From Methylococcaceae bacterium (GTDB lineage Bacteria; Pseudomonadota; Gammaproteobacteria; Methylococcales; Methylomonadaceae), in NCBI GenBank assembly GCA_006844585.1, contig SPJM01000085.1, forward strand, positions 1 through 34,845: a stretch of 34,845 nt of DNA, given 5' to 3'. The notes beneath the pieces are model-generated. The model made no database searches. It saw nothing but the letters and a program-made list of their open reading frames with translations, and was not told the origin of the DNA. Made by a program: the position numbers and the translations under genes. Positions 1-34,845 of this stretch are shown piece by piece (the first letter of the stretch is position 1; each line of letters starts with the position of its first letter).

Positions 1-7
1 GGAATCA

Positions 8-703
8 TTGAAAGAAAGCACCCGAATTGCCCTCAACGCGTATATCCATAAGCCGATGATGGATTATTTCGGTGAAAACCGACAAGAAATATTAGAATTC
101 ATTCCCGACTGTGTAAAGTCCTTATTGGATATCGGTTGTTCTACCGGAAATTTCGGGCAATTAGTGAAACAAGAGCTGGGGTGCCATGTTGCCGGCATTG
201 ATCTAAACCCAAATCTTATTGATCAAGCAGCCAAAGTCTTGGATAACGCCATATTAGGGGATGCTTTAAAAGTTCAGTTAGAGCAAAAAGTAGACTGTGT
301 AACCGGTCTGGATAGTCTGGAGCATTTTGTTGAACCTGATGCATTATTAAATAAGATTTATAATGACTATTTAACCGATAACGGATATTTGATTCTAAGC
401 GTGCCCAATGTCGGGCATTGGAGCATCATTGAAGATTTATTAGCCGGGCATTGGGACTATATTCCAATGGGTTTGTTGTGCAACACCCATCTACGCTTTT
501 TCACATTGAATACTTTAAAAGATTTATTGGCGAAACACGGCTTTACTATTCTCAAAACCGATGCTTACCGCGTACCGCCTACTGATCAAAATCTTCTGAC
601 ATTAATAGAGTTTATACAAAATTCCCCTTTGACAATTGATAAAGACAATATGGATGTAGTCAGCTATCATATTTTGGCGCAAAAAACTCCCGGAATTAGA
701 TAA
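8..703 (+). CDS. class I SAM-dependent methyltransferase, possibly 5'-partial
   Basis: This is a probable S-adenosylmethionine-dependent methyltransferase of the Methyltransf_23 type. The SAM-binding motif I is visible as LLDIGCSTGNFG around residues 39-50. An acidic motif follows (IDLNPN), then a motif-IV-like segment (GLDSLEHF) and the SVPNVGHW and LRFFT segments often seen in methyltransferases of polysaccharide loci. The only start in the window is a TTG at position 8, with GGA just before it. The reading frame stays open to the window edge, so the true start may lie upstream and the protein may be longer than 231 aa. The stop is 1 nt before the next start, so it is part of the exporter/glycosyltransferase operon. 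By context it may methylate a glycan residue, perhaps the terminal one read by the exporter ATPase; that is inference. The family is clear, the substrate unknown. Confidence 0.8.
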   Translation: MKESTRIALNAYIHKPMMDYFGENRQEILEFIPDCVKSLLDIGCSTGNFGQLVKQELGCHVAGIDLNPNLIDQAAKVLDNAILGDALKVQLEQKVDCVTGLDSLEHFVEPDALLNKIYNDYLTDNGYLILSVPNVGHWSIIEDLLAGHWDYIPMGLLCNTHLRFFTLNTLKDLLAKHGFTILKTDAYRVPPTDQNLLTLIEFIQNSPLTIDKDNMDVVSYHILAQKTPGIR

Positions 704-704
704 A

Positions 705-1490
705 TTGAACAGTTTAGTACGACATTTCCCGTTAATATTCAGGATGATTCAACACGAGATTATCGGTCGATATAAAGGCTCGTTTCTTGGTTTACTTTGG
801 TCTTTTGTTACCCCGGTGCTGATGTTAGCCACTTACACCTTTGTCTTTAGCTTTGTTTTTAAAGCTCGCTGGGGTCAGCAACAAGCAGATCAATATGAAT
901 TCGCCGTCGTTTTGTTTTGCGGCCTGATTGTCTACAATCTTTTTTCAGAGTGTATCTCCAAAGCGCCGATGCTGATCATTAACAATATCAATTATGTCAA
1001 AAAAGTCATTTTTCCTCTAGCTATCCTACCGTGCGTCGCTTTAGGCTCCGCGTTGTTTCACGCCGCCATTAACTTTTTTATTTTAATAATATTTTTAACT
1101 GTATTAGGCTACCCATTCAACTGGGTCATGTTATGGGCGCCGCTTATTCTCACGCCTTTTTTATTGCTGACGCTTGGCGTCGCCTGGTTTCTGGCGTCAT
1201 TAGGCGTGTTTATTCGCGATATAGGTCAAGTCATTGGTTTGTTGCTCACGGTCTTATTATTTTTAAGTCCTATTTTTTATCCTTTGTCGGCTCTGCCGGA
1301 TGAAATTCAAAACTACTTGCTATTTAATCCAATCACCATCATTGTTGATCAAATGCGTACGGTAATCATTTGGGGCAAACAACCAAACTTGCAATTGATG
1401 GGCATTTACAGCGGGATTTCTGTTTTAACAGCTGGTTTCGGATTATGGTGGTTTCAAAAAACCCGCAAAGGATTTGCCGATGTCCTCTAA
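705..1490 (+). CDS. wzm: ABC-2 type polysaccharide exporter, permease subunit (Wzm-like)
   Basis: This is an inner-membrane permease of the Wzm/KpsM/TagG family, which forms the channel for an undecaprenyl-linked polysaccharide. The 261-aa length is typical. A short amphipathic N-terminus (RMIQHEIIGRYKGSFLGLLW) is the usual family signature, followed by about six hydrophobic segments near residues 30-55, 60-85, 105-135, 140-165, 170-195 and 230-250. The motif LSPIFYPLSALP near residues 187-198 is characteristic of exporters of this type. The start is a TTG 1 nt after the upstream stop; no better ATG fits the conserved N-terminus. Its 3' end overlaps the ATPase gene by 11 nt, as expected for co-translated subunits of one transporter. 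The identity as an O-antigen rather than capsule or teichoic-type exporter rests on the partner ATPase and the glycosyltransferase neighbours. Confidence 0.9.
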   Translation: MNSLVRHFPLIFRMIQHEIIGRYKGSFLGLLWSFVTPVLMLATYTFVFSFVFKARWGQQQADQYEFAVVLFCGLIVYNLFSECISKAPMLIINNINYVKKVIFPLAILPCVALGSALFHAAINFFILIIFLTVLGYPFNWVMLWAPLILTPFLLLTLGVAWFLASLGVFIRDIGQVIGLLLTVLLFLSPIFYPLSALPDEIQNYLLFNPITIIVDQMRTVIIWGKQPNLQLMGIYSGISVLTAGFGLWWFQKTRKGFADVL

Positions 1491-2697
1491 GCCGATTATC
1501 CAAGTTGAAAACGTCAGCAAATGCTATCAATTGTATGATCAACCGGCTGATCGTTTAAAGCAATTCTTATTTCGCGGCAGACGTAAATTTTTTAAAGAAT
1601 TTTGGGCTTTGCGGAATATTGACTTTAACATCCATGAAGGCGAAGTCATCGGCATCGTCGGCCGCAACGGGGCGGGCAAATCAACTCTGTTACAGTTAAT
1701 TTGCAGCACTTTATTTCCTTCTTCCGGACAAGTACAGGTCAACGGACGCATTGCCGCTTTGCTGGAATTAGGGGCCGGCTTTAATCCCGAATTTAGCGGG
1801 CGCGAAAATGTATTTATGAACGGCGCCATCTTAGGCTTATCGCACTCCGAAATGCAGGCGCGTTTTGATGAAATTGTTGATTTTTCCGGTGTTCGCGATT
1901 TTATCGATCAACCGGTTAAAACCTATTCCAGCGGCATGTATGTGCGCTTGGCTTTTTCTGTCGCCATCCATATCGAACCGGATATATTAGTGATTGATGA
2001 GGCTTTATCAGTTGGCGACGGCGCTTTTGCCCGCCAATCTTTTGATAAAATCATGTCCTTAAAGGATGCCGGTAAAACAATTTTGTTTTGCTCACATTCT
2101 TTATATCATATTGAAGCCATTTGTAATCGAGCGATTTGGCTGGAACGCGGCCATATTAAAGCGATGGGCGCCGCTCATGAAGTATCCAGCCAATATGCGC
2201 AAAGTCTCATCGTCAATGAAAAAGACGAACAAGCCACTAATCATCAGCCTGGCGTAGCTAATCAAGATACATACAAGCCCGCGAGAATCATCAACATAAC
2301 CGGCTATGCCGATGGCGTCGAAGGCAATGCATTGCAACTGCAAAGTGATAAAAGCGCTTTCAGCATAGAAATAGAATTTGAATATGACGCCGAATTGCCG
2401 TTGCCGAACGTAGCGATTACTTTTTCAACCATTGACGGTTTAGGCATCAGCTCATTAACCACTTACCACGACGATTTCCAAATCGACAGAGGCGCCGATA
2501 ATCGCTCCCGAGTTTCGGTAGAATTCCCCAATTTCCCGCTAATGAAAGGCGATTATCTAGTCAGCGTTTTTTTAGGTTGTGAAAACGCCCTGCACTGTTA
2601 TGACGATGCCAGCGGCATCATTCGCTTAACTGTAAATCAACCGGGAAATGAACAGGGATTTTTCAATTTACCTCATCAATGGCATCAACTTGAGTAA
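1480..2697 (+). CDS. wzt: ABC transporter ATPase for polysaccharide export with C-terminal glycan-recognition domain (Wzt-like)
   Basis: This is the cytoplasmic ATPase that powers polysaccharide export with the preceding permease. Walker A is GRNGAGKST (residues 61-69), the ABC signature YSSGMYVRL starts near residue 149, Walker B is ILVIDEA (D173/E174), and the H-loop is FCSHS near residue 207. After the ATPase domain (about 1-245), a roughly 135-residue beta-rich extension from about 265 matches the Wzt C-terminal domain. In E. coli O9a and similar systems that domain reads a modified non-reducing end of the glycan. The chosen start is the ATG at 1480, preceded by AAAGGA at 7 nt spacing; a TTG two codons earlier is possible but has poorer spacing. 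The C-terminal domain implies chain-end modification, which fits the methyltransferases and acetyltransferase in the cluster. Confidence 0.92.
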   Translation: MSSKPIIQVENVSKCYQLYDQPADRLKQFLFRGRRKFFKEFWALRNIDFNIHEGEVIGIVGRNGAGKSTLLQLICSTLFPSSGQVQVNGRIAALLELGAGFNPEFSGRENVFMNGAILGLSHSEMQARFDEIVDFSGVRDFIDQPVKTYSSGMYVRLAFSVAIHIEPDILVIDEALSVGDGAFARQSFDKIMSLKDAGKTILFCSHSLYHIEAICNRAIWLERGHIKAMGAAHEVSSQYAQSLIVNEKDEQATNHQPGVANQDTYKPARIINITGYADGVEGNALQLQSDKSAFSIEIEFEYDAELPLPNVAITFSTIDGLGISSLTTYHDDFQIDRGADNRSRVSVEFPNFPLMKGDYLVSVFLGCENALHCYDDASGIIRLTVNQPGNEQGFFNLPHQWHQLE

Positions 2698-2703
2698 TTC
2701 TCC

Positions 2704-3726
2704 ATGCATTTTTGTTATTTAGTAGCTTCCACGGAAATATGCGGAGGCGTCAGAGTTATTTTCGATCAAGCGCGCGCTTTATCAAACAAAGGTCATCAAG
2801 TCACGATACGCGCTGTTAACGGCGATCACAGCTGGTATCATCATCCGCTTCAAGTGGAATATGTTAAGGACTTAAGCCTTCCCTTAAAAACAAAAGCGGA
2901 TGTCGTCATCGCCACTTTCTGGACCACGGTAAAGTCGGCATTACAACTCAATTGCCCGAAAGTATTTCATCTTTGCCAAGGTTACGAGGGCGATTTTATC
3001 GAGTACGCCGACATTAAAACCGAAATAGAGGAGACCTATCGCACTCCAATCACTAAATTAACTATCGGCCAATGGATTACGGATCGATTAAAAGTGATTT
3101 ATGGCGAACAATATTTTAAAACTCATACCATTGGTCAAATAGTAGACACCGAATTATTCACGCCTAGAAAAAAATATTTCAGATATAAATGGAAACAATG
3201 GTTCAATCGTCCCTATAAAATATTATTGATAGGTATTTTTGAAGCGCAAGTTAAAGGCGTCCCTTATGCGCTGGAAGCCATTAAACAGCTAAAGCAAAAA
3301 GGCTTGAACATAGAACTGACCAGAGTTTCAAACCAACCTTTTTCTGATCAAGAAAAACGTTTTTTTCAAGCAGACCGTTATTTGATATCCTTAACGCCGA
3401 TTCAAATGGCGAAAACTTATCATCAACATGATTTATTACTTTCGCCATCACTGCCTGAAGAAGGTTTCGGCCTGCCCTTTGCAGAAGCATTAGCCAGCGG
3501 TTTGCCGTGCATCGCCACGCGAATCCCCTCTTCCAGCAGCTTTCATCATGATCAAGATTATGCTGTTTTCGCGCCGCCGAAAGATGCCGATGCCATGGTC
3601 AAAGCGATCGAAACTCTACTTGATGATCCTCAGCAAATGGAATTTTTAAGCCAACGCGGGCCGCGTATAATACAAAATCAATTTTCCGCAGACGCCGTCG
3701 CAGAGCGCCTGGAACAGATAGTTTAA
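2704..3726 (+). CDS. glycosyltransferase family 4 (GT-B fold)
   Basis: This 340-aa protein is a GT4-like retaining glycosyltransferase that would add a sugar to the growing polysaccharide at the cytoplasmic face of the membrane. The N-terminus MHFCYLVASTEICGGVR carries the glycine-rich acceptor-side loop of GT4 enzymes. The C-terminal half holds the donor-nucleotide site EEGFGLPFAEALASGLPCIA, with the E-x7-E pattern, at about residues 258-277. A PYKILLIGIFEAQVKGV segment near residue 170 is the usual start of the second Rossmann domain. It starts at an ATG 6 nt after the ATPase stop and so belongs to the same transcript. The donor and acceptor sugars cannot be read from the sequence. Confidence 0.85.
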   Translation: MHFCYLVASTEICGGVRVIFDQARALSNKGHQVTIRAVNGDHSWYHHPLQVEYVKDLSLPLKTKADVVIATFWTTVKSALQLNCPKVFHLCQGYEGDFIEYADIKTEIEETYRTPITKLTIGQWITDRLKVIYGEQYFKTHTIGQIVDTELFTPRKKYFRYKWKQWFNRPYKILLIGIFEAQVKGVPYALEAIKQLKQKGLNIELTRVSNQPFSDQEKRFFQADRYLISLTPIQMAKTYHQHDLLLSPSLPEEGFGLPFAEALASGLPCIATRIPSSSSFHHDQDYAVFAPPKDADAMVKAIETLLDDPQQMEFLSQRGPRIIQNQFSADAVAERLEQIV

Positions 3727-3765
3727 AATCATTCACTGCAAACCGATTTCATTCAAACCAAATAC

Positions 3766-4845
3766 ATGATCACAGTCATTATCGTCAACTATTGTTGCGC
3801 AGAGCAAACGATTACCGCTGTCAATTCAGTACTGTCTGAAGCGGAAACAAGCGAGGTGATTGTGGTGGATAACAGCGTCAATGAACAAGAGGCTCAGACC
3901 TTAAAAAATTCATTGGACGGCAATGTTCGATTAATTATCAATCCAAACAATAGCGGTTTCGCGGCGGCCTGTAATCTTGCCTATCGACAAAGTCATGGAG
4001 ACTCTATATTTTTATTAAATCCGGACGCCTATATTTTACCCGGCTGCTTGAGTATACTTCACCAAAGCCTAGATACGTTACCACATGCAGGCGCTGTCGG
4101 GCCGCAAATATACTGGGATGATCAACAGCAGTTTTTTCTCCCGCCCAGCATGTTTCCAACGCCGTATTTAAAACTGGCGGCCAATAGTTGGCGCATCCAC
4201 CCCAGGCTTGCCGAACGCTATTCCAAACATTTTCACCGTTTAGCGTTATCAATCTGGTTGGAGAAAGAAAAGGCCGTTCCCATTCCCGCCTTATCCGGCG
4301 GCCATATTTTAATTAACCGATCAGCGATACAACATTGCGACGACCTGTTTGATGAGCGTTTTTTTATGTACTATGAAGATTCGGACTTAATGATAAGGCT
4401 TAAGCGCGCAGGTTTCCGGCAATATGTCGTACCGGAAGCGAAATGTGTTCATCATTATGTCCACAATGCCGAAAAGTTTGCTCAAATGGAACATTCTGAA
4501 CAATTGTATTTTCAAAAAAACTTTCCAAATCATTGGGCGAAACAATTGAACACTTGGCTGGAAAAACGCCGGTTTACAAATTTGAAATCTGTCCCCAAAC
4601 TAGAACAAACACAGAACTTGGTTGATTTAGAAATTAATCCGCTTATCGCTGAAAACGGACTTTTTGAAATCAGTCATTCTCCTTTTTTCGCCCCCTCTAT
4701 CGGCGCATTTTTTAATCACACGTTAACGTTTTCATTGGATAATGAGAATTTTGAACGCCTGGAAAAAGGGACTTATTATATTCGTCTCAGCTCAACCGAC
4801 CGGAAAAAGGACATTACCCAACAATGGCAGTGGCAAAAAACATGA
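3766..4845 (+). CDS. glycosyltransferase family 2 (rhamnosyltransferase-like, GT-A fold)
   Basis: This is a GT2 inverting glycosyltransferase of the dTDP-rhamnosyltransferase-like type. The N-terminal nucleotide-binding strand is ITVIIVNYCCAEQT, followed by VIVVDNS. The DXD-equivalent is LLNPDAYI near residues 84-91, and the catalytic-base region is FFMYYEDSDLMIRLKRAGF near residues 199-217. The GT-A domain ends by about residue 245. The remaining ~110 residues (from about 280) resemble no motif I recognise and may be an acceptor-specificity extension. The gene begins 39 nt after the GT4 gene, and its TGA stop overlaps an in-frame ATG of the next gene (ATGA), suggesting translational coupling. 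The rhamnose preference is only a family guess. Confidence 0.85.
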   Translation: MITVIIVNYCCAEQTITAVNSVLSEAETSEVIVVDNSVNEQEAQTLKNSLDGNVRLIINPNNSGFAAACNLAYRQSHGDSIFLLNPDAYILPGCLSILHQSLDTLPHAGAVGPQIYWDDQQQFFLPPSMFPTPYLKLAANSWRIHPRLAERYSKHFHRLALSIWLEKEKAVPIPALSGGHILINRSAIQHCDDLFDERFFMYYEDSDLMIRLKRAGFRQYVVPEAKCVHHYVHNAEKFAQMEHSEQLYFQKNFPNHWAKQLNTWLEKRRFTNLKSVPKLEQTQNLVDLEINPLIAENGLFEISHSPFFAPSIGAFFNHTLTFSLDNENFERLEKGTYYIRLSSTDRKKDITQQWQWQKT

Positions 4846-6611
4846 CGTTTAACCTACAATCCTCGGATCAAGATGAAGCGGGCGCTCTATTCAGCAATAT
4901 GCCTTTTCCATTAAATGTTTATGCAATGGCCTTATTTCTGGAGGAAGGCAAAGTTGACTATCTGCATTACGGTCTTTTCGAACAGCCGAATTCATCGCTG
5001 CAAGACGCTCAGCTTTACTCCACCCAATTAATTTGGGAGCAATTGCCGCCCCCTCCTTGCCGCATCCTGGAAGTCGGCATCGGCTTGGGAACAACCTTGA
5101 AAAGCCTGACTGAAAAGGGCTATCAGGTTCATGGAATTACCCCCGATGCACAACAAATCGCTTATGTTCAATCTCGCTGGGATGACGATGCGCCGGTCAG
5201 CCAGTCAGGATTGGAGACATTTCAGGATGAACCGGACAGTTATGATGTCTTGTTATTCCAGGAATCAAGCCAATATATTGCGCCGTTGGCCATTTTCAAT
5301 AAAGCGATGGATTTACTGAACCCCGAAGGTCGACTGATCATCATTGATGAATTTGCGCTAAAACGCGAAAAGGCCGGTTTCGAGGGTTTGCATTTACTGA
5401 ATGATTTTCTGGAGCTGGCTAAACGTTTTAATCTAAAAAAGCTTGTTCAATGCGATTTATCGGCAATGGCTGCGCCGACGCTGGCCTACTTGTTGAAAGT
5501 CACCGATAAACACCAACAAGCATTATTAAGCCGTTTATCGATTAATCCCCGCCAATTAGCCGAGCTGGACGAGTCCAACAAACAATATCAGCAAAAATAT
5601 AACCAGGGGTCATTTGGCTACGCCTTACTGCATTTTCAAAAACAAAGCTTACCAAAATGGCGATTGACAGACATTACCCATGCCCATATTGCTGATGTTC
5701 AACAATTATTCAAGGTTTGTTTTGATAAAACCTTATCGCCGGAACTTTGGCATTGGAAATATCAAAAACCCGCATCCGCTATCGGCGCTTGGAAAAACCA
5801 GCAGTTAATCGCCCACTATGGGGGCTTTCCCAGATCTATACTTTATTTCGGCGAAGCTCAACAAGCCGTACAAATCGGCGATGTGATGGCGCATCCGGAT
5901 GAGCGCGGTTCTTTAACCCGCAACAGCGCTTTTTTTCGGGTGGCGGCAACTTTTATCGAACAAAATATCGGTTACGGACGCCCTAACTTACTGGGCTTCG
6001 GATTTCCCAATGACCGCGCCATGAAGGTTGCAGAACATTTGGATTTATATCAAGAAGTCGCCCGTTTAATCACTCTCAAATGGCCGCCCGGCAACCCTCG
6101 CCCGGATTATATGAGTCAATTGCTGGTTTTGGATCAACATAGTCTCGATCAATACGCCGAGCCTATTAACAAATTATGGGCGGCTATGGCGCATGACCTT
6201 ACAGATGTTATCATCGGTGAGCGGAATAAAGATTATTTGTTCAGACGCTATCTCCATCACCCGGAACAACGTTATCACATCATACTGATGAAACAACGTT
6301 TTACCGGTACTGCACAGGGGGTGATGGTGCTGCAATTTTCCGATGGTTGCTGCCACATCATTGATTTGATCGCACCAATGAAAAACATCGCCACACTCAT
6401 TCAACAAGCTCGGCGCATTGCCGGTCGACATCAATGCGGCGCCTTACTTTGCCAAATCACTCAGAGTTTTACAGCGCATTTTAACTTATCTGAATGCACA
6501 ATAGACTCAGTCAGCATTCCTGTCGCCCATAATGTCAGGACGGAAGGTCCAAGCGCGGAAGTCGTAGAAAACAAATGGTGGTTAATGAGCGGCGATATGG
6601 ATTTTAGATAG
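4824..6611 (+). CDS. bifunctional methyltransferase / GNAT-family acetyltransferase fusion
   Basis: This is a 595-aa two-domain protein. The N-terminal part (about residues 60-190) is a class I SAM methyltransferase fold: motif I is RILEVGIGLGTTL, then GITPDAQQIAYVQ, LLFQESSQYI, and LLNPEGRLIIIDEFA. After a helical linker, residues about 280-595 look like a GNAT-type N-acetyltransferase (ADVQQLFKVCFDKTLSPELWHWKYQ; then YGGFP, QIGDVMAHPDERG, and FGFPNDRAMKVAEHL, a typical coenzyme-A-site region). The two activities suggest glycan modification such as O-methylation and N-acylation of an amino sugar. The start at 4824 has AAGGA about 12 nt upstream. The alternative ATG at 4842 overlaps the preceding stop as ATGA and is equally plausible. 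Domain calls are by motif reading; the GNAT assignment is less certain than the methyltransferase. Confidence 0.78.
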   Translation: MAVAKNMTFNLQSSDQDEAGALFSNMPFPLNVYAMALFLEEGKVDYLHYGLFEQPNSSLQDAQLYSTQLIWEQLPPPPCRILEVGIGLGTTLKSLTEKGYQVHGITPDAQQIAYVQSRWDDDAPVSQSGLETFQDEPDSYDVLLFQESSQYIAPLAIFNKAMDLLNPEGRLIIIDEFALKREKAGFEGLHLLNDFLELAKRFNLKKLVQCDLSAMAAPTLAYLLKVTDKHQQALLSRLSINPRQLAELDESNKQYQQKYNQGSFGYALLHFQKQSLPKWRLTDITHAHIADVQQLFKVCFDKTLSPELWHWKYQKPASAIGAWKNQQLIAHYGGFPRSILYFGEAQQAVQIGDVMAHPDERGSLTRNSAFFRVAATFIEQNIGYGRPNLLGFGFPNDRAMKVAEHLDLYQEVARLITLKWPPGNPRPDYMSQLLVLDQHSLDQYAEPINKLWAAMAHDLTDVIIGERNKDYLFRRYLHHPEQRYHIILMKQRFTGTAQGVMVLQFSDGCCHIIDLIAPMKNIATLIQQARRIAGRHQCGALLCQITQSFTAHFNLSECTIDSVSIPVAHNVRTEGPSAEVVENKWWLMSGDMDFR

Positions 6612-6652
6612 CGTTACACTGCAAACACTGAATGGAGACAATTTTTCTGGAT

Positions 6653-6661
6653 TGATATAAT
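6653..6661 (+). promoter_or_regulatory. extended -10 promoter candidate before the 1760-aa glycan gene
   Basis: The 80-nt gap between the methyltransferase-GNAT gene and the large multidomain gene contains TGATATAAT, an extended -10 element (TGn plus consensus TATAAT). No good -35 is seen at 16-18 nt upstream, which is tolerated with extended -10 promoters. It would give a start near 6668, about 24 nt before the ATG. This may be an internal promoter within the operon. There is no transcription evidence. Confidence 0.4.
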
Positions 6662-6691
6662 ACTGCGCCTCTCATCCCTTTTAAAAAACAC

Positions 6692-9600
6692 ATGACTCGA
6701 TTTTCTGAAACGGCTTATTTACCTAATCAAACTTCAGCACTCGCCAAAGGACCTTGGTTAATTCTCGCTCCACATCCCGACGATGAAAGCTTCGGCATGG
6801 GCGGAACATTATTATTGGCTAAACAGCAAAATATCCGAGTCAATGTTATTTTCTTAACAGACGGGCGTTTAGGCGGTTCTTCGGAGTCGGATTTGACCAC
6901 CACTCGTGAAGCGGAAGCCCAACAAGCTTGTCATTTACTTGGAATTGACAAACCGCATTTTTGGCGCGAACCGGATCGCGGTTTATCAACCTCGCAACAT
7001 CTAATTGATAAACTGTCTTCATTTATTCAAACGTTTCAACCGGCGGCTGTTTTTTTTCCTTCGCCTCTGGAGCCGCACCCCGATCATCGCGCTACGTCAG
7101 TTATAGCCTGGGAAGCATTGCGAAAATTAAACTTCCCGGCTCAAGCAATCAGTTACGATATATCCGTTCAAAGCCACACCAACCAATTAATTGACATCAG
7201 TGAAACAATCGAGCAAAAACAACAGCTCATGTCTTGCTATGCCAGTCAATTATCGGAAAATCATTATATTGATCGCATTGTCGGCTTAAATAAAGCTCGA
7301 GCCTGGTCGTTGCCGTTATCCGTCAGTCATGCGGAAGCTTTTTTTCTTTGGCCTGCGGAAAACCGACCGCTTAATGCAATGTTGCTGGATATTTCCGCCG
7401 CCCAAAGCTCACCATCGGCATTATCTGAACAATTGCCGCTGATTTCGGTAATCACCCGCACCCAAAACCGACCGGAATTATTGCGTGAAGCGATTCGTTC
7501 AGTTGGCGGTCAAACTTATCCTAATATTGAATTAATCGTAGTCAATGACGGCGGGGTCAATTGTGAAAACATCGTTCAACAAGAAGCGAGCGGTCATATT
7601 CAAAGTTTTCAATATCATCATTTCGAACAACAACAAGGACGCAGCCAGGCAGCCAACCAGGGGTTATCATTAAGCCAAGGGGAATATTTAATATTTTTGG
7701 ATGACGACGATTGGTTAGAATATGAACATATTCAACAATTATATAATGCTATTCAATCATCATCTGATGCTCAAGCCGCCTATTCCGCCACCCAATGCTT
7801 TGATGACCAAAAACAAGCGCTTCCTGATCAATTCGCCTATCCATTTGACGCCAACCGCTTAATTGTCGGCAATTTCATCCCGATCCATTCGGTGTTATTT
7901 TCCCGAGCTTTATTAGATCAGGGTTGCCGTTTCGATGAAACATTAGACGTTTATGAAGACTGGGATTTTTGGATACAAGCATCACGCATTACCAATTTTC
8001 TATTCGTCAACCAATTCACTGCTAATTACCGTATCGGCGGACAATCCGGCTTCGGCGTTAACTTCAATCAAGACAAGGCTGAGCAGAACAGTATAATCAT
8101 TTTTCGAAAATGGTTTGCGCAATTATCTGATGATGATTTGTTGCTGATCACCCACCAAGTCAGAGAGCACCAAAACGCAATCCAGCAACTCAATGAAAAT
8201 AACAAACTACTACAAGATCTCACTAATCAACTTGAAAAAAGCAATAACGCATCCAAGCAAAAAGAAAATAAAATACAGCAATTAGAATTAAACATTGCCG
8301 AAAAGAAACGAGAAGCTCTTGAACAACAATCCCAGATTCAGCATCTTGAATCTAATCTGAACACTCAAAACGAAAAAATCATTGAGTTTAATACCATTAC
8401 CCATCAATACGCTGAAAAAGTTGAACATCTCAATCAACAAATCAGACATTTAGAACAAGATTTACGTTCGCATAAAGATCAATTGATGCAGATCTTTAAT
8501 AGCCGCTCGTGGCATATTACTAAACCCTTACGCGCCATCAATCGGATTTCACCGATCAAATGGCTGCGCGAACTGATATATCATTTCTTCCGCAAAATTT
8601 GGCTGGCTATACCGGTTTCCTTATCGCAAAAACAAAGTTTCAAGCAGCGCTTATTTAACCATGCACCTGTAATTTTCAAACACAGCAAAGCCTATAAGGA
8701 CTGGCATGCCTTTGAAAATCCTACTGAATACCCATCTGCGCCGTTGGCAGTCGAAAACGCGCCGACAACACAATCCTCCGCCAATCAAACAGAAGAAATT
8801 TACAACGCTTATTTACGGACAGCTCACAACCAAACCATATCTGAGTTTGTCGATTATGCCGAAAACAACGCCAATCTATCCGCATCAGCTATCAAATTCA
8901 TTGCCTTTTATTTGCCGCAGTTTCACCCTATAGATGAAAATGATCGGGAATGGGGAAAAGGCTTTACCGAATGGACCAATGTTTCGAAAGCAACCCCGCA
9001 ATATACAGGACATTATCAGCCGCGTTTACCTGGTGAATTAGGCTTCTATGATTTACGTCTTAAAGAAATCCAGCAGCGTCAAATTGAATTAGCCAAGAAT
9101 TATGGTTTACATGGATTTTGTTACCATTATTACTGGTTCAACGGCAAAAAAGTACTGGATAAGCCTTTACAGCAAATATTGGATGATTCATCGTTGGACT
9201 TCCCTTTTTGTATTTGCTGGGCTAATGAAAACTGGACCCGTCGCTGGGATGGGGGCGAAGATGAAATCATTCTGGCGCAGAAACATTCGCCGGAAGATGA
9301 TTTGCACTTTATCCAAGATCTAGATCCTATCATACGCGATCCACGCTATATCCGTATCGACGGTAAACCCTTAGTTATTGTATATCGCCCTGAGTTGTTG
9401 CCTGATCCCAAACTGACCGCCCAACGCTGGCGACAATACACTCAGCAAAACGGCATCGGCGATTTATTCATTGTCGCTGCCGCAACTTTCGGTTTCGATG
9501 ATTATCAGCGCATAGGCTACGATGGTTTGGTGCAGTTTCCGCCGCATAATATCGGCGCCAAGGAGATATCCGATCAAGTCGCTTTATCAAACGCCAATTT

Positions 9601-11974
9601 CCACGGTCATATATTCGATTATCGAGACTATGCGCAACAGGCCTTAAAGAAGCTAAAAGGTAAAACTCACACTTTTCCATGTGTGATGATGGATTGGGAT
9701 AATGAAGCGCGTAAACCCGGCAGAGGTCATATATTTCACCATTGCTCACCGCAAAACTATCAACAATGGCTAAACGACTGCGCAGATTATGTGCTGGAAA
9801 ATAATACCGAGCAGGAACAGTTTGTCTTTATCAATGCCTGGAACGAATGGGCCGAAGGGACTTATCTGGAGCCGGATAGACGGTATGGTTATGCTTATTT
9901 AGATGCTACCCGGGAAGTGTTGCTCAAACATTTAAATCAACCTGAGCAGACACGAAAAATTATCCTGGTTACCCATGATGCGCATCCGATGGGTGCTCAA
10001 TATCTGGTGCTGAACCTGGCCAGAACATTAAGCGCTGAATTCAATTTTGAAGTCGCCTTGATTACATTGGGCGAAGGCGCGTTAATTTTAGATTATCTCA
10101 ACTGCGCCAAACTTCATAATCTCTCGAATATAGCCCCTGACAGCGAACAAGCGCGGGCAGTAGCGGAACAACTGGCGGCTGACGGCTACCCATCAGCTAT
10201 CGTTAACAGCACGGCATCCGGCTTGTTTTTAAAAACCTTGCATGATGTCGGCATCCATTGCATTTCTTTAGTTCATGAATTGCCTGGCATCGTCGAATCA
10301 TACAATCTCTATCAACACGCCGAAACAATAGCCGATTACGCCCAGGCAGTCATTTTTCCTGACCGCTATGTTTCTGATCGTTTCGTCAGTAAAGATAATC
10401 TTTCCGAACAACAGTTGAAAATTCGCACTCAAGGATTATACAAACTTAATGCCTTGAAAAACGATATTGCTACAGCGCGTAGACAGTTACGCAGTGAATT
10501 GAATTTGTCTGAAGAAGCCAAAATTGTTCTCGGCGTCGGCTATGCCGATTTCAGAAAAGGCATCGATTTATTCGTTGAAATAGCTTTATCGGTCGGCGCA
10601 CAAACAGGTGATTGTTATTTTGTCTGGCTGGGAGACTGGGATAATCAAGTCAAGCTAGAAGTTGAAAAACAACTGGAAAACCGACCTTTTGCAGACCGCC
10701 TGATATTCCCAGGCCGTCGTTCGGATACCGACGCATTTTACGCCGGGGCCGACCTACTGGCGTTGACCTCACGGGAAGACCCGTTTCCTTCAGTGATGAT
10801 GGAATCATTAAATGTCGGCGTTCCTATTGTCGGCTTTGAAAACGTAGGCGGCAGCGAAACCTTGTTGAAACAAGGCTGCGGCATTTTGGTTCCATTTGAA
10901 GATTGTCAGGCATTCAGCCATGCGGTATTGGAACTATTGGCCGATTCACCCAAAAGACAACAATTAGGATCAACAGGTCGGCAAATAATCGATGAACAGT
11001 TTTCCTTCCGTCATTATATTTTTGACTTGCTGGCCTACCTCGACATCCCCTTGCCGCGCGTCTCCGCCATCGTGCCGAATTATAACTATGCGCATTATCT
11101 AAAACAGCGAATAGACTCAGTTCTTGATCAATCCTATCCGCTTTACGAGTTGATTGTGATTGATGATGCTTCCAGCGATAACAGCGTTGAAGTGATTGAA
11201 AGTTGTTTTCAGCAAACCACTATCGACACTCGATTGGTCAAAAACACCCAAAATTCCGGTTCGGTATTCAAACAATGGCAAAAAGCGGCCGAACTTGCGC
11301 AAGGCGATATAATCTGGATTGCCGAAGCCGACGATGATGCAGATCCGCAATTTATCAATTCATTAATGCCTGCTTTTAATGACCCGGAGACGGTTCTGGC
11401 TTACTGTCAATCCGAACAAATCGATGAACAAGGCCAAGTCACTGAATCCGATTATTTAGCTTATACCCAACACATTAATAATCAAAAATGGCTGCAAGAT
11501 TATCGTAATCAGGGTAAGGAAGAAATCATAAACGCCTTGGCGATTAAAAACACCATCCCCAACGCCAGCGCAGTTTTGTTCCGCAAAGATGCATTTGCTG
11601 AATCCATGCAACAATGCCGCGCCGATCTGGATAAGCTGAATATCGCCGGCGATTGGCTGATTTATTGCGCCTTATTGCAACAAGGAAAAATCAGTTATTG
11701 CGCTGAATCATTAAATAAACACCGCCGTCACCAGCAAAGCGTGACGATCTCTTCTTCATCTCATCTACGTCATTTGGCGGAAGTGATCTGGATGCAAAGA
11801 TGGATAACGGAACAGATCGATCTGCCTGCAAAAGCGCGGAAACTAGCTGATCAATACGTTCAAACGCTATATCAACAATTTCAACTGGATAAAGGCGGGG
11901 TAACGGATTGGCGGAAAAATGCAGAATTGGAAGCGCAATTAAATGCATTATCGAACACAACAGTAGGCGTATAA
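6692..11974 (+). CDS. giant multidomain glycan protein: PIG-L/LmbE deacetylase, GT2, coiled coil, WbsX-like, GT4, GT2
   Basis: This single 1760-aa reading frame joins at least five catalytic-type domains. Residues about 20-220 are a PIG-L/LmbE zinc deacetylase (APHPDDE at 26-32, HPDH at 129-132), expected to N-deacetylate a sugar. Residues about 250-480 are a GT2 domain with LDDDDW (DXD acids at 337-340). About 490-602 is a Gln/Glu/Asn-rich coiled coil. About 735-1070 is a WbsX/GH99-like domain (FIAFYLPQFHP, EWTNVSKA, WANENWTRRW, NAWNEWAEG), common in O-antigen loci. About 1089-1445 is a GT4 domain (GYADFRKGIDLF near 1280, EDPFPSVMMESL near 1361). About 1456-1740 is a second GT2 (AIVPNYNYAHYL, AEADDDADP). 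No signal peptide or clear membrane span is seen, so it is probably cytoplasmic. The frame is unbroken, so this is a true fusion. Donors and acceptors are unknown. Confidence 0.88.
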   Translation: MTRFSETAYLPNQTSALAKGPWLILAPHPDDESFGMGGTLLLAKQQNIRVNVIFLTDGRLGGSSESDLTTTREAEAQQACHLLGIDKPHFWREPDRGLSTSQHLIDKLSSFIQTFQPAAVFFPSPLEPHPDHRATSVIAWEALRKLNFPAQAISYDISVQSHTNQLIDISETIEQKQQLMSCYASQLSENHYIDRIVGLNKARAWSLPLSVSHAEAFFLWPAENRPLNAMLLDISAAQSSPSALSEQLPLISVITRTQNRPELLREAIRSVGGQTYPNIELIVVNDGGVNCENIVQQEASGHIQSFQYHHFEQQQGRSQAANQGLSLSQGEYLIFLDDDDWLEYEHIQQLYNAIQSSSDAQAAYSATQCFDDQKQALPDQFAYPFDANRLIVGNFIPIHSVLFSRALLDQGCRFDETLDVYEDWDFWIQASRITNFLFVNQFTANYRIGGQSGFGVNFNQDKAEQNSIIIFRKWFAQLSDDDLLLITHQVREHQNAIQQLNENNKLLQDLTNQLEKSNNASKQKENKIQQLELNIAEKKREALEQQSQIQHLESNLNTQNEKIIEFNTITHQYAEKVEHLNQQIRHLEQDLRSHKDQLMQIFNSRSWHITKPLRAINRISPIKWLRELIYHFFRKIWLAIPVSLSQKQSFKQRLFNHAPVIFKHSKAYKDWHAFENPTEYPSAPLAVENAPTTQSSANQTEEIYNAYLRTAHNQTISEFVDYAENNANLSASAIKFIAFYLPQFHPIDENDREWGKGFTEWTNVSKATPQYTGHYQPRLPGELGFYDLRLKEIQQRQIELAKNYGLHGFCYHYYWFNGKKVLDKPLQQILDDSSLDFPFCICWANENWTRRWDGGEDEIILAQKHSPEDDLHFIQDLDPIIRDPRYIRIDGKPLVIVYRPELLPDPKLTAQRWRQYTQQNGIGDLFIVAAATFGFDDYQRIGYDGLVQFPPHNIGAKEISDQVALSNANFHGHIFDYRDYAQQALKKLKGKTHTFPCVMMDWDNEARKPGRGHIFHHCSPQNYQQWLNDCADYVLENNTEQEQFVFINAWNEWAEGTYLEPDRRYGYAYLDATREVLLKHLNQPEQTRKIILVTHDAHPMGAQYLVLNLARTLSAEFNFEVALITLGEGALILDYLNCAKLHNLSNIAPDSEQARAVAEQLAADGYPSAIVNSTASGLFLKTLHDVGIHCISLVHELPGIVESYNLYQHAETIADYAQAVIFPDRYVSDRFVSKDNLSEQQLKIRTQGLYKLNALKNDIATARRQLRSELNLSEEAKIVLGVGYADFRKGIDLFVEIALSVGAQTGDCYFVWLGDWDNQVKLEVEKQLENRPFADRLIFPGRRSDTDAFYAGADLLALTSREDPFPSVMMESLNVGVPIVGFENVGGSETLLKQGCGILVPFEDCQAFSHAVLELLADSPKRQQLGSTGRQIIDEQFSFRHYIFDLLAYLDIPLPRVSAIVPNYNYAHYLKQRIDSVLDQSYPLYELIVIDDASSDNSVEVIESCFQQTTIDTRLVKNTQNSGSVFKQWQKAAELAQGDIIWIAEADDDADPQFINSLMPAFNDPETVLAYCQSEQIDEQGQVTESDYLAYTQHINNQKWLQDYRNQGKEEIINALAIKNTIPNASAVLFRKDAFAESMQQCRADLDKLNIAGDWLIYCALLQQGKISYCAESLNKHRRHQQSVTISSSSHLRHLAEVIWMQRWITEQIDLPAKARKLADQYVQTLYQQFQLDKGGVTDWRKNAELEAQLNALSNTTVGV

Positions 11975-11978
11975 ACCC

Positions 11979-12962
11979 GTGTCGATCAGTGTAGTCATCG
12001 TTAATTGGAACGGTGGAAAGCTATTAGAGCAATGCTTGCTTGGGGTATTAAATCAAAGCCATCCTGCGGAAAAAATCCTACTGATGGATAACGGCAGTCG
12101 CGACGGGTCGGCAAAACGCGCCGCACAAATACCGGGCATTGAAGTTGAATTTTTAGCAGAAAACTTAGGCTTTGCCCAGGCCAACAATCTGGCCTTTGAA
12201 CAATTAGATACGGAATGGGTGGCCTTATTAAACCCCGATGCGGTGCCGGATAAAGACTGGCTGTTGCATTTGTTTGAAGCAACCCGAAAATACCCGGATA
12301 CGGCCATGCTCGGCAGTAAACAATTACAATTACGCGCGCCGGAAAAACTAGACGGGATCGGCGATAGCTATCATTTATCCGGGCTGATGTGGCGGCAAGG
12401 TTACGGCCAAATTGATGATATCAATACTGAAAACGGAAGGGAAATCTTTTCACCTTGCGCCTGCGCAGCGTTATACCGGCTCTCAGAAATTAAAGAAATC
12501 GGCGGTTTCGATAGCGATTTCTTTTGTTACACGGAAGATGTAGATTTAGGCTTTCGGCTGCGCTTGCGCGGCCATAAAGCGCGTTATATTGCGAACGCCA
12601 AGGTTTTTCACGCCGGTTCTGCCAGCACCGGCAGTCAGCACAGCGATTTCGCGCTTTATCACGGCCACCGAAACTTGGTCTGGACATATCTTAAAAATAT
12701 GCCGGGGATATTATTTTGGCTGTGTTTACCCGTTCATATCGCCTTAAATGTATTCAGCCTGGCTCATTTCGCGAGGATTGGAAAATTCCAACCCTTGCTG
12801 TCTGCAAAAAAAGATGCCCTCAGCGGGGTTCCGGCAATGTGGCGTAAACGGTGGAAAATTCAAAGTCAGCGTCAAGTGAGCTGTTTTCAAATATGGCGTT
12901 GTTTAGATAAAAGTTTCATCCCTAGAACTAAGGATGGCAGTCCAAATAAATTAGATAACTGA
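11979..12962 (+). CDS. glycosyltransferase family 2 (rhamnosyltransferase-like)
   Basis: This is a 327-aa GT2 enzyme. It begins at a GTG 4 nt after the stop of the giant gene, with the family start ISVVIVNWNGG immediately after. LLMDNGSRDGS, the DXD-equivalent ALLNPDAVP (near residue 81), and FFCYTEDVDLGFRLRLRG (near residues 182-199) are the expected donor, metal and base regions. A hydrophobic stretch near residues 243-262 (MPGILFWLCLPVHIALNVF) may anchor it to the membrane, as in rhamnosyltransferases of the WbbL type. The Lys/Arg-rich C-terminus would face the cytoplasm. It is the last gene of the glycan cluster; a strong hairpin follows 6 nt after the stop. Confidence 0.87.
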   Translation: MSISVVIVNWNGGKLLEQCLLGVLNQSHPAEKILLMDNGSRDGSAKRAAQIPGIEVEFLAENLGFAQANNLAFEQLDTEWVALLNPDAVPDKDWLLHLFEATRKYPDTAMLGSKQLQLRAPEKLDGIGDSYHLSGLMWRQGYGQIDDINTENGREIFSPCACAALYRLSEIKEIGGFDSDFFCYTEDVDLGFRLRLRGHKARYIANAKVFHAGSASTGSQHSDFALYHGHRNLVWTYLKNMPGILFWLCLPVHIALNVFSLAHFARIGKFQPLLSAKKDALSGVPAMWRKRWKIQSQRQVSCFQIWRCLDKSFIPRTKDGSPNKLDN

Positions 12963-12968
12963 TAAATC

Positions 12969-12995
12969 AGGGCGCAGGCTTTTAGCCTGCGCCCT
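12969..12995 (+). terminator. 12-bp perfect hairpin after the glycan operon
   Basis: AGGGCGCAGGCT and its exact complement AGCCTGCGCCCT are separated by TTT, giving a GC-rich 12-bp stem with a 3-nt loop. It lies between the end of the glycan operon and the convergent end of bamE. A short T run occurs only about 12 nt further on (near 13007-13011), so it is not a classical intrinsic terminator, though it may still end transcription from both sides. The core GGCTTTTAGCC resembles a second extragenic palindrome near 25,950. Confidence 0.65.
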
Positions 12996-13060
12996 AATAC
13001 GTATAGTTTTTCAAAGTGAGTAGCGCCCGATGTTCAAGCGATGTCATCTGCATTCCCAAA

Positions 13061-13594
13061 TCACCAAAAAACCCACCAACCTTCAGACTCTTCGTCTTCG
13101 GCAAGCTCTTCCTCTTCAACCTCAGCAATAAGTTCTTCTTGAACGACTTCCGCTTCATCATCAAACAAACCGGTAATCATTTCCCATAAGGTCTTTTCAA
13201 ACTCGCGCTGAGGCACTTCAACAGTAGAATCTTTAGAAACCCATTCCACCGGCAAGGAACTGGGCCTGAAATCTCCCTGAACGCTTTTCAGCAAATCACC
13301 GTCAAAATATAAAGAAACGCGTTTCTGCACTCTCGGTTCGCCGCCCGGCTGCTCTGAATAAACATAATCCCAACGTTGCCGGTGAAAGACATCCATCAAC
13401 ATCGATGAACCCATCACATAAAGCACCTGACGCTTAGTCATATTCGGCCTGAGTTGATCAATAATTTCCTGATTGATAATGTTGCCCTGCTGAACATCAA
13501 TTTTATATACGCCCGGCATATTTTCCATAATATAGGTACAGCCGGTTAAAGATAAGCTACAAAGCAAGGCAAAAAGTTTTAATGATAATTTCAT
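13061..13594 (-). CDS. bamE: outer-membrane assembly lipoprotein BamE (SmpA/OmlA family) with acidic tail
   Basis: This is a small lipoprotein of the BAM complex, which inserts beta-barrel proteins into the outer membrane. The N-terminus is a lipoprotein signal peptide with lipobox LTGC (lipidated Cys19). The BamE core follows: [29 protein letters not shown], a [12 protein letters not shown] strand, and [17 protein letters not shown]. At 177 aa it is longer than E. coli BamE (113 aa). The extra C-terminus is strongly acidic (Glu/Asp-rich from about residue 145) and ends in the aromatic sequence GWWVFW, which I do not recognise from the family. It is divergent from fur across 116 nt; the bamE/fur head-to-head arrangement is common in gammaproteobacteria. 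Confidence 0.92.
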
Positions 13595-13622
13595 ATCATC
13601 CTGTCATTGAATTGAAAAATAA

Positions 13623-13637
13623 GATAACAATATTATC
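13623..13637. promoter_or_regulatory. Fur-box-like inverted repeat between bamE and fur
   Basis: GATAACAATATTATC contains the half-sites GATAA and TTATC in inverted orientation with 5 nt between. It resembles part of the Fur consensus (GATAAT hexamers) but has non-standard spacing. It sits upstream of the putative fur -10 (TACAAT at 13672-13677), where an autoregulatory operator would be plausible. This is sequence resemblance only. Confidence 0.3.
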
Positions 13638-13710
13638 CTATAAATCTGCCGTCACTGTCCGTCAAAAATAGTACAATAGCCGATTTGTATTCCAGCTATG
13701 GAGAAAAGTT

Positions 13711-14130
13711 TTGGAAAAGCAAGACTTAAGAGACGCGGGATTGAAAGTCACCCTGCCAAGAATAAAAATTTTACAAATTCTGGAAAATCAAAAAGAGGAT
13801 GACCGCCATTTAACCGCAGAGCAAGTCTATAAGATTTTACTCAAGGAAGATGAGGAAATAGGCTTGGCGACTGTCTACCGCGTTTTAACACAATTTGAAG
13901 CGGCGGGTTTGGTTTCTCGTCATCACTTTGAAGGCGGAAACTCGGTCTTTGAATTGGATAAAGGCTCACATCACGATCATATGGTCTGTATTAAATGCGG
14001 TCGAGTGGATGAATTCACCGACGAAATTATCGAACAACGGCAGGCGACTATCGCCAATCAGATGGGTTATTCTTTAACCGACCATAGTTTATACCTGTAT
14101 GGCGTTTGCAATAAATGCCAAATTAAATAA
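13711..14130 (+). CDS. fur: ferric uptake regulator Fur
   Basis: This 139-aa protein is a Fur-family metal-dependent transcription regulator, which represses iron-uptake genes when bound to Fe(II). The N-terminal winged helix is recognisable (LRDAGLKVTLPRIKILQIL; TAEQVYKILL; GLATVYRVLTQFEAAGLV). The metal-binding region HHFEGGNSVFEL and SHHDHMVCIKCG follows. Two CxxC pairs (C93/C96 and C133/C136) form the structural zinc site. Translation starts at a TTG: the protein start MEKQDLRDAG fits the family, and GGAG lies about 9 nt upstream. The nearby ATG at 13698 is in another frame. The length and zinc cysteines point to Fur itself rather than Zur or PerR. The next gene, lolC, begins 41 nt later and may be co-transcribed. 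Confidence 0.93.
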   Translation: MEKQDLRDAGLKVTLPRIKILQILENQKEDDRHLTAEQVYKILLKEDEEIGLATVYRVLTQFEAAGLVSRHHFEGGNSVFELDKGSHHDHMVCIKCGRVDEFTDEIIEQRQATIANQMGYSLTDHSLYLYGVCNKCQIK

Positions 14131-14171
14131 ACCGCCGCCTATCGATTCTCATCCAAAGGAATTCAATTTCG

Positions 14172-15419
14172 ATGTTTAAACCCCTCATCCTATTTATAGG
14201 ATTGCGATACACGCGCGCCAAAAGACGCACGCAGTTCATTTCCTTTATTACCTTCACCTCAGTATTGGGTATCGCTTTAGGCGTCACCGCGCTGATTACC
14301 GTGCTATCGGTCATGAACGGTTTTGAAGCCGAATTGCGGCAACGCATTTTAGGCATGACTTCGCACACCACCATTACCGGCGTTTACGGCAAACTGGACG
14401 ATTGGCGAAAACTGGAAGGCGAATTGACGGATTATCCTCAAATCCAGGGCAGCGCGCCGTTTATTCGCGCACAAGTGATGGTCAATGCCGACCGCCAAGT
14501 CAGCGGCACTTTATTGCGCGGCATTGTCCCGACATTAGAGCCGAATGTCTCGCAAGTGGCTGGAAAAATGACCTTCGGCAAACTGACGGATTTGCAGCCC
14601 GGTGAATTCGGCATTGTCCTGGGCGCTGAACTGGCCAATTATCTCGGCGTCATGATGGGTGACAAAGTCACTATTATCAGCCCGCAGATTAATTCCACTC
14701 CAGCCGGCATTGTGCCCCGATTAAGACGTTTTACCGTAGTCGGCATTTTTCAAGTCGGCATGTATGAATATGATCGCAATATGGCTTTAACCCATATCGA
14801 TGACGCCGCCAAACTGATGCGATTAGGCGAATCCGTATCTGGTTTAAGATTAAAACTGGACGACTTATTCAATGCGCCGAAAATCAGTCGTCAATTAGCC
14901 AACGACCTGTTTAGAAACTACCGGGTCAGCGATTGGACCCAGGCCCATAGTAATTTTTTTAAGGCCATCAAAACCGAAAAACGAGTAATGTTTATTATCC
15001 TGTTGTTAATCGTCGCCGTCGCCGCTTTCAACATTGTCTCCACCTTAGTCATGGTCGTCACTGATAAAAGAGGCGATATTGCTATTTTAAAAACTCAAGG
15101 ATTATCCAACTTATCAGTAATGGGCATATTTATCGTCTTAGGCAGCATTATCGGCATTATCGGCACTCTGTTTGGAACAATAGGCGGCATCATGCTAGCA
15201 ACCAATATAGAAACCATTATTCCGGCCATTGAAAGCTTCTTCGGCACTCAATTTATGGCCGCCGATGTTTACTACATCAGCGAAGTGCCTTCCAAACTGA
15301 TCTGGGAAGATGTTTACCTGATAGCCTTAATGGCTTTTGCATTATCATTACTCGCCACTCTTTATCCCGCTTGGCAAGCGTCCAGAGTCAACCCTGCCGA
15401 GGTATTGCGTTATGAATAA
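14172..15419 (+). CDS. lolC: lipoprotein-releasing ABC transporter permease LolC/LolE family
   Basis: This inner-membrane permease of the Lol system extracts lipoproteins destined for the outer membrane and passes them to LolA. The N-terminus (FIGLRYTRAKRRTQFISFITFTSVLGIALGV) is diagnostic of the family. The 415-aa length is typical. The topology is one N-terminal transmembrane segment (about 22-48), a large periplasmic domain (about 49-270), then three segments near 273-300, 315-345 and 375-400. The C-terminus ends with the conserved [23 protein letters not shown] precedes the ATG at good spacing. The stop overlaps lolD by 8 nt. No second permease (lolE) is present, so it may work as a LolF-like homodimer. 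Confidence 0.93.
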   Translation: MFKPLILFIGLRYTRAKRRTQFISFITFTSVLGIALGVTALITVLSVMNGFEAELRQRILGMTSHTTITGVYGKLDDWRKLEGELTDYPQIQGSAPFIRAQVMVNADRQVSGTLLRGIVPTLEPNVSQVAGKMTFGKLTDLQPGEFGIVLGAELANYLGVMMGDKVTIISPQINSTPAGIVPRLRRFTVVGIFQVGMYEYDRNMALTHIDDAAKLMRLGESVSGLRLKLDDLFNAPKISRQLANDLFRNYRVSDWTQAHSNFFKAIKTEKRVMFIILLLIVAVAAFNIVSTLVMVVTDKRGDIAILKTQGLSNLSVMGIFIVLGSIIGIIGTLFGTIGGIMLATNIETIIPAIESFFGTQFMAADVYYISEVPSKLIWEDVYLIALMAFALSLLATLYPAWQASRVNPAEVLRYE

Positions 15420-16095
15420 TCAGACAATTTTAGAATGCCGCAATCTTAGAAAAACTTATAGTCAGGGCGACTTATCAGTAGAAGTGTTAAAGGGCGTGGA
15501 TTTAACCATCAATAGCGGTCAGCGGGTGGCTATTATGGGCGCATCCGGTTCAGGCAAAAGCACCTTATTACATTTGCTAGGCGGATTGGAAAAACCGACA
15601 TCCGGTGAAATCATACTGGATAACGCCGATTTACATAAAATTAACGCTGGTAAATTGAGTCAATTGCGCAACCGATCCTTAGGCTTTATTTATCAATTTC
15701 ATCATTTATTAGGTGAATTCACTATTCTGGAAAATGTCGCCATGCCACTGTTAATCGGCAAAAAATCGATTAAACAAGCGCAACATCAAGCAACTGAGCT
15801 GTTAAAGCGAGTCGGCCTTGGGCATAGAGTTAGACATAAACCCGGCGAACTTTCCGGCGGCGAAAGACAAAGAGCGGCTGTTGCGCGCGCGTTAATAAAC
15901 CAGCCCAAATGTATCCTGGCCGACGAACCAACCGGCAATCTGGACAGCAAAACCGCCGAACAAATTTATCAACTGATGCTAGAACTGAATCAGGAACTGA
16001 ATGTCAGTTTTTTAATCGTCACCCACGACGCCCACATGGCCGAACATATGGATTATGTTCTGCATATGGAAGATGGGCTTATTGTGAATCATTGA
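15412..16095 (+). CDS. lolD: lipoprotein-releasing ABC transporter ATPase LolD
   Basis: This ATPase drives the Lol lipoprotein-release complex. Walker A is GASGSGKST (residues 43-51), the Q-loop region [13 protein letters not shown] carries the LolD/MacB-type sequence, the signature is [15 protein letters not shown] from about residue 147, and Walker B is [12 protein letters not shown] (D171/E172). The start at 15412 is chosen because it opens the conserved [16 protein letters not shown], has GAGG 9-10 nt upstream, and overlaps lolC by only 8 nt; an ATG 25 codons earlier would overlap lolC much more and encode non-conserved sequence. The length, 227 aa, matches the family. It is the last gene of the fur-lolC-lolD run and is followed by a convergent gene. 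Confidence 0.95.
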
Positions 16096-16228
16096 AGTTA
16101 AAATGTAATCAATACGCCCGCATTTATTACGATGTCTGACGCAATTTTTTATTTCCGTACAAGATAGGTGGTTAAGTAGCAAGCGCCCTATTACCAGAAA
16201 TAATAAGCAGATAATGATTTATCCAGCG

Positions 16229-18742
16229 CTAACAAACCCCCAAATATTCATTAATCTCACCCGCCGGGCAAGGCCTGTTAATCCAAAACCCTTGAAATTT
16301 CAAACAATCATTATTTCGCAATAACTCGAACTGACGGCGGTTTTCCACTCCTTCGGCGACAATATCCAAACCCAGGTTTTTGCCCATCGTAATAATCGTT
16401 TTCACCAACACATGATCGTCTTGGTTGTTCAACATATCGCGCACAAATAAACGATCTATTTTCAATTGCGATAAATTGAAACGCTTCAAATAACTCAAAG
16501 AAGAATAACCGGTGCCGAAATCATCCATAGATAACTTAACCCCGTTATTTTTCAAGGCATTAATCTTATTAATCGTATCGCTATCGTTGATTAAGGTTGA
16601 TTCAGTCAACTCCAACATTAAACCGTCGCAATCGACCTTATATTTCCGGATAGCCGCTTTCAAGTTATCAACAAAGCTCGGCTTTTTAAACTGAATGGCG
16701 CTTATATTCAAAGAAAGCGTCAAATGCCGGGTTTTTTCGCTGGCCTGCCAACACTGTAATTGTTTCAAACCGCTGTTAATCACCCACTCGCCTATGTTTA
16801 ATAAAATACCGCTCTGCTCGGCCACCTCCAGAAAAAGATCCGGCCCGATCAAGCCTTTTTTGGGATGCTGCCAGCGAATCAAAGCCTCCATGCCAACAAC
16901 TTGATGATGATCATCAACCTGCACCTGATAAAACAATTTGAATTGTTTTTTTTCGATCGCCTGACGCAATTCTTTTTCAATCTGCAAACGCTCCATCACC
17001 GCTTTCTGCATAGCCGGATCAAAAAAACGCAGCGTATTGCGACCGGCAAATTTAGCTTCATACATCGCGGTGTCGGCGCGCTTTAAAATGTCCTCCGCCC
17101 GTTGATATTGATCTGTAAACATGCAAACCCCGATGCTGGAAGAACTATAAAAACTCAGACCATTGATTAAATACGGTTTGGACAAAGCCGACAAAACCTT
17201 ATCTCCCAAGCGTTGCACCACCGCCGTGGCGACGCCCTCATTTTCCTCTAATTGTTTGAGCATCACCACAAACTCATCGCCGCCCAAACGCGCTACGGTA
17301 TCATTAGTTCGAACGCATAAAGCAATGCGTTCGGCCGCTTCCACTAATAATGAATCACCACAATCATGCCCGTAGGTATCGTTAATCGACTTAAAATTAT
17401 CCAAATCGATAAATAATAATGCGGCATAACCTTTATCGCGCTGACAATCCGCCAAAGCCTGTTTCAAACGCTCTAAAAATAAACGTCGATTAGGCAATTT
17501 CGTTAAAGGATCATAAAAAGCCAATTCATTAATTTCCCGCTCAGCCGCTTTGCGATTACTGATATCCTCTTTTATCGCAATATAGTGCAGAATACGGCCT
17601 TTTTGATCAGTGATAGGCGTTATCGTCATATGCTCATCATATAATGAACCGTCTTTCCGCTTATTGACCAAATCGCCTTTCCAAACCTGATTGGACTGTA
17701 TGGTTTGCCACATCTCCCTATAAAAGGATTGCTCATGAATCCCGGAAAAAATCAGCTGTTTCGGCTTTTTACCTAATATTTCATCATGACTGTAGCCGGT
17801 TAATACTGAAAAAGCCGGATTTGACCATTCGATCTTACCTTCCGGACTAGCGATAATCACTGCATTAGCGGTCGCTTCCAAAGCTTTTTGCAAGGTTAAT
17901 AGCTTCTGCTCATTTTGTTTGCGTTCGGAAATATCGACATGGGTGCCGATCAAACGTCGAGGACTCACCGGTTCGCCCTGCTGGTTGGTCGCGATAGACC
18001 CTCTGGAAAGAATATCCACCCAAAAGCCGTCCTTATGCAGCATCCGAAACTCGACTTCAAACTTATCGGTTTTTCCAGCCAAATACTTCTCAGCCGCTAG
18101 CAAACTGATTTTTTGATCTTTCGGGTGGACCAACTCATACCAGGTATCCAAATGCGCCCGCAGCGGTTCATCCGCATCAAAACCCAACATAGATTTCCAA
18201 CGCGGCGAATAAAACACATAATTGTTTTCGATATTCCAATCCCAATAACCGTCATTGGCTCCTTGCAAAGCCCAAAAAAGACGGCTGTTGCTGATGGAAA
18301 TCTGCTGAAGATTCTTCTTGTATTGGGTTATATCAAACAATGTGCCGATGACGCTCCGCTTGCCGTCGATATCTGGCAACAACAACAAACAAACCTCAAC
18401 GATAATCTGACGCAACTCTTTAGATAATAAGCGACATTCAAAACGGATCGGCGCATGTTGCTGAAAAGTTTTTTCAAAATGACTTGCCGCCAGCGCCCGG
18501 TCTCTAAAATCAAAATAATCCAGCCAAAAACTGTTTTGCGCTTGCCGCGAAGAAATACCGGTATAGCTTTCCCAGGTTTCATTAAGAAAAACAAACTCGC
18601 CTTGCAGATTCAACTGAAAAACCACCTGATTCAAATTATTCACCAAGCTGCGATATTTTTCCTCGGAACTGCGCAAGCTTTCAATCAGTTTTAAATTTAA
18701 TTGAACATCCAGTTCTTCTTTATACAGACGTTTATCACACAT
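16229..18742 (-). CDS. PAS-PAS-PAS-GGDEF-EAL cyclic-di-GMP signalling protein
   Basis: This 837-aa protein probably makes and/or degrades cyclic di-GMP. From the N-terminus there are three PAS-type sensor domains (about 22-140, 150-275 and 282-402), the latter two with PAC-like ends. A GGDEF diguanylate cyclase domain follows (about 405-570), with an intact GGDEF motif at 487-491 and an RxxD inhibitory site (RTND) at 478-481. The EAL phosphodiesterase domain (about 585-830) has EAL at 619-621, ELTES, DDFGTGYSSL, KIDRLFV and AEGVE, so both halves look catalytically complete. No transmembrane segment or signal peptide is seen, so it is probably cytoplasmic. It lies 2 nt downstream of the isochorismatase-fold gene and must share its transcript. 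Which activity dominates cannot be told from sequence. Confidence 0.92.
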   Translation of the reverse strand: MCDKRLYKEELDVQLNLKLIESLRSSEEKYRSLVNNLNQVVFQLNLQGEFVFLNETWESYTGISSRQAQNSFWLDYFDFRDRALAASHFEKTFQQHAPIRFECRLLSKELRQIIVEVCLLLLPDIDGKRSVIGTLFDITQYKKNLQQISISNSRLFWALQGANDGYWDWNIENNYVFYSPRWKSMLGFDADEPLRAHLDTWYELVHPKDQKISLLAAEKYLAGKTDKFEVEFRMLHKDGFWVDILSRGSIATNQQGEPVSPRRLIGTHVDISERKQNEQKLLTLQKALEATANAVIIASPEGKIEWSNPAFSVLTGYSHDEILGKKPKQLIFSGIHEQSFYREMWQTIQSNQVWKGDLVNKRKDGSLYDEHMTITPITDQKGRILHYIAIKEDISNRKAAEREINELAFYDPLTKLPNRRLFLERLKQALADCQRDKGYAALLFIDLDNFKSINDTYGHDCGDSLLVEAAERIALCVRTNDTVARLGGDEFVVMLKQLEENEGVATAVVQRLGDKVLSALSKPYLINGLSFYSSSSIGVCMFTDQYQRAEDILKRADTAMYEAKFAGRNTLRFFDPAMQKAVMERLQIEKELRQAIEKKQFKLFYQVQVDDHHQVVGMEALIRWQHPKKGLIGPDLFLEVAEQSGILLNIGEWVINSGLKQLQCWQASEKTRHLTLSLNISAIQFKKPSFVDNLKAAIRKYKVDCDGLMLELTESTLINDSDTINKINALKNNGVKLSMDDFGTGYSSLSYLKRFNLSQLKIDRLFVRDMLNNQDDHVLVKTIITMGKNLGLDIVAEGVENRRQFELLRNNDCLKFQGFWINRPCPAGEINEYLGVC

Positions 18743-18744
18743 GC

Positions 18745-19344
18745 CTAACTCAACTCAGCCAACAATTGCCGACTCTTAAAAACCTTTGCATAAAGCGGAA
18801 AAATCTCTTTGCAATAATATTCTTGTTCAAAATGGCTGCGGCCGGCCGTACAATCTTCCAAAATAGAGACATGAAAACCCAAATCAAACGCCGTACGCCC
18901 CGTGGTATCAATGCAAATAGAAGTCACCGCCCCGGCTAAAATCACATCGCTAATGGAATACTGATTTAACAAATCCTGTAAAGAGGTATTGGAAAAAGCA
19001 TTCAATCCCCTTTTCCCCGGCACCTCAATAATCCGCTCACCGAACTGACTCAACTCGCTAACCGTTTGCGCGCCCACTGAACCTTTTTTAAAAGCCTCCA
19101 CCTCTTTAATCGTTTTTAGAATACCAACCGGATCAGTCAATTCCGCATAATTCTCGGTAAAAATGATCGGCGTGTTGATGAGAAGAACGCTGCTGTTTTG
19201 CAACTGCTCAATTAAGTTAATGCTATTTTGCAATACGCTTTGAACGGCATCGCTGCTTTCCAAGGCATAATGCAAGACGCCATCCGGCATAAAATAATCA
19301 TTTTGAAAACCAATAAAAATAACGGCAGTGGATTCAGCGCTCAT
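18745..19344 (-). CDS. isochorismatase-fold cysteine hydrolase homologue lacking the usual catalytic Asp
   Basis: This 199-aa protein belongs to the isochorismatase/nicotinamidase superfamily. The family Lys (K111 in VPGKRGLNAFS) and nucleophile Cys (C144 in AGAVTSICIDTT) are present, followed by the typical TGRTAFDLGFHV. At the N-terminus, however, the usual D-x-Q-N-D pattern reads FIGFQNDYF, so the position of the first, catalytic Asp is Gly12. It may therefore have altered chemistry, or bind a ligand without hydrolysing it. It is 2 nt upstream of the PAS-GGDEF-EAL gene, so a role as small-molecule sensor or modifier for that pathway is conceivable but unproven. The fold is well supported; the substrate is unknown. 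Confidence 0.83.
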   Translation of the reverse strand: MSAESTAVIFIGFQNDYFMPDGVLHYALESSDAVQSVLQNSINLIEQLQNSSVLLINTPIIFTENYAELTDPVGILKTIKEVEAFKKGSVGAQTVSELSQFGERIIEVPGKRGLNAFSNTSLQDLLNQYSISDVILAGAVTSICIDTTGRTAFDLGFHVSILEDCTAGRSHFEQEYYCKEIFPLYAKVFKSRQLLAELS

Positions 19345-19537
19345 TTTTTTAATTACTCAGCCTTGGAAATAAACAATCAGTATCCAGCGACGAATAATAT
19401 GGAAAAGTAAACATGAAATAATGTTATTCCGCCGGGCAATGAATTTATTATTCATTTTTCATCATCGTACACCATTTCAGTACAAGGCGAAACCGGCGCA
19501 AAACGCCAAAAAAAATATGGTTTTATGGCGGCAAAGA

Positions 19538-19966
19538 TCAAAAATGCTTGCGGTTAAATTGAGATTGAGCGATAAAAGTAACCTGGTTATCCGTCTCCAG
19601 CTCTAATTTATGATGTCTTCTATCGCATGTTTTCGCATCATCTTGAATCCGTTTTTTTTGCCAGACGAGGCTTTTTCGGCTTGATCGTTCAACAAACTCG
19701 CGAATCATCACCCGCTTGCCTTTAAATGGCGTGCGGTGAATTTTCTTTATAATGCTTTTTGCCACTTCATCCGGCTGAATGGTCACAATGGCGTGATGAG
19801 CAACCAGATGGTGATCCTGGTCAAACTCGGCCACCAAAGTCCGTTTAACGATTCTAGCTTTTGCCCTGAACGGATGCCACAAACTTCTTTTTAAATAAGG
19901 CGAAAAAAAGTTCGCTAATTCAGCCGATTTGGTATTTTCCGGAATATTTTTAATAAATATTTTCAT
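19538..19966 (-). CDS. RRM-type RNA-binding protein
   Basis: This 142-aa basic protein looks like a single RNA recognition motif with a charged tail. An RNP2-like strand (IFIKNIP, residues 3-9) begins the protein. An RNP1-like strand (GKRVMIREF, about residues 82-90) follows a helix (DEVAKSIIKKI). Between the strands an unusually long Arg/Lys/His-rich insert (about 25-55) replaces the usual compact loop. The C-terminal 45 residues are polar and basic. AGGA lies 7 nt upstream of the ATG. Bacterial RRM proteins are sometimes cold-inducible or control mRNA; nothing here shows which. It is not obviously part of a larger operon. Confidence 0.65.
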   Translation of the reverse strand: MKIFIKNIPENTKSAELANFFSPYLKRSLWHPFRAKARIVKRTLVAEFDQDHHLVAHHAIVTIQPDEVAKSIIKKIHRTPFKGKRVMIREFVERSSRKSLVWQKKRIQDDAKTCDRRHHKLELETDNQVTFIAQSQFNRKHF

Positions 19967-20177
19967 GGCTTGTTCCTATTTGGGATTATCAGAAAAAACA
20001 GCCGTTTAATTAACCTAGCTTTGCCATTGATAAATTATTAATAACAACGTCATCAATAATTTTATGGAACTACAATGGAAACACTGGGTTAATTTTAGAA
20101 AAAAAATGTATTTTTTGTACCCCTCATAATCGATTTGATAAATAATGCCAATCAATAGTTTCCAAATGCGCCGCCAA

Positions 20178-20355
20178 CTATTTTAGTGAAAGACTAATTT
20201 CTTGCCTTAATTGCATCAGTAATCCGGCTCGCACCACCGATGATTTCCCCAACCCGGATGCGCCGGCCAGCGCGATAAATTTTGTTCGGTAATTTTTTCT
20301 TTTAACTGCTTAACCGCTGAATCGCTGAATCGCGACTGAGGAGTGTCGGACTTTT
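20178..20355 (-). pseudogene. remnant of a STAND/AAA-type NTPase gene (P-loop fragment, frameshifted)
   Basis: Read on the minus strand, this non-coding stretch encodes SAVKQLKEKITEQN. Then, after a 1-nt frame change near 20280, it encodes KFIALAGASGLGKSSVVRAG and LLMQLRQ before a TAG stop at 20178-20180. GASGLGKSS is a perfect Walker A. The surrounding pattern (helix, FIAL-strand, P-loop, SSVVRAGLL) is that of the nSTAND-type NTPases that carry WD40 or TPR repeats. No start codon, downstream domains or continuous frame exist. It is therefore a decayed relic, perhaps of a larger signalling or conflict-system protein deleted from this locus. The identity depends on a short segment. Confidence 0.6.
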
Positions 20356-20510
20356 TGGATTAAAAAGATAGGGAATGAGGGCAGAGGGAAGCTCCGCGTA
20401 GCGGTTTAGTTCAACATATTCTATACAAATCCCTGAAAACTGGAGGGTCATAATCTATTTATCATTATGGTGGGTAAGTTCACCGACAAAATGTTTTTCA
20501 TTTTTAAGTT

Positions 20511-20538
20511 TTGTGTTAATTTTTTTTAAAGCTATAAT
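20511..20538 (+). promoter_or_regulatory. sigma70-type promoter of proA-nadD-rsfS
   Basis: A -35 candidate TTGTGT (20511-20516) is followed after 16 nt by a consensus -10 TATAAT (20533-20538). Transcription would begin near 20545, about 29 nt before the proA ATG. The spacer is very T-rich. The position directly upstream of the three-gene run supports it. Confidence 0.65.
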
Positions 20539-20573
20539 TGCCTGTTTTTTTATTCAACTGTGGTTAGTAGTCA

Positions 20574-21830
20574 ATGGATATTAAACAATATATGGGCAAC
20601 ATGGGTCGGCAAGCCAGATCAGCGAGTAAAATCATTGGTAAAGCCGATAGCGGATTAAAAAATTCCGCGCTGATCAAAATCGCCGAAGCTCTGGAAGCCG
20701 ATAGAAAACGTTTAGTCAGCGAAAACCAAAAAGATTTACAAGCCGGTCAGCGTAATAAGCTAGATGCCGCATTATTAGATCGTCTGGAACTCAAACCCTC
20801 AACCATAGACGGTATGATTGAGGGTTTGCAACAAATCGCCGCCCTGCCCGACCCTGTTGGCGAAATCAGCGATTTGAATTATCGCCCCAGCGGCATACAA
20901 GTCGGCCAAATGCGCGTTCCGTTGGGCGTTATCGGGATTATTTATGAATCTCGCCCAAATGTTACCGTCGACGCCGCAGCCTTGTGTTTGAAATCCGGTA
21001 ATGCTTGTATTTTGCGCGGCGGTTCAGAAGCCATTCATTCCAATCAAGCAATCGCCGCCTGTATTTCTAAAGGACTGGCCGATGCCGGTTTGCCTGCTGA
21101 AGTGGTGCAAGTCGTTGAAACGACCGACCGTACTGCGGTCGGTGAATTAATCACCATGAATGATTACGTGGATGTCATCGTGCCGCGTGGCGGCAAAGGC
21201 TTGATAGAGCGTATCAGCAATGAAGCCAGTATCGCCGTCATAAAACATCTGGACGGTATTTGTCATGTTTACATTGATGGCGAAGCGAATGCTGAAACAG
21301 CGGTAGATATCGCTTTCAATGCCAAAACGCATCGTTACGGCGTCTGTAACGCTATGGAAACCTTGTTGATTGCCGAAAGCATTGCGCCAAAAGTTTTACC
21401 GCCTTTGGCGATGCAATATTTGCAAAAAGGGGTTGAATTAAGAGGCTGTGTAAAAACCTGCTCTTTAGTACCGGAATGCGCTAGAGCAACTGAAGAAGAT
21501 TGGGCGACGGAATATTTAGCGCCGATTCTATCCATTAAGATTGTTCAAGATATTGACGATGCGATTGCACATATTAACCAATACAGCTCCAGTCACACCG
21601 AATCAATCGTGACCGAAAACTACACTTTGGCCAGACGTTTCTTGAGAGAAGTCGATTCCAGTTCAGTCATGGTTAATGCCTCAACCCGCTTCGCAGACGG
21701 TTTTGAATATGGTTTAGGCGCGGAAATCGGCATCAGCACCGATAAGCTGCATGTGCGCGGCCCGGTCGGTTTAAACGGTTTAACCACCTTGAAATACATT
21801 GTGTTGGGCAATGGTGAAATCAGACAATAA
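20574..21830 (+). CDS. proA: gamma-glutamyl phosphate reductase (proline biosynthesis)
   Basis: This 418-aa enzyme of the aldehyde-dehydrogenase superfamily reduces gamma-glutamyl phosphate to glutamate semialdehyde with NADPH, the second step of proline synthesis. Diagnostic segments are [37 protein letters not shown] (about 116-152), VPRGGKGLI, and the active-site [13 protein letters not shown] with catalytic Cys258. The C-terminus has the conserved [25 protein letters not shown]. The length is standard. There is no strong Shine-Dalgarno before the ATG. nadD begins directly after its stop codon. No proB is in the window. Confidence 0.97.
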
Positions 21831-22469
21831 ATGATAGGCATTTACGGCGGCACGTTTAACCCGATTCATTATGGCCATTTACGGACAGCGCTAGAAGTCA
21901 AAGAATGTTTTGAATTAGATCAATTGCGGCTTATTCCCTGCCGCATTCCGGCTCTAAAACAAGAGCCGGACATTGCCGCCGAACACCGTCTGCAAATGAT
22001 GCAGCTGGCGACAGAAAACTGCGATGGCTTTAGCATCGACAACCGGGAGCTGCTAAGAGAGGGACGTTCTTATATGATCGACACCCTGAAATCATTAAGA
22101 TCGGAATTCCCGAACACTGCTTTGTTTTTATTTATCGGAACCGATGCATTTGCCCACATCAGCAGTTGGCGTGAATGGCAAAGTCTATTCAACTATGCGC
22201 ATATTATCGTAATGACCCGCCCCGGCTTTCAATACCCGGCAATGAATGATTTTTTAATAGAACGCATGGTCGATAGACGCAATTCCACAAAAAAAAATAG
22301 TCATATATTTGAAAAAAGCCACGGCAGCCTCTATTTCCAGAATGTAACACAATTGGATATATCCTCCAGCATTATTAGAGAGTTGATCAAAAACAAGCGC
22401 AATCCGCAGTTTTTGTTGCCTGATAGCGTTGCTGAATATATCCATCATCATCAGCTCTATAGAGCTTAA
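21831..22469 (+). CDS. nadD: nicotinate-nucleotide adenylyltransferase
   Basis: NadD transfers AMP from ATP to nicotinate mononucleotide to make deamido-NAD in NAD biosynthesis. The nucleotidyltransferase signature GGTFNPIHYGHL (residues 6-17, with the HxGH-type motif) and the C-terminal ISSSIIRELI motif are both present. The 212-aa length is normal. Its ATG abuts the proA stop with no spacer, so translation is probably coupled. The proA-nadD-rsfS order is well known in gammaproteobacteria. Confidence 0.96.
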   Translation: MIGIYGGTFNPIHYGHLRTALEVKECFELDQLRLIPCRIPALKQEPDIAAEHRLQMMQLATENCDGFSIDNRELLREGRSYMIDTLKSLRSEFPNTALFLFIGTDAFAHISSWREWQSLFNYAHIIVMTRPGFQYPAMNDFLIERMVDRRNSTKKNSHIFEKSHGSLYFQNVTQLDISSSIIRELIKNKRNPQFLLPDSVAEYIHHHQLYRA

Positions 22470-22481
22470 ACGAGAAACTGA

Positions 22482-22826
22482 ATGCAAACACAAAATCTGT
22501 TAAAAATTATCGAAAACGAACTGGACCAGAGAAAAGGCGAAGACATCGCCATTCTTGATGTTCATGACAAAACCAGCATTACTGATTATATGGTCATCGT
22601 GACCAGTACTTCCGAGCGCCACGCCAATTCATTGTGCAATTATGTCTCTGAAAAAATGAAAGAACTGGGTGTGCAGCATCCGGGTTTTGAAGGCAAAAAC
22701 GGTTCAGATTGGGTTTTATTGGATCTAAACGATATTATCTTACATGTGATGACCGCTCAAGCCCGAGATTTTTATCAGTTGGAAAAATTATGGTCAGTGC
22801 CCGCCGACGAATCGATCAGCCTATAA
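22482..22826 (+). CDS. rsfS: ribosomal silencing factor RsfS
   Basis: RsfS (formerly YbeB, Iojap family) binds ribosomal protein uL14 on the large subunit and blocks subunit joining during starvation. The 114-aa protein carries the family sequence DIAILDVHDKTSITDYMVIVTSTSERHA, then GFEGKNGSDWVLLDLNDIILHVM. It begins 12 nt after nadD. The usual downstream partner rlmH is absent; a convergent permease gene ends 24 nt after the stop. No clear terminator separates them beyond a weak TTGAC/GTCAA hairpin. Confidence 0.95.
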   Translation: MQTQNLLKIIENELDQRKGEDIAILDVHDKTSITDYMVIVTSTSERHANSLCNYVSEKMKELGVQHPGFEGKNGSDWVLLDLNDIILHVMTAQARDFYQLEKLWSVPADESISL

Positions 22827-22850
22827 ATCCTGACTGATTGACCTTTAAAG

Positions 22851-24062
22851 TCAAACAAATTGCATCATTACAAACAGGCAACAAAATAAAAAGCTCAAAA
22901 TCGGTATCCAATCAGCTAACAAAAACGAGCTTTTTTGAGCTTTCCTCTCCGCTATTCTGATCACACATAGACTTAAGCTGATTAAGGCGAAAATACTGAG
23001 AATAATAAAACTGGTGGTTTTGGCGAGCGTTTCAATAGGCAACCATAAAGCCATAATGAGCACCGCCAGTGATATAAATACAGTCGCATAAATTGGAGTC
23101 CGGGTATAAGCATTGATCTTGCCGAACAGACTCGGAGCCACACGCTTTTCCGACAATCCATACAAAACCCTGGCGCCCATCACCATTTGCACCAAAGCGC
23201 CATTCAAAATGGCGACCAAACTAATCAGACTGATCACTTCAACCGGAATTTGACTATTGTTTTTGACAATCAACGCAAACGGCGCTTTATTATCGGCTAA
23301 CTCTTGAATCGGTAAAGACATCAGCGCCGCAAAAGAAACCAAGATATAAAAAAACGTTGAAATTATTAACGCCAAAACGATGGCGACAGGTAAATTCTTT
23401 TTCGGCTCAATCACCTCTTCCGCCACATTCACCATATCTTCAAAACCGATAAAAGCATAAAAAGCCAAAAAAGCGCCGAAAATAATATTCCGCCACACAG
23501 GCCAAGACATCGGCGGAATTAATTCTATACCTCTTTCAACTATTCCGGCTAAATGCTCACGACTGATAATTAGGATTAATATAATACCGCTGATTTCAAT
23601 CAGCGTTACCAATGTGGCGAATCCCACCGACAAAGCAATTCCTAAAATGGCGATAATGCTGATTAGTAAGACAAACAGCCCCACTGCAAAAACATCCGAT
23701 AACGGAAAAAATTCATTTAAATAGCCGTAAAATCCTCTTGCCATCACTCCGGAAGATACAACGCCGGTAAAAACAATTCCCCAGCCTACTAAAGCGGTTA
23801 GCCAATTTCGATGAAATGCTTGATGAACATAAACAGCTTCCCCGGCGCTTTTAGGATAACGACGACTTAATTGCGCATAAGTGAAAGCGACAAATGCCGC
23901 AATGAGCGATGAAAGCAAAAAGGAAAACGGCGCATAAATACCGCTGGCGCCGACAATTTTCCCGATCAAAGCATAAACGCCCGCGCCTAAAATGGTGCCT
24001 GTCCCGTAAAAAACCAGTAAAGGTAGGGTAATCACACGTTTTAATTGGTTTTTTTCAGCCAT
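22851..24062 (-). CDS. APC-superfamily amino acid permease
   Basis: This 403-aa integral membrane protein of the amino acid-polyamine-organocation superfamily probably imports or exchanges an amino acid. About 11-12 hydrophobic segments fill the sequence. The N-terminal helix-1 motif GTGTILGAGVYALIGKIVG is the substrate-binding unwound region of the family. FLAFYAFIGFEDMVNVAEEVIEPKKNLP near residues 196-223 is its characteristic conserved loop. It resembles the YhdG/CAT branch more than the proton-dependent GABA types, but the substrate cannot be read. It lies downstream of L-serine dehydratase on the same strand, but a terminator between them argues for separate transcription. Confidence 0.88.
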   Translation of the reverse strand: MAEKNQLKRVITLPLLVFYGTGTILGAGVYALIGKIVGASGIYAPFSFLLSSLIAAFVAFTYAQLSRRYPKSAGEAVYVHQAFHRNWLTALVGWGIVFTGVVSSGVMARGFYGYLNEFFPLSDVFAVGLFVLLISIIAILGIALSVGFATLVTLIEISGIILILIISREHLAGIVERGIELIPPMSWPVWRNIIFGAFLAFYAFIGFEDMVNVAEEVIEPKKNLPVAIVLALIISTFFYILVSFAALMSLPIQELADNKAPFALIVKNNSQIPVEVISLISLVAILNGALVQMVMGARVLYGLSEKRVAPSLFGKINAYTRTPIYATVFISLAVLIMALWLPIETLAKTTSFIILSIFALISLSLCVIRIAERKAQKSSFLLADWIPILSFLFCCLFVMMQFV

Positions 24063-24123
24063 GAAACTCCTTAAGCTATCAATATTCTTGCGAGGAAAAG
24101 CCTAACCATTCACTCCATTTAAA

Positions 24124-24137
24124 ATTCACGTTCCTAA
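24124..24137 (-). repeat. 14-nt fragment identical to the left end of the MITE candidate
   Basis: The minus strand reads TTAGGAACGTGAAT, identical over 14 nt to the left terminal sequence of the element at 25999-26206. The sequence then diverges, so this is either a decayed end or a solo remnant. It lies just upstream of the permease start. Confidence 0.4.
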
Positions 24138-24218
24138 AGACGGACTGGACAATGGGGAGTAGCATAGATAAAGCTGAAGAACTCAGCATTCAATCTTTTT
24201 AAAGAAGCTATACTCGTT

Positions 24219-24243
24219 AAAAAAATTCCAATCGTTTTTGGAA
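24219..24243 (-). terminator. intrinsic terminator of the L-serine dehydratase gene
   Basis: On the minus strand TTCCAA, a 6-nt loop and TTGGAA form a hairpin followed at once by seven T residues. It starts about 33 nt after the sdaA stop. This is a classical rho-independent layout and separates sdaA from the permease gene downstream. Confidence 0.72.
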
Positions 24244-24275
24244 AGAAATGATATTAGTAAATTTTTATCTGCTTT

Positions 24276-25649
24276 TTAACACTCGATTATATTCACCGCC
24301 AATCCGCCGCGTGAAGTTTCCTTATATTTGGTTTTCATGTCGGCGCCGGTGTCGCGCATGGTTTTGATGACTTGATCTAATGAAACAAAATGACTGCCGT
24401 CGCCGCGTAAAGCAATTCTCGCCGCATTGATTGCCTTGACCGCCCCCATTGCATTACGCTCAATACAAGGCACTTGCACCAATCCGCCGACTGGATCGCA
24501 AGTTAAACCCAAATTGTGCTCCATACCAATTTCAGCGGCGTTTTCCACTTGTTCCGGGGTGCCCCCCAACACCTCAGCTAGTGCCCCGGCAGCCATTGAA
24601 CAAGCCACGCCGACTTCGCCTTGACAGCCGACTTCCGCGCCCGAAATGGACGCGTTTTCTTTATATAAAATACCGATAGCCGCAGCTGTTAACATAAAGC
24701 GAATTATCCCATCTTCACTGGTATTGGAGCAAAATTGATCATAATAATGCAGTACTGCCGGAATAATGCCGGCTGCCCCGTTAGTCGGCGCGGTGACCAC
24801 TCTGCCTCCGGCAGCGTTTTCTTCACTGACCGCCAGCGCATAGAGATTAACCCAATCCAAAGTCCCCATAGGCACATTCAGCTTATCCCGTTCTTCAGGA
24901 TCATTCAATTGTTGGTGCAATTTAGCGGCGCGGCGTTTAACCTTCATGCCGCCCGGCAAAATGCCTTGTTGGGTTAAACCGCGCTGTACGCATTGCCGCA
25001 TAACCGACCATAAATTTAATACATCCTGTTTTATTTGCTGTTCAGAACATACGGTCAATTCATTGGTCAGTATAATATCGCTGATAGCACATTGATTCTG
25101 TCGGCAATATTCCAGCAATTGTTTTGCCGAATGAAATGGGTATGGAATGGTTTCTTGTGTTGCCTGCGGCGAATGAGAAATCTCATTTTCCGAGACAATA
25201 AATCCGCCGCCAACTGAATAAAATTCTTTTTCTAGAACCGTATTTAGTTGTTCATCCAGAGCCAGGAAACGCATGCCATTAGCATGGAAAGGCAAGGCCT
25301 TACGACGAAAGATAATATCCGTTTGTTTGTTAAAGGCAATGGGATATTGATTCAATAATCGTATTTTCGCATCTTCATCAATTGCCTTCTGTTTGTCGTC
25401 AATCGTATCCGGATCAATATTTTCAGGTGTTTCTCCCATCAGTCCTAATAGCACCGCTTTATCAGTACCGTGCCCTTTTCCGGTGGCGGCTAGGGAGCCG
25501 AATAATTCCGTTTGAATCCGAAATACGTCAACGATATCTCCTTGCTGCTGTAATGATTGAACAAATGAACAGGCCGCCCGCATCGGCCCAACCGTATGTG
25601 AACTGGAAGGCCCAATGCCGATTTTAAAAATATCAAATACACTGATCAT
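24276..25649 (-). CDS. sdaA: L-serine ammonia-lyase (iron-sulfur, single-chain)
   Basis: This is a 457-aa [4Fe-4S] L-serine dehydratase that converts serine to pyruvate and ammonia. The N-terminal beta domain starts [24 protein letters not shown]. The C-terminal catalytic domain carries the cluster cysteines C342 (GCQGEVG), C384 (LTCDPVGG) and C395 ([10 protein letters not shown]), in the spacing known for the characterised bacterial enzymes. The GPSSSHT motif is intact. The start ATG gives the canonical N-terminus. A consensus -10 (TATAAT on the minus strand, plus positions 25692-25697) lies about 45 nt upstream. An amino-acid permease follows downstream, but behind a terminator. Confidence 0.96.
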
Positions 25650-25818
25650 GGAATTGTGGATAACCGAAAGCGAGGAATTAATGGGTTACTAATTATAGGA
25701 GAGCTGTGCTTCCTGAAAATGCCAAAAAGAATAAATGGTAAGACACCATCCTTCTAACATAATTCATTGTGATGAAGCAAGGATCACAACTGATCTTGTT
25801 GTATAGAGAAAAAACAAT

Positions 25819-25859
25819 AAAGGCGTAGAATATTGTTCAATAAATCCAACGCCTTTTTT
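25819..25859. terminator. bidirectional terminator candidate downstream of glgP
   Basis: AAAGGCGT and ACGCCTTT pair over 8 bp around a 22-nt loop and are followed on the plus strand by a 7-T run. On the minus strand the same hairpin is followed by TTATTGTTTTTT. The only gene reading towards it is glgP, from the right, on the minus strand. If it is the original glgP terminator, the MITE and the palindrome now separate it from the stop codon by about 350 nt. A short plus-strand RNA ending here is an alternative. Confidence 0.5.
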
Positions 25860-25937
25860 AGTCTGAAAGAAAAATAAATCCGTATTTTTTAAGCGTACTG
25901 AGTACCCTTCCCTCTAAATAATCAATATTATAAAAAC

Positions 25938-25967
25938 TTGGGGTACCGGCTAAAGCCAGGCCCCCAA
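25938..25967. repeat. extragenic palindrome with GGCT-AGCC core
   Basis: TTGGGG and CCCCAA flank an inner inverted repeat GGCT-AA-AGCC. The core, read on the minus strand as GGCTTTAGCC, is like that of the hairpin at 12969-12995, so the two may belong to one REP-like family. Two copies are too few to be sure. Confidence 0.4.
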
Positions 25968-25998
25968 TTTATCAATTATTTGAAGAGGGGGCATTCAC

Positions 25999-26206
25999 TT
26001 AGGAACGTGAATGTAATAAATTCGGTAACTGGCGCAGAATTTTTATTTGCATTCAAGGCGCACAAACAGGCGCATAGCAAGCTATGTAACTGTTTGTGCA
26101 AAGCTTCCGCTCCTGCTCACGCCCCTTACCTACTTCCATGTAGGCAACGCTGAAGGCGGATAAAAAGGCAAGTCAGTTGTCGAAGTTATTTCGTGAACGT
26201 TCCTTA
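25999..26206. mobile_element. MITE candidate with ~35-bp imperfect terminal inverted repeats, inserted at the glgP stop codon
   Basis: The left end (from 25999) and the reverse complement of the right end (from 26206) match at 26 of the first 35 positions without gaps, both containing AGGAACGT and later CTTCG/ATTCG-like and CAACTG/TAACTG blocks. The ends are flanked by, or include, a TTA direct triplet (25999-26001 and 26204-26206), a possible 3-bp target duplication. Inside, GCACAAACAG (26060-26069) and CTGTTTGTGC (26090-26099) form a second perfect inverted repeat. There is no coding capacity, as expected of a non-autonomous element. The right TTA is the glgP stop codon read on the minus strand. 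Confidence 0.65.
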
Positions 26207-28687
26207 TTTCAACTTCCAAATATCGGAATTGTATTCGCCGATTGTTCTATCAGTCGAGAATTTACCACTGGAAGCCGTATTCAGAATACTCATACGGGTC
26301 CAGTTATCTTGATCCTGGAACGCATCCGATACTTTTTGCTGAGCATCGATAAAGCCTCTGAAATCAGCTATCGTCATCCATGGATCGTGCGGGCTTTTGA
26401 TTGAACCGATGATGTCATCGAAAATATACGGTTCGAACTGGTTAAAGTGACTGCATTCCAATAACTTCATCACCCCTTGCAAATCAGCATCTTGTTCAAT
26501 GATGGCTTGCGGATTATAGTCTTTACGCGCCTGAGCGACTTCTACTTCAGTTAAACCAAACAAAAAGAAATTTTCATCGCCGACTTCTTCCCTAATTTCG
26601 ATGTTTGCGCCGTCCAAGGTGCCAATTGTCAATGCGCCGTTCATCATGAATTTCATGTTGCCAGTGCCCGAAGCCTCTTTACCTGCTGTAGAAATTTGCT
26701 CCGATAAATCAGCGCCCGGACAGATTTTTTCCATCGCGGACACGCGATAATTCGGAATGAAAACCACTTTCAATTTATCGCCGACATCCGGATCATTATT
26801 AATCACTTCTGCCACATTGTTGATCAATTTAATGGTTTTCTTAGCCATCACATAACCCGGCGCCGCCTTGCCGCCGATTAAAATGCAACGGTTGGTCCAG
26901 TTAGCGTCATCACCGCGTTTAATGCGGTCATAAAGATGTATCGCATGCAACACGTTTAAGATTTGACGTTTATACTCATGGATACGTTTAACCTGCACAT
27001 CAAAAATCGCATTGATATCCAAATCGACTTCGGTTTCTTCCTTAATATAATCCTTCAGTTTTTGTTTGTTAGCCAGTTGAACTTGCCGCCATGCCTTTTT
27101 AAATTTTCCATCTTTAGCAAAAGGCTTCAATTTTTCCAATTGCGACAAATCGGTTACCCAGCCATCGCCGATTGTTTTGCTGATTAATTCAGATAACTCA
27201 GGGTTACAAGCCGCTACCCAACGTCTAGGCGTCACGCCGTTGGTTTTATTATTGAATTTCTTTGGCCAAAAATCATAAAAATCTTTAAACAAGCCTTCTT
27301 GCAACAATTTTGAATGCAATTCCGCTACGCCGTTGACTGAAAAACTGCCGACGATTGCTAAATAAGCCATACGCACTTGTTTGTCATGCCCTTCTTCAAT
27401 AATGGACATTTTACGCATGCGCTCATTATCGCCTGGCCAATGTGCTGAAACTTCCGCCATAAAACGCGCGTTGATTTCAAAGATAATGTCCATCAATCTT
27501 GGCAACAGGCTTTGCATTAAATTAACCGACCATCTTTCCAGAGCTTCCGGTAGTAAAGTATGGTTGGTATAAGCCATGGTTTTACGGGTGATCTCCCAAG
27601 CATCATCCCACTCAACGCCATGATGATCCACCAAAATACGCATCAATTCGGCAACCGAAATACTCGGATGAGTATCGTTTAATTGGAAACAATTTTTTTC
27701 CGCAAAATGGGTAAAATCTTCGCCGTGAATATCAACCCAGTCTGACACGACATCCTGCAAACTGGCCGAGGCTAATAAATACTGTTGTTGCAAACGCAAA
27801 GCTTTACCGTTTTCGTTGGCGTCATTTGGGTATAACACCATGGTAATATTTTCAGCAGTATTCTTTTTGGCGACCGATTCCGCATAATCACCGGCGTTAA
27901 ATTCTTGTAAATTGAATTCTTCTGTGGCGTTGGCTTTCCACAAACGCAAGGTGTTAACCGTACCGTTTTCAAAACCCGGAACCGGCGTATCGTAAGGAAC
28001 CGCTAAAACATCATGATCGCTTAACCAACGAACATTACTGTTGCCGTCTTCATCAATTTGTACTTCAGTATGGCCGCCGAATTTAATTCTACGGGTTCTT
28101 TCCGGACGTTCAATTTCCCAAACATTGCCATTACGCAGCCAATGATCGGGTTTTTCCAATTGGTTTCCATGATCCAGAGTTTGCTTGAACATCCCGTATT
28201 CATAACGCAATCCATAGCCGGTTACCGGTAATTCCAGAGTTGCGCAACTGTCAATAAAGCAAGCGGCTAATCGACCTAAACCACCGTTACCAAGACCAGC
28301 ATCCGGCTCGGCATCAATTAATTCTTCAATCTGAATGCCTAAATCGTAAAGCGCTTGAGTGACGGTGTCGTCAACGCCTAAATTCAGCATAGCATTGCTT
28401 AAAGAGCGTCCCATCAAGAATTCCATAGACAGGTAATAGGCTTTCTTACACCCGGACTCGCGATAAGATTTTTGAGTCTGTTTCCAACGTTCGACCAAGC
28501 GGTCACTCACCGCCAATGAAAGCGCTTCGTAGGCGTAATTAGGACAACGACAATATTCATCTCGCCCTAAACGGTGCGCGTAATAATGTTTAAAGTCTGT
28601 AACAAAACCTTTTTTATCCATTCCTAATTTAGGAAGTTTAGATAATTCGGTTTTTGGATTGCTTTTTTTAAAAGTGGAATTTGGCAT
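26204..28687 (-). CDS. glgP: glycogen/starch phosphorylase
   Basis: This 827-aa enzyme of family GT35 phosphorolyses alpha-1,4-glucan to glucose-1-phosphate, mobilising glycogen. The conserved segments are NDAMLNLGVDD-type N-terminal sequence (SLSNAMLNLGV), DAGLGNGGLGRLAACFIDS (about 118-136), QLNDTHPSISVAELMRILVD, NKTNGVTPRRW, VKRIHEYKRQILN, and EASGTGNMKFMMNGALTIGTLDGANIE, in which the pyridoxal-phosphate Lys is about residue 679. The length is typical. The stop codon coincides with the terminal triplet of the MITE candidate, leaving the conserved C-terminus (SDIWKLK) intact. No Shine-Dalgarno is obvious before the ATG. No other glg gene is in the window, so it appears to be a single-gene unit. 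Confidence 0.96.
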   Translation of the reverse strand: MPNSTFKKSNPKTELSKLPKLGMDKKGFVTDFKHYYAHRLGRDEYCRCPNYAYEALSLAVSDRLVERWKQTQKSYRESGCKKAYYLSMEFLMGRSLSNAMLNLGVDDTVTQALYDLGIQIEELIDAEPDAGLGNGGLGRLAACFIDSCATLELPVTGYGLRYEYGMFKQTLDHGNQLEKPDHWLRNGNVWEIERPERTRRIKFGGHTEVQIDEDGNSNVRWLSDHDVLAVPYDTPVPGFENGTVNTLRLWKANATEEFNLQEFNAGDYAESVAKKNTAENITMVLYPNDANENGKALRLQQQYLLASASLQDVVSDWVDIHGEDFTHFAEKNCFQLNDTHPSISVAELMRILVDHHGVEWDDAWEITRKTMAYTNHTLLPEALERWSVNLMQSLLPRLMDIIFEINARFMAEVSAHWPGDNERMRKMSIIEEGHDKQVRMAYLAIVGSFSVNGVAELHSKLLQEGLFKDFYDFWPKKFNNKTNGVTPRRWVAACNPELSELISKTIGDGWVTDLSQLEKLKPFAKDGKFKKAWRQVQLANKQKLKDYIKEETEVDLDINAIFDVQVKRIHEYKRQILNVLHAIHLYDRIKRGDDANWTNRCILIGGKAAPGYVMAKKTIKLINNVAEVINNDPDVGDKLKVVFIPNYRVSAMEKICPGADLSEQISTAGKEASGTGNMKFMMNGALTIGTLDGANIEIREEVGDENFFLFGLTEVEVAQARKDYNPQAIIEQDADLQGVMKLLECSHFNQFEPYIFDDIIGSIKSPHDPWMTIADFRGFIDAQQKVSDAFQDQDNWTRMSILNTASSGKFSTDRTIGEYNSDIWKLK

Positions 28688-29084
28688 ATGAACACTTAGT
28701 TAGGTTAATAAACAAAAACTTATTTTCAGCACATTTCCCAATTTCAAAGAGCGATAGTCATAATAAGATCGCTTTAACAGTTTTCGGGCGAAATTTTAAT
28801 GCTGAGGAATTTTTAGAAATTATCAAAAAAAAACTGTAAACAGCCTATATGCATATATAGGTTTGTTTAAAGAAAATGATGCGCAACAATTATGTTTTTA
28901 TCCGGACTGGAATTGAGACAAATCAGGATCGGTTTTTGACAAATAAATAGCGATTAAAGAGTAAGAGTCAATAACACACAACAAAAAACCATACTGAGAA
29001 AATTTAAACATTATTGGTTTGCGAAAAGAATAAAATTATACACCAAAAACGCTGCCATAAGCACTCCAAGTGTTTTTAAGTAAG

Positions 29085-29140
29085 GCTTCCGCTCTTGCTC
29101 ACGCCCTTCCTACATCTCTACAGACAATCTCAGCGAAACA
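29085..29140 (+). repeat. decayed partial copy of the MITE candidate, upstream of glgP
   Basis: The first 22 nt match positions 26103-26124 of the MITE candidate with a single mismatch (GCTTCCGCTC, then T instead of C, then TGCTCACGCCC). The similarity weakens over the next ~30 nt (CCTAC, TAG/CAG, CTGAAGG/CAGCGAA blocks). Both copies are in the same orientation and bracket glgP. The ends of this copy are not recognisable. Confidence 0.5.
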
Positions 29141-29268
29141 GGATATTTAATTTACCCCATCTCAAACGGTTGAAGTTTTCAGCACCCGGAAAACACGGTT
29201 TTATTGGAAGAATCAAAACATATGAACGGGATGAATATCCCGTCCGGCAGTGCTAACATGCAACATAG

Positions 29269-29293
29269 CCCATTAACCACATGGGTTAATGGG
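29269..29293 (-). terminator. hairpin downstream of secA
   Basis: CCCATTAACC and GGTTAATGGG form a perfect 10-bp stem with a 5-nt loop, 17 nt after the secA stop. No T run follows on the minus strand, so it may be a 3'-end stabiliser or factor-dependent site rather than a classical terminator. Confidence 0.5.
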
Positions 29294-29310
29294 TGTAGTC
29301 CACGCTGTTA

Positions 29311-32049
29311 TTAATTTATTTTACCGTGACATTGTTTGAATTTTTTACCCGAACCGCAAGGACAAGGTTCGTTGCGACCGACTTTTCGACCATCGCGAAC
29401 AAAAGGCTGCGCCGACTCTGGTTGTTCAGCTGCCGCCTGATCCGTTTCAGGCTGATCATGAACCGCGTCCACTTCGGCATGTTCAAAGTGCATTTCTTGC
29501 GGAGCCTGACGCTGCTCGTCTATCGCATCAACATCTTCTTTTTCATTGACTTGGACTTTAGCCAAAATGCCGACGACTTCGTATTTGATATGGTCCAATA
29601 GACTGGCGAACATATCAAAAGACTCGCGTTTATATTCTTGCTTAGGATCTTTCTGCGCATAACCTCGGAAATGGATGCCTTGACGTAATTGATCCATTGA
29701 AGCCAAATGCTCTTTCCAGCTGTTATCCAGAACTTGCAACATCACCGATTTTTCAAAATGTCTGAAAACTTCAGCCGTGATGGTTTCCTCTTTGGCTAAA
29801 GTCAGGTCCTCCATTTCCTTAACGATTAATTTGCGCAGGTTTTCTTCATGTATGGAATGATCTTTATCCAACATTTCCTGAATGGGAAGCTCCAGGTGAA
29901 ATTCTTGTTGCAAATGTTCTTCCAAACCGTGAATATCCCATTGTTCTTCCATCGTTTTCGGTGGAATATATTGGGTGATCACGTCATTTAGAATATCCTC
30001 GCGAATAGCGCTGATGGTATCGCTGACATCCTCAGCCGCCATTAATTCATTGCGGCGAGCGTAAATTACTTTACGTTGATCGTTAGCGACATCATCATAG
30101 GCCAAAAGTTCTTTACGCATATCAAAGTTGCGGCCTTCGACTTTACGTTGGGCATTTTCAATGGCGCGAGTCACCCAAGGATGCTCAATCGCTTCACCCT
30201 CTTCCATGCCCAGTTTTTTCATCAATCGTCCGACCCGTTCAGATGCGAAAATACGCATTAGATCATCTTCCAACGACAAAAAAAATCGCGATGAACCCGG
30301 ATCGCCTTGACGCCCTGAACGACCGCGCAACTGGTTATCGATACGCCGCGACTCGTGACGCTCGGAACCGATAACATGTAAACCGCCGCTGTTTATTACT
30401 TTTTCATGGCGGTCTTTCCAAGCGGCGCGGACTTTATCTTTTTCCGCTTCGGAGGCTTCTTCGCCCAAAGCCATTAATTCGGCATCCAAATTCCCGCCTA
30501 ATACAATATCCGTACCCCGACCGGCCATATTGGTTGCTATCGTCACGGCACCGATATTTCCGGCATTTTCAACAATATGCGCTTCACGTTCATGTTGTTT
30601 CGCATTCAAGACCTCATGAGAAATCTTATGTTGATTTAATAAAGTCGAAATTATCTCCGAATTTTCAATCGAGGTGGTGCCGACCAGTACCGGTTGGTTG
30701 CGTGTGGAGCAGTCTTTTATATCTTCAATAACCGCCAGATATTTCTCTCGCGCCGTTAAAAAAACGACATCGCCTCTATCATCGCGGATCATTGGTTTGT
30801 GAGTTGGAATCACAACCACTTCCAAACCGTAAATTTTGTTTAATTCGAATGCTTCGGTATCCGCTGTTCCGGTCATCCCGGACAATTTCTCATATAGGCG
30901 GAAATAATTCTGGAAGGTGATGGAAGCCAAGGTTTGGTTTTCATTTTGAATCTTAACGCCTTCTTTCGCTTCCACTGCCTGGTGCAGACCTTCCGACCAG
31001 CGTCTGCCGGCCATCATCCGACCGGTGAATTCATCAACAATAATAATCTCATTATTATGCACTACATAATCAACATCTTTTTGAAACAATACGTGAGCGC
31101 GAATAGAGGCGTTCAAATAATGCATCAAGCGGATGTTGGCGGCATCGTATAAACTGGCCCCTTCTTCCATCAGGCCGTGCTCGACCATTAATTTTTCGAT
31201 CCGTTCGTGGCCTTCTTCAGTTAAGTGAACTTGCCTGGACTTTTCATCGACAGCATAATCACCCGGTATCTTTTCTTGTTCTTCGGGATCATCGACTTTT
31301 TCTTGTTGCGTCAAGAAAGGAATAATGGCATTGGTTTTGGTATAAAATTCAGTGCTTTCTTCAGTCGCACCTGAAATAATTAAGGGCGTTCGCGCCTCAT
31401 CGATCAAAATCGAGTCTACCTCATCGACAATCGCAAAGTTCAATTCGCGCTGAACTTTTTGCTCCAGGCTGAAAGCCATGTTATCGCGCAGATAATCAAA
31501 CCCGAATTCATTATTGGTGCCGTAGGTAATATCGGCGGCGTAAGCTTCTTTGCGCTCTTCATGATCCATGTCATTAACGACAACGCCGGTGGTTAACCCT
31601 AGATAACTATATAATCTTCCCATCCATTCAGAGTCGCGTTTGGCAAGATAATCATTCACCGTCACCACATGCACGCCTTTTCCAGGTAAAGCGTTTAAGT
31701 AAGCCGCCAGGGTCGCCATCAGCGTTTTACCCTCACCGGTTTTCATTTCAGCGATCTTGCCGTCATTAAGCACCATGCCGCCGATCATTTGCACATCATA
31801 ATGGCGCATTCCGAAAACACGGCTAGAGGCTTCGCGTACGGTTGAAAATGCTTCGGGTATCAGGCTATTTAACGCTTCGCCTTGAGCCAAACGATCTCTA
31901 AATTCCTGGGTTTTGGCTTTTAACGCCTGTTCAGATAATTGTTCATACTCAGTTGCAAGAGCATTAATCTTTTTAACCAGCTTGCGCTTTTTTTTGACCA
32001 GTCTGTCATTACGACTTCCGACCACTAACTTAACGAGCTTATCCAGCAT
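29311..32049 (-). CDS. secA: preprotein translocase ATPase SecA
   Basis: SecA is the motor that pushes unfolded preproteins through SecYEG. At 912 aa it is of standard proteobacterial length. Walker A is MKTGEGKT (K108), followed by [18 protein letters not shown], the DEAD-like [56 protein letters not shown], and [21 protein letters not shown]. The C-terminus carries the zinc-binding SEC-C motif [13 protein letters not shown] (C896, C898, C907, H908), which also binds SecB. Between residues about 845 and 885 is an acidic linker. No secM-like ORF is seen in the leader, so SecM-type arrest regulation is not evident. It is flanked by long intergenic regions and appears to be a single-gene unit. 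Confidence 0.98.
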
Positions 32050-32176
32050 GCTTTTTCCCAGTCCGTATACTGTAGGAATGGAAATTGAGTAACGTGTGAT
32101 TTTTTAAGACGACCAAAATCTGGGTCTGCTATACCCGTTATCCAATTCCCATCACTTAATTGATTCAAAACCTGCA

Positions 32177-32207
32177 ATTATATACCGTTTATAACTCAGC
32201 ATGCCAA
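32177..32207 (-). promoter_or_regulatory. sigma70-type promoter of secA
   Basis: On the minus strand TTGGCA (plus 32202-32207) is followed after 17 nt by TATATAAT (plus 32177-32184). The resulting leader would be about 120 nt. The hexamers are close to consensus and correctly placed for secA. Confidence 0.55.
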
Positions 32208-32622
32208 TATATATACTTCGCGCCTTGCAAATATTTCACAAGGCTGCTGTTTTCCGAACAAATATAACGAATACTCAATAGAGGTTCTGCAAGTATTGCC
32301 GTCAAAAAAAAATTAAAACGCAATTTTCATTTTTTTTCTTTTTCGACTAAACATTAATAAGTTATTTGTTTTCATAAGCTTAGATGTTACACGCTGTCAT
32401 AATATCAGGTTTCTCCGTTGAATTTAGCCGCTTAACAATTTTTCTCGTTTTATTTGTTATTGCCCAGCCGTTCAGCCATGTATAATAATTCCAATAATGA
32501 ATGGTAAAGGTCTTGCACACATTAGTCGCCTTTTGATTAAAGTCGTAATTTTCTGCTACCCGATTTATTATTAATGGATCCTAACGAAAATAACTACTCA
32601 CGCTGTCTTGTCTTTTCGCTTG

Positions 32623-32646
32623 ATAAATTCAATGCATTGAATTTAT
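32623..32646. promoter_or_regulatory. 24-bp perfect palindrome upstream of cspA
   Basis: Twelve bases beginning ATAAATTCAATG are followed directly by their exact reverse complement, centred on ATGCAT, with no loop. It lies 120 nt upstream of the cspA ATG. It could be an operator for a dimeric regulator, a cruciform-prone site, or a strong stem in the long cspA leader RNA. The function is unknown. Confidence 0.5.
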
Positions 32647-32718
32647 TATTTTTAATGTGAAGAGCAAGGTCTGTTGAAGAAGTTTTTGAGTTAGCTATCT
32701 TTAAGTACCCGTTTTAAA

Positions 32719-32738
32719 CCGGTTTATTGATTAACCGG
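32719..32738 (+). promoter_or_regulatory. hairpin in the cspA leader just upstream of the ribosome-binding site
   Basis: CCGGTT and AACCGG pair across an 8-nt loop, ending 28 nt before the cspA ATG. Cold-shock mRNAs often carry temperature-sensitive 5' structures, so a role in cold-induced translation is possible, but only the inverted repeat is seen. Confidence 0.3.
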
Positions 32739-32766
32739 CCAATATTTACCAGTGAAAGAGAAAATT

Positions 32767-32976
32767 ATGTCAGATTTAGTAGAAGGCACCGTAAAATGGT
32801 TTAACGATGAAAAAGGCTTCGGATTCATCGAATTAGAAGGTTCAAAAGATGTCTTTGTACATTTTAGCGCCATTAACGGTAGCGGACGCAGATCGTTAAG
32901 CGATGGTCAAAAAGTCACAATGGAAGTCACTGCTGGTCAAAAAGGACCGCAAGCGGAAAATGTCACGCCTTTGTAA
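32767..32976 (+). CDS. cspA: cold-shock protein, CspA family
   Basis: This 69-aa single cold-shock domain protein binds single-stranded RNA/DNA and acts as an RNA chaperone. The RNP1 motif KGFGFIE and RNP2 motif VFVHFSAI are intact, within the usual [15 protein letters not shown] start. The ATG at 32767 is chosen ([12 protein letters not shown]). An in-frame GTG five codons earlier would add MKEKI, which lies over the GAGA ribosome-binding region and is not conserved. The upstream region is long (no gene for about 700 nt) and contains palindromic elements consistent with the long leaders of cold-shock mRNAs. Whether it is cold-induced or constitutive (CspE/CspC-like) cannot be told. Confidence 0.95.
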
Positions 32977-33014
32977 GTATTACGCCTCATATCGGTTGAT
33001 ATTAGGTCGTGATT

Positions 33015-33044
33015 GTCTCAACTTTCTGTAATAGGAGTTGAGAC
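33015..33044 (+). terminator. hairpin downstream of cspA
   Basis: GTCTCAACT and AGTTGAGAC form a perfect 9-bp stem around a 12-nt loop, 38 nt after the cspA stop. No T run follows directly. It may act together with the larger inverted repeat immediately downstream. Confidence 0.45.
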
Positions 33045-33046
33045 TG

Positions 33047-33130
33047 TAGATTTATCAGATCGTTTGATAAAACCCGCTAGCTTTATTTATGGCGCAACAG
33101 ACTGACAAACGTTTCTGATAAATCTATTTT
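33047..33130 (+). terminator. large inverted repeat between convergent cspA and rimO, possible terminator
   Basis: TAGATTTATCAGA (33047-33059) is repeated as its exact complement at 33114-33126. The pairing continues inward with CGTTTG/CAAACG after a one-base offset, giving a ~20-bp arm and a ~40-nt loop. TTTT follows on the plus strand. It could terminate cspA or be a small palindromic element; an inner TTTATCA/TGATAAA repeat adds alternative folds. Confidence 0.45.
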
Positions 33131-33165
33131 CCTTAAATTTCTTTTAGAATTAACCTAATACTTGA

Positions 33166-34482
33166 TTAGGCGCCGGTGCAACGCGCCCAAAGGTCATGTT
33201 CGTCTGCTTCTTCCAGCTCGACCTCAACAAAGTCGCCTACTCTTAAATGAGTAGCGCCGTCTATAAATACCTGCCCGTCAATTTCCGGCGCATCAGCTTT
33301 GCTGCGAGCCACCGCACCTTCTTCCACAACCTCATCCACCAACACCATTTCCGTTTTACCGATTCTTTTCTGTAAACGATCAGCACTAATTTGGGCTTGA
33401 TGAGCCATAAACCGCTCCAACCTCTCCTGCTTAAGCTGTTCCGGCACCGGATCGGCAAATTGATTGGCCGCCGCGCCTTTAACCGGAGAATAAGCAAAAC
33501 ATCCCACTCTATCCATTTGCGCCTCGCTCAAAAACTCAAGCAAAGATTCAAATTCCTGTTCGGTTTCACCCGGAAATCCGACAATAAATGTGCTGCGAAT
33601 AGTCATGTCAGGGCAAATTTCTCGCCAAGTTTTAATGCGCTGCAAATTATTTTCAGCCGCCGCCGGTCTCTTCATCAGCTTCAAAATTCGACTATCAGCA
33701 TGTTGAAAAGGAATATCCAAATAAGGAAGAACCTTGCCCTCAGCCATTAATGAAACCACTTCATCCACATGCGGGTACGGATAAACATAATGCATTCTTA
33801 CCCAAATACCTAACTCCCCCAATGCAGCCGCCAAATCATAAAATCGACTACTGACTTCCCGCCCTCGCCAGCGCCTACTCTGATAACGCAAATCCAAACC
33901 GTAAGCGCTGGTGTCTTGTGAAACGACCAATAACTCCTTAACGCCGGCCTCTGCCAATTTTTCCGCTTCCTGCAGAACATCGTCTACCGGACGACTGACC
34001 AAATCTCCGCGCATGGAAGGAATAATGCAAAAACTGCAACGATGATTACAGCCTTCTGAAATTTTTAAATAGGCATAATGCTGAGGCGTTAACTTAATGC
34101 CTTGGGGCGGTATCAAGCTGGTAAACGGATTATGAGCAGGCGGTAGATGCTCGTGAACCGCATCGACAACCTCATCCGTTGCATGTGCGCCGGTAATTTT
34201 CAGCACCTGAGGGTGGCGAGCTAAAATCTCATCCTGTCGCGCACCCAAACAACCGGTTACGATCACTTTACCGTTTTCCGCCAAAGCTTCGCCTATGCTG
34301 TCTAAAGATTCTTCAACAGCCGCATCAATAAAGCCGCAGGTGTTAACCACCACCAGATCCGATTCCTGATAATTCGGCGACACTAAATATCCTTCACTGC
34401 GCAAGCGCGTCAAGATCTGTTCGCTATCAACCAATGCCTTAGGGCAACCCAAACTAATAAATCCAACTTTCGGATTACTCAT
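33166..34482 (-). CDS. rimO: ribosomal protein uS12 methylthiotransferase RimO
   Basis: RimO is a radical-SAM enzyme that methylthiolates the conserved Asp of ribosomal protein S12. The N-terminal domain has the auxiliary-cluster cysteines C13 (SLGCPK), C49 (NTCGF) and C78 (TGCLG). The radical-SAM motif is CNHRCSFC (C145, C149, C152). The C-terminal TRAM domain is about residues 370-438. The ATG at 34482 is used because it opens the conserved [21 protein letters not shown] and has AGAGAAG just upstream. A frame extending 22 codons further would overlap the DsrC-like gene and has no conserved residues. The resulting 438 aa matches the family. It lies 19 nt downstream of the dsrC-like gene, so the two are probably co-transcribed. 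Confidence 0.96.
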
Positions 34483-34501
34483 ATCTTCTCTACTAGATGT
34501 T

Positions 34502-34834
34502 TTATAAACAAGTCGGCGGCTTCGGTAAGCCGGCGCATTTACAGGCATATTTTAGCGGGCCGTCGGGAAATAAACGGTGCAAATAGCGGCTTTCGCCTTT
34601 CTCAGCACCTAATTTCTTACGGATTGCCCGACTAAAAACACGCATATTCGGCAAGTGCTTAAATTGCTGATAATAGTCGCGAATAAAGAATATAATTTCG
34701 AAATGCGCATCAGACAAACTAATCTGATTTAACTTAGCGATTTCATGCGCAACATTCTCGTCCCAACATTGATGGTCGCACAAAAAACCCTCATCATTGG
34801 TTTCCAATTCGCACCCAGCTACAATTAATGCCAT
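34502..34834 (-). CDS. DsrC/TusE family sulfur-carrier protein with both C-terminal cysteines
   Basis: This 110-aa protein belongs to the DsrC/TusE family of sulfur-transfer proteins ([34 protein letters not shown]). The flexible C-terminal arm reads [14 protein letters not shown]. It has the penultimate Cys109 used by all sulfur-carrying members and a second Cys98 exactly 11 residues earlier. That two-Cys arm is the hallmark of DsrC proper, whereas TusE, which serves tRNA 2-thiouridine synthesis, keeps only the penultimate Cys. A third Cys at 100 is extra. No dsr or tus genes are in view (the window ends 11 nt upstream), so the partner is unknown. It could take part in 2-thiouridine synthesis or in a DsrC-type thiol relay or regulation. 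It precedes rimO on the same strand. Confidence 0.88.
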
Positions 34835-34845
34835 GATTTTATAGT

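Follow-up and report, generated by a model that had tools for sequence, protein, structure and literature searches.

The window analysed here, i.e. the whole stretch of 34,845 nucleotides, comes from a genome that carries pmoA, its host being a methanotroph and most likely one of the Methylococcales. Genes for a Wzm-like permease and a Wzt ATPase lie at its beginning together with glycosyltransferase and methyltransferase genes (Table 1), and past 13 kb the genes are mainly housekeeping and regulatory. They form a surface-glycan locus, probably one for an O-antigen, in which export depends on an ABC transporter. Since the contig begins within a methyltransferase gene, sugar-nucleotide genes belonging to this glycan locus probably lie outside the window.

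Table 1. Genes of the glycan locus and modules of the fusion protein (positions refer to the window, residues to the respective product).
Feature	Residues	Position	Strand	Basis
Class I methyltransferase, truncated at the contig start		2..703	+	Pfam
Wzm-like ABC-2 permease		705..1490	+	Pfam
Wzt ATPase with Wzt_C glycan-binding domain PF14524	270-398 (Wzt_C)	1474..2697	+	Pfam
GT4 glycosyltransferase		2704..3726	+	Pfam
GT2 glycosyltransferase		3766..4845	+	Pfam
Methyltransferase fused to GNAT half (5649-6608)	75-180 (methyltransferase); 276-595 (GNAT)	4824..6611	+	Pfam
Whole fusion ORF, 1760 aa		6692..11974	+	ATG start, Pfam
PIG-L/LmbE-type de-N-acetylase module	10-225	6719..7366	+	Pfam, motifs, fold
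First GT2 module	246-480	7427..8131	+	Pfam, motifs, fold matches
Coiled coil	480-602	8129..8497	+	Predicted helix, heptad period 3.5
SxSWxxTxPLR motif closing the coil	604-614	8501..8533	+	Homologue alignment
Cationic amphipathic helix, candidate membrane contact	621-638	8552..8605	+	Hydrophobic moment
WbsX module	737-1072	8900..9907	+	Pfam PF14307
GT4 (GT-B) module	1088-1445	9953..11026	+	Pfam, fold match
Second GT2 module	1452-1700	11045..11791	+	Pfam, motif
GT2 glycosyltransferase		11979..12962	+	Pfam; starts 4 bases after fusion ORF

The reading frame of the fusion contains no internal stop, and stops are abundant on the opposite strand. Its product consists of a PIG-L domain, a GT2, a coil of 123 residues, an amphipathic helix, a WbsX domain, a GT4 and a second GT2, in this order; Pfam recognizes three glycosyltransferase domains plus WbsX, all above gathering cut-offs. 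The one unbroken frame of 1760 residues with PIG-L, GT2, coil, WbsX, GT4 and GT2 modules that the first-pass annotation had described is thus borne out. The PIG-L domain matches PF02585 over residues 23-142 (5.8e-29) and carries the motifs HPDDE (28-32) and HPDH (129-132), in which H28, D30, D31, E32 and H129-H132 are invariant in 12 of 12 homologues aligned. Foldseek superimposes it on solved PIG-L enzymes with TM(target) scores of 0.66-0.80, and its relatives in the PDB are BshB and diacetylchitobiose deacetylase. For the first GT2, fold matches were found in the structure search, and the same 12 of 12 homologues keep DDDD in the DXD region (337-340) and ED in the catalytic-base region (422-423). 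Glycos_transf_2 is matched in two stretches (1.3e-50), the best being 1458-1635 and the other lying within the 250-480 region.

The WbsX match covers positions 2-349 of the 350 of its model (3e-133, 445 bits), and a profile built from 32 WbsX domains matched no GH99 chain in the PDB. In the fold search with the tail, the matches were taken up by the GT4 domain. The GT4 domain itself matches Glycos_transf_1 at 1264-1431 (1e-22), and its fold resembles HepE and BshA with Z scores of about 37-38 (against 4xsr, Z 38.1 and rmsd 2.4 over 349 residues). A D-x7-E stretch at 1363-1371 of the GT4 and an acidic motif around 1545-1549 of the second GT2 are present as well, both read off the sequence rather than from an alignment. 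A lack of catalytic residues in several modules had been named as a result that would speak against the first reading of the protein; the motifs examined are intact, in PIG-L and the first GT2 by alignment and in the GT4 and the second GT2 as read off the sequence. The intact motifs in the homologue alignment rule out an inactive PIG-L or first GT2.

AlphaFold, run with an alignment of 12 heads, predicts one continuous helix of 123 residues at 480-602, in a model with a mean pLDDT of 74.5. This stretch is a coiled coil, because it contains neither proline nor glycine and its hydrophobic periodicity peaks at exactly 3.5 residues (none of 2000 shuffles was as strong); its length would be ~18 nm at 0.15 nm per residue. 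The distance from the end of the GT2 to the SxSW motif ranges from 61 to 165 residues across homologues; such a variable coil length allows a ruler though it is no proof of one, and the coil could act as a ruler or scaffold. All of the 12 homologues keep S, W, T, P and R in the motif that closes the coil. The amphipathic helix that follows is predicted in a region of the model with a pLDDT of 50-60, and has a hydrophobic moment of 0.53 and a net charge of +3. The earlier view that the protein assembles a glycan with several modules, has a true coil and belongs to a locus of the O-antigen type is supported. The GNAT partner and the Wzm/Wzt context were absent from the first-pass annotation.

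The gene directly preceding the fusion in Table 1 encodes a product whose GNAT half has a modest Pfam match (5e-8), on which its identification rests. Among 311 genomes of the order, we found this GNAT half in 39 and PIG-L in 41, with both in 36 (36 of the 39 GNAT genomes) where 5.1 are expected (Fisher 4e-38, a significance overstated by the relatedness of the genomes). Where the two genes share a contig, they are no more than 9 kb apart in 29 of 29 cases; the 14 GNAT genera are all among the 15 PIG-L genera. As for the genomes with Wzt_C, both genes are present in 32, neither in 16 and one alone in 4 (2 + 2), giving a p of 2e-9 that is inflated by kinship; in G055, a GNAT-only Wzt_C genome, the PIG-L match is just below threshold. 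Some genomes with close Wzt_C domains are without both GNAT and PIG-L. Among genome-contig loci with Wzt, GNAT occurs in 6 of the 7 having PIG-L and in 0 of the 27 without it. In addition, PIG-L, GT2 and GNAT are fused in one frame of 883 residues (L145:1447-4095), and outside the order GNAT matches were obtained in 2 of 299 genomes of the phylum, both of which have PIG-L-GT2 heads, one of them 1.4 kb away.

The genome of the window also encodes, on another contig (C363, L246:8426-12081), a second PIG-L protein of 1021 aa with PIG-L and three GT2 stretches, whose gene overlaps the GNAT gene before it; this GNAT belongs to a different Pfam family (Acetyltransf_3), and the two make a second PIG-L/GNAT pair. 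Although the p-values are inflated by kinship, the pairing of PIG-L with GNAT is indicated alike by fusion, by adjacency and by this second GNAT family. The GNAT/PIG-L linkage is the new point relative to the known polymerase-terminator layout.

Recurrence was scanned in 80 named loci, 311 genomes of the order, 369 genomes of the class and a plasmid collection, and completed by a domain census. Two blocks recur, a head made of PIG-L, GT2 and coil, and a common tail made of WbsX, GT4 and GT2. A PIG-L head on a multi-glycosyltransferase chain had been considered less usual; the head is in fact present in more than 20 loci of related methanotroph genomes and other Proteobacteria, which rules out a unique head. 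Its nearest named relatives are Methyloprofundus. Some heads stop after the coil (L028, L062, L061, L079), and others are followed by GT4-GT4 (L130), GT2-GT2 (L031, L067, L095), WbsX-RgpF (L125), RgpF-HAD (L134) or, in the window protein, WbsX-GT4-GT2. In the RgpF-HAD form (L134:6039-10733), a single chain runs from PIG-L-GT2-coil through RgpF to a HAD-type hydrolase. L132 encodes PIG-L by a gene of its own, directly upstream of GT2-coil-WbsX-RgpF, and in L042, L049, L061 and L079 a PIG-L-GT2-coil gene and a separate WbsX gene share one locus. WbsX-GT4-GT2 tails, annotated as GH99-like, are also found on plasmids of Bradyrhizobium, Azospirillum and Aminobacter.

The modules of the window protein have different closest relatives: L028 for the head (60-64% identity), WbsX-RgpF proteins for WbsX (70-71%), and proteins of Legionella massiliensis and G161 for the GT4 and GT2 (41-51%). 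The search for the same domain order, proposed in the first-pass annotation, gave a divided answer. Four-module overlaps exist, GT2-coil-WbsX-GT4-GT2 in L126 and L127 and PIG-L-GT2-coil-WbsX in L125, and these overlapping chains in single frames, with the same order and in other genomes, rule out an assembly artefact. No second protein with the full five-module order was found in the 311 order genomes, the 369 class genomes, the best 80 genome-contig loci and the plasmid collection, the best candidates per genome being scored. L125, a protein of 1327 aa annotated as hypothetical, is encoded on a 42-kb Methyloprofundus plasmid (AP023241.1). It shares 52% identity with the window protein over residues 1-1084 and has the same Wzm/Wzt/GNAT/GT2 neighbours, but RgpF there takes the place of GT4-GT2. 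Homology ends at the WbsX/GT4 border (residue 1084) and restarts in the next gene, the GT2 gene at 11979-12962 being 60% identical to that at the same position beside L125. Judging from the sequences, the two proteins differ by a swap of cassettes at that border, and the window fusion is one combination within a shuffling family. The plasmid locus (L125:1272-13516) is a Wzm/Wzt glycan locus with radical-SAM, GNAT and fusion genes, and the plasmid has two replication initiator genes.

In the characterised Klebsiella proteins, the terminator is located at the far end of a coil and the polymerase glycosyltransferases at its membrane end, be it within a single chain or spread over several (PMC11231755). 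Like ORF6 of K. pneumoniae O7, the window protein combines a head, a central coil and C-terminal glycosyltransferases beside Wzm/Wzt export, and like the orthologues of ORF6, its relatives occur both with a glycosyltransferase tail and ending after the coil (PMC11231755). However, the head of ORF6 is a methyltransferase-kinase and its tail two GT2, whereas here the head is PIG-L and GT2 with a separate GNAT/methyltransferase partner, and the tail is WbsX-GT4-GT2. K. pneumoniae O12 WbbB, in the description of PMC11231755, has a chain-ending head that is a glycosyltransferase, a coil and C-terminal polymerase glycosyltransferases in the same chain; unlike the window protein, it caps with Kdo, belongs to the GT99/102/103 families and has no deacetylase. 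In E. coli O9a WbdD/WbdA, a coiled coil carries the terminator, as it would here, and comes with a membrane amphipathic helix, for which the window protein has a candidate, but two proteins are involved and the cap is phosphate-methyl. B. gladioli mutants in which the large WbsX protein encoded by an ABC locus is broken are resistant to an LPS-binding phage (PMC13391952), which supports an O-antigen role of WbsX proteins. The terminators described in the literature that we found make phosphate/methyl or Kdo additions, none with PIG-L, and our literature search yielded no paper in which a PIG-L head belongs to an ABC-dependent O-antigen system.

We give about an even chance to the window protein being a one-chain polymerase-terminator, in which the PIG-L/GT2 head builds, together with GNAT, a re-acylated amino-sugar cap. 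The polysaccharide, most likely the LPS O-antigen, would be made in the cytoplasm and exported through the neighbouring Wzm/Wzt. The C-terminal WbsX, GT4 and GT2 modules and the standalone glycosyltransferases would build the chain at the membrane, where the amphipathic helix after the coil may hold the polymerase modules, and the head, ~18 nm off along the coil, would terminate it. The head GT2 would add an N-acetylated amino sugar, PIG-L would take off the acetyl group and the GNAT half encoded just upstream would re-acylate the freed amine, the methyltransferase half possibly modifying the cap further. Given GNAT as the partner, this order, GT2 then PIG-L then GNAT, would be the simplest chemistry. 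Wzt_C would then recognize the cap, and export would start. The first-pass annotation had placed deacetylation first, which is probably the wrong order, since the head sits at the terminator position and deacetylation is more likely to come last, on the cap.

This terminator reading is favoured because the layout of head, coil, candidate membrane helix and glycosyltransferases matches that of O7 ORF6 and O12 WbbB, because the tail swaps behind one conserved head, and because the GNAT linkage holds inside and outside the order, including the L145 fusion. It is favoured as well by precedents for joining glycosyl transfer, de-N-acetylation and N-acylation. In lipid A synthesis, LpxC and then LpxD perform de-N-acetylation followed by new N-acylation. 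For the P. aeruginosa core, a proposed pathway involves WaaG, DnpA and then L-Ala (PMC10579960), and the PIG-L and GNAT genes adjoin (PMC8005017). PA5001-PA5003 of this LPS core locus (GT4, the PIG-L protein DnpA, GNAT) thus resemble our set by their adjacency, but they are separate small proteins concerned with a core sugar, with no coil or polymerase and a function that is only proposed (PMC8005017, PMC10579960).

That the head acts as a terminator, and not as a repeat-modifying or adaptor unit, is in our analysis the main unproved step; the amino sugar that PIG-L and GNAT modify could equally be internal or at the reducing end. The head could be part of the polymerase, its GT2 adding an amino sugar in each repeat and PIG-L and GNAT swapping the N-acyl group each time, with the coil merely a tether. 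A long repeat suits five modules and extra glycosyltransferase genes, and the tight PIG-L/GNAT pairing would hold wherever the sugar sits. We nevertheless consider this explanation unlikely, as the cassette that builds the repeat is replaced wholesale with no change of head or GNAT, which is expected of a cap or an adaptor more than of a residue of the repeat, and as the far coil end is the terminator position in known proteins. An adaptor would also suit a conserved head with variable tails, and substrates of the PIG-L family are GlcNAc-lipid or GlcNAc-small-acceptor compounds, as for the PDB relatives named above, so that the head might act at the reducing end, de-N-acetylating or extending lipid-linked primer or adaptor sugars before polymerisation. 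It seems improbable, however, that this membrane-proximal step would fall at the coil end furthest from the predicted membrane helix; moreover, the head goes together with Wzt_C, and the partner known for Wzt_C is a terminal modification (PMC9445017). Least probable is a chance fusion of a PIG-L-GT2-coil and a WbsX-GT4-GT2 protein with independent functions: the two halves are known apart, as separate genes in the four loci cited above, and each module has its best relatives in different proteins, but related fusions are retained in several genomes, one of them on a plasmid, and 12 homologues conserve the motif that closes the coil.

Returning to the terminator reading, it is possible, and we say so with less confidence, that these proteins represent an undescribed class of terminators, in which a GT2, PIG-L and GNAT cap with an exchanged N-acyl group is read by a matching Wzt_C, on a coil ruler with swappable polymerase cassettes. 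The deacetylase-glycosyltransferase-acyltransferase set tied to Wzt_C, more interesting than the fusion, is a candidate for a new capping chemistry. If true, the deacetylase-acyltransferase cap would be new chemistry beside the phosphate/methyl and Kdo caps, and would explain what 'hypothetical' proteins that recur as a set among environmental bacteria do. The natural swaps, in which one head is followed by WbsX-RgpF or by WbsX-GT4-GT2, would be ready tests of whether head, coil and polymerase can be recombined; in this reading, one gene could switch the repeat structure of the polysaccharide with its cap unchanged.

Follow-up and report, generated by a model that had tools for sequence, protein, structure and literature searches.

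Stand-alone sensor proteins of the H-NOX type act on histidine kinases (HnoK) or on a c-di-GMP cyclase/phosphodiesterase (HaCE) and, in the case described, the H-NOX gene adjoins the kinase gene (available text of PMC12329717 and PMC8846402). The locus reported here resembles these systems, and NosP, as far as that text describes them, in that a small putative sensor is encoded beside a histidine kinase or GGDEF/EAL gene. However, H-NOX binds NO via haem and NosP is a FIST protein, whereas the subfamily we describe has an isochorismatase fold with a modified triad. Its Ser/Thr-kinase partners and a shared 15-residue helix are further features, which the available text of PMC12329717 and PMC8846402 does not mention for H-NOX or NosP. 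By analogy, the subfamily would work like H-NOX but is no H-NOX, given that the fold and the Ser/Thr-kinase outputs differ. A Pfam scan of the small protein returns PF00857 only, with no haem-binding HNOB/H-NOX domain. Open-licence papers yielded no account of a module of this kind, which does not prove that none exists, and the available main text of the census in PMC8846402 does not contain the term isochorismatase.

The enzymes BiuH, TrtA, RutB, and nicotinamidase share with the subfamily the triad Cys and Lys, PF00857, and the fold, at Z 22-25 for these solved members, but the subfamily has Gly in place of Asp and its genes are tied to signalling partners. In plants, GID1 and D14/KAI2 are likewise hydrolase folds that have come to serve as receptors for small molecules and to act on a partner protein; these differ in having an unrelated alpha/beta-hydrolase fold, in being eukaryotic, and in acting via protein degradation. 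In biuret hydrolase, Asp36 is irreplaceable by other residues and the triad Lys tolerates only Arg, with a 25-fold loss (available text of PMC5806882), and the same triad is in use in TrtA (available text of PMC7948467).

The window, i.e. the whole stretch of 34,845 nucleotides that was analysed, carries the gene of the putative sensor subunit, an isochorismatase-fold protein of 199 amino acids, at 18745-19344 on the minus strand. It precedes the gene of an 837-amino-acid PAS-PAS-PAS-GGDEF-EAL partner (ORF and Pfam), located at 16229-18742 on the same strand, and the gap between them (18743-18744) is the 2 nt that the sequence-only reading had reported. The small protein matches PF00857 (Isochorismatase) with an E-value of 1.3e-33 and 116.9 bits, against a curated cut-off of 27. 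Its AF2 model (pLDDT 91.0, pTM 0.89) has PDB 3kl2 as best fold match (Z 29.9, rmsd 1.5, 196 residues aligned, 35% identity), followed by the solved structures of ordinary cysteine hydrolases at Z 22-26. By score and by predicted fold, the small protein is thus a PF00857 member with an isochorismatase fold, placed outside the triad-bearing enzymes. Its dN/dS is 0.03-0.27 in 7 of 8 close pairs (1 pair was not computable), which indicates purifying selection.

In the partner, Pfam identifies three PAS regions (residues 28-82, 176-259, and 293-395, at 18497-18661, 17966-18217, and 17558-17866, all minus strand), a GGDEF domain (residues 408-569; 17036-17521, minus; PF00990, 174.6 bits), and an EAL domain (residues 590-824; 16271-16975, minus; PF00563, 224.6 bits). 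The former has an intact GGDEF at residue 487 and RTND (RxxD) at 478, while the latter has EAL at 619, DDFGTG at 740, and KID at 761, all of which we take to be signature residues of these domains. The window partner is therefore a GGDEF-EAL protein with signature residues in both domains, and it may have both output activities.

A profile built from six members, picked solely by similarity to the small protein, was searched against 369 genomes of the class, 398 of the phylum, 74 of one family, and 246 of the phylum to which locus L032 belongs; for 101 relatives, the query was the window protein itself. True members are present in 5/369 genomes of the class, 9/398 of the phylum, 6/74 of the family, 16/246 of the second phylum (17 genes), and 2/101 relatives, these samples being overlapping. 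Members score at least 280 bits in the class and phylum searches, compared with at most 166 for the next group, and reach down to 232 bits in the second phylum. With four loci from a contig scan (two of them inside genomes already sampled for the second phylum) and one from a viral contig, this gives 34 distinct genes, among which L140 with L142-L144, L150-L152, and L031 with L138 are near-copies. Plasmid records yield 413 matches, none with at least 60% identity, and the best (36%, Rhizobium) is a protein with Glu at position 12, hereafter Glu-type; a phage collection yields 5 records with 25-32% identity. One viral-contig scan gave the single member (L074) and a second gave none.

A phylogeny built on the small protein sets the members apart from the Glu-type proteins as a single group with a support of 100/100, and the latter are the nearest group in sequence. 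They include 3kl2, a putative isochorismatase of Streptomyces avermitilis and the nearest solved structure. The Glu-type proteins differ from the subfamily in having Glu12, Asp115, and Asn142, and 0/7 Glu-type control loci have a signalling neighbour.

A signalling gene directly adjoins the small gene in 33 of the 34 loci, and in 31 it lies directly downstream. In 30 of these 31, the start codon chosen for the partner lies -20 to +29 nt from the stop of the small gene, with many 4-nt overlaps; the L149 partner has an uncertain start (-29 or +64). L080 and L085 have the swapped order, with the kinase first and abutting or overlapping the small gene, and the sole copy with no partner in view is that of L074, a phage-like contig. 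As recorded, none of the partners of L075, L080, and L085 forms one intact reading frame, and that of L077 runs off its contig. By contrast, the 57 loci of ordinary isochorismatase homologues used as controls, which represent 55 distinct places, have a signalling neighbour in 0/55 within the flanks examined (roughly 1.5 kb, with more sequence in 6 loci and less at some contig ends). As a positive control, the neighbour search was applied to short subfamily loci, each time leaving out the partner of the locus concerned, and it succeeded in 13/13. The difference (33/34 vs 0/55) has a Fisher's test value of 1.3e-23, a number that relatedness among loci makes larger in truth. The pairing, which the sequence-only reading allowed might exist only here, hence recurs in two phyla.

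Neighbour clustering finds no third conserved gene common to more than 5 of 28 non-redundant loci when shadow frames antisense to the small gene are disregarded, and scans for promoters and terminators give no useful excess of sites over shuffles. Weak hints to a ligand come from POT transporters, seen in 5 loci, and from carbamoyltransferase fusions, seen in 2. An NtrC-type sigma-54 response regulator is additionally encoded at two kinase loci, L029 (Spongiibacter thalassae) and L078.

The partners differ in output. Among 33, we count 26 histidine kinases, most with a receiver domain, 4 GGDEF-EAL proteins (window, L075, L076, and L082), 2 Ser/Thr kinases (L031 and L138, 91% identical), and 1 Ser/Thr kinase joined to a histidine kinase (L139). 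This count rests on Pfam scans of 27 of the 33 partners; of those left out, L142, L143, L144, L151, and L152 are near-copies of scanned partners and L085 was placed by similarity. For L075, the N-terminal frame alone was scanned (PAS), and sequence of GGDEF and EAL follows in broken frames. Output types are clustered on the small-protein tree, where 5 changes are needed, so outputs have been swapped, but seldom. Pairing with GGDEF/EAL genes, which had been put forward as the pattern to look for, is found in 4/33 partners only, while pairing with signalling genes in general stands. There is good support for a putative sensory module that combines an altered isochorismatase homologue with a signalling protein, but its proposed wiring to c-di-GMP turnover is too narrow.

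No PAS or other recognised sensor domain is detected by Pfam in the Ser/Thr-kinase partners, meaning that PAS is not the common target. The common denominator of the partners is instead a helix of 15 residues, found by aligning 17 partner N-termini, where it precedes the first PAS or kinase region. It has a Gln mid-segment and a Leu-hydrophobic-Glu-x-Leu end. In the window, this candidate docking element spans partner residues 9-23 (18674-18718, minus) and scores 29.1 bits with the 17-partner matrix, and 23.7 bits with the window left out of the matrix. The helix is N-terminal in GGDEF-EAL proteins and histidine kinases, C-terminal in Ser/Thr kinases, and sits between the Ser/Thr and histidine kinase parts in L139. 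For example, the L031 Ser/Thr kinase, which is outside the matrix, has it at the C-terminus, with 6 residues left after the segment, and scores 32.5 bits. In the scanned set, which does not include the window, the 16 matrix partners and the L031 kinase all exceed 25 bits, compared with 12.5 for the best of 666 other (non-partner) ORFs; in leave-one-out rounds, the ORFs that reach the score of the left-out partner never exceed the number of partners.

Overall, 28/33 partners have the helix at 17 bits or more, including 10/15 in the second phylum (L139 among them). It is weak in 5/33 partners from two lineages (L147 and L149 with 2-3 bits; L150-L152 with 6-8 bits). None of the 23 further PAS/GGDEF/EAL loci in the genome of the window has the helix (best 14.2 bits, against 22.0 for the window partner when it is left out of the matrix), and neither do the 8 nearest Ser/Thr kinases with no small gene in the locus (best 8.0 bits), while the three Ser/Thr kinases with the small gene score 17.3, 30.6, and 30.6 bits. 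This distribution indicates that the helix tracks the small protein, and not PAS, GGDEF, or kinase domains.

We read the helix as a predicted docking site on the partner. A tethered AF2 model of the L082 pair has a pTM of 0.58 with no confident docking, and places the motif within a single long helix (chain residues 208-238; block pLDDT of the outer part 64-74) that continues into the PAS domain. The helix could also be a plain dimerisation element.

The active site separates the subfamily from ordinary homologues. Alignment with 3kl2 and biuret hydrolase places Gly12 (codon 19309-19311, minus) opposite a Glu and an Asp, respectively; Lys111 (19012-19014, minus) and Cys144 (18913-18915, minus) are kept, as had been proposed from the window. 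Across the 34 members, the alignment shows Gly12 and Cys144 in 34/34 and position 111 as Lys in 32 and Arg in 2, i.e. a complete Asp-Lys-Cys triad is found in none. In 36 alignments of ordinary homologues that reach site 12 (of 57 loci), the residue is Asp in 29, Glu in 7, and Gly in 0, so the Gly first seen in a single protein is conserved in the subfamily. The subfamily keeps exactly the Lys/Arg freedom of biuret hydrolase, with the Asp gone.

The triad surroundings are among the most conserved parts of the small protein. Compared with six Glu-type proteins, positions 12, 17, 18, 29, 79, 115, 140, 142, 146, 169, 177, 178, 185, and 186 are fixed differently. Of these, positions 12, 115, 140, 142, and 146 are at triad residues or close to them in sequence, which suggests that the pocket has been remade rather than decayed.

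Our preferred reading, to which we give a probability of roughly 60%, is that an enzyme-derived sensor subunit docks on the partner helix and controls swappable outputs. Specifically, the small protein would be a stand-alone cytosolic subunit derived from an isochorismatase-fold cysteine hydrolase, with a pocket retooled by fixing the general base Asp/Glu as Gly and keeping the nucleophile Cys144 and Lys/Arg111. With the base replaced and the other two residues kept, ligand binding with little or no turnover is expected, and the ligand of the pocket may be a small molecule of amide or carbonyl type, perhaps trapped covalently. The subunit would be co-produced with its partner and dock on the conserved 15-residue helix, and pocket occupancy would then change partner output—i.e. 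diguanylate cyclase and/or c-di-GMP phosphodiesterase activity in the window. Elsewhere, the same subunit-helix unit would be plugged into histidine kinases and Ser/Thr kinases.

The main rival is that the small protein is still an enzyme, in which Glu29 or Glu68 takes the role of Asp, and makes or removes a small molecule read by the partner's sensor domain. The invariant Cys144 and Lys111 fit an active enzyme too, and one of these acids might stand in Asp's place. In particular, Cys144, Asp16, and Glu68 (19141-19143, minus) are invariant (each 34/34), Lys/Arg111 is kept, and the Glu-type relatives show that a change at position 12 is tolerated. However, Asp16 and Glu68 are equally invariant in the six Glu-type relatives and so are not subfamily-specific replacements for Asp. 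Glu29 (19258-19260, minus) is the more specific candidate: it is Glu in 33/34 members and Lys or Gln in six Glu-type relatives, making it a possible surrogate acid. Against catalysis, the corresponding Asp36 of biuret hydrolase is irreplaceable (PMC5806882, available text), and the Ser/Thr-kinase partners have no recognised sensor domain yet carry the helix, which favours physical contact. We consider an active enzyme unlikely, though the strongest of the alternatives.

Less probable again is a redox or electrophile sensor, in which Cys144, activated by Lys111, is oxidised or alkylated and this state is passed to the partner, possibly with a disulfide formed by Cys178. Cys144 is present in 34/34 members and a second, subfamily-specific cysteine (Cys178) in 32/34, as such a switch would have it. 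But two GGDEF-EAL-linked members, L075 and L082, have Leu or Met at position 178, and the strictly kept residues of the pocket region (Gln14, Asp16, Phe62, Glu68, and Thr141) are more than a thiol switch requires.

A structural or scaffold subunit, i.e. a pseudoenzyme with no ligand that holds the partner dimer or builds a higher oligomer, would agree with the near-obligate pairing (33/34), the shared helix, and the oligomer habit of the fold, since higher oligomers are common among isochorismatase-fold enzymes. A pure scaffold does not need the highly conserved triad surroundings, and we regard this explanation as very unlikely. Two unrelated genes that are neighbours by chance can be rejected, with 33/34 paired against 0/55 controls, two phyla, and both gene orders.

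Returning to the docked sensor subunit, our results suggest that, in at least two phyla, an enzyme fold has taken on the role of a sensor that can be attached to several types of signal switch. More tentatively, and with the odds somewhat against it, the subfamily could represent a new class of bacterial chemoreceptor, in which an amidohydrolase-type enzyme lost its general base and thereby became a detachable receptor, with its own adaptor helix, possibly a trapped covalent ligand adduct on Cys144, and at least three unrelated outputs (c-di-GMP turnover, His-Asp phosphorelay, and Ser/Thr phosphorylation).

The inputs of most bacterial sensor proteins are unknown. The subunit described here is compact and widespread, is linked to kinases and c-di-GMP enzymes, and combines a clean residue signature with a pocket predicted to bind a ligand and a helix predicted to serve for docking. 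The helix gives a direct route to finding further members and testing the idea. If the reading is true, it would account for genes otherwise annotated as isochorismatase family hydrolases, add an enzyme fold to the few kinds of stand-alone sensor known in bacterial signalling, and provide a natural case of an enzyme that became a receptor.

A POT-family transporter gene lies close to the pair formed by the small isochorismatase-fold gene and its signalling partner in five loci (L032, L140, L141, L145, and L076), being downstream of the pair in all but L076, where it is upstream. The PF00854 assignment was checked in two of these, L032 (5644-7713) and L076 (4735-6120). In the window, a 1760-aa multidomain protein (6692-11974, + strand) combines PIG-L deacetylase, family-2 and group-1 glycosyltransferase, and WbsX domains, and its gene adjoins further glycosyltransferase genes.

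Two loci from different families carry a carbamoyltransferase-methyltransferase fusion gene upstream of the small gene, i.e. L077 (1793-5506, - strand; PF16861, PF05175, and PF02543) and L079 (1-2343, + strand; PF16861 and PF05175), with PF02543 found in the L077 fusion only. These fusions hint weakly at a carbamoyl-type ligand of the small protein. The small protein of L079 also bears a tail of about 110 residues (3180-3517) made of short repeats rich in Lys, Pro, Ala, and Gln.

In the loci where the kinase gene precedes the small gene (L080 and L085), the gene immediately upstream of the kinase encodes an HTH_17 (helix-turn-helix) domain fused to a receiver domain, and its product is likely the cognate regulator of the kinase. 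The domains were tested in L080 (4669-5274), and similar ORFs are present in L085 and L086. The kinase frame is broken in both swapped-order loci, by an in-frame stop in L080 (5772-5774) and a frame change in L085, which may reflect either real decay or sequencing error.

One Gly-type subfamily member (L074, 5001-5588; 49% identity) resides on a viral contig, IMGVR_UViG_3300028595_000037, that also bears phage-type genes (a helicase and a single-strand binding protein). No signalling partner of the small gene was found on this contig, and the copy may serve as a viral decoy or represent a sensor subunit that has been captured.
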